Both the position numbers and the translations under genes were made by a program. The notes under the pieces are model-generated. The model was not told the origin of the DNA. It worked only from the letters and a program-made list of their open reading frames with translations, and did no database searches. 64,000 nucleotides of DNA from Euzebya rosea (GTDB lineage: Bacteria > Actinomycetota > Nitriliruptoria > Euzebyales > Euzebyaceae): contig NZ_PGDQ01000006.1 in NCBI RefSeq assembly GCF_003073135.1, forward strand, positions 186,001-250,000, read 5' to 3'. Every line of letters begins with the position of its first letter. Position 1 is the first letter of the stretch. This document shows, piece after piece, positions 1 through 64,000 of this stretch.

Positions 1-372
1 GTCGCACAACGCGTCGTCGACGGAAGTGGGGTCGGTGCAGAAGCGCTCCGCGAAGTCGAGGGCCAGCCGCTCGAGGGGGTCGAACGCGTCGCTGGACGCC
101 CACCCCTCCACCAGAGCGAGTTCATCCTCGCTGACGGGCGCGCCGGGCATCCGGTAGGTCGTGCACCGCTGACAGCCGTTGATCTGCGCGATGCGGTAGC
201 GGACGAGCTCGTGAAGCCGCGCGGGCAGCTCGCTGCGCGCCACCACCGCGTTGAACTGACCGATCACCTCGGCCATCGCGGGGCGATGCGCGAGGGCCCG
301 TCCGGCCTCCGGTCCGACCGACCGGCGGAACCGTGCCGCGGCCTCCTCGCTCAGCAGTGCGACCCTCGGCAT
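1..372 (-). CDS. Carboxymuconolactone decarboxylase / AhpD-like protein (partial)
   Basis: The reading frame is open from an ATG at 372 to the left edge, so the C-terminus (residues after 124) is missing. A GGGGAG ribosome site lies about 8 nt upstream of the start. The sequence around LHELVRYRIAQINGCQRC is the AhpD/CMD signature, with a CxxC pair at C67 and C70. In true AhpD the motif continues CxxCxxxH; here the His position is Arg74, so the classical AhpD proton relay looks incomplete. Family members are small helical proteins acting as peroxiredoxin partners, disulfide reductases or lactone decarboxylases. I infer a general redox or peroxidase-like role only. It is transcribed leftwards, with its neighbours outside the window. 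Confidence 0.8.
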   Translation of the reverse strand, partial: MPRVALLSEEAAARFRRSVGPEAGRALAHRPAMAEVIGQFNAVVARSELPARLHELVRYRIAQINGCQRCTTYRMPGAPVSEDELALVEGWASSDAFDPLERLALDFAERFCTDPTSVDDALCD

Positions 373-495
373 GACTGGAACTCCCCGGGCGGTGACTCGC
401 CCCATCGGTGGGCCCGACCCGGACCGGCCGAACCATGACAATGATGAACATAGTCCCGCCGGCCCAAAGCCTTCAACCCCCGGTGGAGTCGACGT

Positions 496-1149
496 TCAGT
501 CCCTGCCCTGCCAGGTGCACACGCAGGCGCGGTTGCCCTGCGCGTCGGCCAGGACCCAGAACGACGGCGCGGCCTCGTCGGAGACGAGGGTGCCGCCGGC
601 GGCCAGTGCGCGGGCGATCCGATCCTCGGCGGTCTCGACCGGGACACGCACGTCGAGGTGCCAGCGCTGGGCCGGCGGGTCGGTCGGGTCGGTGTGCTGG
701 AACCACATCGTGGGCAGCAGTCCGTCGGGGTCGTGGACCTCGTCGCCGTCGACCTCCAGGTCCAGCAGCGCCGCCCAGAACGGGGCGACCTCGGTGTGGT
801 CGTGGGTGTCCAGCGCCCACTCGACCGCCTTCAGCGACGCCGGGTCGGCGGTGACGCCGTGCGCATTCGCGATCTCGCTGATCCGCCGGGCCAGCCGGAC
901 GTCGCGCATCGTGACCCCACCCACGTCGTGGCTGGTCAGCCGGACCTCGACCAAGGGATAGGTGAGCGTGACGTCGGGATGGTGGTTGGCCGCCTCCGCG
1001 GCCTCGCCGATGTCGTCGACCAGCGCCAGGCCCCTCGCGAAGCCACCCGTGTCGAACCGGGCGTGCAGGCGGCTGAAGAGCATCCGCCAGTCCTGCAGTC
1101 CCTCCGCGCCGACCGCGGCGGCGGTCAGGATCGTCCGGTCATCGCCCAT
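496..1149 (-). CDS. Pterin-4a-carbinolamine dehydratase domain fused to a VOC (glyoxalase-like) domain
   Basis: This 217-residue protein has two domains. Residues about 20-100 match pterin-4a-carbinolamine dehydratase (DCoH/PhhB): EAANHHPDVTLTYPLVEVRL carries the EAxxHHPD core, followed by the Tyr, a second His (TSHDVGG) and Asp (MRD) of the family motif. Residues about 110-217 look like a VOC/glyoxalase-like half (DRIARALAAGGTLVSDEA then WVLADAQGN). DCoH recycles the tetrahydropterin cofactor of aromatic amino acid hydroxylases, but no such hydroxylase is nearby. Fusion to a VOC domain is a known actinobacterial arrangement whose exact job is unclear to me. The gene stands alone between a leftward neighbour and a rightward membrane protein. 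Confidence 0.85.
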   Translation of the reverse strand: MGDDRTILTAAAVGAEGLQDWRMLFSRLHARFDTGGFARGLALVDDIGEAAEAANHHPDVTLTYPLVEVRLTSHDVGGVTMRDVRLARRISEIANAHGVTADPASLKAVEWALDTHDHTEVAPFWAALLDLEVDGDEVHDPDGLLPTMWFQHTDPTDPPAQRWHLDVRVPVETAEDRIARALAAGGTLVSDEAAPSFWVLADAQGNRACVCTWQGRD

Positions 1150-1295
1150 GTGTGCCTCCTCGGCGTGGTCTCGTGGCTCACCCTACGAGGACTGTCGGTC
1201 CCGCGTCGCGCCAGTGTCCGCTGCGGACGACCTCGGTCGACGACCGAACGCATCCGTGCTGGACGGTTCACCGATGGGGGTCCACTGTCGACTGC

Positions 1296-2132
1296 ATGGC
1301 GGTGATGCTGGCGTGTGGTGCATCGGTGATCATCGCCTTGGTGTGCGCGTGGAGATGGCGTGGACTGTCGCGCCTTCCCGCAACGACGCTCGAGCCAGAG
1401 GCGGCGGGTGCTCGCTACGCGGCCCGTGTGGCCCTCCGCGAGATCGTGATCGTGATCGCAGCCGGCATGGCAAGCGGCCTGCTGTTCGTCGGTCCGGCGT
1501 CGCGGCTCGCCATGCGGCTGCTGGCGGTCACCGGGGGTGATGCCGCGCAGAACCGGATCACCGAGGCGGGGGAAGTGGTCGGTCGAATCACCGTGGGCGG
1601 GACGATCGGCCTCGTCGTCTTCGTCGGCCTCGGAGCAGGGCTCATCTCCTCCGCCGTCCATGGCCTGCTTCGTGGGGTCCTGCCGGCCGGCCTGCTCGGC
1701 GGCGTCGTCACCGGGGTGCTGTTGCTGATCGTCCTGGGCTCCACCGTCGACCCCATCCGGCCGGACAACGTCGACTTCCGTGTCGTGGGTCCCGGATGGC
1801 TCGCGTTGCTCGTCTTCCTCGCGATGGCGGTGGCGCAGGGCGTGCTGCTGGCGACCTACCAGGCCCGCCTCTCCCACCTCGTCCCGCTGCTGTCCCGTCG
1901 GTGGATGGCAGCGGCCTGGCTGCTGGTCCTGCTGCCGATCCTCGTGACGGGCATCGGCGCGGCGGTACTGCTGGTCGTCGGGGCAAGCGCCCTGATCGGG
2001 ACCCGAACCTCGCTGGTGCACCTCCTGGACGGGGCGCCCGTCCGTCGAACCGCCCAGGTGGGGCTCGGCCTCGTCGTGATGGTCAGCCTGCCCGGCCTGG
2101 TACGAGCCGTCGTCGAGATCGGCTCCATGTGA
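1296..2132 (+). CDS. Multi-pass membrane protein of unknown function
   Basis: This 278-residue protein has about seven hydrophobic segments: residues 1-17, 45-70, 90-125, 125-150, 165-185, 200-230 and 250-275. They are separated by short Arg-containing loops (PASRLAMRLLAV, STVDPIRPDNVDF). I chose the ATG at 1296 because the longer upstream extension is polar and Arg-rich and would precede the first membrane segment without purpose. I recognise no family motif. It ends 15 nt from the convergent aldo/keto reductase gene. Codon use resembles its neighbours, so nothing suggests recent transfer. The function is unknown; by topology it could be a transporter-like or sensor membrane protein. Confidence 0.6.
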   Translation: MAVMLACGASVIIALVCAWRWRGLSRLPATTLEPEAAGARYAARVALREIVIVIAAGMASGLLFVGPASRLAMRLLAVTGGDAAQNRITEAGEVVGRITVGGTIGLVVFVGLGAGLISSAVHGLLRGVLPAGLLGGVVTGVLLLIVLGSTVDPIRPDNVDFRVVGPGWLALLVFLAMAVAQGVLLATYQARLSHLVPLLSRRWMAAAWLLVLLPILVTGIGAAVLLVVGASALIGTRTSLVHLLDGAPVRRTAQVGLGLVVMVSLPGLVRAVVEIGSM

Positions 2133-2147
2133 CCCGCGGACACTGGC

Positions 2148-3194
2148 TCAGCCGGCGGTTCGCAGCACCTTCCAGACGGCCATGTCGCTGAAGGACTCGA
2201 CCACACCGTAGGGATAGTCGGGCAGCCCCGGTGCCGACACGGCGGTCAGCTGCTCGAGGTCCTCGGCGTCGAGGGCCAGGGAGGCAGCCGGCAGGACCTG
2301 CTGGAGCTGCTCGAGCGTTCGGGCACCGAGCAGCACCGACGCCACGTTGAGGCGGGTCAGCAGCCAAGCGATGGCGACCTCGGCCATGGAACGGTCGTGC
2401 CGGTCGGCGACGGCCTCGACCACGTCCAGCACCTGCCAGGTCCGCTCGGTGTTGCGGGTGTCGTAGGCCTCGACCCCGCGGTTGGGGTCCTCGCCCAGCC
2501 TCGTGGCCCCCGTCGGCTCGGCATCACGCTGGTACTTGCCCGTCAGCCACCCGCCACCGAGGGGCGACCAGGGCGTCACGGCCAGCTTCTCGTCGATGGC
2601 GCACGGCAGCACCTCCATCTCGATGGACCGGTCCAGCAGGTTGTACTGCGGTTGCACGACCGTCGGGACGACGTACCCGCCGAGCCGGGCGGTGGTCATC
2701 AGCCGACTCAGCTGCCATCCGGTCACGTTGGACCAGCCGATGGCGTGCAGCTTGCCCTTGCGGACCTCGGCGCTCAGCACATCCAGGGTTTCCTCGATCG
2801 GGGTGTCCCGATCCCAGCCGTGCACGAAGTAGAGGTCGATCGCGTCCACGCCCAGCCGGTCCAGGGAGGCGTCGATCGACCGGACCAACCCGCGACGCGA
2901 TGCGCCCGGCGACCCCGGCGGCGGCGCGAACCGACCCTTCGTGGCCACGATCACGTCGTCGTGGTCACGTGACCGCAGCCACTCGCCCACGATCCGTTCG
3001 GACTGGCCCTCGGCGTACACGTCGGCGGTGTCCAGGAAGGTCCCACCTGCCTCGTGGAACGCGTCCAGCTGGCGGTGGGCCTCCTCGGCCGCGGTCTCGG
3101 CTCCGAAGGTCATCGTCCCCAACCCCAGCCGCGACACGACGGGACCGCGGGGGCCGAGCTGGGCGACGGGCATCTCGTGGCTGGGATGATCCAT
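2148..3194 (-). CDS. Aldo/keto reductase
   Basis: This 348-residue TIM-barrel protein belongs to the aldo/keto reductase superfamily, which uses NADPH to reduce aldehydes and ketones. The expected tetrad is visible: Asp in TFLDTADVYAEG, Tyr in the same block, Lys in VIVATKGRF and His in LYFVHGWD. The C-terminal NADP-binding region contains SVLLGARTLEQLQQ. The sequence resembles the YajO/Gcy-type branch. I prefer the ATG at 3194 (MDHPSHEM), with an alternative at 3173; the longer frame from 3230 adds an unconvincing leader. It is a single gene, convergent with the membrane protein and 57 nt downstream of the CotH stop. The substrate is unknown. Confidence 0.9.
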   Translation of the reverse strand: MDHPSHEMPVAQLGPRGPVVSRLGLGTMTFGAETAAEEAHRQLDAFHEAGGTFLDTADVYAEGQSERIVGEWLRSRDHDDVIVATKGRFAPPPGSPGASRRGLVRSIDASLDRLGVDAIDLYFVHGWDRDTPIEETLDVLSAEVRKGKLHAIGWSNVTGWQLSRLMTTARLGGYVVPTVVQPQYNLLDRSIEMEVLPCAIDEKLAVTPWSPLGGGWLTGKYQRDAEPTGATRLGEDPNRGVEAYDTRNTERTWQVLDVVEAVADRHDRSMAEVAIAWLLTRLNVASVLLGARTLEQLQQVLPAASLALDAEDLEQLTAVSAPGLPDYPYGVVESFSDMAVWKVLRTAG

Positions 3195-3251
3195 GGCCTG
3201 CAGTCTGGGCCCTCGCGAGGGGGCGTGCACGGCTGGCCAGCCGAACGCCGG

Positions 3252-4646
3252 TCAGCTCCCGACGACGTTCGCCACGTAGGCGGCGAGCGTGGAGGACTCG
3301 GCCTCGATGGTGTCGACGTCGACGAGCTCGCTGGCGTCGGCGAGCAGCAGGTCGGTCCAGGCGGTGAGGATGTCGTCGGCGGCACCGCTCGTGAACAGGC
3401 GGTCCTGCAGTTCAGTGGTGGCATCGTCGTAGCGCTCGGCGAACGCCTCGTTGGCCAGCAGCCGCTGGACCAGCACGTTGGACTGGCCCCCAGCGCCACC
3501 GGCGCCGAGTCCGGCGGCACCTTCGCCGGGAGCTGCGCCGCCGGGAGCTGCGCCGAAGCCGGCAGCCGCACCGCCGGGAGCTGCGCCATCGGGGGCCTGA
3601 CCGGCAGGGCGCGCACCGCCCCCGGGCCCACCCGCACCGGGAGCGGCACTGCCACCCCCGCCGCCGTTGACGTTGGCGGTGCCGAAGGCGAGGTTCAGGT
3701 CCCAGCTGACCACGGTGAACCGCTCGGTGTCGTAGTCATAGTGCAGGTAGGAGTTGTTGCCACGACCGTCGATGTCGTCGTTGTTGCCCACCAGGTCCTG
3801 GAACGCCAGGTAGGTGGCGAACGCGTCGAGGTCCAGGTGGTCGCCGATCTCGGTGTCGAACGTGGCGTCGTCGGCGGTGTTGATGAACTCGAGGAAGTCG
3901 ATCAGCGGGTCGAGGTTGTCCTCGCCGGCCTCCTGGTCGAAGACGTCGGTGTAGGCCTCGACCTCGTCGCCGCGGTAGCTGTAGTCGCCCGTGCTCTCGG
4001 CCTTGTAGAGGACGCCGCCGTCGCCGAAGTTGGCGTCGTCCCAGTCGTCGTTGGGCAGCTCGACGGCGAGCCGCAGCTCGGTCTCGCCACCGTTGACCGT
4101 GAACGTCGTGGCGATCGGGTCCTGGTTGGCCAGGCCGGCCAGGTCCAGGAGCTCCTGCGCGACGGCCTCGTTCAGGGCGGTCTCGGTCGAGCTGGAGCGG
4201 ATCACGATGTCGGTGTGCCCCTCGACGGACTGTCCGTCGACGTACTTGTCGAGGCGGATCAGCCACGGCAGGTCCTCGGGGTTGCCGGACGTGGCGGTGG
4301 ACAGCCCGAACAGCGAGGAGTTGCCCTTCAGGCGAAGGCCGACGTCCTCGTAGGTGGCGCCGTCGATGACGACGGTCGCTGCGATCCAGTCCTTCTCGCC
4401 CGTGGTCGCGTACGTGTCGATGATCTCGGCGTAGTCACCGTCGTCGAAGGTGACCTCGATGTGGTGCACCACGCTGCTGTCGAAGAGCGCGCTGTCGGTC
4501 GAGACGCCGGTGGCGCTGACGTCAGCGCTGTCGGCGGCACCGTCGGCGGACTGGCCCCGGGCGGCGGAACACCCTGCGAGCAGGGCGAGGCAGGCGACGG
4601 CTGCGCCGACGGTCCGGACGGGTCGGGAGGGGTGGCGGGGGCTCAT
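3252..4646 (-). CDS. CotH-family kinase-like lipoprotein
   Basis: This 464-residue protein begins with a lipoprotein signal peptide and lipobox (LALLAGCSAA), so it is probably anchored on the outer face of the membrane. The body matches the CotH family, first known from Bacillus spore coat CotH, an atypical protein kinase. Matching segments include HHIEVTFDDGDYAEI, VGLRLKGNSS, RLDKYVDGQ, LYKAES and FTVVSWDLNLAFG near residue 315. An insert rich in Gly, Ala and Pro (residues about 325-385, imperfect GGAAPG repeats) splits the C-terminal part. A GGAAG ribosome site precedes the start. It is divergent from the DUF4956 and VTC genes, a grouping that recurs for CotH proteins, which suggests a shared surface or phosphate-related process. 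Confidence 0.88.
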   Translation of the reverse strand: MSPRHPSRPVRTVGAAVACLALLAGCSAARGQSADGAADSADVSATGVSTDSALFDSSVVHHIEVTFDDGDYAEIIDTYATTGEKDWIAATVVIDGATYEDVGLRLKGNSSLFGLSTATSGNPEDLPWLIRLDKYVDGQSVEGHTDIVIRSSSTETALNEAVAQELLDLAGLANQDPIATTFTVNGGETELRLAVELPNDDWDDANFGDGGVLYKAESTGDYSYRGDEVEAYTDVFDQEAGEDNLDPLIDFLEFINTADDATFDTEIGDHLDLDAFATYLAFQDLVGNNDDIDGRGNNSYLHYDYDTERFTVVSWDLNLAFGTANVNGGGGGSAAPGAGGPGGGARPAGQAPDGAAPGGAAAGFGAAPGGAAPGEGAAGLGAGGAGGQSNVLVQRLLANEAFAERYDDATTELQDRLFTSGAADDILTAWTDLLLADASELVDVDTIEAESSTLAAYVANVVGS

Positions 4647-4759
4647 GGCGGTGACTTCCGTGGGTGGGGGACTGGCGGATGGCCGCCAGTGAAGCGACCG
4701 ACTCTTCGAAACCTCTGAGGACTCGGTGAGCGATCCACGAGCGTCGCGGCCGGGCTCTC

Positions 4760-4791
4760 AGGAAGTCCCCACCCGACCCACAGAACTTCCT
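4760..4791. promoter_or_regulatory. Inverted repeat in the CotH/DUF4956 divergent region
   Basis: AGGAAGT (4760-4766) and ACTTCCT (4785-4791) form exact 7-bp arms separated by 18 nt, in the 213-bp region between the CotH gene (leftward) and the DUF4956 gene (rightward). The position suits a shared operator or an mRNA leader hairpin. No known regulator site is recognised. Confidence 0.35.
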
Positions 4792-4859
4792 CACGGACCG
4801 CTTCGATGATCGAGCGACGTCATCACCCGGCACCCCGCCGGCCACCCAAGGAGCTCCTC

Positions 4860-5462
4860 GTGTCACAGACCGCCCTCGTCGCCGCCGACCTGATCGCCAT
4901 CTCGATCCTGGTCTTCGCCATGTACTTCCCGCGCTACCGACGTCGTGACATGGTCGTGGCCATCCTCGGACTCAACGTCGGCGTGATGGCCGTGGCGACC
5001 GCTCTGTCGACCGCACAGGTCAGCGCCGGACTCGGCCTGGGGCTGTTCGGCGTGCTGTCGATCATCCGCCTGCGGTCCTCGGAGCTGGAGCAGGAGGAAG
5101 TGGCCTACTACTTCACCGCCCTCGCCCTCGGCCTGCTCGGCGGCATCGCCGTGACGCCGGTCTGGGTCACCCCGGTCCTGATGGGCGCCATCGTCGTGGC
5201 CCTCTGGGTGGGCGACCACCCGCGCCTGTTCGCCGGCAGCCGCCACCAGGTCGTGACCCTCGACGCCGCGTACACCGACGAGGCCGCCATGGTCGCCAGG
5301 CTCGAGTCGCTCCTCGGCGGATCGGTCACGAAGCTGAAGGTCAAGAACGTCGACCTCGTCCGCGACTCCACCGTCGTCGACGTGCGCTACACCCTCGACA
5401 CGGCCACCCCTCGTGCCTGGACCGAGGACCGTCTCGACGTCACCGTCGGAGGTCGACGATGA
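4860..5462 (+). CDS. DUF4956 family membrane protein
   Basis: This 200-residue protein has an N-terminal membrane domain of four hydrophobic segments (residues about 4-20, 30-45, 50-65 and 80-115) and a soluble C-terminal alpha/beta domain. The cytoplasmic loop FGVLSIIRLRSSELEQEEVA is the hallmark of DUF4956. The GTG start at 4860 is supported by AAGGAG 8 nt upstream; the longer frame from 4806 reads through that ribosome site. Its stop overlaps the start of the VTC gene (ATGA), indicating translational coupling. DUF4956, VTC and CotH genes commonly travel together. The molecular function is not established. Confidence 0.85.
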   Translation: MSQTALVAADLIAISILVFAMYFPRYRRRDMVVAILGLNVGVMAVATALSTAQVSAGLGLGLFGVLSIIRLRSSELEQEEVAYYFTALALGLLGGIAVTPVWVTPVLMGAIVVALWVGDHPRLFAGSRHQVVTLDAAYTDEAAMVARLESLLGGSVTKLKVKNVDLVRDSTVVDVRYTLDTATPRAWTEDRLDVTVGGRR

Positions 5463-6211
5463 CCACCGCCAGCGCCTACGCGGCCCTCGACCCCATCTCG
5501 CTGGAGGCACTGAACGCCGTGGCGTCCCTCCAGACCCGCGTCGACCGCAAGTACGTGGTCGACTCCGACACCGTCGACGCCCTGGTGCTGGCGCACGCCG
5601 ACACCATCCGTGTCCTCTCCATCGACGGACGACGCGGCTTCGAGTACCGGTCGATCTACTTCGACACTCCCGACCTGGACGCCTTCACCAGCGCCGCCCG
5701 ACGCCGTCGGCGTCGGTGGAAGGTCCGGACCCGGACCTACGCCGACACCGGCGACTGCATGCTGGAGGTGAAGACGAAGGGCGTCCGTGGCGTCACGGTC
5801 AAGTCCCGGATCGGCCACGACGCGGACGCCGCGGCCCGGCTGACCCGCGACGCATGCCGCTTCGTCACGGAGGCGACCGCCGGGACCTGTGCCACGTCCG
5901 AGCTGGTCCCGACGCTGGCCACCTCCTACCGGCGCACCACGATGGTGGACGTCGAGGCGGGCACCCGGCTCACCGTCGACCACGACCTGGCGTGCACCGA
6001 CTGGGGCCCCCACCGGGCCACGATCGGCGACCTGCTTGTCGTGGAGACCAAGTCCGCCGGACGGCCCAGCCCGGCCGACCGGTGGCTCTGGGCCCATGGC
6101 ATCCGCCCGACCAGGGTCAGCAAGTTCTGCACCGGCCTGGCCGCCCTCCACCCCGAGCTGCCGAACAACGCCTGGCACCGGACCCTGGTCCGCGACTGGG
6201 TCGTCGATTGA
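5459..6211 (+). CDS. VTC-domain (polyphosphate polymerase-like) protein
   Basis: This 250-residue protein consists of a VTC/CYTH-like tunnel domain. Basic and acidic residues expected to line the tunnel are visible: RVDRKYVV near residue 28, EYRSIYFDTPDLDAF near 62, a run of Arg followed by WKVRTRTY near 82, MLEVKTKG near 100, VVETKSAGRP near 196 and RVSKFCTG near 219. In eukaryotic VTC4 this fold makes polyphosphate from ATP. For bacterial single-domain relatives the product is uncertain, so I infer polyphosphate or another phosphate polymer. It is coupled to the upstream membrane protein by an ATGA overlap. Confidence 0.85.
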   Translation: MTTASAYAALDPISLEALNAVASLQTRVDRKYVVDSDTVDALVLAHADTIRVLSIDGRRGFEYRSIYFDTPDLDAFTSAARRRRRRWKVRTRTYADTGDCMLEVKTKGVRGVTVKSRIGHDADAAARLTRDACRFVTEATAGTCATSELVPTLATSYRRTTMVDVEAGTRLTVDHDLACTDWGPHRATIGDLLVVETKSAGRPSPADRWLWAHGIRPTRVSKFCTGLAALHPELPNNAWHRTLVRDWVVD

Positions 6212-6239
6212 CGACCGATCGTCACGGCGTGGGGCACGG

Positions 6240-6998
6240 TCAGGACGCCAGCAGCCTGATCAGGGCAGCACCACCGACGATCACGATGAAGCCCCGCAGC
6301 ACGGTCGGTGGCAGCAGTCGACCGTAGCGTCCCCCGACGAACCCGCCTGCGGTCGACCCGACGGCGATCAGCCCCACGGCCGTCCAGTCGATGTCCGCGC
6401 CGAAGAGGAACACCACTGCCGCGACGGCGTTGACGACCGTGGCCAGGACGTTCTTGGTCCCGTTCAGCCGCTGCAGGTCATCCGACAGCAGGCTGCCGAG
6501 CAGCGCGATCAGCAGGATGCCCTGGGCGGCACCGAAGTAGCCGCCGTAGCAGCCGGCCAGGGCGACCCCGACGATCAGCCCCGTCGAGGGACGGCCGTCG
6601 CCCGCCTCGGACAGCCGCCCCGACAGCCGGGTGCGCAGCCACGGTTGCACCACCACGAGCACCAACGACAGGCCCACGAGCACCGGCACGATGGCATCGA
6701 ACGCCGCGGCGGGCAGGACCAGCAGGCCGAGTGCCCCCACGCTGCCCCCGACCAGCGAGGCCGGGACGAGCCACCGCAGCCGCGGGCCCTGTCCCGCGAG
6801 CTCGCGGCGGTACCCCACCGCCCCGGCGAGCGACCCGGGGACCAGGCCGAGGTTGTTGCTGACGTTGGCCAGCAGTGGTGGGTAGCCGAGCAGGACCAAC
6901 GTCGGGAACGAGATCAGCGTCCCGGACCCGACGATGGCGTTGACCGTCCCCGCGCCGAAGCCAGCGAGGACGACGAGGAGGAGCTCAAACGACGACAC
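6240..6998 (-). CDS. TauE/SafE (TSUP) family membrane transporter
   Basis: This 252-residue protein has about eight membrane helices arranged as two repeats. Family hallmarks are GFGAGTVNAIVGSGTLISFP in the first repeat and GCYGGYFGAAQGILLIALLG followed by NGTKNVLATVVN in the second. TSUP proteins export or import sulfonates, sulfite, sulfoacetate or other small anions. The substrate cannot be inferred here because no sulfur-metabolism gene is adjacent. It is transcribed leftwards, 28 nt from the convergent VTC gene, and shares a 169-bp divergent region with the secreted esterase. Confidence 0.88.
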   Translation of the reverse strand: MSSFELLLVVLAGFGAGTVNAIVGSGTLISFPTLVLLGYPPLLANVSNNLGLVPGSLAGAVGYRRELAGQGPRLRWLVPASLVGGSVGALGLLVLPAAAFDAIVPVLVGLSLVLVVVQPWLRTRLSGRLSEAGDGRPSTGLIVGVALAGCYGGYFGAAQGILLIALLGSLLSDDLQRLNGTKNVLATVVNAVAAVVFLFGADIDWTAVGLIAVGSTAGGFVGGRYGRLLPPTVLRGFIVIVGGAALIRLLAS

Positions 6999-7031
6999 CG
7001 GGGCGGCAGCCTACGGCACGTCCGTCACACC

Positions 7032-7047
7032 CTTTCGATTCCGAAAG
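7032..7047. promoter_or_regulatory. Palindrome between the TSUP transporter and esterase genes
   Basis: CTTTCG-ATTC-CGAAAG has exact 6-bp arms with a 4-nt centre. It lies 34 bp upstream of the leftward transporter start, in a stretch that is locally poorer in GC. The location suits an operator for either divergent gene. I do not recognise the binding protein. Confidence 0.35.
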
Positions 7048-7167
7048 CCTCCAAAGGGCGATTGCGACGAACGCGAACCCTTCTCGTGGAACAAGAAGGA
7101 TTGTGGCCTTGTCATAGCGAAACCCTCCGCAGCACGGATGTCCCGTGATCGAGCCGGAGGAACCGTC

Positions 7168-8871
7168 ATGAGCCGAAGCCTGTCCCTCGCCATGCTCATC
7201 GCCGTACTGGCCGTGGCCCTGGCCATCCCCGTGGGGGCACTGCCCCTGTCCACGACCGAGGAAGAGGGCAGCCCCGATGTGGCGCTGGACCTCAGCGGGA
7301 CCTGGCGGTTCAGCACCGGTGACGATCCCGCCTGGCGGGACCCGGCCTTCGACGACTCGGCGTGGGAGGTCCGGCAGGTCCCCGACACGAGCCTCAACCA
7401 GGGCTTCGACGACTACAACGGCTACGCCTGGTTCCGGCTGGACTTCGAGATCCCCGCCGGCGCCGAGGGGCAGAACCTCATCGCGTCGATGGGGTTCATC
7501 GACGACGCCGACGAGGTCTACCTCAACGGGGTGCTGATCGGTGCCTCCGGACGGGTCGACAGTCCCCGGAAGTCGGCGTGGTTCGAGCGGCGGACCTACA
7601 CCGTCCCCGCCGCGGCCCCGGTGTACGGCGGCACCAACACCCTCGCGGTGCGCATGTACGACATGAGCGGCGGTGGTGGCTGGTACAAGGGCCCGATCGG
7701 GCTGTTCTCCAAGGCCACCCTCCGTGCACAGGTGCACGGCATCACCGCACCGCCGGCCTCGGACGAGCAGCGGCAGGCAGTCCTCGACGTCCTGTCCCAG
7801 CAGGACGACGCCCTGCGACGCGGTGACCTCGACGCCTACGCCACGACCCTGTCGCCGGCGTTCTTCCACGATGGCCAGGACGTCGACCGGCGCGTGCGCG
7901 AGCTCGCCCGGCAGCTCGACGGTGCCGACGAGGTCCGGTTCGTCGACGGTGAGGTCGAGGTGCTCGACGACGGCGACCAGCTGATCGTCGACACCAACCG
8001 GTCGCTGGTGATCCGCACGGGCGAGGACGTCCGCGTCATCCGCCCCACCCGGCAGGAGTTCCTCCGGTTCGACGCCAGCACCCTGCAGGAGCTCGGCAAC
8101 CGGTCACGGTTCTTCCGTGACGTGCTCGACTCGACCGTCGAGGGCACATCCCGCGAGTTCAACGTCTACCTGCCGCCCAGCTACACCAGCGAGCCGGACC
8201 GTCGCTACCCCGTGGTCTACCTGCTCCACGGCATCAACGGCGGCAACCGCGAGTGGGAGCCCCGCGAGATCGACGACGTGATCGACGGCATCATCGCCGA
8301 GCACGACCTGGCCGAGACCATCGTGATCATGCCCCACGGCGAGTCGCTCTGGTACCGCGACAACGCCACCGTGCCGTGGCGCACCATGTTCATCACCGAG
8401 CTCGTCCCGCTCGTCGACGCCGAGTACCGCACGATCCCCGACGCGGGCATGCGCGGCCTGACCGGCGTGTCGATGGGCGGCAACGGCGCCTTCAGCATCG
8501 GCTGGGACCACCCGGAGCTCTTCCGCTCCATCGGCAGCCACATCGGCTCGTTGACCCTCGGGGGCAACGGCCAGTCCGCCGCCAACTACCCGGCGGCCCG
8601 CGTCACCACCATGGCGCCGGAGTTCCTGCAGCAGTACGACTACTACTTCGACGCCTGCCCGCTGGACGACTTCGGCTTCGCTGCTGGGGTCGTGGCCATG
8701 CAGGCCCAGCTGACGGCCAAGCTGACCCCGCACGAGGGCATCATCCACCCGGGCACGGGACGTCACAACGACGACTGCTGGATGCCCAACCTGTGGCGGT
8801 CCTTCGCCATGCACTCGGGCAGCTTCCGCAGCCACGGGCTCGACCAGGCACTGCTCGACCAGGCCCGCTGA
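7168..8871 (+). CDS. Secreted three-domain esterase: jelly-roll, NTF2-like and esterase-D-type hydrolase
   Basis: This 567-residue protein starts with a signal peptide (SLAMLIAVLAVALAIPVGA). Residues about 40-190 resemble the galactose-binding jelly-roll of beta-galactosidase-type enzymes (DLSGTWRFSTGDDPAW, GYAWFRLDFEIP, ADEVYLNG). Residues about 199-301 look like an NTF2/SnoaL-like cone (LDVLSQQDDALRRGDLDAY). Residues about 312-560 are an esterase-D-like alpha/beta hydrolase with FNVYLPPSY, YLLHGINGG and the nucleophile elbow GVSMGGNG (Ser435); a late His in TGRHNDDCW may complete the triad. The ATG at 7168 follows GGAGGAACC. I infer an extracellular carbohydrate- or ester-acting enzyme with a substrate-binding front end. 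It is a single gene, and the NTF2-like middle is unusual. Confidence 0.82.
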   Translation: MSRSLSLAMLIAVLAVALAIPVGALPLSTTEEEGSPDVALDLSGTWRFSTGDDPAWRDPAFDDSAWEVRQVPDTSLNQGFDDYNGYAWFRLDFEIPAGAEGQNLIASMGFIDDADEVYLNGVLIGASGRVDSPRKSAWFERRTYTVPAAAPVYGGTNTLAVRMYDMSGGGGWYKGPIGLFSKATLRAQVHGITAPPASDEQRQAVLDVLSQQDDALRRGDLDAYATTLSPAFFHDGQDVDRRVRELARQLDGADEVRFVDGEVEVLDDGDQLIVDTNRSLVIRTGEDVRVIRPTRQEFLRFDASTLQELGNRSRFFRDVLDSTVEGTSREFNVYLPPSYTSEPDRRYPVVYLLHGINGGNREWEPREIDDVIDGIIAEHDLAETIVIMPHGESLWYRDNATVPWRTMFITELVPLVDAEYRTIPDAGMRGLTGVSMGGNGAFSIGWDHPELFRSIGSHIGSLTLGGNGQSAANYPAARVTTMAPEFLQQYDYYFDACPLDDFGFAAGVVAMQAQLTAKLTPHEGIIHPGTGRHNDDCWMPNLWRSFAMHSGSFRSHGLDQALLDQAR

Positions 8872-8941
8872 GGGTGCGTGGCCGCACGGCTTATCGGCCC
8901 CCGGGTCGTGGGCCGTGCGGCCGGTCCGGGCGACGGCAGTG

Positions 8942-11131
8942 TCAGCTCGTGCCGAAGCGGTGGTCGACCCGGAGCTCGATCATCGCCGCCGGGTCGTCGG
9001 CAGGTCCGGCAGGCAGGACCGGGCGTCCCAGCAGCCACCCCTGCCCGAGCGCGCACCCGAGGCGTTCGAGGTTGCGGAGGTGCACCTCGGTCTCGACGCC
9101 CTCGGCGATGATGACCGGGCCGCGTGCCCGCAGGAACGGCATGAGGTCCTCCAGCAGGGCGCCCTCCGCCCCGAGCTCGGCGGTGAAGGACTTGTCGATC
9201 TTGATGTAGGCCAGCGGCAGCCGCGAGAGGTAGCCGACCGAGGCGTATCCGCTGCCGAAGTCGTCCAGCGCCAGGGCCACGCCCTCGCCGGCCAGGGTGA
9301 GGAAGGCGTCCAGCGCAGCCCCCGACCGCGGGAGGAACACCTGCTCGGTGACCTCCAGGACGATCGCCTCCAGCGGCAGGCCCGACCGATGGATCGTCGC
9401 GAGGGTCGCCTGGACGAACGACGGCTGCTCGGCCTCCACCGGTGACACGTTGACGTGCACGCGGATGTCGGGATGCTGCCGACGCAGGGCGACACCGGCC
9501 TCGCACGACAGCTGGAGCATCCGCTGGCCGAGCGCGCCGATCCAGCCGCTGGCCTCGGCCAGGCCGATGTAGCGATCCGGCTCGACCGCGGTGCCGTCGG
9601 GACGGACCCATCGGGCGAGGGCCTCCACCGCCACGACCCGCCCGGTGTGCAGGTCGACGATCGGCTGGAAGGCCGGCCGGATCTGTCCCGAACCAGCCTG
9701 CAGGGCCTGCTGGAGGTCACGAAGCAGCACCAGGTCCGTGGACGCCTCGGTGGTCATCGCCGGGTCGAACTCGAGGACCTGCTTGCCGAGCTGCTGGGCG
9801 TGCCCGACCGCCGTGAGGGCCCGGTGGGTCAGGCGATCGATCGCGCCCGGACCACCGTCGAGGTCGACGGCGATGCCGGCGGAGGCGCGCAGCGACAGCC
9901 GACCGAGTGTCGGTCCGGCGTTCAGCAGCTCCCGGACCGCCGCGACCGCGGTCAGCGCGACCCGCCGGGCACGGATGACGTCGTTGCCCCGCATGACGAT
10001 CGCGAACTCGTCGGCGTCCAGGCGACCGAGGCCGGCGTCGGGAGGGGTGATGGCCCGGAGCGTGGTTGCGACGGCCTGCAGCGTCGCATCGCCTCCCTCC
10101 AGCCCGAAGGCGTCGTTGATCCGTCGGAAACCGTCGAGGTCGATGGCAACCATCGACCAGGACTGCGCGGTCAGGCCCTCCTCGGCGTCTGCCACGAAGC
10201 TGCGCAGGCCGGACGTCGACCGCAGGCCCGTCAGCCCGTCGGTCCGGACGTGCAACCGCTGTCGACGTGCCTCGGCGTCGAGGAACGTGACCCACTGCGC
10301 CATCCTGAAGGTGATCAGCCCGGCCAGCGCCATCGGGGTGGCGACCGCCAGGCCCCCGTGGTCGGCCAGCAGCCGCCCGTCGCTGAACGCCAGAACCAGG
10401 GTGATCGCCATCGACCCCGACAGCAGGACCAGTCGGACGACTCGGTGTCGCTGGTCGGGCAGCGGCACCGGTGTGGTGACCGCGGCGAACGTGGGATGCA
10501 TGGCGGTGGCGGCGAGCAGCAGCAGCGGCAGGACGGCCAGGAAGTTCGTGCCCGCGGCGGTGAACGGAGTGTGCAGCAAGGTGGCGATGTCGGCGAAGGT
10601 CGACAGCGCGATGGCGCCCAGGCCGAACGACAGCGCCCGCGGCACCTCGTAGGGCAGGCAGACCGTGAACGTGACGAGCAGGAGCACGACGAAGTTGGCG
10701 ATCAGCAGCGCCGGCGCGTCGGCCGGCAGCGGCTGCGTGGACGCCGTCAGCGCCACGATCGTGAACGGTGCGGCGGTGGCAGCCAGCGCATCGGTGGCGG
10801 TGGTCAGCCGGAACCGGGGCCGACGCGCACGGAGGATGAACCCGATCGCACCGAGGCCCGAGGCGAACCCGGTCAGGACCAGCACGATCGACCCGAGCCC
10901 GAAGGCGATGTTGACCGCGTTGGCAACGACGACGCCTGCGATGAAGGCGCCCACTGCAGGAACGGTCGGCCGATGGCGGATGGCCCCCCACATCGTGCCG
11001 GCCGTGATGGCGAGGAGGGATGCGATCAGCACGGTCCGATGGGCGCTGCCGAGCAGGGCCGGGTCCGCCGTGCTCAGCAGGACCGGCACTCCGAGCACCA
11101 GCATCATCAGCCAGCCGCGTTGCTGCTCCAC
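8942..11131 (-). CDS. Membrane GGDEF-EAL protein, probable c-di-GMP phosphodiesterase
   Basis: This 729-residue protein has eight or so N-terminal membrane segments (residues 1-270), a GGDEF domain (about 290-450) and a C-terminal EAL domain (about 470-715). The EAL domain keeps its catalytic features: VAVEALARW, HVNVSP, VLEVTEQVF, LALDDFGSGYAS, YIKIDKSF and AEGVETE. The GGDEF active-site loop instead reads RLDADEF, where cyclases have R-x-GGDEF, so cyclase activity is doubtful. The GGDEF domain may be only regulatory, as in several composite proteins. I therefore infer net c-di-GMP hydrolysis driven by an unknown membrane signal. It is divergent from the SARP-type regulator. Confidence 0.9.
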   Translation of the reverse strand: MEQQRGWLMMLVLGVPVLLSTADPALLGSAHRTVLIASLLAITAGTMWGAIRHRPTVPAVGAFIAGVVVANAVNIAFGLGSIVLVLTGFASGLGAIGFILRARRPRFRLTTATDALAATAAPFTIVALTASTQPLPADAPALLIANFVVLLLVTFTVCLPYEVPRALSFGLGAIALSTFADIATLLHTPFTAAGTNFLAVLPLLLLAATAMHPTFAAVTTPVPLPDQRHRVVRLVLLSGSMAITLVLAFSDGRLLADHGGLAVATPMALAGLITFRMAQWVTFLDAEARRQRLHVRTDGLTGLRSTSGLRSFVADAEEGLTAQSWSMVAIDLDGFRRINDAFGLEGGDATLQAVATTLRAITPPDAGLGRLDADEFAIVMRGNDVIRARRVALTAVAAVRELLNAGPTLGRLSLRASAGIAVDLDGGPGAIDRLTHRALTAVGHAQQLGKQVLEFDPAMTTEASTDLVLLRDLQQALQAGSGQIRPAFQPIVDLHTGRVVAVEALARWVRPDGTAVEPDRYIGLAEASGWIGALGQRMLQLSCEAGVALRRQHPDIRVHVNVSPVEAEQPSFVQATLATIHRSGLPLEAIVLEVTEQVFLPRSGAALDAFLTLAGEGVALALDDFGSGYASVGYLSRLPLAYIKIDKSFTAELGAEGALLEDLMPFLRARGPVIIAEGVETEVHLRNLERLGCALGQGWLLGRPVLPAGPADDPAAMIELRVDHRFGTS

Positions 11132-11297
11132 CGCATGAGGATAGGGGAGCGTCGGCCGGAGTGACGATCGTTCGGTGAGGCTGTCGTCGCTGCGTCGGTC
11201 GGTGCGAGCCTCCCCGATCGGTCGCCCTCGGACCGTCGGGCCAGCTCGGTCCGGGAGCAGCCACGAGATCCCTCTGGTTCCGCCACCCCGGAGGGGC

Positions 11298-11303
11298 TAG
11301 AGT
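11298..11303 (+). promoter_or_regulatory. Possible -10 element upstream of the SARP-type regulator
   Basis: TAGAGT sits 31 nt upstream of the GTG start. The same hexamer occurs in the better-formed promoter at 53162. No convincing -35 box is seen, so the call is tentative. Confidence 0.25.
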
Positions 11304-11333
11304 GCGCCAGTCGTTCCGACCCGGGAGGAGGGG

Positions 11334-13589
11334 GTGGGCGAGACAGCACCGCTGGACCTGCACGTGCTGGGCGCGGTGACCGCGACCCGGGACGGTGTCG
11401 TCCTGCCGTTGGGCGGCAAGCGACAGCGAGCGGTCCTGGCGGCGCTGGTCGTGGCCCGTGGACAGGCCGTGCACCTGGACCGCCTCGCCGACTGGGTGTG
11501 GGCCGAGGCGCCGCCGACCAACGTCGTCGCGGCGGTGCAGTCCTCGATCAGCCTGCTCCGGCGACACCTCGAACCGGCCGCCGCCGCACGACGTCGCGGG
11601 ACGGTGATCGCCAGCACCGGTGGCGGCTACGCTCTGCGGGTCGCCGACGACGCCGTCGACGCCTGGCGCTTCGAACGGGCGGTGTCCAGGGCCGCGGGTC
11701 TCGGGCCGGTCGCCGCCGTCGAGGAGCTCCGGTCGGCGCTGGACCTGTGGGCCGGCCCGGCGTACGCGGAGTACGACGACCAGCCCTGGGCCGCGCCCGA
11801 GATCGCTCGCCTCCACGAGCTGCGGGACCTCGCCCGCGAACGGCTGCTCGCCGCCCGGCTGGAGCTCGACGACCCTGCCCTGCTGATCGGTGACCTCGAG
11901 GCGCTCGTCGCGGAGTCGCCGCTGCGGGAGGAGCGCTGGCGACTGCTGGCCCTCGGCCTGTACCGCGCCCAGCGGCAGGCCGACGCCCTCGCCGCCCTGC
12001 GCCGGGCACGCGACACCCTCGCCGACACGCTCGGGGTCGACCCCGGGCCCGGCCTGCGGGACATCGAGCAGCAGGTCCTGCTGCAGGCCCCCACCCTCGA
12101 CGTCGCGGCCTCGCATCCCGAGCCGCCGGCACCCCCTGCCGACCCGGCGGCGCGACGGGGCGGCGGGCCCCCACCTCAGCCGGGGCCTCGTCGGGTGGAC
12201 GTGCGGCTCCTCGTCGAGCGCGACGAGGAGGTCACCGCCATCACCGACCTGCTCGAGGGGCTCGGCCGCGGCAGCGGGGGCCTCGTCGTGCTCGAGGGGC
12301 CCATGGGACGGGGCAAGACCCGGCTCCTCGCCCACGCCAGCGCGGAGGCTCGAACACGGGGCCTGGCGGTGGCCGCGGCACGCAGCAGCGCCGTGGAGCA
12401 ACCGTTCGGGTTCGGGGTCGTGCGACAGCTGTTCCAGCCGTTCGTGGAGGACTCCAGCCAGCCCGACCGCATGTGGGTCGACGCAACCGAGCTGGCCCGC
12501 GACGTCCTGCAGCACGTCCGTGACGACTCCGACGTCGACGGCTTCGCCGTCCTCCACAGCCTGTACCGGCTGACCGTGGCCCTGGCGGCCGACCGTCCCC
12601 TGCTGATCGTCGTCGACGACCTCCACTGGACCGACCTCGCCTCGATGCGCTTCCTCGCCTACCTGTCCAAGCGCGTCGCCGACCACCCTGTGGCGATCCT
12701 GGTCGCGGTCCGCCCGGGTGAAGCCGACGTGGGCGACGGCCTGGTCGATGCGCTCGTCGTGGACTGCCAGCGCCACCTGCGCCTGGCGCCGCTGTCCCAC
12801 GACGCCACCCGCACCCTGGTGGAGGATCGGCTGGGGCCGGCCGCCGAGACGTTCGTGGACGTCTGCCACCGCACGACCGACGGCAACCCGCTCCTGCTCG
12901 AGCAGGTCCTCGGCGCGTTGGCCTGCGAGTCCATTCCCCCCGACGTCTCCCACTGCGACACCGTCAGGGCCCTCGGATCCCGGGCGATCAGCGACGTCGT
13001 GTCGCTGCGCCTGCGCCGCATGCCTGCGGACGCCGTGGCGGTCGCGCGGTCGGTGGCAGTGCTCGGGGCCGACGCCGACATCGGCACCCTTGCACGCCTT
13101 GCCGAACTGTCGGACTCGCGGATGCTCGACGCCCTGGACCTGCTGGTGCGCAGCGACCTGCTGCGCGACGACCCGCCGCGATTCGTCCACCCGGTCGTCG
13201 GCGACGCCGTCTACGCGATGATGTCGGCGGCGGAACGGTCGATCCACCACGAGCGGGCGATCGCGGTCCTGCGCCCACTCGGGGTCCCGCCGGACAGGCT
13301 CGGCGTCCATGCCCTCGAGGCGCCCCGCCGCGGCGACGGGACCACGGTGGCTCTGCTGCGTGCCGCGGCGAGGGACGCCCTCGGCCGGGGCGCCGTCGAG
13401 CTGGCGAGGCGGCTGCTGCAGCGTGCCCTGGAGGAGCCGGCGCTGGGCCTGGAGCGCGAGGACGTCCTCGCCGAGCTCGCCGCAACCGACTCCCACGAGT
13501 CGACCACGAGACCGTCACGAGCGTTCGTCAACATCCTCGACGGACCGGACCATGGAGCCCCGAGTGCAGATCCCATCCCCAGCGCGTGA
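11334..13589 (+). CDS. SARP/BTAD-type transcriptional regulator with AAA ATPase domain
   Basis: This 751-residue protein has an N-terminal OmpR-like winged helix (residues 5-100: LDLHVLGAV, GGKRQRAVLAALV, VHLDRLADWVW, GGGYAL). A bacterial transcriptional activation domain follows (about 105-255, ending GVDPGPGLRDIEQQVL), then a STAND/AAA-type ATPase (about 285-560) with Walker A GPMGRGKTRLL near 320 and Walker B LLIVVDDLHW near 423. Large homologues usually continue with TPR repeats and sometimes a LuxR helix; this one stops soon after the ATPase region, so it looks short. The GTG start follows GGGAGGAGG. Its 3' end overlaps the next gene's start by 38 nt. I infer a local activator of the adjacent oxidase genes. 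Confidence 0.88.
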   Translation: MGETAPLDLHVLGAVTATRDGVVLPLGGKRQRAVLAALVVARGQAVHLDRLADWVWAEAPPTNVVAAVQSSISLLRRHLEPAAAARRRGTVIASTGGGYALRVADDAVDAWRFERAVSRAAGLGPVAAVEELRSALDLWAGPAYAEYDDQPWAAPEIARLHELRDLARERLLAARLELDDPALLIGDLEALVAESPLREERWRLLALGLYRAQRQADALAALRRARDTLADTLGVDPGPGLRDIEQQVLLQAPTLDVAASHPEPPAPPADPAARRGGGPPPQPGPRRVDVRLLVERDEEVTAITDLLEGLGRGSGGLVVLEGPMGRGKTRLLAHASAEARTRGLAVAAARSSAVEQPFGFGVVRQLFQPFVEDSSQPDRMWVDATELARDVLQHVRDDSDVDGFAVLHSLYRLTVALAADRPLLIVVDDLHWTDLASMRFLAYLSKRVADHPVAILVAVRPGEADVGDGLVDALVVDCQRHLRLAPLSHDATRTLVEDRLGPAAETFVDVCHRTTDGNPLLLEQVLGALACESIPPDVSHCDTVRALGSRAISDVVSLRLRRMPADAVAVARSVAVLGADADIGTLARLAELSDSRMLDALDLLVRSDLLRDDPPRFVHPVVGDAVYAMMSAAERSIHHERAIAVLRPLGVPPDRLGVHALEAPRRGDGTTVALLRAAARDALGRGAVELARRLLQRALEEPALGLEREDVLAELAATDSHESTTRPSRAFVNILDGPDHGAPSADPIPSA

Positions 13590-14982
13590 CCAGCGCCACG
13601 ACGAGCTGCGAGAGCTGTGCGGCGGTGCGGTGTTCCTGCCGGGGGATCCGGGCTACGACGATGCACGGGTCCCGTGGAACCTGCTGGTGGACGCCCACCC
13701 GGCGGCCGTGGTCTACCCGGCGTTCGCGGAGGAGGTCAGCGAGGTGCTTCGCGCCGCGGCGCGGCTGGGCCTGCGTGTCGCCCCGCAGGGCACCGGACAC
13801 GGCGCGCTGAGCCTGGACAGCGACCTGCGGGACGCCGTCCTGCTCCGGACCTCGGCCATGACGGACCTGCGCATCGACCGCGAACGGCGATCGGCCTGGG
13901 TGGGGGCCGGGGTCCGCTGGGGGGACGTCATCCGGCGGGCAGGCGAGGTCGGCCTGGCGGGCCTGCACATGTCCAGCAGTGACGTCGGCGTCGTCGGATC
14001 GTCCCTGGGGGGAGGGGTCAGCTGGTACTCCCGCCGTCTCGGGCTGCAGTCGGGAACCGTGACCGAGGTCGAGGTCGTCCTCGCCGACGGCACCATCGTC
14101 CGCGCCACCGACGACGAGCACGCCGACCTCCTGTGGGCGGCGCGGGGTGGCGGGGGCGGGTTCGGCGTCGTGACCGGCATGGCCTTCGACCTGTTCGAGG
14201 TCGACACCGTCTACGCGGGCATGCTGGTCTGGGACATCGACGACGCCGAGGTGGCCCTCCGCACCTGGGCGCGATGGGCCACCGACGCGCCCGAGGAGAT
14301 CACCAGCATCGCGCGCCTGTTCAACGTGCCCGACGCGCCGGAGGTGCCCGAGGCGCTGCGTGGACGGCAAGTCGTCGTCATCGGCATCGTGGCCCTGTCC
14401 GACGAAATCAGGGGAGCGGCGCTCGTCGAGCCGCTGCGCGCGATCCACCCCCAGCTCGACACCATGGACGTGGTACCCGCCGCGTCGATCGCGACGTTGC
14501 ACCTCGAGCCCGACGAACCCTCACCGGCCTACGCCAACAGCGTCCTGCTCGACGAGCTCGCCGACGAGGCCATCGACGTCATCCTGCGCACGGCCGGGCC
14601 TGCCTCCGGCTCGCGCCTCACCACGACCGAGATCCGCCAGCTCGGCGGGGCGATGGGGCGTCGCTCGCCGCGTCCCGGCGCCCTCGACCGGGTGGACGGG
14701 CGGTTCCTGCTCCTCGGGCTCGGGCTCGACCCCGATCCCTCGTTGTGGCCGGCCCAGCGGGCGGACTCGCTGAAGCTGCTCTCGGCCCTCCAGCCCTGGG
14801 CCCACCGCTCGGTGTACCTGCCGATGACCGAGGACGAGGTGGACGTCGAACGAGGGTGGGCACCGTCGTCGTGGGCACGGCTGCGGGCCATCCGCGCGGC
14901 CGCGGACCCGCACGGCCTGTTCGTCCTGCCGCACGAACCCGGCCGGGCCAGCGCCTCACGGGCATCGAGGACTCGCGAGTAG
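13552..14982 (+). CDS. FAD-binding (PCMH-type) oxidoreductase 1
   Basis: This 476-residue flavoprotein belongs to the berberine-bridge/6-hydroxynicotine oxidase group. The FAD-binding region shows WNLLVDAHPAAVVYP, LRVAPQGTGHGALSL, WVGAGVRWGDVIRRA and SSDVGVVGSSLGGGVSW, then ARGGGGGFGVVT; the C-terminal substrate domain follows. The Arg-Ser-Gly-Gly-His motif that often carries covalent FAD appears here as GTGHG, so the mode of FAD linkage is open. I chose the ATG at 13552, with a GTG alternative at 13564; both lie inside the end of the regulator gene, implying coupling. The downstream gene is a paralogue. The substrate is unknown, and a specialised oxidation under SARP control is an inference. 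Confidence 0.88.
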   Translation: MEPRVQIPSPARDQRHDELRELCGGAVFLPGDPGYDDARVPWNLLVDAHPAAVVYPAFAEEVSEVLRAAARLGLRVAPQGTGHGALSLDSDLRDAVLLRTSAMTDLRIDRERRSAWVGAGVRWGDVIRRAGEVGLAGLHMSSSDVGVVGSSLGGGVSWYSRRLGLQSGTVTEVEVVLADGTIVRATDDEHADLLWAARGGGGGFGVVTGMAFDLFEVDTVYAGMLVWDIDDAEVALRTWARWATDAPEEITSIARLFNVPDAPEVPEALRGRQVVVIGIVALSDEIRGAALVEPLRAIHPQLDTMDVVPAASIATLHLEPDEPSPAYANSVLLDELADEAIDVILRTAGPASGSRLTTTEIRQLGGAMGRRSPRPGALDRVDGRFLLLGLGLDPDPSLWPAQRADSLKLLSALQPWAHRSVYLPMTEDEVDVERGWAPSSWARLRAIRAAADPHGLFVLPHEPGRASASRASRTRE

Positions 14983-15088
14983 GTCACGAGCGAGACACGA
15001 GGGAACCGCCCAGCGGGCGACATGGCGGCCACGAGTGGGGGCCGGACGGTGTGGACATCGAATCCGTACCGACTCCCGGAGAACCCAA

Positions 15089-16474
15089 GTGACCACGCTC
15101 CTGCCGACCACCTCCCCCCTCTCGCCCGCCGTTCCCTACGAGCAGCTCGCGGCACGCACGACCGGTCCCGTCGTCGTCCGTGGCGACGCCGACTACGACG
15201 CCATGGTCATGCCGTGGAACCTCGCGATCCCCGTCCAGCCCGACGCGGTGCTGGCGGCCCGGACCGACGACGACGTCGTCGAAGCCGTCCGGTTCGCCCG
15301 TGCCCACGGCCTGCAGGTCACCCCGCAGGCCACCGGCCACGGTCCCATGACCTCGCTGGTCGGCCAGATCCTGGTCGACACCAAGGGCCTCGACGAGTGC
15401 GTCGTGCACCCCGAGGGCTGGGCCCGCGTGGGTGCCGGCGTCAAGTGGCTGCGTGTCGTCGAGGCGGCCGCGCCGCACGGCCTCGCGCCGCTGTCGGGCT
15501 CCATCACCGATGTCGGCGTCGTCGGCTACACCACCGGCGGTGGGCTCGGTCCGATGGCCCGGACGTACGGCCTGGCCAGCGATCGTGTCCGCGCCGTCGA
15601 GGTCGTGAGCGGCGACGGCCTGCTGCGCCGCGTCACGCCGACCGAGCACCCCGAGCTGTTCTTCGGGCTGCGCGGTGGCAAGGGCATGCTCGGCATCGTC
15701 ACCGCGATCGAGTTCGACCTGGTGCGCCAGCCCACGTTCTACGGCGGCTCGCTGTGGTTCGACGGGGCTGACGCCCCCGAGGTGATCCGCCGCTGGAAGT
15801 CGTGGTCCGACGAGCTGCCCACCGCCGGCACGACCTCGTTCGCGGTGTTCCAGCTCCCGGGCGAGGACCCCATGGTCCCGCCTCCGCTCGCCGACCGCAT
15901 GACGGTCTCGATCCGGTACGTCTGGACCGGCGACCACGACGAGGGTGCGCGCTGGTTCGAGCCGATGCGCAACGCCGCCCCGGTGATCCTCGACGACGTG
16001 GCCACCAAGCCCTACACCGCGATCGACTCGGTCCACACCGATCCGCTCGACCCGATCCCGTCGCACGAGGCCGGTACCGTCCTGCGCGACCTGCCGCTGG
16101 AGGCGGTGGACGCGCTGCTCGCGCTCACCGGAGCCGGGACCCCGTCACCGCAGATCATCGTCGAGGTCCGCCAGATGGGCGGTGCCGTCCGTGACGAACG
16201 CCACGGGGCCTCGGCCTTCTGCTCGCGAGCGGCCGCGTACTCGCTGCTGCTGGTGGGCATCGCGGGAACCCCTGGGCTGCACGAGCACGGCCGCGCGGTC
16301 CTGGACGCCATGGCGCCGTGGACCGGGACCTACCGGCTGCCCAACTTCTCCTTCTCCCCGGAGGACCTGGCGACCGCGTACGACCCGCCGACGATCACCC
16401 GGCTGCGCGCGGCCTCGCGCACCTACGACCCGGACCGCGTCATGGCGCTCGGCCGGGTCCTCGACCTCCGCTGA
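15089..16474 (+). CDS. FAD-binding (PCMH-type) oxidoreductase 2
   Basis: This 461-residue paralogue of the preceding oxidase has the same order of motifs: MPWNLAIPVQPDAVLA, LQVTPQATGHGPM, WARVGAGVKWLRVVEA, SITDVGVVGYTTGGGLG and FGLRGGKGMLGIVT. The C-terminal domain includes QMGGAV and ends with an RTYDPDRVM segment typical of berberine-bridge-like enzymes. Translation probably starts at GTG 15089, just after GGAGAAC. It lies 106 nt after the first oxidase. Tandem duplication followed by divergence is likely. The two may act on related substrates or as a heteromeric pair, which is inference. Confidence 0.87.
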   Translation: MTTLLPTTSPLSPAVPYEQLAARTTGPVVVRGDADYDAMVMPWNLAIPVQPDAVLAARTDDDVVEAVRFARAHGLQVTPQATGHGPMTSLVGQILVDTKGLDECVVHPEGWARVGAGVKWLRVVEAAAPHGLAPLSGSITDVGVVGYTTGGGLGPMARTYGLASDRVRAVEVVSGDGLLRRVTPTEHPELFFGLRGGKGMLGIVTAIEFDLVRQPTFYGGSLWFDGADAPEVIRRWKSWSDELPTAGTTSFAVFQLPGEDPMVPPPLADRMTVSIRYVWTGDHDEGARWFEPMRNAAPVILDDVATKPYTAIDSVHTDPLDPIPSHEAGTVLRDLPLEAVDALLALTGAGTPSPQIIVEVRQMGGAVRDERHGASAFCSRAAAYSLLLVGIAGTPGLHEHGRAVLDAMAPWTGTYRLPNFSFSPEDLATAYDPPTITRLRAASRTYDPDRVMALGRVLDLR

Positions 16475-16584
16475 GGTCACCCCACCACCCGGGGTGACCG
16501 GCCCGACCGCCGGCCACCCCTGCCAACCCCTGACATCCCTGCCGCGCCGGCCACAGCCGGCCACCAGTCCCCAAGGAGCATCCC

Positions 16585-17619
16585 GTGCACACCGTCGTCC
16601 TCGCACCCCCAGCCCCCTCGCCTTCAGCACCCCCGCCGCCCGTCCCGGCCCCGAGGCCACGGCCCGGCGTCGTTCCCCTCCCGCCCTTCCCGCCGTTCCC
16701 GCCCGGTCCCCTCAAGTGGTTCACGTCCGGGCTCCGTCGTCGCCACGCCGTCGTGCTGGCCCTGCTGCTGCTGGCTGGCTGCGCGACGGCGGACGCCAAC
16801 CCCGACGCCACCCCGGCCGGGGCACTCGGCAGCAGCGACCCGCCCAGCGAGGCGGCCGTCGCCGTCCCGGGGCAGGTTGCCGTCACCGCCGTCGACTTCG
16901 GCTTCGACCTGCCGGACCGGCTGCCCGCCGGCCCCACCCGGCTGTCGCTGTCCAACGACGGTGCGGAACCCCATCACGCACAGCTGGCCAGGCTGGCCGA
17001 CGGCGTCGACGAGGACACGTTCCGCGCGGCGCTGGAGACCACCGACGATGCACGCATCGCCGAGGTCGCCGTCTTCGCCGGCGGCACGGGGGTGGTCGTG
17101 CCCGGCGGCACCAGCGAGGCCGACGGCATCGTCGACCTGGAGGAGGGCACCTACGCCCTCCTGTGCTTCATCCCCGGCGCCGCCGACGGCGTGCCGCACT
17201 ACGCCAGCGGCATGGTCGCGTTCGTCGACGTCGACCCGTCCGACGACACGCCCGTGCCGAGCGACGACAGCCCTGCCATCTCGATGGGGGAGTACGACTT
17301 CGCCCTGCCCGACGACGAGCTGACGGCCGGCACCTGGACCGTGACCAACGACGGTGGGGAGCCGCACGAGATGAACGTCCTGCGGCTGGCCGACGGTGCC
17401 ACGCTCGAGGACGTCCTGGCTGCCGAGCCCGGCGGCGAGGGACCGCCACCCGGTCTGCCGGTCGGTGGGGTCAACGCCATCGTGCCGGGTACCACGGCCC
17501 GGGTCTCGCTGGACCTGCCAGCCGGCCGCTACGCCCTCGTCTGCTACGTGCCGACCTTCGCCGACGGCATCCCCCATGTCGCCAAGGGGATGATCCGGGA
17601 GGTCACGATCGTGGAGTAG
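16585..17619 (+). CDS. Lipoprotein with two type-1-copper-like (cupredoxin) domains and a proline-rich N-terminus
   Basis: This 344-residue protein starts at GTG 16585, backed by AAGGAG 7 nt upstream. Its first 45 residues are Pro-rich and the lipobox LLAGC (Cys66) comes only after a second basic stretch (GLRRRH), giving an unusually long n-region. Two cupredoxin-like domains follow, each with a possible copper quartet: H130/H131, C194, H205, M210 in the first and H261, C320, H331, M336 in the second. Both show C-x10-H-x4-M spacing, resembling long-loop blue copper sites. I infer an outer-surface electron carrier or copper-binding protein, possibly a partner of the two upstream flavin oxidases 110 nt away. 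Confidence 0.75.
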   Translation: MHTVVLAPPAPSPSAPPPPVPAPRPRPGVVPLPPFPPFPPGPLKWFTSGLRRRHAVVLALLLLAGCATADANPDATPAGALGSSDPPSEAAVAVPGQVAVTAVDFGFDLPDRLPAGPTRLSLSNDGAEPHHAQLARLADGVDEDTFRAALETTDDARIAEVAVFAGGTGVVVPGGTSEADGIVDLEEGTYALLCFIPGAADGVPHYASGMVAFVDVDPSDDTPVPSDDSPAISMGEYDFALPDDELTAGTWTVTNDGGEPHEMNVLRLADGATLEDVLAAEPGGEGPPPGLPVGGVNAIVPGTTARVSLDLPAGRYALVCYVPTFADGIPHVAKGMIREVTIVE

Positions 17620-20101
17620 CAGTGGCCCGGCGGTCCAGCCGTCGGGCCAGGTAGGGGGCGGTCGCGCTGCCCGTCGCCCGGGACACCTCCTCCGGTGTGC
17701 CCGTGGCGACCACGCGGCCGCCCTCGTCGCCGCCACCGGGACCCAGGTCGATGACGTGGTCGGCGGTGGCGATGGCGTCCAGGTCGTGCTCGACCAGGAC
17801 GACGGTGTTGCCGGCGTCGACCAGCCGGTGCAGCTGCTGCAGCAGCAGCGCCACGTCCGCCGGGTGCAGCCCGGACGTCGGCTCGTCCAGCAGGTACAGC
17901 GCATGCCCGCGACGGGCGCGCTGCAGCTCGGTGGCCAGCTTGATCCGCTGTGCCTCGCCACCGCTCAGCTCGGTGGCGGGCTGGCCGAGCCGGAGGTACC
18001 CGAGCCCGACGTCCTGGAGCGTCCGCAGGCTGCGGGAGGCGGCGGGTACGTCGGCCAGGAACTCGGCGGCCTCGTCGACCGACATCGCCAGCACGTCGGC
18101 GACGCTCTGCCCGCGGTGGGTGATCTCCAGCGTCTCGGCGTCGTAGCGGGCGCCGTGGCAGGTCGGGCACGGCGCGTAGGTGCCGGGCAGGAACAGCAGC
18201 TCGACCTCCACGAACCCCTCGCCCTGGCAGGTGTCGCAGCGCCCCTCGGCGACGTTGAAGGAGAAGCGGCCGGCCGAGTAGCCGCGCGCCCTCGACTCGG
18301 GCAGGTCGGCGTACAGCTTGCGGACGGCGTCGAACAGCCCCGTGTAGGTCGCCAGGTTCGACCGGGGTGTCCGCCCGATCGGTCGTTGGTCGACCCGCAC
18401 GAGCCGATCGAAGGACCCCAGCCCCTCCGCATCCTCGACGTCGAGGTGCAGCTCGACGTCCTCGGCGTCGTCGGGCGCCTGGCCCAGGTGGCGGCGGACC
18501 AGCTCGGCGAGCACCTGGCTGACCAGCGTCGACTTGCCCGACCCCGACACGCCCGTCACCGCGGTCATGACGCACAGGGGTACGTCCACGTCGAGGTCGA
18601 CCAGGTTGTGCCGGCTGATCCCACGCAGGTGCAGCCACCCGCCCGGTTCGCGGCCGTGCCCCTCGACCCGCTCGGCGCGGCCGAACAGGTACGCGGCGGT
18701 GGCGGACTCCTCCATCGCCTCCAGCCCCGCGACCGGTCCGGAGTACAGCACCTGCCCACCGCCCTCCCCGGCGAGCGGCCCGATGTCGACGACCCAGTCG
18801 GCCTGCCCGACCACGTCCATGTCGTGCTCGACGACGAACAACGAGTTGCCCGACGCCTTCAGCTGCCGCAGGACCTCCAACAACGGCTCGGCGTCGGCGG
18901 GGTGCAGCCCGGCGGAGGGTTCGTCCAGCACGTAGACGACGCCGAACAGCCCCGAGCGCAGCTGGGTTGCGATCCGCAGCCGCTGCGTCTCACCGGGCGA
19001 CAACGTCGTGGAGACCCGCCCCATCGACAGGTACCCCAACCCCAGGTCCAGCAGGACCTGCACGCGGGCCAGCAGGTCGGTGCACAGCCGCACGGCGACC
19101 TCGGTCTGCTCGCCGGAGTCGGCGGTGGAGGTGGCGACGTCGACCTCGACCAGCTCGGCCACCGGGCGCAGCACCTTGACCAGCTCGGTGAACGACAGGG
19201 CGTTCGTCTCCGCGATCGTCAGCCCGCCGAAGGTGACCTCCAGCGATTCGGCCTGCAGCCCGGTGCCGTCGCACGCCGCGCAGGTGGTGCTCCGCACGAA
19301 GGCCAGGACCTTGTCGCGCATCATCTGGCTCTTGGTGTTGGCCAGCGTGTGGCGCACGTGCCGGCGGGCGCTGGAGAAGGTGCCGTGGTAGTCACGGCCA
19401 GTGGAGTCATCGGGTTCGCCGCGCCGCCGGATCAGCACCTTCGGCTGCTCGTCGGTGTACAGCAGCCAGTCGCGGTCCTCCTCGGCCAGGTCCCTCCACG
19501 GGGTGTCGACGTCGATGCCCACCGCCTTGGTGATGCGCAGCAGGTTCTTGCCCTGCCATGCGCCGGGCCAGGCGGCGATCGCCCCCTCGCGGATGGTCAG
19601 GGAGGGGTCGGGGACCATCAGGTCCTCGGCGACGTCGTGGTCCACGCCCAGTCCGCCGCACCGCGGGCACGCCCCGGCGGTGGTGTTGGGCGAGAACGAC
19701 TCGGCCTCCAGCCGCTCGGCGCCCTCGGGGTAGGTGCCGGCGCGCGAGTACAGCATCCGGACCAGGTTCGACAGGGTCGTCAGCGTCCCGACGGTCGATC
19801 GCGAGCTCGGGGCGCCGCGGCGTTGCTGCAGCGCCACGGCCGGAGGCAGGCCGGTGATCTCCTCCACGTGCGGGGCACCGGTCTGCTGCAGCAGCCGCCG
19901 GGCGTAGGGTGCGACGGACTCGAAGTAGCGGCGCTGCGCCTCGGCGTAGAGGGTGCCGAAGGCCAGCGAGGACTTCCCCGACCCCGACACGCCGGTGAAG
20001 GCGACCATCGCGTCGCGGGGCAGGTCGACGTCGACGTGCTTGAGGTTGTGCTCGCGCGCGCCTCGGACGTGGACGTACGGATCGGTCGGGTCGAAGGTCA
20101 T
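17603..20101 (-). CDS. UvrA2-like ABC ATPase
   Basis: This 832-residue protein is clearly UvrA-related but about 100 residues shorter than canonical UvrA. Two ABC cassettes are visible: Walker A FTGVSGSGKSSLAFG near residue 36 and TGVSGSGKSTLVSQ in the second half, with signatures LSPGETQRLRIATQ and ELSGGEAQRIKLATE and Walker B VYVLDEPSAGLHPAD and LYLLDEPTSGLHPAD. Zinc ligand pairs are present (CPRCGG, CAACDGTG, CDTCQGEG, CPTCHGARY). The reduced length suggests absence of the UvrB-binding region, as in the UvrA2 class linked to resistance to DNA-binding drugs. Its stop overlaps the convergent cupredoxin gene by 17 nt. Confidence 0.9.
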   Translation of the reverse strand: MTFDPTDPYVHVRGAREHNLKHVDVDLPRDAMVAFTGVSGSGKSSLAFGTLYAEAQRRYFESVAPYARRLLQQTGAPHVEEITGLPPAVALQQRRGAPSSRSTVGTLTTLSNLVRMLYSRAGTYPEGAERLEAESFSPNTTAGACPRCGGLGVDHDVAEDLMVPDPSLTIREGAIAAWPGAWQGKNLLRITKAVGIDVDTPWRDLAEEDRDWLLYTDEQPKVLIRRRGEPDDSTGRDYHGTFSSARRHVRHTLANTKSQMMRDKVLAFVRSTTCAACDGTGLQAESLEVTFGGLTIAETNALSFTELVKVLRPVAELVEVDVATSTADSGEQTEVAVRLCTDLLARVQVLLDLGLGYLSMGRVSTTLSPGETQRLRIATQLRSGLFGVVYVLDEPSAGLHPADAEPLLEVLRQLKASGNSLFVVEHDMDVVGQADWVVDIGPLAGEGGGQVLYSGPVAGLEAMEESATAAYLFGRAERVEGHGREPGGWLHLRGISRHNLVDLDVDVPLCVMTAVTGVSGSGKSTLVSQVLAELVRRHLGQAPDDAEDVELHLDVEDAEGLGSFDRLVRVDQRPIGRTPRSNLATYTGLFDAVRKLYADLPESRARGYSAGRFSFNVAEGRCDTCQGEGFVEVELLFLPGTYAPCPTCHGARYDAETLEITHRGQSVADVLAMSVDEAAEFLADVPAASRSLRTLQDVGLGYLRLGQPATELSGGEAQRIKLATELQRARRGHALYLLDEPTSGLHPADVALLLQQLHRLVDAGNTVVLVEHDLDAIATADHVIDLGPGGGDEGGRVVATGTPEEVSRATGSATAPYLARRLDRRATATPRS

Positions 20102-20206
20102 GGCCCGCAGGCGTACCCGCCGACCCGGGCGTCAACCGCCCGCGGGGGTCCGTGCGACGGTTGGCGTGCCTGCGGGCGGTACTGGCTCAGGCTCAGGGGG
20201 ACTGGC

Positions 20207-21253
<1,047 letters not shown>

Positions 21254-21285
21254 GCCGAATCCCCACGAGGCCGGCAAACCCTTTT

Positions 21286-21302
21286 TGTTGGAAGCAGCAA
21301 CA
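21286..21302. promoter_or_regulatory. Inverted repeat in the aldolase/ceramidase divergent region
   Basis: TGTTG and CAACA arms separated by 7 nt sit in the only A/T-rich patch (21281-21308, including a T5 run and CATTTAT) between the two divergent genes. This patch probably holds a promoter for one or both genes. I do not recognise the regulator. Confidence 0.3.
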
Positions 21303-21386
21303 TTTATCCCGATGCGTGCGGGGGAGGATGTCGCCGGTCGAACGGCGAACCACACCGTGTAGAGCCGAACTCCGAGGGACCCCGCC

Positions 21387-23828
21387 ATGGCCGTGTTGCC
21401 GACCATCCGCCTGCGCCGACTGCTGTCGACCATCGCCATCACCGCCGTCGTGGCCACCCCTGCGGCGGCGCTGGTGACGCCCGCGTTCGACGCCGACCGG
21501 ATCGTGCGACCACCCGTCCTGACCGACATCGGATCCGGCACGACGCTGGACAACGACACCTCGGAGGGGCCGGCCGCGCCGCTTCGGGCCGGCGCGGCCG
21601 AGGGGCTGCTGCGGGTGCCCGTCGGGACGCCGCTCGGGGGATACCTGCGCCCGCCGGTCGGCGGTGAGCTGTTCGGCGAGCAGACACCTGCCCACTACAC
21701 CGACCTGTCGCCCGGCTTCTCCGAGGACGGCACCCCGATCGTGCACGTCCCCGACGAGGCCCGTGCCGGCCACTCGCCGTTCGCGACCATCTCCCCGCCC
21801 AGCCGCGGCTACCACGACGCCCTGACCGCCAAGGCCATCGCGCTGTTCGACGGCACCGACTGGAGCGTCCTGGTCAAGACCGACACCATCGGCAGCCTCG
21901 ACGAGCTGACCCTCGCCGTCGCCCAGCGGGTGCTGGACCGCACCGGCATCGACGTCGCCGACGGGCTGGTCCTGACCGCCACCCACTCCCACCACGGTCC
22001 GGGTGCCGTCGCCGGTGACAGCGTCCGCTACTTCTGGGCGGCCATGGACGTGTTCCAGCCCGAGGTGCTGGACCGGCTCGTCAACGACGTGGCCGACGTC
22101 GTCGTGGACGCCGTCACCGACACCGTGCCGGCCCGCATCGGCCACACCATGGGCGCTGACACCCACCGCGACTCGCTGAACTCCTTCCGCCGGCCCCGCG
22201 ACCCGTGGGACGCCGCCCGTGTCGCGCAGCAGGATGCGTTCCGACGACGCCTCGGGGTCATCACGATCGACCACATCGACGCCGCCACGGGGCAGCCCGT
22301 CGCCCCCCTCGCCGTCGTCATGAACTTCGCGGCGCACGGGATCATGTTCGACGTCGAGAACCACTTCTTCTCCGGCGGGGCCCCCGCCGCCGCCGAGCGG
22401 TACGTCGAGTCGACCCACGACACGCCCGTCGTGGCCATGTTCGTGCAGTCGGCGTCGGGCGACGTGAGCCCCCGGGCGGACCGAGACGGACGCGGGCGTC
22501 CGACGCTGCAGCGCATCGAACGGTTCGGGGAGTTGCTCGGCCGGCAGGTCCGCGCCCTCGCCGACGGCATCGACACCTGGCAGACCGCCCCCGACATCGA
22601 GGTCGCCAGCCAGCGGATCCTGCTGGACCGCGACGCGCTGGGCTACACCGGCGACGAGTACCCCCACGAGTGGGGTGCCGTGCAGTGCAACAACGCCGAC
22701 ACCGCAGTGCTCGAGGGCGTCGCGAGCGACCGCAACTGCGTCCCCGCGCCCGCACCCGACGCGTGGGACCTGGCCGACAACGGCCACGCCGAGAACGGCT
22801 CGTTCGTGCCGCTGGACACCCGCGTCACCGTCGCCGACATCGGTGACCTGCGGCTGATCACCCAGCCCGGCGAGCCGCTGGTCGAGCAGGGCCTCCGCCT
22901 GGTCGAGGCGTCCTCCACCGATCCGGCCGACACCTTCGTCGTCGGGTACGCCCAGGACCACGTCGGCTACATCCTCCCCGACAGCCGAGCCGACTGGCTG
23001 ATGGGCCGCGTGGAGGGCACCACGACCTTCTGGGGCTGGAGGCAGGGCGGCCGGATCCTCGACGCCACCGTCGCCGTGATGGCCGCGCTGGATGGCACCG
23101 CCGCCATGCCGGCCGACGAGCTGGAGGTCAGCTACGTCCAACGTCCCTGGGTGCCCGCAGCCGCCGCCCCCGCACCCCGCCCCGGACGGGTCGTCACCCA
23201 GCCCACGGACGTGGCCCGGTTCGACTCGACCACCTTCCGCTTCGAGGGGGGCGACCCGGTGGTGGACCTGCCGACGGTCGTGCTGGAACGACTGGACGCC
23301 GACGGTGGGTGGGTCGCGGCCGACGTCCGTGGTGGACGACCGCTGGACCGCCCGTTCGAGTACGCGCTGACCTACCGGTTGTCCGGTGACGCCCACCTCT
23401 GGGTGGTCGACTTCGAGGCTCCGAAGGACTGGCCGGCGGGGACCTACCGATTCACCGCCGCCGGGGCGACCGGGGTGCTCGCCGGGACCTACGAGGTGGC
23501 CTCCGCTCCCTTCGACGTGCAGCCCGCCGACACCCTCCAGGTGCTCGAGGTGACCCGCGACGGTGACACCGTGACTGCCCGGCTGGCCTACACCCCGGTC
23601 CCGACCAACCGACGGCTGCTCGACGCGGACCTGCCCGCGGACCGGCCGGCACCGGTCCGGACCGGCACGGCGACCTTCGAGGGCGCCGCCGGCGTGGCGG
23701 TCGACTCGGCTCCCGAGATCGTGGAGGTCGACGCCAACACCATCCACGCGATCTTCCGGGTCACCCTGCCGGGCACGGACCTGCCGACCGTCACCGGCGT
23801 CGACGCCTGGGGCAACCGCACCGGCTGA
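21387..23828 (+). CDS. Secreted neutral (non-lysosomal) ceramidase
   Basis: This 813-residue protein has an N-terminal signal peptide (LRRLLSTIAITAVVATPAAA). The catalytic region fits neutral ceramidase, a zinc amidase that cleaves ceramide to sphingosine and fatty acid: RVPVGTPLGGYLRPP, VKTDTIGS, LTATHSHHGPGAV (zinc His), NFAAHGIMFD, QSASGDVSPR (Ser nucleophile in GDVSP) and GYAQDHVGYILP. The C-terminal 200 residues form the Ig-like domain typical of the family. Related enzymes are used by environmental and pathogenic bacteria on eukaryotic or dietary sphingolipids; here it may release fatty acids from external lipids. It is followed 122 nt later by the alpha-2-macroglobulin gene. Confidence 0.88.
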   Translation: MAVLPTIRLRRLLSTIAITAVVATPAAALVTPAFDADRIVRPPVLTDIGSGTTLDNDTSEGPAAPLRAGAAEGLLRVPVGTPLGGYLRPPVGGELFGEQTPAHYTDLSPGFSEDGTPIVHVPDEARAGHSPFATISPPSRGYHDALTAKAIALFDGTDWSVLVKTDTIGSLDELTLAVAQRVLDRTGIDVADGLVLTATHSHHGPGAVAGDSVRYFWAAMDVFQPEVLDRLVNDVADVVVDAVTDTVPARIGHTMGADTHRDSLNSFRRPRDPWDAARVAQQDAFRRRLGVITIDHIDAATGQPVAPLAVVMNFAAHGIMFDVENHFFSGGAPAAAERYVESTHDTPVVAMFVQSASGDVSPRADRDGRGRPTLQRIERFGELLGRQVRALADGIDTWQTAPDIEVASQRILLDRDALGYTGDEYPHEWGAVQCNNADTAVLEGVASDRNCVPAPAPDAWDLADNGHAENGSFVPLDTRVTVADIGDLRLITQPGEPLVEQGLRLVEASSTDPADTFVVGYAQDHVGYILPDSRADWLMGRVEGTTTFWGWRQGGRILDATVAVMAALDGTAAMPADELEVSYVQRPWVPAAAAPAPRPGRVVTQPTDVARFDSTTFRFEGGDPVVDLPTVVLERLDADGGWVAADVRGGRPLDRPFEYALTYRLSGDAHLWVVDFEAPKDWPAGTYRFTAAGATGVLAGTYEVASAPFDVQPADTLQVLEVTRDGDTVTARLAYTPVPTNRRLLDADLPADRPAPVRTGTATFEGAAGVAVDSAPEIVEVDANTIHAIFRVTLPGTDLPTVTGVDAWGNRTG

Positions 23829-23950
23829 TCCCTCCCGAGCGGCATCGCGACTGGTCTTCGTGGATTTCGGACCTGCTCGGGAACCACCGGTGACGATCTC
23901 GCGTCGGACCTCGCAACGACGGCACCACCCATGGTGTCGAATCGATCGCA

Positions 23951-26900
23951 GTGACGACGCAGAGGCCCCTCGACATGCCGACCACAACCACCCGACTCCG
24001 CGGACTCTGGCCCCTGTTCCTGTCGGTGTTCATCGCCCTCGCGGTGGTCGCCACCATGTGCACGGTCTCCGGGGACGACGAGGACGACGTGAACGACGCC
24101 ACCGCCGAGGACGGCACCCCCGCCGCGACCGACGAGGACGGCCAACCCCTTCGGGTCCGCCTCCGCCAGGGCCAGTCGGTGGCGCAGGCCGACGACCCCG
24201 TCGAGGTGGCCACCGGCACGCCGCTGGAGGCCGACCGGGTCGATGCCATCATCGACCGGCTGGAGCCGTTCGGGGAGGAGGAGGGTGACCGCCAGGCCTT
24301 CAACCGGCCCGCCGAGACGCTGCCCCCGCCCGTCGCCGGACAGACCGTCCCGACGACCTTCCCACCCGCCGGGGGCGACGATGCCGCTGCCCCCGACGTC
24401 CCCGCGGGGCCGCTGGAGGTCGTGCGGGTCCAGCCCGAGGGCGAGGTCGACATCGCCCCCTCGCTGAGCATCACCTTCAACCAACCCATGGTCCCGCTGG
24501 CCACCCTCGAGCAGCTCGACGCCGCCGACGTCCCGGTCACCGTCACACCCGAGCTGGACGGTCGATGGCGGTGGATCGGCACCCGCACCCTTCGCTTCGA
24601 GCACACCCCGGGCACGATCGACCGCCTGCCCATGGCCACGGCCTTCACCGTGACCGTCCCGGCCGGCACCACGTCCGAGACCGGCGGCACGCTGGCACAG
24701 GACGTCACCTTCGACTTCGCCACACCTGCCCCGACCGTGGAGGCGTTCGCCCCGCAGGGCAACAGCCTCGTGCTGCAGCCGACCTTCGTCGCCGTGTTCG
24801 ACCAGGTCGTGGACCCGGCTGCGGTCCTGGATCACCTGACCCTCGATGCCGACGGCACCCGCCCCGTGCGCCAGGCGACACCGGAGGAGATCGACGCCGA
24901 CGACACCGTCCGGCCGATCGTCGACCGGGCGCTCGACGGCCGCTGGGTGGCGTTCCGCCCGGTCGAGCCGTTGCCCGCCGACACCCCGCTGACCGTCACC
25001 TTCGGGGAGGGCATGCCGTCGGCGGAGGGGCCGCGCACGACCGCTGCCGAGCAGCGCTACAGCGGGCGGACCTTCCCTCCCCTGAGGATCGTGCGCACCG
25101 AGTGTGGCTACGGGCAGGGCTGCCGTCCCGGCCAGCCGCTGCTCGTGGAGTTCTCCAACCCGCTGGACACCGCCGCCTTCGAGCCGGCGACCGTCACCGT
25201 CGAGCCCGAGCTGCGCGGCGCCACCATCGGCGTGCAGGGCAACGTCATCGTCGTCCAGGGGGCGACCGAGGCCGACACCACCTACCGGGTCACCGTGCCC
25301 GCCAGCCTGCGGGACGACCGCGGCCAGGTCCTCGGCGCCGAGGAGACCCGGGAGTTCGACGTCGGGGACCCGATGCCGTTCCTCCGCCGGTTCGACAGCG
25401 ACATGGTCACCGTCGACCCGCTGGCCGAGCAGCCGTCGGTCTCGCTGGTCAGCGCCGGCCACGAGGACCTTCGCGTCGTCGCCCTCGACGTCGAACCCGA
25501 CGACTGGTCGCGCTACATCGCCCTCGACCGGTGGAGCGACGAGCTGACGCCCCCCGACTTCCCCGTCCTGTTCGACCGGACCGTCGAGACCGGTGCCAGC
25601 GACGGCACCACCGTGGAGACGATCGTCGACCTGTCCGAGGCGTTCCCCGACGGGGCCGGGCAGGCGTTGCTGTACGTCGAACCGAACCGGACCTTCCCGC
25701 GGGACAGCGAGGAGTACTGGAACAACCTGCAGATGCTGGTCTGGGTCCAGGCCACGACCGTCGGCATCGACGCGTTCGCCGACGGCGAGCAGCTGGTCGT
25801 GTGGACCACCGACCTGCGCGACGGCAGCCCCATCGCCGGCGCCGAGGTGGCCCACGACGGCGGCACCGCCACCACCGACGCCGACGGCCTGGCGACGTTC
25901 CGGCTGGACAGCTCCGGCGACCCGACCATCACCGCCACCGTCGGGGACCAGACGGCGGTGCTGGGCTCGGGATGGCGCGAACGCTGGCAGGCCCAGCCCC
26001 GGAACGACGTCTCCCGCTGGTACGTCTTCGACGACCGCGGCCTGTACCGGCCCGGTGAAACCGTCCGGTTGAAGGGCTGGATCCGCCAGCTGCGCCTTTC
26101 CGGCAACGCCGACCTGGTGCTGCCGGGCGACGGCGCCAGCGTCGACTACCAGGTGTTCGACGGGCAGTACACCGAGATCGGGTCCGGCCAGGTCGACCTG
26201 AACGCCCTGGGGGCCTTCGACCTGGCCATCGAGCTGCCCGCCGGCGCCAACCTCGGCTACGGCACGATCGCCTTCCAGCTGTCCGGTGTCCCCGGCCTGC
26301 AGGACACCTTCTTCGAGCACCCCCTGCGGATCGAGGAGTTCCGCCGGCCCGAGTTCGAGGTCGCCACCCGTGCGGAGAGCCCTGCCCCGCACGTCGTCAC
26401 CAGCCCGATCACCGTCGCGGCCGAGGCCACCTACTTCGCCGGTGGCGGCCTGCCCAACGCCCCCGTGACATGGACCGTCAGCCACCGCGACGGCACCTAC
26501 GAACCGCCCGGATGGGAGGGGTTCAGCTTCGGGATCTTCGTGCCTTGGTGGTTCGTCGGCGGCGGGTCCTTCGGAGGGCGTGGGTTCGAGGCCGAGTTCG
26601 GTGCGTTCGAGCAGGACATCTGCTGCTTCCCCGGTGGGGAGGAGACCGTCGAGCGGTTCGAGGGCGTCACCGACGCGTCCGGCGCGCACTTCCTCGAGAT
26701 CGAGCTGGAGGGTGACGCGCCCGACCAGCCGACGCTGGTGTCGGCCAACGCCGCCGTCGAGGACGTCAACCGGCAGGCGTTCGCCTCGACCACCGACCTG
26801 CTGGTCCACGCCGGCCAGCGGTACCTCGGGCTGCGCAGCGACCGGGCCTTCGTCCGGCAGGGCGACCCGATCCGCATGGATGCCGTCCTGACCGACATCG

Positions 26901-29900
26901 ACGGCACCGCCATCGTCGGCGAACCGCTCGTGCTGACCGCCGAACGCCTGGTGGAGGAGTACGTCGACGGTGTGCTGACCGAAACGGCCGTCGACCCGCG
27001 GACCTGCGAGCTGACCAGCGCCGCCGAGCCGCAGCGCTGCGAGTTCGCCACCGAGGTCGGCGGCCGCTACCGGATCTCCGGCACCGTCACCGACGCCGAC
27101 GGCGGGACCAACCGCACCGAGTACGAGATGTGGGTCAGCGGCGCCGAGGCGGTCCCCACCCGCCGCATCGAGCAGGAGCAGCTGACGCTCATCCCGGCCC
27201 GGCAGGACTACGTGGTCGGGGACACCGCGGAGATCCTCGTGCCGGCCCCGTTCGGCCCGGCCACGGGCCTGGTCACCGTGACCCACAACGGCATCGCCAG
27301 CACCCGGGTGGTCGGCGTGACCGACGGCAGCGCCGTCGTCGAGATCCCGCTGGCCGACGACATGGTCCCCGGCATCACCGTCCAGGTCGACCTGGTCGGC
27401 GCGGCCCCACGGCTGCTGGACGACGGATCGCCCGCACCGGACCTGCCCGCCCGTCCCGCCTACGCCACGGGGTCGGTCCGGATCGACGTGCCGCCCACGT
27501 CGCGCACGCTGACCGTCGACGCCGTGCCCCGCGACACGGCGATCGTGCCCGGCGGCTCCACCGCGGTCGACGTGACCGTCACCGACGCCGCGGGCACTCC
27601 CGTCGAGGGCGCCGACCTGGCGGTCGTCGTGGTCGACGAGGCCGTCCTGTCGCTGATCGGCTACGACCTGGCCGATCCGGTCGCCACCTTCCACGGGGAC
27701 CTCTACACGTGGCTGGACAGCGAGTACCTGCGTCGCACGATCCTGCTGTCCCGGGCCGACACCCCCGTGCCCGCCGGGACCGATGGTGATCGCGAGGAAA
27801 GCGTCGCGGAGGGAGCCGAGGACGAGGCCCTCTTCGAGGTGACCGAGGACGCGGCGGCCGACACCGACGGCACCGCGGGAGGGGCGACGGCGGCGGCCGC
27901 GCCGTTGGCGGCGACCCCGGAGGGCGAGCAGGGGGGCGGTGCGCCGATCGAGGTGCGGTCCGACTTCGACGCCCTCGCCGTGTTCGCCCCGTCCGTCACG
28001 ACTGACGCGGCCGGGCGGGCAACGGTTGACGTCGACCTGCCCGACAACCTGACCCGCTACCGGATCCTCGCCGTGGCGGCGTCCGGCAACGACCGGTTCG
28101 GCAAGGGCGAGTCGACCCTGACCGCCCGGCTGCCGCTCCAGGTCCGCCCGTCCGCACCGCGCTTCGCCAACTTCGGTGATGCCTTCCAGCTGCCGGTCGT
28201 CCTGCAGAACCAGACCGATACCGACCTCACCGCCGACGTGGTCCTCGAGACCGCCAACCTCGCGGTCGAGGGTCCCGACGAGACCCGGACCGGCACCACC
28301 GTCACCGTCCCGGCGAACAACCGGGTCGAGGTGCGCTTCCCCGTGACCGCCGCCGACGCCGGCACCGCACGCTTCCGGGCCACCGCCGTCAGCAGCTCCG
28401 GCGATGGCGAGTCAGCGGACTCCGCCACCGTGTCGCTGCCCGTCCACACCCCGACCACCAGCGAGTCCTTCGCCACCTACGGGGTCGTCGACGAGGGTGC
28501 CGTCGCGCAGCCGCTCCTCACCCCCGACGGGGTCGTGCCGCAGTTCGGCGGGCTGGAGGTCACCACCTCCTCCACCGCCCTGCAGGCCCTCACCGACGCC
28601 GTGCTGTACCTGTCGGACTACCCCTACACCTCCAGCGACGCGTTCGCCTCCCGCATACTCGCCAGCGCTGCGCTGCGTGACGTGCTCGAGGCCTTCGAGG
28701 CCGAGCAGCTGCCGCCCGCCGCCGAGATCGAGCAGACCGTCGCCGCCGACATCGCCGGCCTCGTCGGCCTGCAGAACGACGACGGTGGCTGGCCCGTCTG
28801 GCAGCGCAACCGCCCGACCGAGCCGTACCACACCATCCAGGCCGCCCACGCGCTGATCGCTGCCCGCGACGCCGGCTACGACGTCCCGTCCGGCACCCTC
28901 GACCGGGCGCTCGAACGACTGCGCTCGATCGAGGCGGTCATCGACCCGGAGTGGAGCGAGACGACCCGGCAGACCATCCGCGCCTACGCCGTGCACGTCC
29001 GTGACCTGGCCGGCGACCGCGACCCGGGTCGTGCCGCGGAGGTGTACCGGGCGCTGGAGGGTGCGACCGGCGACGACGACACGCTGCCGCTGGACGCCAT
29101 CGCCTGGCTGTGGCCCGTCGTCGACGACGCCGACATCCGTGCCGCCATCGAGCGAACGTTCGCCAACCAGGTGACCGAGACGCCGTCGGCGGCGACGTTC
29201 GTGACCGGCTACGGCGAGGACGCCTACCTGGTGCTCGGCTCGGACCGTCGCACCGACGGGATCGTCCTCGACGCCTACCTCGACCAGCAGCCGGACAGCG
29301 ACCTGGTGCCCAAGATCGTCAACGGCCTGATCGCCAACCAGAAGCAGGGCCGCTGGGACAACGTGCAGGAGAACGCCTTCGTCCTGCTGGCGCTGAAGCG
29401 GTACTTCGACACCTTCGAGGCGACCACCCCTGACTTCGTGGCCCGCGTCTGGCTGGGTGACCTCTACGCCGCCGAGCACCCCTACCAGGGGCGCTCGACC
29501 GACTCCATGCTGACCGTCGTGCCGACCGCCGAGCTGCTGTCCCGCGAGGACCCGACGATCGTGCTGTCCAAGGACGGCGAGGGCCGGCTGTACTACCGGC
29601 TCGGCCTGCGGACGGCGCCGGATGACCTGCGCCTCGAACCACGCGACGAGGGCTTCGTCGTCGAGCGTGCCTACGAGGCCGTCGGCGACCCCGGTGACGT
29701 GGTGCTCGGCGACGACGGGACCTGGCGCATCCGCGCCGGGGCCGAGGTCCGGGTGCGACTGACCATGGTGGCCGACAGCCGACGGGTGAACATGGCGCTT
29801 GTCGACCCGCTGCCTGCGGGGCTGGAGATCGTCAACCCCGCGCTGGCGGCATCGCCCGCGCTGCCGCCGGAGCCGGAGGAGCCGAGCGACTTCCCCTCCC

Positions 29901-30151
29901 CGGGTGAGATCTGCTGTGACCTGTTCGACTCCATCGGCTGGTTCCCGACATGGTTCGACCACCAGAACCTTCGCGACGACCGGGCCGAGGCCTTCAGCGG
30001 CTACCTGCCTGCCGGCACCTACACCTACGACTACATCGCCCGTGCGACCACTCCCGGCACCTTCGTCGTCCCGCCGACGAAGGCCGAGGAGATCTACACC
30101 CCGGAGGTGTTCGGCCGGTCCGCCACCGACACCGTCGTGGTCGAGGGCTGA
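23951..30151 (+). CDS. Alpha-2-macroglobulin family protein lacking the thioester
   Basis: This 2066-residue protein begins with a membrane-anchor-like segment (LWPLFLSVFIALAVVATM) and has the MG-domain array of bacterial alpha-2-macroglobulins. A bait-like region lies near residues 1270-1330, followed by the ANA-type block IEVRSDFDALAVFAPSVTTD and VDLPDNLTRYRILAVA, and then the helical thioester-domain region. The thioester site, normally YPYGCxEQ, reads Y1557-PYTSSDA, so both Cys (Ser1561) and Gln (Ala1564) are gone. Such proteins could still trap proteases by bait cleavage without covalent linkage. The usual partner penicillin-binding protein PBP1C is not adjacent. The GTG at 23951 is taken as start; ATG 23975 is an alternative. 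Confidence 0.9.
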   Translation: MTTQRPLDMPTTTTRLRGLWPLFLSVFIALAVVATMCTVSGDDEDDVNDATAEDGTPAATDEDGQPLRVRLRQGQSVAQADDPVEVATGTPLEADRVDAIIDRLEPFGEEEGDRQAFNRPAETLPPPVAGQTVPTTFPPAGGDDAAAPDVPAGPLEVVRVQPEGEVDIAPSLSITFNQPMVPLATLEQLDAADVPVTVTPELDGRWRWIGTRTLRFEHTPGTIDRLPMATAFTVTVPAGTTSETGGTLAQDVTFDFATPAPTVEAFAPQGNSLVLQPTFVAVFDQVVDPAAVLDHLTLDADGTRPVRQATPEEIDADDTVRPIVDRALDGRWVAFRPVEPLPADTPLTVTFGEGMPSAEGPRTTAAEQRYSGRTFPPLRIVRTECGYGQGCRPGQPLLVEFSNPLDTAAFEPATVTVEPELRGATIGVQGNVIVVQGATEADTTYRVTVPASLRDDRGQVLGAEETREFDVGDPMPFLRRFDSDMVTVDPLAEQPSVSLVSAGHEDLRVVALDVEPDDWSRYIALDRWSDELTPPDFPVLFDRTVETGASDGTTVETIVDLSEAFPDGAGQALLYVEPNRTFPRDSEEYWNNLQMLVWVQATTVGIDAFADGEQLVVWTTDLRDGSPIAGAEVAHDGGTATTDADGLATFRLDSSGDPTITATVGDQTAVLGSGWRERWQAQPRNDVSRWYVFDDRGLYRPGETVRLKGWIRQLRLSGNADLVLPGDGASVDYQVFDGQYTEIGSGQVDLNALGAFDLAIELPAGANLGYGTIAFQLSGVPGLQDTFFEHPLRIEEFRRPEFEVATRAESPAPHVVTSPITVAAEATYFAGGGLPNAPVTWTVSHRDGTYEPPGWEGFSFGIFVPWWFVGGGSFGGRGFEAEFGAFEQDICCFPGGEETVERFEGVTDASGAHFLEIELEGDAPDQPTLVSANAAVEDVNRQAFASTTDLLVHAGQRYLGLRSDRAFVRQGDPIRMDAVLTDIDGTAIVGEPLVLTAERLVEEYVDGVLTETAVDPRTCELTSAAEPQRCEFATEVGGRYRISGTVTDADGGTNRTEYEMWVSGAEAVPTRRIEQEQLTLIPARQDYVVGDTAEILVPAPFGPATGLVTVTHNGIASTRVVGVTDGSAVVEIPLADDMVPGITVQVDLVGAAPRLLDDGSPAPDLPARPAYATGSVRIDVPPTSRTLTVDAVPRDTAIVPGGSTAVDVTVTDAAGTPVEGADLAVVVVDEAVLSLIGYDLADPVATFHGDLYTWLDSEYLRRTILLSRADTPVPAGTDGDREESVAEGAEDEALFEVTEDAAADTDGTAGGATAAAAPLAATPEGEQGGGAPIEVRSDFDALAVFAPSVTTDAAGRATVDVDLPDNLTRYRILAVAASGNDRFGKGESTLTARLPLQVRPSAPRFANFGDAFQLPVVLQNQTDTDLTADVVLETANLAVEGPDETRTGTTVTVPANNRVEVRFPVTAADAGTARFRATAVSSSGDGESADSATVSLPVHTPTTSESFATYGVVDEGAVAQPLLTPDGVVPQFGGLEVTTSSTALQALTDAVLYLSDYPYTSSDAFASRILASAALRDVLEAFEAEQLPPAAEIEQTVAADIAGLVGLQNDDGGWPVWQRNRPTEPYHTIQAAHALIAARDAGYDVPSGTLDRALERLRSIEAVIDPEWSETTRQTIRAYAVHVRDLAGDRDPGRAAEVYRALEGATGDDDTLPLDAIAWLWPVVDDADIRAAIERTFANQVTETPSAATFVTGYGEDAYLVLGSDRRTDGIVLDAYLDQQPDSDLVPKIVNGLIANQKQGRWDNVQENAFVLLALKRYFDTFEATTPDFVARVWLGDLYAAEHPYQGRSTDSMLTVVPTAELLSREDPTIVLSKDGEGRLYYRLGLRTAPDDLRLEPRDEGFVVERAYEAVGDPGDVVLGDDGTWRIRAGAEVRVRLTMVADSRRVNMALVDPLPAGLEIVNPALAASPALPPEPEEPSDFPSPGEICCDLFDSIGWFPTWFDHQNLRDDRAEAFSGYLPAGTYTYDYIARATTPGTFVVPPTKAEEIYTPEVFGRSATDTVVVEG

Positions 30152-30197
30152 CCGTAGGGGAAACCCCCCATGTCCCCGAGATCGGGTGGGGGCCAGC

Positions 30198-31202
30198 ATG
30201 CACGGCATGCGCGACTCACAGACCATGAAGGCGATCGTCCAGCAGGGCTACGGCGGACCGGAGGTGCTCGACCTCCAGGCCGTGGACGTCCCGGTCCCCC
30301 GACCGACCGAGGTGCTGGTCCGGCAGCAGGCCACCAGCCTGCAGCCGCTGGACTGGCACTACATGCGGGGCACACCCCTGTTCCTCCGGCTCGTCGCAGG
30401 TCTGCGAGGACCGCGGGACCGGCCGATCCCCGGTGCGGACGTGTCGGGCACCGTGGAGGCGGTCGGCGACGCCGTCACCGACCTGCAGCCGGGCGACCCG
30501 GTCCTCGGGGCAGCGCCCGGTGGGACGCTGGCCGAGCTGGTCGCGGTCGAGGCGGCCCGGCTCGTGCGTCGACCGCCCAACGTCACCGTCGAGGAAGCCG
30601 GCGGGGTGGGGGTCGCCGCCTTCACGGCGCTGCAGGCACTGCAGCGTCACGGTCGGCTGGCCGCCGGTGAGCGGGTGATCGTCGTCGGTGCCTCCGGTGG
30701 TGTCGGCACGTTCGCCGTGCAGATGGCCCGTGCGCTCGGCGGCCGGGTGACCGCCGTGTGCAGCGACCGCAACGCCGAGCTGGTGCGAGGGCTGGGCGCC
30801 GAGGAGGTCGTCGACTACCGGACCCAGGACCTCGCCGGGCTGGGGCCGCGCTTCGACCTGGTCGTGCAGATCGCCGGCGCCCAGCCGCTGGGGGAGTACA
30901 TGGGCCTGCTGGCGCCCGGCGGCCGGTACGTGATGGTCGGCTCGGACGAGGACGGCGCCCTCCTCGGCCCTGCGGTACGGGCCCTCCGGGTCGTCCTCCG
31001 CAACCGCTTCTCATCCCACGACCTGGTCACGTTCACCGCCGACGAGTCGGTGCGGGAGGACCTCCTGACCATCACCGGCTGGCTGGCCGACGGGTCGGTC
31101 CGCACCGTCATCGACCGCACCTTCTCGCTGGCCGACGCGGCCGCAGCCATGACGCACAGCGAGTCGGGCCGGGCCCGCGGCAAAGTGATCATCACCATCT
31201 GA
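30198..31202 (+). CDS. Zinc-independent MDR-type NADP-dependent oxidoreductase (quinone oxidoreductase-like)
   Basis: This 334-residue member of the medium-chain dehydrogenase/reductase superfamily has a GroES-like N-terminal half (MKAIVQQGYGGPEVLDL, IPGADVSGTVEAVG, LQPGDPVLG) and a Rossmann half with VIVVGASGGVGTFAVQMARALG. It has no structural zinc Cys cluster, consistent with the QOR/zeta-crystallin branch, which reduces quinones or enals with NADPH. ATG 30198 has a GGTGGGGG element just upstream; ATG 30225 (MKAIVQ) matches typical family N-termini. It begins 46 nt after the macroglobulin gene and could share its transcript. The substrate is unknown. Confidence 0.9.
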   Translation: MHGMRDSQTMKAIVQQGYGGPEVLDLQAVDVPVPRPTEVLVRQQATSLQPLDWHYMRGTPLFLRLVAGLRGPRDRPIPGADVSGTVEAVGDAVTDLQPGDPVLGAAPGGTLAELVAVEAARLVRRPPNVTVEEAGGVGVAAFTALQALQRHGRLAAGERVIVVGASGGVGTFAVQMARALGGRVTAVCSDRNAELVRGLGAEEVVDYRTQDLAGLGPRFDLVVQIAGAQPLGEYMGLLAPGGRYVMVGSDEDGALLGPAVRALRVVLRNRFSSHDLVTFTADESVREDLLTITGWLADGSVRTVIDRTFSLADAAAAMTHSESGRARGKVIITI

Positions 31203-31319
31203 CTCGTCGGGGACCGTGCGTCCACGTCCGCGGTCGAGGGTCGGAACGAGAACAGGTCGGTCGGCGACACTGGGGCCGGTCACCACCACCCGGTCCGTCC
31301 GCAGGGGAGCAGCCACGTC

Positions 31320-32432
31320 ATGACCACCCACGATGTCGTCGTCCTGGGCGCCGGTGCGATGGGGCTGGCGACGGCGCACGCCCTGGCCGGCCGGGGCCGA
31401 CGGGTGGCCCTCGTCGAGCGCTTCGAGCCCGGCCACGCGCGCGGATCCAGCCATGCCACCGCCCGGGTCTTCCGCCTGGGCTACGAGGACGCCGACTACA
31501 TCGCCCTGGCCCGTGCGGCGCTGCCGCGCTGGCGGGACCTCGAGGCACGCACCGGGGCCAGCTTGCTGGAGCTGACGGGGGTCGTCGACCACGGTCCTGC
31601 CGATGCCATCGCGCCGATCACCGACGCCTTCGTCGCCAACGACGTGGAGCACGAGGTGCTGGACCCCGAGCGGGCGGCCGCGCGGTGGCCGGGGATGCGC
31701 TTCGACGCCGCCGTCGTGCATCACCCGACCGGCGGCCGTGTCGCGGCACAGCGCACCCTCGACGTGCTGCTGCAGCGGACACGACAGCACGGTGCCGACG
31801 TCCGGGTTGCCACGGCCGTGGTGGGCGTCGACGTGGGCGACGGTGGGGTGGCGGTCCGCCTCGACGACGGCAGCGTGCTCCGGGCCGACCGGATCGTCAG
31901 CACCGTCGGCGCGTGGACCCAGAAGGTGCTGGATGGAGTCGTGGCGCTGCCGCCCATGCAGGTCAGCGCCGAGCAGCCGATGTTCTTCCGCCCGGTCGTG
32001 CGCCATCCGGGGGAGTGGCTGCCGGCCGTGCACCGGGGGGTCGAGGACGTCTACCTGTTCGGTGTGCCCGGCGAGGGGGTCAAGGTGTCGGAGCACTACC
32101 GACCCGAATGGCTGGACCCCGACGACCGACCCTTCGACGAGGACACCGCCGCCACCGCACGCCTGGCCGACTACATCCGCCGGTGGCTGCCGGGGATCGA
32201 TCCGACGCCGGTCAGCATGACCCGCTGCCTGTACACCACGACGCCGGACCGGGACTTCGTGCTGGACCGCGTGGACCGGGTCGTCATCGGCGCCGGGTTC
32301 AGCGGCCACGGCTTCAAGTTCACGCCCGCCATCGGGGAGGTCCTCGCCGACCTCGCCGAGGGCGCCAGCCAGTCCATCGAACGGTTCCGGATCAGGGCAG
32401 GCACGAGGACCGCTGGGTCCGGGGTCAAGTAG
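31320..32432 (+). CDS. solA: Sarcosine oxidase / N-methyltryptophan oxidase-like flavoprotein
   Basis: This 370-residue flavoenzyme of the monomeric sarcosine oxidase family oxidises N-methyl amines or amino acids to produce formaldehyde and hydrogen peroxide. The N-terminal dinucleotide motif VVVLGAGAMGLATAHALAGR is followed by the family sequence RGSSHATARVFRLGYED. The Cys of MTRCLYTTTPDRDFVLD is at the position of the residue that binds FAD covalently in this family, and IGAGFSGHGFKFTPAIGE completes the C-terminal FAD site. The start follows GGGGAG. It is a single gene. The substrate (sarcosine, N-methyltryptophan or another secondary amine) is not determined, so the symbol is only a family label. 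Confidence 0.88.
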   Translation: MTTHDVVVLGAGAMGLATAHALAGRGRRVALVERFEPGHARGSSHATARVFRLGYEDADYIALARAALPRWRDLEARTGASLLELTGVVDHGPADAIAPITDAFVANDVEHEVLDPERAAARWPGMRFDAAVVHHPTGGRVAAQRTLDVLLQRTRQHGADVRVATAVVGVDVGDGGVAVRLDDGSVLRADRIVSTVGAWTQKVLDGVVALPPMQVSAEQPMFFRPVVRHPGEWLPAVHRGVEDVYLFGVPGEGVKVSEHYRPEWLDPDDRPFDEDTAATARLADYIRRWLPGIDPTPVSMTRCLYTTTPDRDFVLDRVDRVVIGAGFSGHGFKFTPAIGEVLADLAEGASQSIERFRIRAGTRTAGSGVK

Positions 32433-32462
32433 GCGCTGGCGAGCGGCCCGTGTCGATCGCCG

Positions 32463-33488
32463 TCAGGCAAGCCGTGCCAACCATCTCCCCTTGTCGGTGT
32501 CGCTGGCGAAGCTGTGCTCGATGGAGTTGCGGGCCAGTCGGGCCATGCCGTCCATGTCCAGGTCACACCACTCCCACGCGCGCTGGTACTCCTCCAGCAG
32601 CGAGGTCCGGAACAGGGGCGGGTCGTCGCTGGCCAACGTGACCGTGATCCCGGCCTCGAGCATGCGGCGCAGGGGATGGGCCGCCGGGGACGCGACGGCG
32701 TTCAGGGCCAGGTTCGAGCCCGGGGCCACGTCGCAGGGGATGCCCCGCTCGACGAGCAGCGCGACGACGTCCGGGTCGTCGACCACGCCGATCCCGTGCT
32801 GGATACGGCGTGCGCCGAATCGCTCGACGGCGTGCCGCACCTCCCACGGGTCGCCGTGCTCGGCGGCATGGGCCACCCCCGGGATGCCGAGCGACTCGGC
32901 CCGGCGGTAGATGGCCTCGAAGTCCTGCGTCGGCCACGACTCAGCCGGACCGCCCATGCCGATCGCGACGACGTGGTCGAGGTCGTGGGCGAACACCTCC
33001 TCCATCGCCTCGGCGCAGACCTCGGCTCCGAGGTGCGGGGAGATGTCGGGGATCAGCCCCCAGGAGATCCCCGTCCGGCCAGCCGCACGCTGGCACCCCT
33101 CGACGATGCCGTCGTGGATGGGGGCCCACGCCTTGCCGCCCTCGGCGATGTGGCCGGTCGCCGACACGTGCAGCTCGACGTGGACCGCACCCTGGGCATG
33201 TGCGGCGTCGAGGTAGCGCTCGGCGATCGTGGCGAAGTCCTCGGGTTCGCGCAGCAGCTCCAGCACGGCGAAGTACCGCTCGAGGAACATCGGGAAGTCC
33301 TCGAAGCGATACCAGTCCTGCACCCCCTCGACGGTGTCGGCGGGCGGCCGGGCGCCGTGCCGCTCGGCCAGCTCCAGCAGGGTCGCCGGATCGACGGTCC
33401 CCTCGAGGTGGACGTGCAGCTCGGCCTTCGGCAGCGCACGCACCTCCTCGAGCGGAAACGGACGGGTCGAGGACTGGCTGGTGGTCAT
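32463..33488 (-). CDS. add: Adenosine deaminase
   Basis: This 341-residue TIM-barrel metalloenzyme deaminates adenosine (and deoxyadenosine) to inosine in purine salvage. Zinc and catalytic residues are present: PKAELHVHLEGT (two His), HAAEHGD (His and Glu), IQHGIGVVDDP (His) and TLASDDPPLF (Asp-Asp). Bacterial add and adenine or 6-aminodeoxyfutalosine deaminases share this fold, so the exact substrate is an inference. I chose the ATG at 33488, since upstream sequence in the same frame is non-homologous. It is leftward, convergent with the SolA-like gene and divergent from the KhtT-like gene. Confidence 0.88.
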   Translation of the reverse strand: MTTSQSSTRPFPLEEVRALPKAELHVHLEGTVDPATLLELAERHGARPPADTVEGVQDWYRFEDFPMFLERYFAVLELLREPEDFATIAERYLDAAHAQGAVHVELHVSATGHIAEGGKAWAPIHDGIVEGCQRAAGRTGISWGLIPDISPHLGAEVCAEAMEEVFAHDLDHVVAIGMGGPAESWPTQDFEAIYRRAESLGIPGVAHAAEHGDPWEVRHAVERFGARRIQHGIGVVDDPDVVALLVERGIPCDVAPGSNLALNAVASPAAHPLRRMLEAGITVTLASDDPPLFRTSLLEEYQRAWEWCDLDMDGMARLARNSIEHSFASDTDKGRWLARLA

Positions 33489-33591
33489 GGCGGGATCGTA
33501 GGGTCGGGTGCGCCGGCGGGGAACACCCCAGCAGGTCCCGGCGTTCCAGATGTCCACATCGACGACCGCCACGAGGCGGGAGGAGCAGCAC

Positions 33592-34071
33592 ATGCCCAAC
33601 ATCCGCGAGGTCACCCTGCCGGGCGTCGGCGTCCGGTACGAGTTCGCGACCGAGGCCGGTGAGCAGGTCGGCGTCATCGCCCACCGGGGCGGCTGGAAGG
33701 AGCTGCTGGTCTACGACGCCGACGACCCCGACCGCTGCCGGACGGTGCTGCACATGACCGCCGACGAGACACGTGCCCTCGGCGAGCTGATGGGTGCGTC
33801 GACGGTCAGCCAGGTCGCCACCGCGATCGAGCAGGACATCCAGGGCCTCACGATCGCGTGGCTGCGGATCGCCCAGGGGTCGACGTCGGTCGGCCGGACC
33901 ATCGGTGACCTGCACGTCCGCAGCCGGACGGGGGTCTCGATCGTCGCCGTCGTCCGCGGCGAGGAGACGATCCCCTCGCCCGAGCCGGACTTCGCGTTCG
34001 CGGTCGGCGACATGGCGGTGGCGGTCGGCACCCCCGACGGCGTCCGACAGGTCCGCGACCTCCTCGCGTGA
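33592..34071 (+). CDS. KhtT-like regulatory subunit of a K+/H+ antiporter (TrkA-C domain)
   Basis: This 159-residue cytosolic protein has an N-terminal segment like Bacillus KhtT (REVTLPGVGVRYEF, VGVIAHRGGWKELLVY) and a C-terminal TrkA-C/RCK_C domain (LRIAQGSTSVGRTIGDLHVR, VSIVAVVRGEETIPSP, FAVGDMAVAVGTPDGV). KhtT binds nucleotides such as c-di-AMP and gates the antiporter KhtU. AGGAG at 33581 supports the ATG at 33592. The stop overlaps the next gene's GTG (GTGA), so the two subunits are translationally coupled. Confidence 0.88.
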   Translation: MPNIREVTLPGVGVRYEFATEAGEQVGVIAHRGGWKELLVYDADDPDRCRTVLHMTADETRALGELMGASTVSQVATAIEQDIQGLTIAWLRIAQGSTSVGRTIGDLHVRSRTGVSIVAVVRGEETIPSPEPDFAFAVGDMAVAVGTPDGVRQVRDLLA

Positions 34072-35318
34072 CGGTCGTCCTCGCAGCGGTCGGCGCCGAC
34101 GTGGCGCTGGCCTTCGTGGAGATCGGCCTGCTGGCACTGGTCCTGGCGTTCCTCGCCCGTGTCGCCTCCAGGCTGGGTATCACCGCGGTGCCGTTCTACC
34201 TGCTGGCCGGCCTCGGGCTCGGCGAGGGCGGGATCGCCGACATCGGGGTCGCGGAGGGGTTCGTCGAGCTCGGTGCCGAGATCGGCGTCCTCATGCTCCT
34301 GCTCACGCTGGGGCTGGAGTACAGCTCCGACGAGCTTCGCTCAGGGCTCCGCGGAGGCGGTGTCCCGGGGGCTGTTGACGCGCTGCTGGGATTCACCCCC
34401 GGCCTGGTCGCCGGGCTCCTGCTGGGCTGGGCGGTCCCTGCGGCCGTGCTGCTCGGCGGCGTCACCTGGATCAGCTCCTCCGGGGTGATCTCCAAGGTCC
34501 TCAGCGACCTCGACCGGCTGGGCTACCGCGAGACGCCGTCGGTCCTCAACCTGCTGGTCATCGAGGACCTGGCGATGGCGGTCTACCTGCCCATCGTGGC
34601 TGCCGTCGTGGCCGGCGAGGACATGATGTCGACGGCCACGACCGTCGCGATCGCCCTGGTCACCGTCGGGGTCGTGCTGTGGGTCGCCATGTCCTACGGC
34701 CACCTGATGAGCGTCCGGCTGGACCGCGGCAACAACGAGGCCCTGCTGCTCGCGGTGTTCGGACTGACCCTCGTCGTCGGGGGCCTGGCCCAGCAGCTGC
34801 AGATCTCCGCGGCGATCGGGGCGTTCCTCGTCGGACTTGCCCTCTCCGGCCCCGTGCAGGAGCGGGCCAGCGAACTCATCGAACCGTTGCGTGACCTGTT
34901 CGCCGCGATGTTCTTCCTCTTCTTCGCCTTCCAGATCGATCCGGGGGACCTGCCGGCGGCGATGGTGCCGGCCGCGCTCCTGCTGCTGGTGACCGGGGCG
35001 GGGAAGATGGCGACCGGCTGGGTCGCGGCGAAGCGGATCGGCGCCAGCACACGCGGACGCGTGCGGGCCGGTGCGGCGTTGATCGCCCGTGGCGAGTTCT
35101 CCATCGTCATCGCCTCGCTGGGGATCGGCCTGGCCGACGGTGCCCAGCTGGGCATCATCGCCGCGGCCTACGTGCTGCTCACGGCGGTGGCCGGTCCGGT
35201 CCTCGCCAAGAACGCCGACGCGCTGCACGACCTGGTGTTCCGGCGACGTCCTCAGTCCACGACCGCGGGTGCGGCTGCGTCGGCGTCGTCGACCCAGGAA
35301 GCCGGGTCGACGTTGTAG
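34068..35318 (+). CDS. KhtU-like cation:proton antiporter membrane subunit
   Basis: This 416-residue protein has about 12-13 membrane helices of the CPA2 family. Recognisable elements are AGLGLGEGGIADIG, GVLMLLLTLGLEYSS, GVTWISSSGVISKVL, NLLVIEDLAMAVYLP (the Asp-containing transport motif), ISAAIGAFLVGLALSG and GAALIARGEFSIVIA. Together with the preceding KhtT-like subunit it should expel K+ in exchange for H+, for pH or potassium homeostasis. The GTG start overlaps the upstream stop. The 3' end overlaps the convergent MtfA-like gene by 67 bp. Confidence 0.9.
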   Translation: MTVVLAAVGADVALAFVEIGLLALVLAFLARVASRLGITAVPFYLLAGLGLGEGGIADIGVAEGFVELGAEIGVLMLLLTLGLEYSSDELRSGLRGGGVPGAVDALLGFTPGLVAGLLLGWAVPAAVLLGGVTWISSSGVISKVLSDLDRLGYRETPSVLNLLVIEDLAMAVYLPIVAAVVAGEDMMSTATTVAIALVTVGVVLWVAMSYGHLMSVRLDRGNNEALLLAVFGLTLVVGGLAQQLQISAAIGAFLVGLALSGPVQERASELIEPLRDLFAAMFFLFFAFQIDPGDLPAAMVPAALLLLVTGAGKMATGWVAAKRIGASTRGRVRAGAALIARGEFSIVIASLGIGLADGAQLGIIAAAYVLLTAVAGPVLAKNADALHDLVFRRRPQSTTAGAAASASSTQEAGSTL

Positions 35319-36022
35319 TAGTCGGCCAGCACCGCGTGCAGCAGCGGCCTGTCCTCGCGAAGGGCGCCGGCATCGGTCATGAAGACCTCGGTGGCCACGG
35401 CGAAGAACTCGCTGGGGTTGGTCGCCGCGTAGGGACGCAGCAGGCCGGGCGGCTTGCCCTTGCGGAGGTCGTCCAGCTCCATCTGGCAGATGGTGATCCA
35501 CCGTCGACGACGGTCCCCCTCCAGCGGCGGCGTGCCGTCGCCCACGCCGTCGAGGAAGTCCAGCTGGTGGGCGAACTCGTGGAGGACCACGTCGCGTCGT
35601 CGTCCGGGATGGCGTCGGTCGGCGGCCACTTGGTTCCAGGCGAGGTGGACCGGTCCTCGGGCGGCGGTGTGCCCGACCACCGGCATCGGGCCGTCGGTGA
35701 CCGTCCCGGGGATCGCGCCGCGGCGGACCGACGCGAGCACGATCGTGGAGGGGTGCACCACGACGGTCCGGACGGCGTGCAGCGGCGTCTCGTCGAAGCC
35801 GATGGCGAGGATCGACGCCCGCGCGGCGATGGTGATGCGCATCGGGTCGGTCAGCGCCGAGCCGGCCGACGCCTCCCACCCGCAGCGGTCCAGCAGGTCG
35901 ACGACCGCAGCGTCGTAGCGGTCCCGATGCTCCACGGACAGGCGACCGCGTGCGGGGAAGGCCTGCTCGACGACCCGCAGCTCGTCGTCGGTCAGGGGGC
36001 GCGGTCCTCGGCGACGGATCAT
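35252..36022 (-). CDS. mtfA: MtfA-like zinc metallopeptidase (M90 family)
   Basis: This 256-residue protein carries the gluzincin motif VVLHEFAHQLDFLDG (HExxH) and the downstream NPSEFFAVATEVFM segment that supplies the third zinc ligand in MtfA. It also has the family sequences ARASILAIGF and VHLAWNQV. In E. coli MtfA is an aminopeptidase that binds the glucose repressor Mlc and so modulates the PTS glucose transporter gene; whether that partnership exists in actinobacteria is unknown. The gene is leftward, with its last 67 bp on the opposite strand of the antiporter's coding end. Confidence 0.88.
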   Translation of the reverse strand: MIRRRGPRPLTDDELRVVEQAFPARGRLSVEHRDRYDAAVVDLLDRCGWEASAGSALTDPMRITIAARASILAIGFDETPLHAVRTVVVHPSTIVLASVRRGAIPGTVTDGPMPVVGHTAARGPVHLAWNQVAADRRHPGRRRDVVLHEFAHQLDFLDGVGDGTPPLEGDRRRRWITICQMELDDLRKGKPPGLLRPYAATNPSEFFAVATEVFMTDAGALREDRPLLHAVLADYYNVDPASWVDDADAAAPAVVD

Positions 36023-36082
36023 CCCGGCCAGTCTGTCATCGCCCGCCGCGCGTCCCGTCGGTTGGGGTCGGTGGGGCGGTGA

Positions 36083-36676
36083 TCAGCCTCGGCCCCATCC
36101 GAGCATGCGCGGCAGCCACCGACGCGGGATCAGGCGTGCGCCGCCGTGGGACTCCTGCCAGGCATCGATGACCAGCATGGCGGCGGTGGTCGAGGGGATC
36201 ACCCACTGGAGGACCCGCAGGCGTCGTTGGGCCGACGCCACGTCGGCCGGTGTGTCAGCGATCGGCTGCACTGCGGTGGCCACGGGCACGTCGCCGGCGC
36301 GGGCCACCTTCCGGCCGAGCCGTCCGCTCTCCGCCGTGGCAAGCAGCGTCGCGCCCAGCAGGCCGGCTCGCAGCACGACGGCGGTGCGTTCGGAACCGCG
36401 GCTGGCCCTGCCGTGGCGCAGGGTCAGGCCGAGACCGCCGCTCAGGTGGGCTCCGACGGCCACGGGCACGATCGCCGCCCAGCGGAACCAGCCGGCGTTG
36501 GCGACGCGTCCGCGTTGCGTGGGGTCCTCGACCTCTCGCGACGCACCGTTCAGCGCAACCGCGCCCATGTAGGCGCCGCCGAACCAGGCAGCCAGGCCGA
36601 GGTCGTGGGCTGCCCGCAGGGTCCAGTTCGGCACGTGTCGGAGGATGGTGGTGATCACCTGTCGGGATGTGTCCAC
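36083..36676 (-). CDS. Small membrane protein of unknown function
   Basis: This 197-residue protein has about four hydrophobic stretches: near residues 25-45 (AAWFGGAYMGAVALN), 65-85 (WAAIVPVAVGAHLSGGLGLT), 100-115 (VLRAGLLGATLLATA) and 155-170 (QWVIPSTTAAMLVIDAW). The layout, with HDLGLAAWFGG near the start and DAWQESH near the end, resembles small actinobacterial integral membrane proteins without an assigned function. It stands alone, 60 nt upstream of the MtfA-like gene on the same strand and divergent from the DUF1990 gene. Confidence 0.6.
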   Translation of the reverse strand: MDTSRQVITTILRHVPNWTLRAAHDLGLAAWFGGAYMGAVALNGASREVEDPTQRGRVANAGWFRWAAIVPVAVGAHLSGGLGLTLRHGRASRGSERTAVVLRAGLLGATLLATAESGRLGRKVARAGDVPVATAVQPIADTPADVASAQRRLRVLQWVIPSTTAAMLVIDAWQESHGGARLIPRRWLPRMLGWGRG

Positions 36677-36793
36677 TCGAGGCGTGTCTCACACCTCCGA
36701 GGGGCGGTGGATCGGCCCGTGCGACGCGTCCGCGGTCAGCTGCAGGCGAGCTCGCGCGGTCCGACCGGCGGCCGGCTGGGTACAGACCCCCAC

Positions 36794-38209
36794 ATGCCGT
36801 CCATCCCCGACATGTCCGATTCCGGTGCCCCCACGCCTGCCAGCACGATGGCGCGGGTGTGGCGGTGGGTCAGCAGCATGGTCTGGGCGACCCTTTCCTA
36901 CCTCCTCCACCGCGTCCCCCTGTACCGGCGCGGCCGTTCCGGGGACGCGGCGCCCGACACCCCCGACCTCGACCGCGACCTCATCGGCGACGCCCGCGCC
37001 GTCCAGCGCGCGGCCGATGGCGTGGGACCGCTGTACTGCCGCCGGTACCGCATCGCCTTCACCGACAGCGCGATGACCCCCGAGATGCTCGTCGCAACCC
37101 TCCGGCACGACATCAACGCGGCCACGCCCGAGTCGATGGCGCGCTTCGAGGACGGCACCGACGACGGCGAGACCGACACCATCGAGGTCGGCAACGAGTA
37201 CGTCGTCTACCTGCCGGGCCCCTGGAACGGTCCAGTACGGGTCGTCGAGGCCGACGACACCTCGTTCACCCTCGCCACGCTCGAGGGGCACATGGAGGCC
37301 GGCCAGATCACGTTCCGGGCCATGCCCCACGACCGCTTCGACTGGACCGTGTTCGAGATCGTGTCCTTCGCCCGCAGCGGCAACCGGCTGTTCCACCTGC
37401 TCTACGACCGGGTCCCGCTCGCAAGCGAGATCCAGCTGCACATGTGGGCGCAGTTCTGCGAACGGGTGGTCGACCTGGCCGGCGGGGTGGTGATGACGTC
37501 GGTGGAGGTGGACACCCACGTCCTCGACGACGACCCCGTGTCGACAGGGACCCGCGAGGTCGTGGTGACCGCGCCGGTGTCGACGCGGGCCCGCCGGGCG
37601 CTGGAGGACCTGCACGACGTCCCGCTGAACTTCGACCTCGACGCCGTCGACGTCGAGGACGCCACGCAGGGATGGACCCTCGACGACTGGTGCCAGCCGC
37701 TGCCCGACGAACCGCCCGGCGAGCCCGTCCCCGGCGGCCCCTTCGAGGTGGCGGCCGGGCTGCTCGAGGACTACGCCTTCGCCGACCCCCGGATCGTCCG
37801 TGCGGTCTACCGTGCCGACGTGCCGCTGGCCGAGCGCGACATGGTGCTCGAGGCCCGGTTCCACGGGCTGCGCTTCCTCCTCGGGCTCAGGGTCGGGGAC
37901 GTCGTCGACGAGACCACCACCGTCGCCGGCCGGCCGGTGCAGCGGTGGGGCTGGAACTACCGCACCCTGAAGGGTCACCTGGAGACGGGGCAGATGGACT
38001 TCCAGGTGTGGAAGTGGCTGGACTCCGGCGAGGTGGAGTTCCGCGTCAACGCCTACAGCCGCCGGGCGCGGATCACCAACCCGATCATCTGGCTGGGCAT
38101 GACCGTGTTCGGCCGCGGGATGCAGGTGCGCTTCGCTCGCAACGCCCTGTCCCGCATGGACGAGCTGGTCCGGGCACGGCTGGACGACGCCACGGTTGCT
38201 ACCTACTGA
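36794..38209 (+). CDS. DUF1990-containing protein with two DUF1990-like units
   Basis: This 471-residue protein appears to carry two related halves. The first unit (about residues 65-230) contains TLATLEGHMEAGQITFRA and NRLFHLLYDRVPLASEIQLHMW. The second (about 325-465) contains QRWGWNYRTLKGHLETGQMD, WLDSGEVEFRVNAYSRRARI and NPIIWLGMTVFGRGMQVRF, the typical DUF1990 sequence. The G-H-x-E-x-G-Q motif is present in both. DUF1990 proteins have a START-like lipid-binding appearance but no firm function. ATG 36794 is chosen, with 36812 as alternative. The stop codon lies inside a perfect 20-bp palindrome that faces the next gene. Confidence 0.78.
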   Translation: MPSIPDMSDSGAPTPASTMARVWRWVSSMVWATLSYLLHRVPLYRRGRSGDAAPDTPDLDRDLIGDARAVQRAADGVGPLYCRRYRIAFTDSAMTPEMLVATLRHDINAATPESMARFEDGTDDGETDTIEVGNEYVVYLPGPWNGPVRVVEADDTSFTLATLEGHMEAGQITFRAMPHDRFDWTVFEIVSFARSGNRLFHLLYDRVPLASEIQLHMWAQFCERVVDLAGGVVMTSVEVDTHVLDDDPVSTGTREVVVTAPVSTRARRALEDLHDVPLNFDLDAVDVEDATQGWTLDDWCQPLPDEPPGEPVPGGPFEVAAGLLEDYAFADPRIVRAVYRADVPLAERDMVLEARFHGLRFLLGLRVGDVVDETTTVAGRPVQRWGWNYRTLKGHLETGQMDFQVWKWLDSGEVEFRVNAYSRRARITNPIIWLGMTVFGRGMQVRFARNALSRMDELVRARLDDATVATY

Positions 38210-38223
38210 CTGATCAGTCAGTA
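38204..38223. promoter_or_regulatory. Operator A: perfect 20-bp palindrome upstream of the NTF2-like gene
   Basis: TACTGACTGATCAGTCAGTA is self-complementary over all 20 bp. It spans the stop codon of the DUF1990 gene and ends 8 bp before the GTG of the next gene. Size and symmetry fit a TetR-family operator, and the ACTKAC half-site recurs at the other sites of the 38-63 kb island. Confidence 0.75.
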
Positions 38224-38230
38224 TCGCGAT

Positions 38231-38641
38231 GTGACCGACCAGACGACATCGCCGCCCCGTCCCGACGATCCCCGCAGCACGGTCGAGGCCTACTTCGACG
38301 CCGTCAACGCCAGGGACTTCGACACCCTCGCCGGGCTCTTCGCGGAGGACGCGTCGTTCCGACCCGTGGGCTCACCCGACCGCCGGGGCCGCGAGGACAT
38401 CGCGGCGTACTACCCGCCGCTGCTCGCCGGGTTCGTGCACGGCACCGACACCCCGACGCGCATCTCCGTCGCCGGCCGCGTGGTGACGGCGGAGATCCAC
38501 TTCGAGGGCCGGACCGTCCAGGGGGTCGACATCGCCTTCGACGCGGTCGACGTGTTCGACATCGACCACGACGGCCGCATCGCCGGCCTCAGCCTCTGGT
38601 ACGACACACGCGACGTGGCCCGGCAGGTTCGGGGCGGCTGA
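38231..38641 (+). CDS. SnoaL/NTF2-like protein
   Basis: This 136-residue protein has the NTF2-like cone fold: DPRSTVEAYFDAVNARDFDTLAGLFAEDASF, then GREDIAAYYPPLLAGF and TAEIHFEGRTVQGVDIAFDAVDVFDIDHDGRI. Members include ketosteroid isomerases, SnoaL cyclases and dehydratases; catalytic residues cannot be assigned here. The GTG start at 38231 is only 8 bp after operator A. No typical Shine-Dalgarno is visible, which raises the chance of a leaderless mRNA. It probably belongs to the same regulon as the CoA-pathway genes to the right. Confidence 0.75.
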   Translation: MTDQTTSPPRPDDPRSTVEAYFDAVNARDFDTLAGLFAEDASFRPVGSPDRRGREDIAAYYPPLLAGFVHGTDTPTRISVAGRVVTAEIHFEGRTVQGVDIAFDAVDVFDIDHDGRIAGLSLWYDTRDVARQVRGG

Positions 38642-38651
38642 CCGTGTGCGC

Positions 38652-38674
38652 CGGTTCTCACCTCGTGAGAACCG
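38652..38674. promoter_or_regulatory. Perfect 10-bp inverted repeat upstream of the DoxX-like gene
   Basis: CGGTTCTCAC, a CTC spacer and GTGAGAACCG give a flawless 23-bp dyad 10 bp after the NTF2-like stop and 60 bp before the DoxX-like start. There is no T-run, so it is either an operator for the DoxX-like gene or a hairpin ending the upstream transcript. Its sequence differs from operators A-H. Confidence 0.65.
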
Positions 38675-38734
38675 ACCTCACGCCTTCCGGGTGCCCGCAG
38701 TCGGGCAACGAACTCGGACCGAAAGGCAGTCGCC

Positions 38735-39343
38735 ATGCGCACCCTCGTCTCCCCATCGGAGCCATCCGTCCCCGCCCTCGTCGTCCCACCCCCCGTCGCG
38801 TCCCAGCCGGGCCCGCTCCCACACCCACCTCTCGAGCGGGTCGGCGCGCCCCCTTCCGCGCCCGCCAGGCCGCGGACCGTGGGGCTGCTGCGGATGCTCC
38901 TGGGCTGGATTTTCCTCTGGGCCTTCCTCGACAAGCTCCTGGGCCTCGGGATGGACACGCCGGCGTCGCAGGCGTGGGTCAACGGTGGGTCGCCGGCCGG
39001 GGGCTACCTGCAGTTCGCGCTGGAGGGCAAGATGTTGCAGCACGTCTTCGTGGGCATGGCCGGTCCGGTGACCGACGTGCTGTTCATGGCGGCGCTGCTT
39101 GCCGTCGGGGTCGGGGTGACCCTCGGGATCGGCATGCGCCTGGCGACCGCGGGCGGTGTCCTGCTCATGGCGAGCCTGTGGCTGGCGAACCTGCCGCTGC
39201 TGCACAACCCGATGGTGGACCAGCACGTGATCTACGCCGTCGCCCTGGTGGCGCTGACCGCCCTCGACGCCGGTCGGACCTGGGGCATGGGTCGGGCATG
39301 GGCCGACACGGCGCTGGTCCGCCGGGTGCCGCTCCTGCGCTGA
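38735..39343 (+). CDS. DoxX-like membrane protein
   Basis: This 202-residue protein has a Pro-rich cytosolic N-terminus of about 45 residues and four membrane helices: LLRMLLGWIFLWAFLDKLLG, VTDVLFMAALLAVGVGVTLGIG, ATAGGVLLMASLWLANL and HVIYAVALVALTAL. The pattern fits the DoxX/DoxD-like family, linked to quinone or thiol redox reactions in some members. The ATG follows a GAAAGGCAG element. A strong inverted repeat lies upstream. It is convergent with the TetR gene. The precise function is unknown. Confidence 0.72.
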   Translation: MRTLVSPSEPSVPALVVPPPVASQPGPLPHPPLERVGAPPSAPARPRTVGLLRMLLGWIFLWAFLDKLLGLGMDTPASQAWVNGGSPAGGYLQFALEGKMLQHVFVGMAGPVTDVLFMAALLAVGVGVTLGIGMRLATAGGVLLMASLWLANLPLLHNPMVDQHVIYAVALVALTALDAGRTWGMGRAWADTALVRRVPLLR

Positions 39344-39358
39344 GGCGGAGGGGTGGGG

Positions 39359-40006
39359 TCAGGCCGGTGGGCGCCCCAGGTCGCTGCGGGACCCGCCGGC
39401 CGGACCCACGACGCCGGCGAGCACCAGGTCGGTGAACTGGGCGGCGACCTCCTCGGGGGTGCTCGGCCCGTCCTCGCGCCACCAGGTGCTGATCCAGTTC
39501 ATCATCCCGAACACGGCCATCGCCGTCAGCTTCGGGTCGACGTCGGCAGCCATGGCCCCCGACTCGACGCCACGCCGCAGCAGGTCGCGCAGGGCGGCGT
39601 CGAAGCGGTCGCGTTCGGCCAGGATCGTCGCCTGCCGCTCCGCCGACAGGTGCGCGAAGTCGTTGAGGAAGACCCCGACCTGCTGCACGTCGCGGCAGTA
39701 CGCCTGCACCTGCTGCTCCAGGTAGGCCCGCAGCTGCACGAGCGGGTCGCCGCCCACCTCCAGCCACTCCTCGAGCCGTTCGACGGTGTCACGGTGGACC
39801 CGGTCGATGATGTCGAAGAGCAGGTCCTCCTTGGAGTCGATGTAGTAGTAGAGGCTGCCCTTGAGGATCCCCAGCTCGTCGGCGACGTCCTGAATCGAGG
39901 CCGTCGCGTAGCCCTTGGCGTGGAAGACGCGGGTGGCCGCGGCCAGCACCTCGTCCTTGCGGCGGGGTGCCTCTCGGGTGCCCCGGGGGGCGCGGTCTGC
40001 AGACAT
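39359..40006 (-). CDS. TetR/AcrR-family transcriptional regulator
   Basis: This 215-residue one-component repressor has an N-terminal helix-turn-helix (residues about 17-62: RKDEVLAAATRVFHAKGYA, TASIQDVADELGILKGSLYY, YIDSKEDLLFDII). The ligand domain has aromatic residues (QAYCRDVQQVGVFLNDFAHL, MMNWISTWWRED) suited to a bulky acyl-CoA or hydrophobic ligand. It is the third gene of a leftward unit (flavoprotein, VOC, TetR) with gaps of 16 and 31 nt, and that unit starts at operator B. It is the only TetR gene in the window, so I infer that it binds operators A-H and autoregulates. Confidence 0.9.
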   Translation of the reverse strand: MSADRAPRGTREAPRRKDEVLAAATRVFHAKGYATASIQDVADELGILKGSLYYYIDSKEDLLFDIIDRVHRDTVERLEEWLEVGGDPLVQLRAYLEQQVQAYCRDVQQVGVFLNDFAHLSAERQATILAERDRFDAALRDLLRRGVESGAMAADVDPKLTAMAVFGMMNWISTWWREDGPSTPEEVAAQFTDLVLAGVVGPAGGSRSDLGRPPA

Positions 40007-40037
40007 GGTCAACGAAGCGTAACCGGGGCAGGGCGCG

Positions 40038-40583
40038 TCACGACGGGACGTGTCCGGCATCCCCGGCAGTGCGGTCGACCCGGTTGGTCGCCCAGTCGAC
40101 GTCGCCGGCCAGGACGGCGTCCAGCGAGGCAACGCCCTGCGGGACGCTCCAGTCGTCGGCGGACTGCACGATCTGCCAGACGATGCCGAAGCCGGAGCGG
40201 GGACGGACGTAGGTCTGCAGCCACGACGGGTCGGAGGCCAGGTCGGTGTCCACCACCTCGATGCCGGCCTCGTCCAGCGCGGCGAGGGCCACGTGGATGT
40301 CGGCGACGAACACGGTGATGTGGTGCACGCCCTCGCCCCGCTTGTCCAGCACGGCGTGCAGGTAACTGTCGGGCGTGCAGGGCTGCAGCAGCTCGATGCG
40401 GATGTCGTTGGGCATCGCCAGCTGGATGGTGCGGATGCCCAGCGGTTCGGGCTCGTTGCCACCGTGCAGGAACTCCCCGCCCAGCAGGTCGCGGAAGAGG
40501 GGCAGGGCGGCCTCGATCGAACGGACCGCGACCGCGACGTGGTCCACGCGGACCACGCCGAGTCGCCCGACGACGTCGCGCAT
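40038..40583 (-). CDS. VOC-family protein resembling methylmalonyl-CoA epimerase
   Basis: This 181-residue protein has two glyoxalase-fold modules: VRVDHVAVAVRSIEAALPLF with LGGEF at the start, and GEGVHHITVFVADIHVALAALDEAG in the second half. The layout resembles methylmalonyl-CoA epimerase, with metal-ligand candidates His in VDHVAV, Gln or Glu in IQLAMPNDIRIELLQP and His in VHHITV. The last acidic ligand of the epimerase is not obvious (GFGIVWQIVQ). It lies between the flavoprotein and the TetR gene in one operon, so it probably acts on a pathway intermediate. The C-terminal 40 residues are an extension. Confidence 0.78.
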   Translation of the reverse strand: MRDVVGRLGVVRVDHVAVAVRSIEAALPLFRDLLGGEFLHGGNEPEPLGIRTIQLAMPNDIRIELLQPCTPDSYLHAVLDKRGEGVHHITVFVADIHVALAALDEAGIEVVDTDLASDPSWLQTYVRPRSGFGIVWQIVQSADDWSVPQGVASLDAVLAGDVDWATNRVDRTAGDAGHVPS

Positions 40584-40599
40584 CAGCAGACCCCGCGCA

Positions 40600-41997
40600 T
40601 CAGTACCGGAAACCCTCTTCGATGGGCCACAGCCGACGGCCGAGGATGTCCTCCACCGCCGACAGGCCCGCGCGGGCGGCCCGGTCGATGCCGATGCCGC
40701 GGGACTTGAAGGTCTCCGACGCGAAGTACAGGCCGTGCACGTTGGGTGCCTTCCAGTGGGGCCGGAAGCTGCCCACCAGGCCGGGCTTCTGGATGACCCC
40801 GAAGGAGGGGTCGTAGACCAGGTGGCGGCGCTTGAACACGTGGTCGGCGAGGCCCGGCCACATCGTCTCGACGTCCTGCTCGAACTCGTCGAACTTCTGC
40901 TTCACGAAGCCCATGTCGCCGTTGCGGCCGAACCCGTGCAGCATCGCGCCCATCACGTAGAGGTGCTTGCCGTCGGGGGCGACGGACGGGTCCAGCGCCG
41001 ACATCTCGAACATGAACCCCGACGCTCGGGCCACGGGGGAGTGCAGCCACGTCGCGATCTCCTGTCGGTCGAGGACCGGGATGGGTTCCTCGGTTGCCAT
41101 GTACAGGCCGGCCCACGAGATGCGGTTCTTGTCCTGCGCCATCTGCTTGATCTGGTCGACGTACCACTCGGGCAGGGCGTGCTCGTCGACGATGTTGAGC
41201 ACGTGCCACACCGGCAGGGTGGAGATGACGACGGGTGCGCGGACCTCGTCCTCGTGGAAGATCTCGTTGGGCAGCACGGCGCCGGCGCGCGGCAGGGCAA
41301 CGCCCTTGACCTCGCCGCCGTCCATCAGGACCCGGCTGACGGGCTGGCCGAGCCGTACCTCGCCGCCGTGCTCCTCGATGGCGTCGCGCAGGTCGGCGAA
41401 CAGCTTCTGCCAGCCCCCGACGGGCCAGTAGGAGTAGGCGGCGGTGTTCTTCTCCTCGTAGTGCATCTTGCGCACGAAGAGGTTCTCCGAGGCGGAGTGG
41501 TCCCACCAGTCCTCGGTCATGCACTCCATGACGGTGATGAACTCGAAGAGGTCGATGACGCCCTGGTGGTTGGTGTACTGCTGGATCCACGCGCGCATGG
41601 GGCGGTCGTCCCAGCGCTCGAGCTCCTCGTAGGGGGTGTCGACGAGGGCCTTGATGACGGCCTTCAGCTCGTCCTTGGAGCCCGAGTAGCGGTCACGGAT
41701 GGAGCCCCACTGCTCGGTCTCGTGGTTCCAGACGGGCATGTCGGTGTTGGAGGGGCCGTGGCCGAGCGTCTTGCCGACGTGCTCGAAGATCCTCGTCAGG
41801 CCCGAGCCGGAGTCCTCCATCAGGTGGGCGCCGAGGTTCAGCTCGTAGCCCTCGTCGGGGGTGGCCATGCCACGGCCGCCGAGGTACGGGCTGCGCTCGA
41901 CGACGAGGACGGACTTCCCCTCCTTGGCCAGCAGCGCGGCCGCGGACAGCCCCGCGGCACCCGCTCCGATGACGATGACGTCGTAGTTCTGCATCAC
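40600..41997 (-). CDS. CrtI/amine-oxidase-like FAD-dependent oxidoreductase
   Basis: This 465-residue flavoprotein has an N-terminal Rossmann motif YDVIVIGAGAAGLSAAALLA and the GG-doublet RSPYLGGRGM. A substrate region follows (WPVGGWQKLFADLRDAIEEH, VISTLPVWHVLNIV) and the C-terminal FAD-binding segment GLYFASETFKSRGIGIDRAA. The order matches the phytoene-desaturase/retinol-saturase branch of FAD oxidoreductases, which desaturate or saturate lipophilic polyenes or isoprenoids. It is the first gene of the operon with the VOC protein and the TetR repressor, 47 nt downstream of operator B. A hydrophobic substrate related to the regulon's ligand is plausible. Confidence 0.85.
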   Translation of the reverse strand: MMQNYDVIVIGAGAAGLSAAALLAKEGKSVLVVERSPYLGGRGMATPDEGYELNLGAHLMEDSGSGLTRIFEHVGKTLGHGPSNTDMPVWNHETEQWGSIRDRYSGSKDELKAVIKALVDTPYEELERWDDRPMRAWIQQYTNHQGVIDLFEFITVMECMTEDWWDHSASENLFVRKMHYEEKNTAAYSYWPVGGWQKLFADLRDAIEEHGGEVRLGQPVSRVLMDGGEVKGVALPRAGAVLPNEIFHEDEVRAPVVISTLPVWHVLNIVDEHALPEWYVDQIKQMAQDKNRISWAGLYMATEEPIPVLDRQEIATWLHSPVARASGFMFEMSALDPSVAPDGKHLYVMGAMLHGFGRNGDMGFVKQKFDEFEQDVETMWPGLADHVFKRRHLVYDPSFGVIQKPGLVGSFRPHWKAPNVHGLYFASETFKSRGIGIDRAARAGLSAVEDILGRRLWPIEEGFRY

Positions 41998-42044
41998 GGC
42001 TCCTGTGTGGGTTGGAGGGTCGGCCAGCGCGTCCGGGCTTCTCG

Positions 42045-42064
42045 ACCAAACGACTGTTTGGTAA
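42045..42064. promoter_or_regulatory. Operator B: palindrome upstream of the flavoprotein-VOC-TetR operon
   Basis: ACCAAAC-GACT-GTTTGGT (42045-42062) has perfect 7-bp arms. Read on the minus strand from 42064 it is TTACCAAACAGTCGTTTG, whose first 14 bases are identical to operator D at 53171. The first gene of the leftward operon starts 48 bp away, at 41997. Confidence 0.75.
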
Positions 42065-42133
42065 TCGTTGCATCCCTGCGGTCAGTACGCAAGCCTTCGT
42101 TCTCCGAGGATCGTCGGTGGACGGTGGAATGGT

Positions 42134-42151
42134 TTACCAAACGGATGGTAG
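42134..42151. promoter_or_regulatory. Operator C upstream of acyl-CoA synthetase 1
   Basis: TTACC-AAACGGAT-GGTAG keeps the same half-sites and 8-bp spacing as operator D. A TAGAAC hexamer (42149-42154) overlapping it could be a -10 box, with the GTG at 42161 near the expected transcription start. That would imply a leaderless mRNA, and repression by occlusion if the site is bound. Confidence 0.65.
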
Positions 42152-42160
42152 AACAGGGTC

Positions 42161-43720
42161 GTGATCAATATCGGCCGCATCCCAGCCAAGTGGGCCCACC
42201 TCGACGGCGAGCGCGAGGCCCTGATCGACGTGCCCAGCGGACGGCGCATGACGTTCGCCGCCCTCGACGAGTACGTCCGACGGCTCGCCAACGCCCTCAG
42301 GGACGAGCTGGGGCTCGCGCAGGGTGATCGGGTCGCGGTCCTGTCCCGCAACTCCATCGAGTATCAGGCCCTGTACTTCGCCTGCGGGCGGGCGGGGTTG
42401 ATCACCCAGCCGCTGAACTGGCGCCTCGGCGAGGTCGAGCTGGGCCGGATACTCGCCGACGGCGAACCACGGGTGATCGTCGTTGCCGAGGAGTTCGCCG
42501 ACGTGGCCCGGTCCATCGCCTCGGCGCAGGACGTCGCGCACGTGCTGACCGTGGCCGCCGACGGCAGCGGCACCCTCGCCGACCTCGTCGCCCGGGCCGG
42601 TGACCACGAACCGCCCTGGGCCGCCGAGGTCGGCGACGACGACCCGCTGTTCATCCTCTACACCGGCGGCACGACCGGCCGGTCCAAGGGGGCGCTGCAC
42701 TCCCACACCAGCGTGTGGATGGGGATGCTCAACCAGACCGTCGCCGAGCGGATCGTGCCGACCGACGTCTACATGCTGACCGGGCAGATGTTCCACATCC
42801 CCGTGGTGCTGTCGATGAACTACCTGGCCCACGGCTGCCCGGTGGTGCTGATCAACTTCGAGCCGCGCCTGGCGCTGGAGGTCATCCAGCGCGAACGCGT
42901 CTCGGCGTTCCTCGGGATCACCACGATGCTCAGCTGGATGATGGACGTCGAGGACTTCGACGAGTTCGACCTGTCCAGCCTGCGCAACATCCAGTACGGC
43001 GGCGGGCCGATGCCCAGCTCGGTGGTCAAGCGGGCGCTCGAGGCGTTCCCCTGCACCCTCATCCAGGGATACGGCCAGACCGAGGGCACGACCATGACGT
43101 TCCTGTCCCAGGAGGTCCACGCCGATGCCGTCGAGGGCATCAACGCCCACCGGCTGAAGTCCTGTGGGAGGGAGGGGTTCGTCACCGACGTCCGCGTCGT
43201 TGGGTTCGACGGGCGGCCGGTGCCCAAGGACGGCGAGACCACCGGCGAGATCATCGTCCGGTCACCCGCCAACATGCTGGGCTACTGGCGCCAGCCCGAG
43301 CAGACGGCGCAGACGCTGCGCGATGGCTGGATGTGGACCGGCGACATGGCCACGTGGGACGCCGACGGGTTCGTCTACATCGTCGACCGGGCCAAGGACA
43401 TGATCATCTCGGGCGGCGAGAACATCTACTCGGTGCAGGTGGAGGAGGCCATCAACACCCACCCGGCGGTGCTGGAGTGCGCCGTCATCGGCGTGCCCGA
43501 CGAGGTGTGGGGCGAGAACGTGCACGCCGTGGTCGTGCTGCGCCACGGCCACGAGGCCACCGAGCGCGACATCATCGACGCCGCCCGCGAGCACCTCGCC
43601 TCCTACCAGAAGCCGAAGAGCGTCGAGTTCGTCGACGCCCTCCCCAAGGCCCCGACCGGCAAGATCCTCAAGCGCGAGCTCCGCAAGCACCACTGGGACG
43701 ACGCCGGCCGCACTGTGTAG
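42161..43720 (+). CDS. Acyl-CoA synthetase (AMP-forming) 1
   Basis: This 519-residue ANL-superfamily ligase activates a carboxylic acid with ATP and joins it to CoA. The P-loop-like core motif is FILYTGGTTGRSKGALHSH; others are IQYGGGPM, IQGYGQTEGTT (A5), WMWTGDMATWDADGFVYIVDR (A7/A8), KDMIISGGENIYSVQVEEA and the catalytic Lys in ALPKAPTGKILKRELR. Translation starts at GTG 42161. It is the first rightward gene from the shared B/C promoter region. Its family (FadD/caiC-like) takes medium to long or cyclic acids, so it probably loads the pathway substrate. Confidence 0.92.
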   Translation: MINIGRIPAKWAHLDGEREALIDVPSGRRMTFAALDEYVRRLANALRDELGLAQGDRVAVLSRNSIEYQALYFACGRAGLITQPLNWRLGEVELGRILADGEPRVIVVAEEFADVARSIASAQDVAHVLTVAADGSGTLADLVARAGDHEPPWAAEVGDDDPLFILYTGGTTGRSKGALHSHTSVWMGMLNQTVAERIVPTDVYMLTGQMFHIPVVLSMNYLAHGCPVVLINFEPRLALEVIQRERVSAFLGITTMLSWMMDVEDFDEFDLSSLRNIQYGGGPMPSSVVKRALEAFPCTLIQGYGQTEGTTMTFLSQEVHADAVEGINAHRLKSCGREGFVTDVRVVGFDGRPVPKDGETTGEIIVRSPANMLGYWRQPEQTAQTLRDGWMWTGDMATWDADGFVYIVDRAKDMIISGGENIYSVQVEEAINTHPAVLECAVIGVPDEVWGENVHAVVVLRHGHEATERDIIDAAREHLASYQKPKSVEFVDALPKAPTGKILKRELRKHHWDDAGRTV

Positions 43721-43868
43721 CTGGTCCTCGCTTCGCTCGGACGGTCCTCGGGCTCGTGACCGACGAATCGCTCCTTCGATTCTCGACCCTCGCTTCGCAT
43801 CGGGCGCTGCGAGTCTCACTCGCGTTTCGTCGGCGCCCTGCGGCGGTGCGTGGGGACCTCGGTTGGTT

Positions 43869-43890
43869 CCGCACACGCTGGTGTGTGCGG
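43869..43890. terminator. Hairpin in the convergent gap, possible terminator
   Basis: CCGCACAC and GTGTGCGG form a perfect 8-bp stem with a 6-nt loop, 149 nt after the synthetase stop. No T-tract follows, so rho-independent termination is uncertain. Its arms share the GCACAC core with the repeats just downstream. Confidence 0.45.
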
Positions 43891-43903
43891 TCGGCGTCCG
43901 TTC

Positions 43904-44092
43904 GGGGTGGGCATGTCGCACACCTTGGGCCGGTGTGTGGCATTCAGGCCGCGAGGAGGTGGGTATGCCACACGACCCTCCACCCCGGGTGCGATCGACG
44001 GCCTTGGGGGGTGGCCATCGCACACGCCGGGTGGGGGTGGGGCGGGCGCTGGGTGTGGTCGGCCGCGTCGGGGGGTGGCGATCGCACACGCC
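43904..44092. repeat. Four spaced copies of a TGGSNATCGCACAC element
   Basis: Related 15-16 bp elements begin at 43908 (TGGGCATGTCGCACAC), 43960 (TGGGTATGCCACACG), 44012 (TGGCCATCGCACACG) and 44076 (TGGCGATCGCACACG). Each is preceded by a G-rich run. The spacings are 52, 52 and 64 bp. The sequence between them is not conserved, so this is a spaced motif array, not a tandem duplication. Confidence 0.65.
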
Positions 44093-44123
44093 CCGGGGGT
44101 GGGCCGGCTGGCGGGTGGGCTGG

Positions 44124-44537
44124 CTAGACGGCGACCCGGGCCGTTCCGGTCACGACGACGGCGTCATCGGTGTCGCGGCGGAGCCAGACGGCGCAGGTGG
44201 CCACGGGGGTGCCGTCGACGTCCTCGACGGACTCGACGCGGCCGCCGGCGGTCAGGCGGTCGTCGGCGAAGACGTTCCCGGCCAGGCGGACCTTCAGGTG
44301 GCGGACGCAGGACGGGCCACCGCCGGCCCACGCCATCAGCGCGGTGGCCACGTAGCCCACGTTCGTGGGACCCTGGTTCACGGCCTTGTCGCCCATGCCG
44401 AGCGCCTGCGTCACGGCGGTGTCGAAGTGGATGGGGTTGGGGTCGCGGAGCAGCGCCGCCATCGTCTTGATGTGCTGGCCGTCGACCCCGTCGATGTGCA
44501 GCGGGGTGACCTCGTCACCGACGGACACGGTGGCCAT
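44124..44537 (-). CDS. MaoC-like (R)-specific enoyl-CoA hydratase subunit
   Basis: This 137-residue hotdog-fold protein has the hydratase-2 motif LLRDPNPIHFDTAVTQALG, including the catalytic Asp and His (D-x-N-P-x-H). The remainder (GPTNVGYVATALMAW, LKVRLAGNVFADD) fits MaoC or HadB. Its start (ATG 44537, or the adjacent ATG 44540) touches the end of the upstream FAS1-like subunit gene, so they are coupled. A catalytic MaoC subunit next to a non-catalytic hotdog partner mirrors HadAB and the steroid side-chain hydratase ChsH1-ChsH2. I infer hydration of a bulky enoyl-CoA. Confidence 0.87.
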   Translation of the reverse strand: MATVSVGDEVTPLHIDGVDGQHIKTMAALLRDPNPIHFDTAVTQALGMGDKAVNQGPTNVGYVATALMAWAGGGPSCVRHLKVRLAGNVFADDRLTAGGRVESVEDVDGTPVATCAVWLRRDTDDAVVVTGTARVAV

Positions 44538-44974
44538 CACGCCCTCCTCGGGCAGACGTAGGTGTTGCGCAGGGTCGCGGCCGGCTCGCTGTCCTCGCCG
44601 CGCACCACGAACTCGGTGGCGATCAGGTCGAAGGTGCCGCTGCGCCCCTCCTTGCGGGTCACGTCCACGATTGTCGGCTGGACCGCATAGGTCTCGCCGA
44701 CCCGCAGGGCCCGCTGCTGGTGGAGGTCCATCTCGCCCAGCATCGGGCCGTCCTCCAGGGGGCAGTCGAACAGCTCGAACAGCTCACCGATGGTGTAGGC
44801 GACGGCTCGGACGGTGGCGTGGAAGACCATCATCGGGTGCATCTCGCCGTCCTGCGGCGGGGGTGCCAGCATCGCGTCGGCGGCCAGCCACGCCTCGTAG
44901 TGCAGTGGGGTCCACGTCCCACCCTCCAGCTCGCGCCCGAGCACCCGGTCGCGCAGCTCCTCGAGCCCGATCAC
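44537..44974 (-). CDS. FAS1-like / MaoC N-terminal hotdog subunit
   Basis: This 145-residue protein is a hotdog fold of the MaoC N-terminal or FAS1-like dehydratase type (LHYEAWLAADAMLAPPPQ, GEMDLHQQRALRVGETYAVQ, FDLIATEFVVRGEDSEPAATL). It lacks the D-x-N-P-x-H active-site motif of its partner, as expected for the structural subunit of a heteromeric enoyl-CoA hydratase. The GTG start at 44974 overlaps the stop of the upstream epimerase gene by 4 nt, and its own end touches the MaoC start, giving a tight three-gene unit. Confidence 0.8.
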   Translation of the reverse strand: MIGLEELRDRVLGRELEGGTWTPLHYEAWLAADAMLAPPPQDGEMHPMMVFHATVRAVAYTIGELFELFDCPLEDGPMLGEMDLHQQRALRVGETYAVQPTIVDVTRKEGRSGTFDLIATEFVVRGEDSEPAATLRNTYVCPRRA

Positions 44975-46101
44975 GACTGGCTCCCGGCCTTGGAGCCCTT
45001 GGCGGTCTGCGGCACCGGCATGCGCTGCAGGCCCGTCACGAACGGCTCGGTGAAGGGGGCCAGGTCGGCCATCGCACGGTCGTAGGCCGCCATCAGCGCG
45101 TCCTCCGCGGCGTAGTCGAACGGGTCGACGAGGTTGGGGTTGGCGTCCATCTCCTCGCGGTGGGCCAGCATCCACTCGACGGTCTCCTCGATGCCGTCGC
45201 GCAGCGACATCACGTCGCGGTAGCCGAGGTCCTCGCGCAACCGGGAGGTGTCCAGCACACAGCTCGGCGTGCCCTTGTAGCCGAACGCGATGACCCCCCA
45301 GCCGGGGCTCGGCAGCTCGCCGGGCAACGACCGGATGCCCAGCGACCCACCGGCCGCCGCAGCGGTCAGCTCGGCCCACTGGCGGATGCTGACCAGGTCC
45401 TCGTCGGCGACGTTGTAGGCCTTGCCCGCCGCGGCCGACGGGTGGTCGACCGCGCACAGGATCGCGTGGGCGGCGTTGCGGGCACCGGCGCGGGAGTGGA
45501 TGCCCCTGCCGTCGTCGGACAGGATCATCCAGGGTCGGCCGTCCAGCACGCGGCGGACGACCGTCCACTCCCAGGCATGGGGGTTCCGCGGCCCGTACAC
45601 GGTCGGGTACCGCAGGTACGTCGCATCGAACGCGCCGTCGCGGCCCAGCTGGAAGACGGTGTCCTCGGTCCGGCGGATCGCCGCGGTGCGGTAGCTGGCC
45701 TGCTCGATGTCGGTGGTGGGGACCAGCGGATGGCGGTCCTCCCGCACCGGCATGTCCATGCCGGTGGGGAAGTGGAGGTGTGGTTCGACGTATCCCTCGT
45801 AGACCGGCGTGCCACCGACGGCCAGGAAGTGGTCGCATTTCCCGGCGACGTGCTCGGCCAGCAGCCGCACCCGCCCGTAGGTCGCCACCACCACGTCGAA
45901 CCGCCGGTCGCCCAGCGCGTCGGCGATGCCGTCGGCGCTGAACGGGTCGCCGTGCAGGTGCGGCACGTCCGGGCCGTCGGGCAGCTCGTGGCGGCCGGTG
46001 TGGAAGATCGTGGTGTCGAACCCTCGCTCGACCAGCCCGTCGACCAGGGGCGGCCCGGTGGGTCCGGTGCCACCGATGACCAGTGCGGTCCGTGCGCTCA
46101 T
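44971..46101 (-). CDS. NAD-dependent epimerase/dehydratase-like protein
   Basis: This 376-residue extended short-chain dehydrogenase starts with the Rossmann motif TALVIGGTGPTGPPLVDGL. A TYLRYPTVYGPRNPHAWEW segment and C-terminal helices with LREDLGYRDVMSLRDGIEET resemble the NAD-dependent epimerase family. The usual Tyr-x3-Lys is not evident: ASYRTAAIRRTED has Tyr followed by Arg. The catalytic mechanism is therefore uncertain, and 3-beta-hydroxysteroid dehydrogenase-like or sugar epimerase-like roles are both possible. It is coupled to the hydratase subunits downstream and lies 58 nt from the carboxylase gene upstream. Confidence 0.78.
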   Translation of the reverse strand: MSARTALVIGGTGPTGPPLVDGLVERGFDTTIFHTGRHELPDGPDVPHLHGDPFSADGIADALGDRRFDVVVATYGRVRLLAEHVAGKCDHFLAVGGTPVYEGYVEPHLHFPTGMDMPVREDRHPLVPTTDIEQASYRTAAIRRTEDTVFQLGRDGAFDATYLRYPTVYGPRNPHAWEWTVVRRVLDGRPWMILSDDGRGIHSRAGARNAAHAILCAVDHPSAAAGKAYNVADEDLVSIRQWAELTAAAAGGSLGIRSLPGELPSPGWGVIAFGYKGTPSCVLDTSRLREDLGYRDVMSLRDGIEETVEWMLAHREEMDANPNLVDPFDYAAEDALMAAYDRAMADLAPFTEPFVTGLQRMPVPQTAKGSKAGSQS

Positions 46102-46159
46102 CGTGGGATGCTCCTCGTGGGTGCGGTCCGTCCTGCCGCCCGGCAGCGGGACCGCCCGA

Positions 46160-47944
46160 TCATGCAGTGATGGTGGCCAGCAGCGCGCCCTGCTCGACGG
46201 CCTCGCCGTCGGACAGGCCGATCGCGCCGACGGTGCCGTCGCGGTGGGCCAGCACGTGGTTCTCCATCTTCATGGCCTCCAGCACGCACACGAGCTCGCC
46301 GGCCTCGACCGTGTCGCCCTCGGCGACGGCGTAGGTGACGATCACGCCGGTCATGGGGGCGCGCAGCTCGGGGCCGTCGTTGCCGGACCCCCCGCCTCGG
46401 CGCCCGCCGCCGTCGCGTCGGCGGCTGCTGGCGGCCTGGACGGCGGCGCTGGCCCGGCCGACCCCGTGCACGGTGACGTGCAGCGGGGCACCGGACACGA
46501 ACAGCTCGACCTCGCGTGCGGTGGTGGTGTGCCCCGACCCGTTGGCGGCGACCGGCTCGGGCGCCGGCGGCTCCCAGGGCTCCAGCGACGACAGGTCCCA
46601 GTTGCCCTCGACCGACGAGGTCGCGTGTCCCGCGGTGACGAAGTCCTCGTGGGCCATCGCGAGGCGGTGGAAGGTCAGCGTGGTCGGGATGCCGACGACC
46701 TGCATCTCCTCCAGCGCCCGGGCCATGCGCGACACCGCGGTGGCGCGGTCCTCGCCCCACACGATCAGCTTGCCGACCATCGAGTCGTAGGCGCCGCCGA
46801 TGACGTCGCCGGACTCCACGCCGCCGTCGAAGCGGATCCACGGACCCTGCGGCACGGTGATCCGCGTGACCGGACCGGGGGAGGGCATGAAGCCGGTCGC
46901 CGGGTCCTCGGCGTTCAGACGCACCTCGATGGCGTGGCCCTTCAGCTCGACGTCGTCCTGGGTGACGGTCATGCCGTCACCGGCGGCGATGCGCAGCTGC
47001 TGGTGGACCAGGTCGATGCCCGTCACGAGCTCCGTGACCGGGTGCTCGACCTGCAGGCGGGTGTTCATCTCCAGGAAGTAGTGCCGTTCGGTGCCGTCGG
47101 CGTCGCGGTCGACGAGGAACTCACACGTCCCGGCGTTGACGTAGCCCATCTCGCGCGCCACGCGGATGGCGGCGGTGCGCAGGGCAGTCCGGGTCTCCTC
47201 GGCCAGGCCGGGGGCGGGGGCTTCCTCGACCAGCTTCTGGTGGCGACGCTGCAGCGAGCAGTCGCGCTCGCCGAGGTGGATGACGGTGCCGTCGGTGTCG
47301 GCGAGGACCTGGACCTCGACGTGGCGGGGCCGTTCGAGGTACCGCTCGACGTAGCACTCGCCACGGCCGAAGGACGCCTCGGCCTCTCGCCGGGCGCCGG
47401 CCAGCGCTGCCTCGACGTCGCCGGGGCCACGGACGACCTTCATGCCCCGTCCACCACCGCCGAACGCTGCCTTGATGGCCAGCGGCCAGCCGTGGGTCCC
47501 GCCGAACGCGCGGACCAGCTCGGGGTCGGTCGTCGGTTCGGTGGTCCCGGGGACGACCGGCACGTCGGCGGCCGCGGCGACGGCGCGTGCGGTCAGCTTG
47601 TCGCCCATGGACTCGATGGCCGACGGCGGCGGGCCGATCCAGGCGAACCCGGCGTCGACCACGGCGCGGGCGAAGTCGGCGTTCTCCGACAGGAAGCCGT
47701 AGCCCGGATGGATGGCGTCGACCCCGGCGTCGGCGGCGACCGCGAGGATGCGCTCGATGTTGAGGTAGCTCTCGGCGGGTGGGGTGGGACCCAGCAGATG
47801 GGCTTCGTCGGCCATGCGCACGTGCATGGCGCCCGCGTCGGCGTCGGAGTGGACGGCGACGCTCCGCACCCCCAGCTCGCGGCAGGCACGGGCGATGCGG
47901 ACGGCGATCTCTCCGCGGTTGGCGATCAGCACAGCGTTGAACAT
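46160..47944 (-). CDS. Acyl-CoA carboxylase alpha subunit (biotin carboxylase + BCCP)
   Basis: This 594-residue protein combines biotin carboxylase and biotin carboxyl carrier domains. Carboxylase motifs are MFNAVLIANRGEIAVRIARA, HPGYGFLSENADFA, AAFGGGGRGMKVV (ATP loop), LGERDCSLQRRHQKLVEE, FLEMNTRLQVEHPVTE and the C-terminal RMARALEEMQVVGIPT. The carrier domain ends with the biotinylation motif VLEAMKMEN (Lys559). It would carboxylate biotin for an acyl-CoA carboxyltransferase beta subunit that is not in the window. The operon continues with the epimerase and hydratase genes, and BioY at 56.4 kb could supply biotin. It shares operator G with the divergent flavoprotein gene. Confidence 0.93.
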   Translation of the reverse strand: MFNAVLIANRGEIAVRIARACRELGVRSVAVHSDADAGAMHVRMADEAHLLGPTPPAESYLNIERILAVAADAGVDAIHPGYGFLSENADFARAVVDAGFAWIGPPPSAIESMGDKLTARAVAAAADVPVVPGTTEPTTDPELVRAFGGTHGWPLAIKAAFGGGGRGMKVVRGPGDVEAALAGARREAEASFGRGECYVERYLERPRHVEVQVLADTDGTVIHLGERDCSLQRRHQKLVEEAPAPGLAEETRTALRTAAIRVAREMGYVNAGTCEFLVDRDADGTERHYFLEMNTRLQVEHPVTELVTGIDLVHQQLRIAAGDGMTVTQDDVELKGHAIEVRLNAEDPATGFMPSPGPVTRITVPQGPWIRFDGGVESGDVIGGAYDSMVGKLIVWGEDRATAVSRMARALEEMQVVGIPTTLTFHRLAMAHEDFVTAGHATSSVEGNWDLSSLEPWEPPAPEPVAANGSGHTTTAREVELFVSGAPLHVTVHGVGRASAAVQAASSRRRDGGGRRGGGSGNDGPELRAPMTGVIVTYAVAEGDTVEAGELVCVLEAMKMENHVLAHRDGTVGAIGLSDGEAVEQGALLATITA

Positions 47945-47966
47945 CAGGGACCCATCGTAGACCTCG

Positions 47967-47980
47967 ACTGACTGGTAAGT
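47967..47980. promoter_or_regulatory. Operator G between the carboxylase and dienoyl-CoA-reductase-like genes
   Basis: ACTGACTGGTAAGT fits the dyad ACTKACnnGTMAGT, midway between two divergent genes (starts at 47944 and 48020). On the plus strand it lies between a TAGACC -35-like box (47958-47963) and a TAAACT -10-like box (47980-47985), overlapping the latter by one base, so it would block the rightward promoter. Confidence 0.65.
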
Positions 47981-48019
47981 AAACTACATCCGTACCGCGC
48001 TGACACGACCGGAGCTGCC

Positions 48020-49984
48020 ATGCCCGACCTGTTCGACCCGATCACCGTCGGGACCATCACGCTGGACCACCGCATGGTCATGCCGCCCCACTCCGGTGGA
48101 CGCGGCGCCCTGCTGGGCCGCGAGGACCAGTTCGAACGGTTCTGCGCCTACTGGGTCCAGCGGGTCGAGGCCGGCGTGCAGTGGGTCGGGGGCGCGCCGA
48201 CGTTCGTGGCCAACCCGCTCGTCCCGGGCTTCGAACCCACCGGCGTCGGCGCCATGGCCGACGGCACCTTCCGGCAGCGCGGCTACGTCGAACGGCTGGC
48301 CGAGTACTCCCGGCGGCTCCACGACGCGGGCGGCTGGTCCACGGTGCAGATGGTCCTGCAGGGTGGCCTGCCCACCGCCCCCTCACCGACCCTCAGCGGC
48401 TACCGCGACCACCAGGTCCCCCATGCGCTGGACCTCGACGAGGTCGCCTGGCTGGTCCGCGAGTACGGCGAGTCGGCCGCGCTCGCCGCCGACGGCGGGG
48501 CCGACGTGATCGAGCTGCACGCCAACCACGACGACGTGCTCCAGTGGTTCCTCTCCCCACGGACCAACCGGCGCACCGACGGGTACGGCGGGACCCCGGA
48601 GAACCGCCGCCGGCTGCTCCGCGAGGTGGTCGAGCGCATCCGCACACGCATCGACCGGCCCATCACCGTCGGCTTGCGCCTGTGCGTGGACGAGATGATC
48701 GAGGGCGGCTACGGGCTGGAGGAGTGCCAGCGGTTGCTCTCGGCCTTCACCGCCGAGGGCACGGTCGACTACTTCAGCCTGGACGTCGGCAACAACTGGG
48801 GCGCGCCCAGCTACGTCGCGCCCAACACCTACGGGCCGGCGCAGTGGGCGGCCCGCTGCGCCGAGGCGGGCGAGGCCACGGACCTGCCCATCCTCTACGC
48901 GGGCCGAGTGGGCGACGTCGCCACGGCCCGGCAGGTCATCGCCGACGGGCACGCCGACCTCGTCGGGGTCGTGCGGGCGCTCATCGCCGAACCGCGGCTG
49001 CTCGAGCTCGCGAGGGCAGGGGAGGAGGGGGACGCCCGCCCGTGCATCGGTGTCCAGGACTGCCTCAGCCGGCGCGTCGTGGAGCACCTCCCGTTCGCGT
49101 GTGCCGTCAACCCGCACGTCGGCCGCGAGCACGAGGGGCCGCTGCCGCGGGTCGACCGGGCCCGCTCCGTCCTGGTCGTCGGAGGCGGGCCGGCCGGCAC
49201 CGAGGTGGCGGCGCTGGCCACCGAGCGTGGTCACCGGGTGGAGCTGTGGGAGCGCGACGACCACCTCGGCGGCCAGCTCGCGGTGGCGGCACGTGCCCGC
49301 ATGAACCGGCCCTACGCCGACTGGATCGACTGGCAGGTCCGCCGGCTGGAGCGGCTCGACGTGGCGGTTCGGTTCGGGGTCGAGGCGACCGCCGACCTGG
49401 TCCTTGCCCACGACGCCGACGTCGTGGTCGTCGCCACCGGCGCGGTCCCACGACTGCCCGACGCCGAGGGCCTGGACCAGCCGCACGTGCTGACCGCCGT
49501 CGACGTGCTGGGCGGCGGCCGGGGCGCGGCGGTCGGCCGGGTCGAGGTCGGTCATCGGGTCGTCGTGATCGCCGAGGACGACCGGCCGGTGCCGCTCGCC
49601 GTGGCCGACCACCTGGCCGGGGCCGGACACGAGGTCGTCGTCGTGCACCAGTCGCCCGACCCCTCCCCCCTGACCAACAAGTACACGATCGGCGGGATCA
49701 TGGCCCGGCTCGACGCCGAGGGTGGCCGGCTGGTTCCGCACGCCCGGTTGGTCGCCGTCGACGGTCCGACGGTCCACCTCGCCAACGTCTACTCGGGTCG
49801 GCCCTTCGCGCTGGAGGACGTCGACACCGTCGTGCTCGCCTGCGGTGCCGTGCCGTCGGCGTCCCTCCACACCGCCCTGCGTGGGAGCGTCGATGGCCTC
49901 CACCTCCTCGGGGACGCGTTCGCCCCTCGCCGGCTGGTCGCCGCGACCCGTCAGGCCTTCGCGCTCGTGGCCGGACTTGACTGA
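48020..49984 (+). CDS. NADH:flavin oxidoreductase / 2,4-dienoyl-CoA reductase-like flavoprotein
   Basis: This 654-residue protein has an N-terminal Old-Yellow-Enzyme barrel (residues 1-330: FDPITVGTITLDHRMVMPPH, DVIELHANHDDVLQWFLSP, NRRTDGYGGTPENRRR, ILYAGRVGD). A C-terminal FAD/NAD domain follows (SVLVVGGGPAGTEVAALA near 390, LGDAF near the end), as in FadH, trimethylamine dehydrogenase and the bile-acid enzymes BaiCD/BaiH. The iron-sulfur motif normally has four Cys, but here only C342, C348 and C361 remain, with Val345 at the second position. It should reduce a conjugated enoyl-CoA or enone. It is divergent from the carboxylase, under operator G. Confidence 0.88.
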   Translation: MPDLFDPITVGTITLDHRMVMPPHSGGRGALLGREDQFERFCAYWVQRVEAGVQWVGGAPTFVANPLVPGFEPTGVGAMADGTFRQRGYVERLAEYSRRLHDAGGWSTVQMVLQGGLPTAPSPTLSGYRDHQVPHALDLDEVAWLVREYGESAALAADGGADVIELHANHDDVLQWFLSPRTNRRTDGYGGTPENRRRLLREVVERIRTRIDRPITVGLRLCVDEMIEGGYGLEECQRLLSAFTAEGTVDYFSLDVGNNWGAPSYVAPNTYGPAQWAARCAEAGEATDLPILYAGRVGDVATARQVIADGHADLVGVVRALIAEPRLLELARAGEEGDARPCIGVQDCLSRRVVEHLPFACAVNPHVGREHEGPLPRVDRARSVLVVGGGPAGTEVAALATERGHRVELWERDDHLGGQLAVAARARMNRPYADWIDWQVRRLERLDVAVRFGVEATADLVLAHDADVVVVATGAVPRLPDAEGLDQPHVLTAVDVLGGGRGAAVGRVEVGHRVVVIAEDDRPVPLAVADHLAGAGHEVVVVHQSPDPSPLTNKYTIGGIMARLDAEGGRLVPHARLVAVDGPTVHLANVYSGRPFALEDVDTVVLACGAVPSASLHTALRGSVDGLHLLGDAFAPRRLVAATRQAFALVAGLD

Positions 49985-50020
49985 GGGGGGCGGCCGGGTG
50001 TTCGATTGGCGCAGGTCGAT

Positions 50021-50036
50021 TACCTACCGGTAAGTA
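50021..50036. promoter_or_regulatory. Operator F upstream of the thiolase
   Basis: TACCTACCGGTAAGTA is a 16-bp near-perfect palindrome (15 of 16 positions in symmetry if the C/A pair is counted as the only break). It begins 37 bp after the flavoprotein stop and ends 58 bp before the thiolase start. A TAGATA hexamer at 50035 could be a weak -10 element. Confidence 0.68.
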
Positions 50037-50094
50037 GATAGCCTGATCCGTGGGCAGAATCGGCCCCACCACCGCACCATCCCAGGAGCCTCCC

Positions 50095-51300
50095 ATGCGT
50101 GAAGCCGTGATCGTCGACGTCGTCCGGACCCCCATCGGGAAGGGCAAGCCCGGGGGTGCCCTGTCCGGTTGGCATCCCGTCGACCTGCTGGCCGAGGTCC
50201 TGTCCGGCCTCGTCGAGCGCACCGGCATCGACCCGGGCATCGTCGACGACGTCATCACCGGCTGCGTCTCGCAGTCCGGCGAGCAGTCCTTCAACGTCGG
50301 CCGCAACGCCGTCCTCGGCGCCGGCTTCCCCGAGCACGTGCCCGCCACCTCCATCGACCGCCAGTGCGGCTCCTCCCAGCAGGCCCTGCACTTCGCCGCC
50401 CAGGGTGTGCAGTCCGGCGCCTACGACGTCGCCATCGCCTGCGGCGTCGAGGTCATGTCCCGCGTGCCGATGTTCTCCTCCGCGCAGGGCAAGGACTCCT
50501 TCGGCACCAAGGTCGCCGACCGGTACGCCGAGCGCGGCGGGCTGGTCAACCAGGGGATCAGCGCGGAGATGATCGCCGCCAAGTGGGGGCTGACGCGCGC
50601 CGACCTCGACGAGCTCGCGACGGAGTCCCACCGCCGGGCCGACGAGGCGACCAAGGACGGCCGCTTCGAGAACGAGCTGCTGCAGGTGGCCGTCAACCGC
50701 GGTGACGGGCCGACCGGTGAGAAGATGACCGCCGACGAGGGCATCAGGCCCGGCACCAGCCCCGAGTCGCTGGCCGCCCTGAAGCCCGCCTTCCACAGCG
50801 AGGAGCTGGCCGAGGCCTACCCCGACCTCAACTGGGTCGTGCACGCCGGTGGGGCCTCCCAGATCTCCGACGGTGCCGCCGCCGTGCTGGTGATGTCGCG
50901 CGAGAAGGCCGACGAGCTGGGCCTGACCCCGCGCGCCGCTGTCCGCCACGTCGCCGTCGTCGGCGACGACCCCGTGATGATGCTCACGGGCGTCATCCCC
51001 GCCACACAGAAGGTGCTCGAGCGGGCGGGCATGACCATCGACGACATCGACGCGTTCGAGGTCAACGAGGCGTTCGCCCCCGTCGTGCTGGCCTGGCAGG
51101 CCGAGACCGGCGCCGACATGTCGAAGGTCAACATCAACGGCGGCGCCATGGCCAACGGCCACCCGCTGGGCGCGTCCGGTGCCAAGCTGATGACCACCCT
51201 GGTCAACGTGCTGGAGCAGACCGGCGGCCGCTTCGGCCTGCAGACCATGTGCGAGGGTGGCGGCATGGCCAACGCCACGATCATCGAACGGCTGGGCTAG
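50095..51300 (+). CDS. Acetyl-CoA acyltransferase (thiolase)
   Basis: This 401-residue degradative thiolase catalyses the CoA-dependent cleavage of 3-ketoacyl-CoA. The nucleophilic Cys91 is in DRQCGSSQQALHFA, His356 in ANGHPLGASGAKL and the second Cys386 in TMCEGGGMANATI. Length and the NEAFAPV motif are typical. AGGAG at 50084 precedes the ATG. It follows operator F and is 74 nt upstream of a second acyl-CoA synthetase, forming a short rightward unit. The family includes steroid side-chain thiolases such as FadA5, but specificity cannot be read from the sequence. Confidence 0.92.
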   Translation: MREAVIVDVVRTPIGKGKPGGALSGWHPVDLLAEVLSGLVERTGIDPGIVDDVITGCVSQSGEQSFNVGRNAVLGAGFPEHVPATSIDRQCGSSQQALHFAAQGVQSGAYDVAIACGVEVMSRVPMFSSAQGKDSFGTKVADRYAERGGLVNQGISAEMIAAKWGLTRADLDELATESHRRADEATKDGRFENELLQVAVNRGDGPTGEKMTADEGIRPGTSPESLAALKPAFHSEELAEAYPDLNWVVHAGGASQISDGAAAVLVMSREKADELGLTPRAAVRHVAVVGDDPVMMLTGVIPATQKVLERAGMTIDDIDAFEVNEAFAPVVLAWQAETGADMSKVNINGGAMANGHPLGASGAKLMTTLVNVLEQTGGRFGLQTMCEGGGMANATIIERLG

Positions 51301-51374
51301 GCCGTCACCGGACAGCAGGGCGGCTGTCGACCGGCAGCCGCCGCGGGGGGAACCACGAGACGAGAGGGCCTGAC

Positions 51375-53018
51375 GTGGAGTACCGCGAGGTGTGCACCGG
51401 CGGCGACCTGATCATCAGGGGCGCCGCCCTCGATCCCGATCGGACGGCGATCGCCTTCCCCGACGACCGCCGGACCTACCAGCAGCTGCTGGACCGGGCG
51501 GTCGCCGCCGCCCGATCGCTGCACGGCCTGGGCGTGCGGGCCGGCGACCGGGTGGGCGTGCTGATGCCCAACTCCCTTGAGTACGTGGAGGTGTGGTTCG
51601 GCACCCTGCTGCTCGGGGCGGTCCTGGTCCCCATCAACAGCCGCTTCCGGTCCCGTGAGCTGCGCCACGTCGTGCCCGACGCCAACGTTGCCGTCCTCGT
51701 GGTGGCCGACGAACCCGACGTCATCGCCTTCACCGAGCGGGTCACCCACGCCTTCCCCGCCCTCGCCGAGCAGGCCGGCGCCGCCGACGGCGCGCCGCTG
51801 TCCCTGGAGCAGGCGCCCGACCTGCGGCACGTCGTCGACCTCACCTCCACCGGCGCCACCGGATTCCTGCCGGCCAAGCGCTTCGAGGCCGCCGGCACCG
51901 ACGTGGCCGAGGCCACCGTCGAGCACGAGGCCGCGCGCGTGGCGCTGCGCGATCCGGCCACGATCTTCTACACCTCCGGGACCACGTCGCTGCCCAAGGG
52001 GTGTGTCCTCAGCCACGAGGCGATGGTCCGCCAGGGGCAGGAGACCGCCGCCCGGATGGACTTCCGCGCCGGTGACGTGCTGTTCAGCCCGCTCCCGATG
52101 TTCCACAGCGCCTGCTCCCAGCCGCTGTTCGCGATGCTCTGGGCGGTCGGCACCTACTGCAACATGCAGGCCTTCGACGCCGCGACGGGCCTGCGGATGA
52201 TCGCCGAGGAGCAGGCGACGGTGCTCTACACCGCGTTCCCGCCGATCACCGACGGGCTGGTGGACCATCCCGACTTCGATCCCGAGCCGTTCCGGCGGGT
52301 CCGCAGCGTGTTCACCGTCGCGCCGCCGACCCAGCTCCGCGAGCTGGAGGGCAAGCTGCCGGGGACCAAGGTAGTGACCGCGTTCGGCATGACCGAGGTG
52401 GCCGGCTCCATCGCCATGGCCGACCCCCGCGACCCGATGGAACGACGCATGCGGCCCGGCCGTCCGCTGCGCGGTGCCGAGGTCGAGATCCGGACCATCG
52501 GCGACAACCGTCCGGCCGCCCCGGGGGTTGAGGGCGAGATCGTCTGCCGCGGCACGACGCTGTTCTCGCACTACCACGGCCTGGAGGAGAAGACCGCCGA
52601 GGTCATGGACGACGAGGGCTGGTTCCACACCGGCGACCTCGGCGTCATCACCGAGGACGGGCTGCTGGAGTTCCACGGCCGGCTCAAGGACATGCTCAAG
52701 ATCGGCGGCGAGAACGTCGCGGCCATCGAGATCGAGTCCCACCTGATCGCCCACCCCGACGTGCTGATGGCGGCGGTCGTGGGGCTGCCCGACGACCGGC
52801 TGGGCGAGGTCGCAGTGGCCTACCTCGAGGTCCGACCGGGCGCTGCGCTGGCCGAGTCCGACATCATCGACTGGTGCCGGGACGAGATCGCCAGCTTCAA
52901 GATCCCCCGGCACGTCGCCTTCGTCGACGAGTGGCCCATGTCGGCCACGAAGATCCGCAAGGTCGACCTGCGCGACCGAGCCGCCGAGGACTTCGCCGAC
53001 CAGCCGCCGCTGTACTGA
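51375..53018 (+). CDS. Acyl-CoA synthetase (AMP-forming) 2
   Basis: This 547-residue ANL ligase has the core motif TIFYTSGTTSLPKGCVLSH, then PLPMFHSA, VVTAFGMTEVAGS (A5), EGWFHTGDLGVITEDGLLEF (A7), KDMLKIGGENVAAIEIE (A8) and a C-terminal SATKIRKVDLRD segment that supplies the catalytic Lys. Starting at GTG 51375 gives the usual N-terminus; the longer frame from 51249 overlaps the thiolase. It probably activates an acid substrate or an intermediate of the same pathway. Its stop codon lies inside the first copy of a five-copy 19-bp repeat. Confidence 0.92.
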   Translation: MEYREVCTGGDLIIRGAALDPDRTAIAFPDDRRTYQQLLDRAVAAARSLHGLGVRAGDRVGVLMPNSLEYVEVWFGTLLLGAVLVPINSRFRSRELRHVVPDANVAVLVVADEPDVIAFTERVTHAFPALAEQAGAADGAPLSLEQAPDLRHVVDLTSTGATGFLPAKRFEAAGTDVAEATVEHEAARVALRDPATIFYTSGTTSLPKGCVLSHEAMVRQGQETAARMDFRAGDVLFSPLPMFHSACSQPLFAMLWAVGTYCNMQAFDAATGLRMIAEEQATVLYTAFPPITDGLVDHPDFDPEPFRRVRSVFTVAPPTQLRELEGKLPGTKVVTAFGMTEVAGSIAMADPRDPMERRMRPGRPLRGAEVEIRTIGDNRPAAPGVEGEIVCRGTTLFSHYHGLEEKTAEVMDDEGWFHTGDLGVITEDGLLEFHGRLKDMLKIGGENVAAIEIESHLIAHPDVLMAAVVGLPDDRLGEVAVAYLEVRPGAALAESDIIDWCRDEIASFKIPRHVAFVDEWPMSATKIRKVDLRDRAAEDFADQPPLY

Positions 53019-53106
53019 CAGCGGTCGTCCGTACTGACAGCGGTCGTCCGTACTGACAGCGGTCGTCCGTACTGACAGCAGTCGTCCGTACTGACAGTGG
53101 TCGCCG
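53012..53106. repeat. Five tandem copies of a 19-bp unit
   Basis: The unit GTACTGACAGCGGTCGTCC is repeated from 53012. Copies 1-3 are identical, copy 4 has one change (CAG for CGG) and copy 5 is more diverged. The first copy supplies the TGA stop of the acyl-CoA synthetase gene. There are no spacers, so it is not a CRISPR array. It ends 32 bp before the -35 box of the next promoter. Confidence 0.9.
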
Positions 53107-53137
53107 GCGTCGTCCCGGCGTCGGTACGGATCGTCGC

Positions 53138-53167
53138 TTGACCGGGTGGCCGCGCACGCTCTAGAGT
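53138..53167 (+). promoter_or_regulatory. Promoter of the dienoyl-CoA-reductase-like SDR operon
   Basis: TTGACC (53138-53143), an 18-bp spacer and TAGAGT (53162-53167) make a fair sigma-70-type promoter. Operator D begins 4 bp downstream of the -10 box and would cover the transcription start. Confidence 0.5.
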
Positions 53168-53170
53168 CAC

Positions 53171-53188
53171 TTACCAAACAGTCGGTAG
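53171..53188. promoter_or_regulatory. Operator D upstream of the SDR/FrhB operon
   Basis: TTACC-AAACAGTC-GGTAG has the half-sites and spacing of operator C. Its first 14 bases are identical to operator B read on the other strand. The SDR start is 36 bp downstream. Confidence 0.72.
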
Positions 53189-53223
53189 AATCCGACGTTC
53201 GTCCGTCCCGAGGTGCTGAGCCA

Positions 53224-54036
53224 ATGTCGTCGTCCGCCTACTTCCAGGGCCCCTGGGCCCCTGCCGCCGATCGCGCGCTCGTCACCGGCGGCAGCTCGGG
53301 CATCGGACGCGACATCGCGCTGATGCTGGCGGGGGCGGGGGTCGAGGTGTACGTCGTCGGCCGTCGGATGGAGAAGCTGCAGGCCGTGGTCGAGGAGGCC
53401 GAGGGGTCCGTCACCCCGCTGGCCGCTGACATCCGTGACGCCGATGCCGTCGACGCCGCCTTCACCGCCGCGGAGGAGGCGGGCGGTCCGGTGCCGCTGC
53501 TGGTCAACGCCGCCAGCGGGGCCTTCCTCGCCGCCGCCGAGGACATCAGCCCGGGCGGGTTCGCCGCCGTCGTCGGCTCCAGCCTGAACGGCCCCTTCCA
53601 CGTGCTGCGCCGCTGGGCCCAGCCGCTGCTGGCCGCCGGGACCGCCGGCGCCGCGATGATGGTCTCCAGCGCCCTGGCCGAACGCGAGGTCCCCGGTGCC
53701 GCACACTCGAGCGCCGCCAAGGCGGGCCTCGAAGCGCTGATCCGCTCCCTCGCCGTGGAGTGGGGGCCCCGCGGCCTGCGCATCAACTCCCTCGCCCCGG
53801 GGGCGTTCTCCACCGAGGGCGCGGACGCCGGCATGTGGAGCTTCGGGCCGGTCCACGACGCGGCGCTCGGCAACATCCCCCTCGGCCGGTTCGGCGCGTC
53901 CGACGAGCTGCTCGGCCCCGCCGCGTTCCTGCTCAGCCGCGCGGCCGGATACGTGACCGGCGCAACCGTCGTGGTAGACGGAGGCTGGCATCTTTCTCCC
54001 CACCCCTTCGGGTCGGTCTTCCCGACCCGTGGCTGA
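53224..54036 (+). CDS. Short-chain dehydrogenase of the 2,4-dienoyl-CoA reductase type
   Basis: This 270-residue SDR has the cofactor motif RALVTGGSSGIGRDIALML and NAASGAFLA. The usual active-site Tyr-x3-Lys is replaced by the series AHSSAAKAGLEALIRSL, and the next segment is AVEWGPRGLRINSLAPGAFS. Loss of the Tyr at that position together with the EWGP-x-G-x-R-x-NSLAPG block is characteristic of peroxisomal/mitochondrial-type 2,4-dienoyl-CoA reductases, which use NADPH. It is the first gene of a three-gene unit with the FrhB-like protein (20-nt gap) and another SDR. I infer reduction of a conjugated dienoyl-CoA. Confidence 0.82.
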   Translation: MSSSAYFQGPWAPAADRALVTGGSSGIGRDIALMLAGAGVEVYVVGRRMEKLQAVVEEAEGSVTPLAADIRDADAVDAAFTAAEEAGGPVPLLVNAASGAFLAAAEDISPGGFAAVVGSSLNGPFHVLRRWAQPLLAAGTAGAAMMVSSALAEREVPGAAHSSAAKAGLEALIRSLAVEWGPRGLRINSLAPGAFSTEGADAGMWSFGPVHDAALGNIPLGRFGASDELLGPAAFLLSRAAGYVTGATVVVDGGWHLSPHPFGSVFPTRG

Positions 54037-54056
54037 TCGACGACCGGAGACTTCTC

Positions 54057-55178
54057 ATGGGTGACGTGCACTGGCGAGAGCTGTACCGCGAGGTGGTGGA
54101 ACCCGGGCTGTGCACCGGCTGCGCCGCCTGCGTGATGGTCTGCCCCCGCGACGTACTGGGCTACACCGACGAGTACTGGCCGGTCCAGATCGGTGAGGGG
54201 ATGGACAAGGACCAGTGCGTCATCGGTGACCGCGGGTGTGACATCTGCACCCGGGCGTGTCCCCGGTTCCGCAACTGGGAGACCGACATCGACGAGGTGC
54301 TGTTCGGCCAGCCGCGCGAGCCCGACCAGGTCTATGGCCACGTGCGCTCGATCCTGCTGACCCGTGCGACCGACAAGGCCGTGCACGAGCAGGGCCAGGA
54401 CGGCGGGCTGGTGTCCACCCTCCTCATCTGGGGACTGGAGAACGAGATGATCGACGGCGCGCTGACGTCGGCGATCACCGAGACGCGCGGGCCGTTCGAC
54501 TCCGAGCCCGCCCTCGTGACCGACCGCGAGGGGGTGCTGGCCACCGCCGGGTCGCGCTACACCTACTCCGCCAACCCGCTGGCGATGAAGCAGGCCGACG
54601 AGCAGAAGCTCAAGCAGATCGCGCTGGTCGGCATGTCCTGCCAGGCGTCGATCAACGGCACCGTCGAGACCTACGGGGTCAACAAGTACAAGCGCAAGAT
54701 CGCCCTGACGATCGGCCTGCTGTGCTCCAAGACCTTCACCTACGAGGGGCAGAAGCTGGTCCTCGCCAACCACGACATCGACATCAACGACGTCGTGAAG
54801 GTCAACATCAAGGGCCGCTACATGGTGTGGCTGCGTGATGGCTCCTACCACGAGCTGCCGCTGAAGGAGTTCCACCCCTACACCCGCGAGGGCTGCAAGA
54901 AGTGCCCGGACTTCGCGGCCGAGCACGCCGACATCTCCACCGGCGGGATCGGCGCGGACGACAACTGGACGCTGACGCTGATCCGGACCGCCCGTGGTGA
55001 GGAGTGGATGAAGGGTGTCATCGACGCCGGCCTGATCGAGGCCCGCCCCGGCGAGGAGGACCCGGTCGCCATGAACCTGCTGACCAAGCTGTCGACGGTG
55101 TCCCGCAAGCGCTGGCCCATGGACGACCTGGTGGGCGACGCCCGCCGTCCCGGCCTGCTGCCGATCGTCTCGACGTGA
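54057..55178 (+). CDS. FrhB-like (coenzyme F420 hydrogenase/dehydrogenase beta family) Fe-S flavoprotein
   Basis: This 373-residue protein has an N-terminal ferredoxin-like pair of motifs, CTGCAACVMVCP (near residue 19) and CDICTRACP (near 62). An FrhB core follows with EQGQDGGLVSTLLIWGLE, ALVGMSCQASI, IGLLCSKTFTYEG and YTREGCKKCPDFAAEHADIS, then GIGADDNWTLTLIRT. The family couples F420H2 or ferredoxin to substrates; relatives include F420 hydrogenase beta subunits and the plant 7-hydroxymethyl chlorophyll reductase. Here it sits between two SDR genes, so it probably performs or powers a reduction in the pathway. Its TGA overlaps the next GTG. Confidence 0.88.
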   Translation: MGDVHWRELYREVVEPGLCTGCAACVMVCPRDVLGYTDEYWPVQIGEGMDKDQCVIGDRGCDICTRACPRFRNWETDIDEVLFGQPREPDQVYGHVRSILLTRATDKAVHEQGQDGGLVSTLLIWGLENEMIDGALTSAITETRGPFDSEPALVTDREGVLATAGSRYTYSANPLAMKQADEQKLKQIALVGMSCQASINGTVETYGVNKYKRKIALTIGLLCSKTFTYEGQKLVLANHDIDINDVVKVNIKGRYMVWLRDGSYHELPLKEFHPYTREGCKKCPDFAAEHADISTGGIGADDNWTLTLIRTARGEEWMKGVIDAGLIEARPGEEDPVAMNLLTKLSTVSRKRWPMDDLVGDARRPGLLPIVST

Positions 55179-55960
55179 GCGAGGGGTTGTCCGTGCCCGG
55201 CGGGCTGTTCGACGTCGCCGGGCGGCACGTGCTGATCACCGGCGGCTCGCGGGGGATCGGCGAGATGATCGCCCGCGGGTTCCATGCGGCGGGCGCCACG
55301 GTGTACCTGACCGCACGCGGTGCGGATGCCTGCGCGGCGGTGGCCGACGACCTCGGGGAGCGAGCCGTCGCCCTGCCTGCCGACGTCTCGACGCCCGCGG
55401 GTGTGCGGGCGCTGGTGGACGAGCTGTCGACCCACACCGACCGGCTGGACGTCCTGGTCAACAACGCCGGCGCGACCTGGGGAGCCGACATCGAGGACTA
55501 CCCCGACGAGGCGTGGGACAAGGTGCTCGGCCTGAACCTGAAGGCGCCGTTCGCCCTGACCGTCGCCTGCCTGGACCTGCTGCGTGCGGCGGCGACCGCC
55601 GACCACCCCTCACGCGTGATCAACATCGGGTCCGTCGACGGCATGCGCGTGCCGATCTGGGAGTCCTACGCCTACTCCGCCTCCAAGGCCGGCGTGCACC
55701 AGCTGACCCGCGTCGTCGGCGCCCGCCTGGCCCGCGAGCACATCACCGTCAACGCCATCGCCCCCGGCCTCTTCCCCTCGAAGATGACCGCCTTCGCGCT
55801 GGAGGCCGACGAGGAGGGGCTGGAGGAGTCCGTGCCGCTGGGCCGCATCGGCCGCCCCGACGACGCCGCCGGCGCCGCCATCTTCCTGTCCTCTCGCGCC
55901 GCCTCCTGGATCACCGGCGCCATCCTCCCCGTCGACGGCGGCATGGTCACCCTCCAGTAG
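55175..55960 (+). CDS. Short-chain dehydrogenase/reductase (third gene of the D operon)
   Basis: This 261-residue classical SDR has the cofactor motif HVLITGGSRGIGEMIARGF, NNAGATWGA, the Ser of INIGSVDG, and the Tyr and Lys of ESYAYSASKAGVHQLTR, ending GAILPVDGGMVTL. It would oxidise or reduce a hydroxyl/keto group with NAD(P). GTG 55175 overlaps the FrhB stop (GTGA), which fixes the start and implies translational coupling. The sequence resembles gluconate 5-dehydrogenase and FabG-like SDRs. As the last gene of the unit it may reduce or oxidise the 3-hydroxyacyl-CoA-type intermediate. Confidence 0.88.
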   Translation: MSEGLSVPGGLFDVAGRHVLITGGSRGIGEMIARGFHAAGATVYLTARGADACAAVADDLGERAVALPADVSTPAGVRALVDELSTHTDRLDVLVNNAGATWGADIEDYPDEAWDKVLGLNLKAPFALTVACLDLLRAAATADHPSRVINIGSVDGMRVPIWESYAYSASKAGVHQLTRVVGARLAREHITVNAIAPGLFPSKMTAFALEADEEGLEESVPLGRIGRPDDAAGAAIFLSSRAASWITGAILPVDGGMVTLQ

Positions 55961-56051
55961 CCCCGCCGAACCGGCAGCTGGACCCTGGCCGGGGCGGGCA
56001 GCTCGGCCCCGCCGAACCGGCAGCTGGGCCCTGGCCGGGCCGGCAGCTCGG
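55961..56051. repeat. Two-copy direct repeat of about 46 bp
   Basis: Starting right after the SDR stop, CCCCGCCGAACCGGCAGCTG begins both copies (55961 and 56007), and both end CAGCTCGG; lengths are 46 and 45 bp. The unit contains the CAGCTG palindrome and could form a GC-rich hairpin (CCGGCAGCTG with CTGGCCGG). A role in transcription termination is possible. Confidence 0.75.
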
Positions 56052-56166
56052 CCCTGACGGATCTTGACCCAAGTGAAGGGGGAGCGGAGGGGACCTGGGT
56101 ACCAATCCGTCAGCGCGGGGACCCGTCCGACGGGTTCGCCGCATCGAGGTGGGTCAACATCCGTCA

Positions 56167-56274
56167 CAGGGTGGGGATGAATCCGTCAGGGGGACGCGGG
56201 CCCAGGGTGGGGATGAATCCGTCAGGGGGACGCGGGCCCAGGGTGGGGATGAATCCGTCAGGGGGAGGTGGGCC
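56167..56274. repeat. Three tandem copies of a 36-bp unit
   Basis: The unit begins CAGGGTGGGGATGAATCCGT, continues CAGGGGGACG and ends CGGGCC. Copies 1 and 2 are identical; copy 3 differs near its end. Because 36 is a multiple of three, frames through it encode a repeated peptide, which I treat as incidental. Each copy carries one TGACGGAT complement. Confidence 0.9.
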
Positions 56275-56349
56275 GGGTCGGCCGGGGGGCGAACGCGGAC
56301 GCCCCGGCCGTCGGGGCCGGGGCGTCGTGGCGTCGGTCGTGACGCGGGG

Positions 56350-56952
56350 TCAGTCGGTGCGGCGGGAGAGGGCCGGGAGGGCGGCCATTGCCAGGGCGAT
56401 CTTGACGGCGTCACCGATCAGGAAGGGGTACACGCCACCGGTCCACGCGGCCTTGAGGGCGTCGCCCCACGCGAGGGTCTCGGCGGCCATGAAGTGCAGC
56501 CAGGTGGTCAGGTAGCCGGCGCCGAGGGCGTAGATGACCAGGTTCCCCAGCACCATCGCGGCCGCGACCATCGGGGCCGAGCGGTGCCAGCCACGCTGGG
56601 CCAGCGCACCGGTCGTGCCGGCGGCCAGGACGAAGCCCCACAGGTAGCCACCGGTCGGGCCGGCCAGCGTGGCGGCGCCTCCGGTCAGGCCAGCGAAGAC
56701 CGGCAGGCCCATCGCGCCCTCACCGAGGTAGGCCAGCACGGTGGCCATCGCCAGCTTCGGGCCGAGCACGAAGCCGAGCAGCAGCACCACGAGGGTCTGT
56801 GCGGTGATCGGCACCGGCCACATCGGCACCTGGAGCTGGGCCGAGATCGCCAGGGCAGCGCTGCCGACGGCGACGGCGACGACCTGGCGGGGCACGGTCG
56901 CCAGCAGCGCCGGGCGGGCGGCGGGCAGGATCGGAAGGTGGACAGTCGACAT
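56350..56952 (-). CDS. bioY: Biotin transporter BioY
   Basis: This 200-residue protein is the substrate-binding S component of an ECF-type biotin transporter, with six hydrophobic helices. Recognisable parts are AISAQLQVPMWPVPITAQTL (the family's VP-x-T-x-QT-like stretch), LGFVLGPKLAMATVLAYLGEGAMGLPVFAG, GGAATLAGPTGGYLWGFVLAA and NLVIYALGAGYL. Start at ATG 56952 with GAGGAG upstream. No bioM or bioN genes are adjacent, so it may use a shared energising module or act alone. The product supplies the cofactor of the acyl-CoA carboxylase 8-10 kb to the left. Confidence 0.9.
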   Translation of the reverse strand: MSTVHLPILPAARPALLATVPRQVVAVAVGSAALAISAQLQVPMWPVPITAQTLVVLLLGFVLGPKLAMATVLAYLGEGAMGLPVFAGLTGGAATLAGPTGGYLWGFVLAAGTTGALAQRGWHRSAPMVAAAMVLGNLVIYALGAGYLTTWLHFMAAETLAWGDALKAAWTGGVYPFLIGDAVKIALAMAALPALSRRTD

Positions 56953-56995
56953 GGGGGCTCCTCGGTCTTCGGGGTGGGTGAGAACGTAGCGAACG

Positions 56996-58237
56996 TCAGC
57001 CGGTGCGAGCCAAACGGCGCAGGTCGGTGGAGGGGTCTGCGAGGGCAGCATCGTCGACGGCGAGGTCGGCGGCAACCAGCGCCTGCGCACCGCGGACGAC
57101 TCGGCCGACCTGTCGGCCGCGCGACACACCGGTCGCCGCGACCAGCTGGTCGCCCCGGACGCCGAAGGCGAACAGGCCGGTCTCCAGGTCGTCGGCCGAC
57201 CCGCGCAGGACCCAGCGGTCGGCGCGGTCGGGCCATCCGGCGACCTGCACGGAGAGGTCCAGCTGGTCCGACCACGACCACGGCACGTCGACGTAGCGGG
57301 TGGGCTCGCCGAGGATCGTGCGGGCGGCGTGCTGGCCCATCGCCATGGCCGGTGTGTAGGCCTCGTGGCGAGTGGTGGTCCCGTCGGCTGCGCGGACACG
57401 GGCCACGTCGCCGATCGCCATGATCGTCGGGTCGCTGGTGACGAGCAGCTCGTCGACCAGCACCCCGTCGTCGATGGCCAGGCCCGCGGCGGCTGCCAGG
57501 TCGGTCCGTGGCGACACGCCGGTGGCGACCAGCACGTGGTCGGCCGGCAGCTCGGTCCCGTCGGCCAGGCACACCACGGCGTGCCCGGCCGATGACGCGG
57601 CGGAGGACACCACCGAGGTGGGAGGGGTTGCCAGGCGCACCTCGATGCCCTCGGCGGCGTGCCGGTCCAGGACCACCGCCGACACCTCGGGCGGCAGCAC
57701 CCGGCCGAGCGCGGTCGGCGCGGCCTCCAGGACCACCACCGACGCGCCGCGAGTACGTGCGGCCGCGGCGACCTCGAGGCCGATCAGGCCCGCCCCGACG
57801 ACGACCAACCGGGCACCGGGACGAAGCCGGTCGGCCAGTACCTCGGCCTCGGCGGCGTCGCGCAGGGTGCTGGCGTCGGGGCCGTCCAGGCCGGGGACGG
57901 GCGGCACCCTCGGTGCGGCACCGGTGGCCAGCACCAGCCGGTCCCAGCCGATCCGCTTGCCGTCGGCCGTGACGACCTCGTGGGCCGTGCGGTCGATCTC
58001 CACGACGTCGGCACGGCGGACGACGTCGTCGGTCAGCACCTCGGGGAACAGCTCGGGCGCCGCGGCCATCTCCCCGGTCAGCAACCCCTTGGAGACCGCA
58101 GTCCGGTCGTACGGCGTGCATCCCTCACCCGCGAGCACGACCACCGAGCCGTCGTGCCCGCCCCGGTGCAGCCCGTGGACCAGCGCAGCCGCAGCAGGGC
58201 CGCCGCCGACCACCACCACCCGTGGACCAGCCGTCAT
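56996..58237 (-). CDS. Ferredoxin reductase (putidaredoxin/rubredoxin reductase type)
   Basis: This 413-residue FAD-dependent NAD(P)H oxidoreductase has two Rossmann motifs, VVVVGGGPAAAALVHGLHRGG (FAD) and LVVVGAGLIGLEVAAAARTRG (NAD(P)H). It also has YDRTAVSKGLL, LVLATGAAPR, IMAIGDVARV and the C-terminal reductase domain (DQLDLSVQVAGWPDRADRWV) found in putidaredoxin reductase, ThcD and BphA4. These enzymes pass electrons to a ferredoxin feeding a P450 or Rieske oxygenase. Its start overlaps the upstream SDR stop (ATGA). The Rieske ferredoxin and P450 are encoded divergently just beyond the SDR, so this is likely their reductase. Confidence 0.9.
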   Translation of the reverse strand: MTAGPRVVVVGGGPAAAALVHGLHRGGHDGSVVVLAGEGCTPYDRTAVSKGLLTGEMAAAPELFPEVLTDDVVRRADVVEIDRTAHEVVTADGKRIGWDRLVLATGAAPRVPPVPGLDGPDASTLRDAAEAEVLADRLRPGARLVVVGAGLIGLEVAAAARTRGASVVVLEAAPTALGRVLPPEVSAVVLDRHAAEGIEVRLATPPTSVVSSAASSAGHAVVCLADGTELPADHVLVATGVSPRTDLAAAAGLAIDDGVLVDELLVTSDPTIMAIGDVARVRAADGTTTRHEAYTPAMAMGQHAARTILGEPTRYVDVPWSWSDQLDLSVQVAGWPDRADRWVLRGSADDLETGLFAFGVRGDQLVAATGVSRGRQVGRVVRGAQALVAADLAVDDAALADPSTDLRRLARTG

Positions 58238-58992
58238 GCCGTCGCCCCACCGTCGACGACGAGCGTCGCCCCCGACACGTACGACGCCTCGTCGGACAGC
58301 AGGAACACGATGGTCGCCGCGATCTCCGACGGGTCGGCCCAGCGGCCCAGCGGGATCGCGCGGGTGACCCGCTCCATCGACTCCTCCGTGACGTCGCCCA
58401 CCATCGGGGTCGCGGTGCCGCCGGGACAGACGGCGTTGACGCGTACGCCGTGGCGGCCGTACTCGCGCGCGGCGGTCCGGGTGTAGGCGATCGCGGCGGC
58501 CTTGGACGCGGAGTAGGGTGCCAGCCCCGGTCGGGCGCCGAGCGCCGCGTTGGACGCCACGTTGACGATCGCGCCCCCGCCCGAGGCCACCATGTGCGGC
58601 AGCACCTGCTGCATGGTCGACAGGACCGCGTGGGTGTTGACCTCGAAGGTGGTCCGCGCGCGGCTGAGGGGTTGGTCGGCCATGCGGTCGCCGGTGTGGC
58701 CGAGCGTGCCGGCGCAGTTGACCAGGCCGTGCACGCGGCCGAGGTCGCGGATGGCCTCCGACATCGCAACCGCCACGGCGCCCTCGTCGGTGACGTCCAG
58801 CACGGCGGCGCGGTGCGGCGCCTCCACCTCGATCGCCGACAGGTCCCACGAGACGGTCGTGGCCCCTCGCCCGCGCAGCAGCTCGACGGTCGCCAGGCCG
58901 ATTCCGGACCCGGCGCCGGTCACGGCCACCACCCGCCCGTCGAGGTCTGCCACGTTCGCTCCGTCCACATCGAGTTCCATCGTCGAGCCCAC
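58234..58992 (-). CDS. Short-chain dehydrogenase/reductase (E-controlled leftward unit)
   Basis: This 252-residue classical SDR has VVAVTGAGSGIGLATVELL, NCAGTLG, the Ser of IVNVASNAAL, Tyr and Lys in APYSASKAAAIAYTR, and GATLVVDGGAT at the C-terminus. NAD(P)-dependent oxidation or reduction of a hydroxyl/keto group is expected. It overlaps the ferredoxin reductase gene by 4 nt and starts 59 bp from operator E, opposite the Rieske ferredoxin gene. It might oxidise the alcohol made by the P450, which is an inference. Confidence 0.9.
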   Translation of the reverse strand: MGSTMELDVDGANVADLDGRVVAVTGAGSGIGLATVELLRGRGATTVSWDLSAIEVEAPHRAAVLDVTDEGAVAVAMSEAIRDLGRVHGLVNCAGTLGHTGDRMADQPLSRARTTFEVNTHAVLSTMQQVLPHMVASGGGAIVNVASNAALGARPGLAPYSASKAAAIAYTRTAAREYGRHGVRVNAVCPGGTATPMVGDVTEESMERVTRAIPLGRWADPSEIAATIVFLLSDEASYVSGATLVVDGGATA

Positions 58993-59045
58993 GCCGGGCC
59001 CGTATCGACACCCGGCCCGGACCGCGGGAACACGGCCCGACAGGG

Positions 59046-59075
59046 TTGTCTACTTACCGTTCGGTAGACTATTAT
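59046..59075 (+). promoter_or_regulatory. Promoter of the Rieske-LLM-P450 operon
   Basis: TTGTCT (59046-59051), an 18-bp spacer and TATTAT (59070-59075) form a plausible sigma-70-type promoter. Operator E lies in the spacer, an arrangement typical of repression by steric exclusion. The GTG of the Rieske gene is 38 nt downstream of the -10 box. Confidence 0.6.
59051..59070. promoter_or_regulatory. Operator E between the SDR and Rieske ferredoxin genes
   Basis: The 20-bp stretch TACTTACCGTTCGGTAGACT contains the dyad TACCG-TT-CGGTA (59055-59066) and the ACTTACC half-site seen at operators F, G and H. It sits in the spacer of the rightward promoter and could control both divergent units. Confidence 0.7.
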
Positions 59076-59113
59076 GGCGAGGCACCACCAGACAACCCCC
59101 GGGAGGAACCAGC

Positions 59114-59440
59114 GTGGACGAGTCGAGCGCACATCGGGTGGCCGGGGCTGCGTCCCTGGCGCCCGGCGAGGTCCGGCTGCTCGAGGTCGGGGGCCAGCGT
59201 GTCTGCCTGGCCCGCACCGACGACGACGAGCTGTTCGCGGTCGACGACATCTGCAGCCACGAGGAGGAGTCGCTCAGCGAGGGCTGGCTGGATGGCAGCT
59301 GCATCGAGTGTCCCGCTCACAACTCCGTGTTCGACCTCCGCACCGGCGAGGCGCTGACCCTCCCCGCGACCGAGCCCGTCCGCACCTACCCCGTCACCAC
59401 CGACGGCGACGACGTCATCGTCACCGTCCCCACGGCCTGA
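59114..59440 (+). CDS. Rieske-type [2Fe-2S] ferredoxin
   Basis: This 108-residue protein has the Rieske cluster motif: Cys47-x-His49 (ICSHEEESLSEGW) and Cys66-x2-His69 (IECPAHNSVF), with an extra Cys63 just before. The fold (LLEVGGQRVCLARTDDDELF, then FDLRTGEALTLPATEPVRTY) fits small Rieske ferredoxins such as BphF-like carriers. The start is GTG 59114 after a GGGAGG site. It is the first gene of a unit with the LLM, P450 and TIM-barrel genes, so it is the best candidate electron donor to the P450, recharged by the reductase encoded on the opposite strand. Confidence 0.92.
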   Translation: MDESSAHRVAGAASLAPGEVRLLEVGGQRVCLARTDDDELFAVDDICSHEEESLSEGWLDGSCIECPAHNSVFDLRTGEALTLPATEPVRTYPVTTDGDDVIVTVPTA

Positions 59441-59478
59441 CCCCCGCTCGCCACCGACGACCCCCCACAGGAGCCCCC

Positions 59479-60594
59479 ATGGACATCCAGCTCGGCGCAC
59501 CCGGCGCCATCACCCCGCCGATCGACCGTGGCATCGCCGCCGGGGTGAAGATGGAGCAGGCCGGCTACGACGGGGTCTGGTGGCCCGACCACCTGATGGG
59601 CTGGCACCCCGACAGCATGTGGAACACCGACTACACGCCGCTGGCGAACTACCAGCAGTCCAGCCACGTGTACGCCGACCCGTTCGCCATGATGTCGGCC
59701 GTCGGTGCCCAGACCGAGACGATCAAGCTCGGCACCTGCGTGACCGACCTGCTGCGCCGTCACCCGGCCTCGGTCGCCCAGACCATGCTGACGCTGGACC
59801 ACATGACCAAGGGCCGCGCCATCCTCGGCGTCGGCTCGGGAGAGCAGCTCAACATCGAGCCCTACGGGATGGAGTGGGACAAGCCGGTCGGCAAGCTCGC
59901 CGAGGGCCTCGAGGTCATCAAGCTGCTGTTCAACGCCGGCGCGGAGAAGGTCGACTTCGAGGGCACCCACTTCCGGCTGAAGGACGCAGTGATGGGACTG
60001 GACCCCTACGGCGACACCCCACCGGAGATCTGGCTGGCCGCCCACGGCCCCCGCATGCTCGGCCTGACGGGGCAGTACGCCGACGGCTGGCTGCCCACCA
60101 AGATGTCACCGGAGGCCTACCGCTCCTCCCTCGACACCATCCTGAAGGCCGGCAAGGACGCCGGGCGGGACATGGAGGGCTTCACGCCCGGCATGCTCGG
60201 CTACTTCCTGATCGGCCCCGACGAGGAGTCCGTCCAGCGGCTGCTGGCCTCGGAGATGGTCCGCATGCTCTGCATCCTCATGCCCAACTGGGTGTACGAA
60301 TCCATGGGGCTCGAACCGCCGCTCGGCGGCAGCGGTGGCTTCCACGACTTCATCCCCACCCGGGTGCCGCGTGAGGAGGTCGACCGGATCCTGACCAGGA
60401 TCCCGCCGCAGGTGTCGTCGCACTACGCCTTCGCCGGCACGCCCGAGCAGCTGGCCGAGGAGATCGAGGCCTACCACGACGCCGGCCTGCGCCACCTCGT
60501 CATGTGGAACATCACCGGCCTCGGTGACCCCGAGCTCGCCCGCTACAGCTTCAAGGGCATGGACGAGCTGAAGGCCATGGTCAGGTCAGCCTGA
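59479..60594 (+). CDS. LLM-class (luciferase-like) flavin or F420-dependent oxidoreductase
   Basis: This 371-residue TIM-barrel oxidoreductase belongs to the bacterial luciferase/F420 family. Elements include YDGVWWPDHLMGWHPDSMW, KLGTCVTDLLRRHPASVAQT, GRAILGVGSGEQLNIEPYGM, PPEIWLAAHGPRMLGLTGQY (residues about 180-200) and PEQLAEEIEAYHDAGLRHLV. The lack of a short-chain NADPH motif and the similarity to phthiodiolone ketoreductase/Mer-like proteins favour F420 over FMN, but this is an inference. It lies 38 nt after the Rieske gene and 42 nt before the P450. It would reduce an enone or ketone, or oxidise an alcohol, in the pathway. Confidence 0.86.
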   Translation: MDIQLGAPGAITPPIDRGIAAGVKMEQAGYDGVWWPDHLMGWHPDSMWNTDYTPLANYQQSSHVYADPFAMMSAVGAQTETIKLGTCVTDLLRRHPASVAQTMLTLDHMTKGRAILGVGSGEQLNIEPYGMEWDKPVGKLAEGLEVIKLLFNAGAEKVDFEGTHFRLKDAVMGLDPYGDTPPEIWLAAHGPRMLGLTGQYADGWLPTKMSPEAYRSSLDTILKAGKDAGRDMEGFTPGMLGYFLIGPDEESVQRLLASEMVRMLCILMPNWVYESMGLEPPLGGSGGFHDFIPTRVPREEVDRILTRIPPQVSSHYAFAGTPEQLAEEIEAYHDAGLRHLVMWNITGLGDPELARYSFKGMDELKAMVRSA

Positions 60595-60636
60595 CCGCGC
60601 CCGACCGCACACCCACGACCACCTCCAGGAGCCACC

Positions 60637-61896
60637 ATGACCACGACCGCGCTCGACGACGTCGACCTGCTGTCCCCGGCAGCGACCGAGGACCCCTACG
60701 CCACGATGCAGGCGCTGCGCGATGCCGCGCCTGCCGTGTGGTCGGACCGTCATCAGGCCTGGGTGGTCGCCCGCTACCGCGACGTCGAGTCGGCGCTGAC
60801 CGACCGGCGGCTGTCCTCCGACCGGGTCGCGCCGGTGCTGGCCCGGGCCCGCGCGGAGGACGCCCCGGGTGAGGAGTCCTCGGCCTCGCGGATCCTCGAG
60901 ATCCTGAAGTCGTGGATGGTCGTGTCGGACCCACCGGCCCACACCCGCCTGCGCAAGCTGGCTGCCGGCGCCTTCAAGGGCCAGCGGATCAGCCTCATGG
61001 GCGAGGCCATCCAGGCACGCGTCGACCAGATCCTCGACGACTTCATCGCCTCGGGTGAAGGCGACCTGATCCATCACGTCGCCTACCCCCTGCCCGCCGC
61101 CGTCATCGCGGAGATGATGGGTGTGCCGCTGGAGGACCAGGACCGCTTCCGGGCATGGTCCGACGAGCTCGCCCTGGTGGCGTTCGGGGCCGGTGGGGCC
61201 GCCCGTGGCGACCGCCACGAACGGGCGCTGCGGGGCATCGAGGAGATGTTCGCCTACCTCCAGGGGCTGGTCGACGCCGCACGGGCCGAGCCGGGCGAGG
61301 ACATGATCAGCGCCCTGGCCGCCCCCGTGGAGGACGGCGACCGGCTTGACGACCAGGAGCTGCTGAGCATGCTCGCGCTGCTGCTGTTCGCCGGCCACGA
61401 GACCACGATCAACGCCACCGCCAACGGCGTCCTGGCCCTGCTGCGCAACCCCGACCAGATGCAGGCGATGCGCGAGGACCCCGACATGGCCGCCAAGGCG
61501 GTGGAGGAGCTGCTGCGCATCGACGGGCCGATCAAGGTGCTGGTCCGCTGGGTGCTGGAGGACATCGACATCGACGGGGTCACCGTCCCGGCCGGTGACC
61601 GGATCTTCCTCGCGCTCGCTGGGGCCAACCACGACCCCGACTACTTCGACGACGCCGCGTCGCTGGACATCACCCGCCACCCCAACCGCCACGTCGCGTT
61701 CGGCCGGGGCATCCACGCGTGCATCGGTGCGCAGCTGGCCCGGCTGGAGATGCGCCACATGCTGCAGAGCATCGTCGAGCGGTTGCCCGGCCTGCGGCTG
61801 GCCGACGACGCCACCCTGGAGTACGTCCCGAGCCTGGCGTCCCGCGCGCTGAAGGAGCTGCCGGTCGTGCACGACGCCGGGCCTTCCACCCGGTGA
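60637..61896 (+). CDS. Cytochrome P450
   Basis: This 419-residue soluble bacterial P450 has the I-helix oxygen-activation motif LLFAGHETTINA (near residue 250), the K-helix ExxR in AVEELLRIDGPIK (near 290) and the haem-binding motif FGRGIHACIGAQLARLE with the ligand Cys362. It needs two electrons from a ferredoxin, and the same operon encodes a Rieske ferredoxin while the divergent operon encodes a reductase. The stop overlaps the next gene's GTG (GTGA). It probably hydroxylates the hydrophobic substrate of the pathway; the substrate is unknown. Confidence 0.95.
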   Translation: MTTTALDDVDLLSPAATEDPYATMQALRDAAPAVWSDRHQAWVVARYRDVESALTDRRLSSDRVAPVLARARAEDAPGEESSASRILEILKSWMVVSDPPAHTRLRKLAAGAFKGQRISLMGEAIQARVDQILDDFIASGEGDLIHHVAYPLPAAVIAEMMGVPLEDQDRFRAWSDELALVAFGAGGAARGDRHERALRGIEEMFAYLQGLVDAARAEPGEDMISALAAPVEDGDRLDDQELLSMLALLLFAGHETTINATANGVLALLRNPDQMQAMREDPDMAAKAVEELLRIDGPIKVLVRWVLEDIDIDGVTVPAGDRIFLALAGANHDPDYFDDAASLDITRHPNRHVAFGRGIHACIGAQLARLEMRHMLQSIVERLPGLRLADDATLEYVPSLASRALKELPVVHDAGPSTR

Positions 61897-62717
61897 GCGA
61901 CGGCCCGGCACCCGAGATGGTGCTGTCGGTCATGACCGTGCCCGACGCGCCGTTCGAGGCCAGGGTCGTTGCGGCGGCCGCCGCGGGATTCGACGGGATC
62001 GGGCTGCGGCCGGGTGACCGGACACGTGCCCACCAAGCCGGCCTGTCCGACGCCGACCTGCAGGCGATGCTGCGCGACGGCGGACTGGACGTCGTGGAGA
62101 TCGACGTCATCAGCGGCTGGGGCGGCACGGGGGAGCAGCAGGCCAGCGCGCGACGCCACGAGCAGCGGGTCTTCGAGCTGGCCGACGCGCTCGGCGGACG
62201 CCATGTCACGGTCGTCGGTGACGTCGAGGGGTCGCGGGATCGGGTCGCGTCGACGTTCGCCGACCTGTGCGACCGGGCCGCCGCGCACGACCTGGGCGTC
62301 GGGCTGGAGTACCTCCCGTGGACGACCGTGCCCGACCTGCCCACCGCGCTGCGGATCGTCGAGGACGCCGGACGGCCGAACGGCAGGGTCGTCATCGACA
62401 GCTGGCACCACTTCCGGGGCGCGGACGACATCCACCAGCTCGAGGACGTCCCCGCCGAGCTGGTCGCCGCCGTCCAGATCGACGACGCCGGGCCTCGCCA
62501 GGACGACGTGCCGCTGGTGGAGGAGACCATGGACCGCCAGCTGCCCGGGGACGGCACCTTCGACCTGCGGTCGTTCCTCCGGGCGCTGCGGCACGTGCTC
62601 GCCACGACGCCGCTGTGCGTGGAGGTCATCTCCCCGCGGCTGGCGGTGATGCCACCGACCAAGGCGGTTGCGTTGGCCGCGGCGGCGACTCGGTCCGTGC
62701 TCGGCGCGCGTCGCTGA
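61893..62717 (+). CDS. Sugar-phosphate-isomerase-like TIM-barrel protein
   Basis: This 274-residue protein has the xylose-isomerase-like TIM-barrel pattern (AP-endonuclease family 2/IolE-like): FEARVVAAAAAGFDGIGLRPG, VVEIDVISGWGG, VTVVGDVEGSRD, GLEYLPWTTVPDLPTAL, RVVIDSWHHFRGADDIHQL and CVEVISPRLAV. Metal-ligand positions are suggested by Glu in VGLEYLPW, Asp and His in IDSWHHF and Glu in LCVEVISP. GTG 61893 overlaps the P450 stop, fixing the start. Such proteins in CoA-degradation clusters are often isomerases or C-C-bond enzymes of unknown substrate; the role here is inferred only from operon position. Confidence 0.78.
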   Translation: MSDGPAPEMVLSVMTVPDAPFEARVVAAAAAGFDGIGLRPGDRTRAHQAGLSDADLQAMLRDGGLDVVEIDVISGWGGTGEQQASARRHEQRVFELADALGGRHVTVVGDVEGSRDRVASTFADLCDRAAAHDLGVGLEYLPWTTVPDLPTALRIVEDAGRPNGRVVIDSWHHFRGADDIHQLEDVPAELVAAVQIDDAGPRQDDVPLVEETMDRQLPGDGTFDLRSFLRALRHVLATTPLCVEVISPRLAVMPPTKAVALAAAATRSVLGARR

Positions 62718-62732
62718 GGCCGTCCCGTGGGG

Positions 62733-63197
62733 TCAGGCCGTCTGCGGGGTGCGGCGTCGCGGGTGTCCGCTGTAGGTGCGGGCCGGCCCGCCGCCATCGG
62801 GTTCCGACCCGATGCCGTGCAGCTCGTGGCGGGCGATCCGCCAGCCGTCGCCGGTGAGGACGAGGGACTGGACGTACCGGCCGTGCAGCAGCCACGTCCC
62901 ACCGGTGTCGCGGAAGCGGTGGAAGGCCTGGACGACGGCGGTCTGGGTCGCCCGGTCCCACTGGGCGTCGACGACGTGGCTGCCGATGAGGTGACTGGTG
63001 GCCTCGCACCGATCCAGCGCCTTCCCGACGTAGGCGACGATCTCGTCTCGGCCCGTCAGCTCCGTGCCCAGCAGCCACGCGGTCGCGTCCTCGGTGAACA
63101 GCGTGGCGAGGCTGTCGAGGTCCACCGCGTCGATGTGGTCGGCGTATCGGCCGAGCAGCCCACGGATGGCCTCGAGGTCGTTGGCGGTGTTGGACAT
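62733..63197 (-). CDS. SnoaL/NTF2-like protein
   Basis: This 154-residue protein has the NTF2-like cone fold: LEAIRGLLGRYADHIDAVDLDSLATLFTED, then GRDEIVAYVGKALDRCEAT, SHLIGSHVVDAQWDRATQTAVVQAF and GTWLLHGRYVQSLVLTGDGWRIARHEL. The His and Arg near the end of the cone could bind a carbonyl or CoA thioester. Families with this fold include ketosteroid isomerase, SnoaL and the bile-acid dehydratase BaiE, so an isomerase or dehydratase role is possible but not shown. It is leftward, convergent with the TIM-barrel gene and divergent from the hydrolase, with operator H between. Confidence 0.82.
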   Translation of the reverse strand: MSNTANDLEAIRGLLGRYADHIDAVDLDSLATLFTEDATAWLLGTELTGRDEIVAYVGKALDRCEATSHLIGSHVVDAQWDRATQTAVVQAFHRFRDTGGTWLLHGRYVQSLVLTGDGWRIARHELHGIGSEPDGGGPARTYSGHPRRRTPQTA

Positions 63198-63220
63198 GGC
63201 GGCTCCTCAACGCAGGTGAC

Positions 63221-63234
63221 TTACTGATAAGTAA
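63221..63234. promoter_or_regulatory. Operator H between the SnoaL-like gene and the hydrolase
   Basis: TTACT-GATA-AGTAA is a palindrome with perfect 5-bp arms within the longer ACTTACTGATAAGTAA context, close to operator A (ACTGACTGATCAGTCAGT). A TAAACT -10-like box starts at 63232, as at operator G, so the rightward hydrolase promoter would be blocked. Confidence 0.68.
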
Positions 63235-63254
63235 ACTATGACAGGATCCGTCGC

Positions 63255-64000
63255 ATGACCAGTCCTCCACCACCCTGGTTGGGCGCCGCCCTCGCCCGCG
63301 AACCGCGCTCGGTCGCGACGACGGTCGACGGGGTGGCCCAGCACCGGCTGGAGTGGGGGACGCCCGGGCAGCCGCTCGTGGTCCTCCTGCACGGCGGCGG
63401 GGCACACGCGCGGTGGTGGAGCGCCGTCGCCGGGCTGCTGGCGGATTCGTGGCACGTCGTCGCGCTGGACATGGTCGGCCACGGCCGCTCGTCACATCGC
63501 GCCGGCTACACCTTCGGCAGCTGGGTCGACCAGGTGATGGCCGTGGTGGAGGAGGTGGGCGCGGCGTCCCCGCTGGTCGTCGGGCACTCCATGTGCGGCG
63601 TCGTGGCGGCGATGGTCGGGGCCGAGCACGGGGACGGGCTCGGCGGAGTGGTCGTCGTGGACACCCCGCTGGACATCCCCCGACCGGAGTCCATCGGCCA
63701 CGCCGAGCAGATCATGGCATCGCGGCGGTACGCCGAGTCGGCCGAGGCCCTGACCAGCAGGTTCCGCCTGCTGCCCGACCAGCCGGTCGTCCACCCCTCC
63801 CTCCTGGCGCACCTCGCCGAGCACGCGGTCGTGGAGACCCCCGACGGGTGGACGTGGGCGTTCGACCCGACCCTGTTCGTGGGCCACCCAGCCGACCGAC
63901 CACGAGAGGTCGGGGAGGTGCTGGCGGCCAGCGGCTGCCCCACGACGGTGATCGTGGCCGACGACTCCCCCGTCGTGCCGCCCGTGCAACGCGACCGCAT
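63255..64000 (+). CDS. Alpha/beta hydrolase (partial, right edge)
   Basis: The frame from ATG 63255 is open to the right edge (248 complete codons), so the C-terminus is missing. The alpha/beta-hydrolase core is clear: LVVLLHGGGAHARWW (oxyanion region), VVALDMVGHGRSSHRAGYTF and LVVGHSMCGVVAAM with nucleophile Ser112. The glycine normally after the Ser+1 residue is Cys here (GHSMC instead of GHSMG). The acid and His would follow, the His beyond the window. Enzymes like MhpC or meta-cleavage hydrolases cut C-C bonds; esterases are the alternative. It is controlled by operator H. Confidence 0.85.
   Translation, partial: MTSPPPPWLGAALAREPRSVATTVDGVAQHRLEWGTPGQPLVVLLHGGGAHARWWSAVAGLLADSWHVVALDMVGHGRSSHRAGYTFGSWVDQVMAVVEEVGAASPLVVGHSMCGVVAAMVGAEHGDGLGGVVVVDTPLDIPRPESIGHAEQIMASRRYAESAEALTSRFRLLPDQPVVHPSLLAHLAEHAVVETPDGWTWAFDPTLFVGHPADRPREVGEVLAASGCPTTVIVADDSPVVPPVQRDR

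Follow-up and report, generated by a model that had tools for sequence, protein, structure and literature searches.

What does an Fe–S flavoprotein of the F420 hydrogenase beta (FrhB) type do between two genes for short-chain dehydrogenases/reductases (SDRs) in the actinobacterium Euzebya rosea? The three genes lie in a stretch of 64,000 nucleotides, hereafter the window, from a genome of 5.5 Mb. Their order had led the earlier note to propose that the flavoprotein takes part in the reduction of a CoA-bound intermediate, with F420H2 or ferredoxin as the electron donor. Here we ask what the proteins themselves, the F420 biosynthesis genes of the genome, the relatives of the locus and its putative regulation say about that function.

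The three-gene locus

The FrhB-like flavoprotein gene does stand between two SDR genes, all three on the same strand and together occupying positions 53224-55960 exactly:

53012..53103, no strand: 19-bp tandem repeat, 4.8 copies GTACTGACAGCGGTCGTCC, between FadD and SDR1
53224..54036, plus strand: SDR1, 270 aa, ATG start; 2,4-dienoyl-CoA-reductase-like short-chain reductase
54057..55178, plus strand: ferredoxin-domain FrhB (FDRC) F420-oxidoreductase-like protein, 373 aa, ATG start
55175..55960, plus strand: SDR2, 261 aa, GTG start; classical short-chain dehydrogenase with a YSASK motif

The GTG start codon of SDR2 shares bases with the TGA stop codon of the FrhB-like gene, giving a GTGA overlap. 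Three intergenic tandem-repeat arrays bracket the operon, at 53012-53103 (19 bp, 4.8 copies), 55960-56054 (46 bp, 2.1 copies) and 56167-56274 (36 bp, 3 copies); at the equivalent place in a second genome of the genus, G022, the 19-bp array is absent.

A domain scan finds SDR folds in both neighbours of the FrhB-like gene, and their description as a dienoyl-CoA-reductase-like and a classical SDR is confirmed, the former by matches of SDR1 to the PDB entries 3imf and 1w6u (human DECR1, 5e-37) and the latter by the YSASK motif of SDR2. Judged by sequence, SDR1 is related to the 2,4-dienoyl-CoA reductases, as its match to DECR1 indicates, and since its score of 182.3 bits against NCBIfam NF005811 is under the cut-off of 318, we did not assign it to their family; in place of the classical YxxxK motif of SDRs, it has HSSAAK. 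The hydride donor of SDRs is NAD(P)H, and these enzymes have no flavin or Fe–S centre that could accept electrons from the FrhB-like protein.

Domains and fold of the FrhB-like protein

The two ferredoxin-type cysteine motifs and the F420 hydrogenase beta fold noticed earlier are recovered in the domain matches, in 12 conserved cysteines and in the model fold. As in FDRC proteins, the C-terminal family domain PF04432 (FrhB_FdhB_C) is matched at 2.7e-35 (121.9 bits, cut-off 23.3) and the N-terminal one, PF04422 (FrhB_FdhB_N), at 1.2e-18 (67.4 bits, cut-off 22), and the scan places a Fer4 match at the N terminus; such scores are well outside the range of chance. The protein is laid out as follows:

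Residues 1-84: 2x[4Fe-4S] domain
Residues 85-351: F420-reductase domain with FAD and [4Fe-4S]
Residues 352-373: C-terminal tail

The cysteines of the ferredoxin domain are C19/22/25/29 and C54/61/64/68, and those of the core cluster, C195/C223/C280/C283, align with the cysteines of FrhB, in keeping with the FDRC family; all 12 are invariant among 38 homologues, with identity down to 39%, and so is QDGG at the FAD helix. The loop through which FrhB contacts F420, S209-V210 (PMC3591093), aligns with G297-I298 of the window's protein, where G297 is invariant.

Among solved structures, the nearest relatives by sequence are methanogen FrhB (1.4e-47) and the chains 8rja_E and 8riu_B, whereas the plant chlorophyll reductase HCAR is matched at only 9e-5; with a profile built from the 38 homologues, 8riu_B turns into the best match (1.7e-74). 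In 8riu and 8rja alike, the F420-reductase module belongs to a complex whose reduction of F420 has been measured (PMC11493965). The AlphaFold model (pLDDT 85.5, pTM 0.87) has the fold of the FDRC family, with Z scores of 31-42 overall: its best counterpart is again 8riu_B, which it matches from residue 1 to residue 373 (Z 42.5 over 349 aligned residues), followed by 8rja_E (Z 36.5), Fsr and FrhB. The HCAR structure 5dqr reaches Z 29.1, and the PLP-enzyme folds that were also listed, with Z near 5, were taken as background.

The protein belongs to the FrhB-type (FDRC) flavoproteins and carries a 2x[4Fe-4S] ferredoxin domain at its N terminus. Against the equivalog profiles of named members it scores under the cut-offs, with 197.5 bits against 331.5 for FrhB (TIGR03289), and 137 against 475 and 132.9 against 444 for FpoF/FqoF (NF040616 and NF006808). 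A second PF04432 protein of the genome (L002, C6:704-1192) represents a much more distant type of the FrhB family; the frame beside it, judged by eye, is polysaccharide pyruvyl transferase-like.

F420 biosynthesis and co-occurrence

The search for F420 biosynthesis genes suggested by the earlier note found fbiA, fbiB and fbiC, clustered on the window's contig (L114, C6:108-116 kb) about 125 kb from the FrhB-like gene, and the genome is thus able to make F420. An FDRC flavoprotein with a ferredoxin domain in a genome with fbi genes makes a role with F420 likely, and we think it highly probable that the protein handles F420 in one way or another. The genome also encodes Fno (G000:C4:86953-87585), as do most Nitriliruptoria genomes, so F420 reduction need not depend on the FrhB-like protein. 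The idea that the latter generally substitutes for Fno is unsupported: among Nitriliruptoria genomes at least 90% complete, no Fno over the cut-off was found in 3 of the 20 that have FrhB and in 5 of the 14 that lack it, one of the three having split Fno fragments and detection being imperfect in fragmented genomes. The search for Fgd in the class gave no match at 1e-60, a level at which no control matched either.

Of 66 Nitriliruptoria genomes, 31 give a match at E <= 1e-30, which shows 71-98% identity in 30 of them and is a divergent relative (40%) in G003. A broader sample of Actinomycetota holds a relative at 1e-50 or better in 102 of 396 genomes, with identities of 39-62% outside the Nitriliruptoria, and the close named relatives belong to the Nitriliruptorales and other Actinomycetota. 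The F420 ligase (PF01996) is found in 95 of these 102 genomes vs. 130 of the 294 without the FrhB-like protein (odds ratio 17, p = 3e-20); counted per genome and ignoring relatedness, the comparison gives too small a p value and a clear direction. Five of the seven positive genomes in which the ligase went undetected are at most 90% complete. In one genome, G046, the FrhB-like gene is present twice, as near-identical copies whose contexts differ (L052, G046:C1:131482; L053, 4947946).

Gene order and phylogeny

The same gene order had been expected in other genomes, and this holds in part. Among the Nitriliruptoria loci examined with their flanks, the order SDR1–FrhB–SDR2 and the surrounding cluster recur in G022 and G023, which with the window's genome (G000) make up three of the four genomes of the genus, and are absent beyond the genus. 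With the order confined to three genomes of one genus, we reject a three-gene module conserved across genera; the arrangement is a genus-level feature.

In some of the other genomes, the FrhB-like gene is found beside or near the genes for F420 biosynthesis. In G024, of the same genus, it adjoins fbiC, with fbiA–fbiB about 5 kb off; in the streamlined genomes G031 and G034 (1.7 Mb), frhB and fbiC share a GTGA overlap and fbiA–fbiB is divergent; and in G032, matches to CofD and the F420 ligase lie just past the FrhB-like gene. No other context evidence speaks as strongly for an F420 function as this linkage to fbiC in other Nitriliruptoria. The other recurrent neighbours identified in the Nitriliruptoria and other actinomycetotes are housekeeping genes (polyphosphate kinase; His_Phos/DUF3090), which in other classes gave no functional clue. 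A gene for polyphosphate kinase (PPK1) is located downstream of frhB at about 19 loci, both in Nitriliruptoria and in other Actinomycetota, including L054, L048, L069, L070, L075, L077 and L080. The conserved neighbours that were identified at 61 loci include no recurrent family of hydrogenase, CODH or other partner subunits, and this absence would fit a soluble carrier such as ferredoxin.

In the tree, the window's copy groups with family f5, sister to those of G059/G060 (support 99/98) and apart from that of the same-genus G024. Since a topology test did not reject f1 as one clade (p-AU 0.09), this placement is only suggestive of a horizontal arrival of the operon copy.

Operator-like sites and a putative regulon

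A palindromic TetR-type motif, TACCNACNNGTNGGTA, occurs four times in the window with up to 2 mismatches, vs. a mean of 0.69 in shuffles, and all four sites are upstream of a gene, namely of FadD2, thiolase–FadD, SDR1–FrhB–SDR2 and Rieske–LLM–P450:

39359..40006, minus strand: TetR-family regulator (TetR_N, TetR_C_24), candidate for the operator
42135..42150, plus strand: operator-like site TACCAAACGGATGGTA, just upstream of the FadD2 gene (42161), in a promoter region divergent with a flavin oxidoreductase gene
50021..50036, plus strand: operator-like site TACCTACCGGTAAGTA, upstream of the thiolase; equivalents in G022 (L039 14197) and G023 (L040 2649)
50095..51300, plus strand: acetyl-CoA acyltransferase (thiolase), same putative regulon
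51375..53018, plus strand: FadD-type acyl-CoA ligase, upstream of SDR1
53172..53187, plus strand: TetR-type operator-like palindrome TACCAAACAGTCGGTA, 36 bp ahead of the ATG of SDR1; the equivalent place in G022 has the identical sequence
59051..59066, plus strand: operator-like site TACTTACCGTTCGGTA, upstream of Rieske–LLM–P450; equivalents in G022 (L039 5353) and G023 (L040 10347)
59114..59440, plus strand: Rieske [2Fe-2S] ferredoxin
59479..60594, plus strand: LLM (luciferase-like) oxidoreductase, candidate F420 partner enzyme, same putative regulon
60637..61896, plus strand: cytochrome P450, in a predicted operon with the LLM gene

As the motif was derived from these same sites, their enrichment is partly circular; this does not apply to their conservation in two further genomes, seen at the thiolase, SDR1 and Rieske promoters in G022 and at the thiolase and Rieske promoters in G023. 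A related operator-like site lies at 42048-42063. In G023, the stop codon of FadD overlaps the start codon of SDR1 (ATGA), so the genes from the thiolase to SDR2 may there form a single operon.

The top solved relatives of the LLM enzyme, Mer, Adf, fHMAD and Fgd, are F420-dependent. Because operator-like sites precede both operons, the window's genus appears to control the FrhB-like flavoprotein and a substrate enzyme, both of F420 type, jointly. Within the same stretch, a flavoprotein of the OYE/2,4-dienoyl-CoA-reductase type (48020-49984) has CIGVQDC at its [4Fe-4S] motif, a change found also in G023; the motif of FadH-type enzymes is usually CIGCNxxC, and the protein may therefore have lost its cluster.

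Proposed function and alternatives

The likeness to known systems is greatest for CODH zeta (8riu_B) and FwdI (8rja_E) of Ca. Ethanoperedens thermophilum, which have the same domain order and a similar length; CODH zeta also has a C-terminal extension, used there for dimerisation. These are subunits of the CO dehydrogenase and formylmethanofuran dehydrogenase of an anaerobic, ethane-oxidising archaeon, whereas the window's protein, about 28% identical to them, has no such partner genes adjoining and belongs to an actinobacterial host and an oxygenase-bearing gene cluster. FrhB of the F420-reducing [NiFe]-hydrogenase has in common with it the core fold, the four cluster cysteines, QDGG and the region of the F420 loop, but works in FrhABG and lacks the N-terminal ferredoxin domain, one being supplied by FrhG. 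The N-terminal half of Fsr combines the same ferredoxin and F420H2-oxidase domains (Z 34.2), although the window's protein is without the sulfite-reductase domain. The known bacterial F420 reductases, Fno and Fgd, exchange electrons with F420, as the window's protein is proposed to do, yet their folds are unrelated and their partner is NADPH or G6P.

On balance, we favour the view that the FrhB-like protein is a stand-alone F420 oxidoreductase with a low-potential Fe–S partner, recruited into an F420-using catabolic regulon, a view that draws on its sequence, model fold and conserved cluster ligands, the fbi genes, the co-occurrence, the linkage to fbiC and the conserved operator-like sites. 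By homology, F420 or F420H2 would exchange a hydride with FAD in the C-terminal domain, and single electrons would pass from FAD by way of the core [4Fe-4S] cluster to the two N-terminal clusters; these would exchange them, possibly in both directions, with a partner of low potential, for which a soluble ferredoxin is the likeliest candidate. Whether ferredoxin specifically is the partner we regard as an even call. In the window's genus, frhB would have been recruited into a TetR-controlled catabolic regulon of acyl-CoA type that encodes an LLM enzyme of the F420-dependent type, and its product would hold the F420 pool in the redox state needed by that enzyme, without itself reducing a CoA thioester. 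The binding of F420, the partner, the direction of electron flow and the physiological role are what we infer here.

The electrons may have a different destination. FpoF/FqoF, the F420H2-oxidising head of archaeal Fpo/Fqo, is likewise a fusion of ferredoxin and FrhB, with the same domain order, and the window's genome has a complex I cluster that lacks NuoEFG (L108, G000:C13:163901-183800, where E, F and G are missing from the interval between D and H); the canonical nuo genes are about 25 kb away. F420H2 from the LLM enzyme could be oxidised by the FrhB-like protein and the electrons fed into the EFG-less, 11-subunit complex I and the respiratory chain. A lack of linkage is known for fpoF of Methanosarcina acetivorans too, and an Fpo' without FpoF exists (PMC12918732); the truncated nuo cluster of Actinomarinales has also been proposed to use F420 (PMC7771536). 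Against such a role, none of the loci read shows a linkage of the FrhB-like gene with nuo genes, its product scores 137 with a cut-off of 475 for FpoF, and there is no association at the class level, the EFG-less NuoD being found in 16 of 20 Nitriliruptoria genomes with FrhB and 11 of 14 without (at least 90% complete, p = 1); we consider it the main alternative, but rather unlikely. The apparent case of G032 as a genome with the EFG-less complex I alone was withdrawn, because the contig ends within its canonical nuo cluster.

The same fold also serves an enzyme that does not use F420, the 7-hydroxymethyl chlorophyll a reductase HCAR, and given its structural similarity and the presence of non-F420 members in the family, the protein could be a ferredoxin-dependent reductase of some small metabolite. 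In sequence, however, HCAR (9e-5) is far more remote from the window's protein than are FrhB (1.4e-47) and the F420 reductases of CODH and Fwd, and with the linkage to and co-occurrence with F420 biosynthesis, we find this improbable. We give still less credence to the reduction of a CoA-bound intermediate by the FrhB-like protein and the two SDRs, driven by F420H2 or ferredoxin. One operon with SDR1 and SDR2 (and in G023 with FadD as well) and the DECR-like nature of SDR1 speak for this very doubtful proposal, but the gene order is limited to three genomes of one genus, and elsewhere the orthologue adjoins fbiC or other unrelated genes. As the SDRs depend on NAD(P)H and offer no cofactor for electrons from the FrhB-like protein, and as the latter aligns end to end with F420 reductases, its F420-reductase and ferredoxin domains explaining the whole fold with no further domain for a substrate, direct reduction of a CoA substrate is unsupported. 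The link that remains between FrhB and the SDRs is metabolic or regulatory coupling via a common operon and operator, in one genus.

Implications

A 2021 review of F420 (PMC8498797) gives the FrhB/FDRC family for Euryarchaeota only; as F420 reductases of bacteria it chiefly names Fno, with NADPH, and Fgd, with G6P. We found no earlier description of an actinomycetote FDRC member in the literature, subscription journals being mostly beyond reach. About one quarter of the sampled actinomycetote genomes encode a ferredoxin-domain FDRC protein. Its presence goes with F420 biosynthesis, and one genus has it in a putative catabolic regulon. We tentatively suggest, at slightly short of even confidence, that it represents a phylum-wide bacterial branch of F420 reductases that connects the F420 pool of Actinomycetota directly to ferredoxin or to an EFG-less complex I, as a third route next to those through Fno and Fgd, and that at least one lineage has put in a catabolic regulon. 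If true, this would add a bacterial link of F420 to ferredoxin or respiration.
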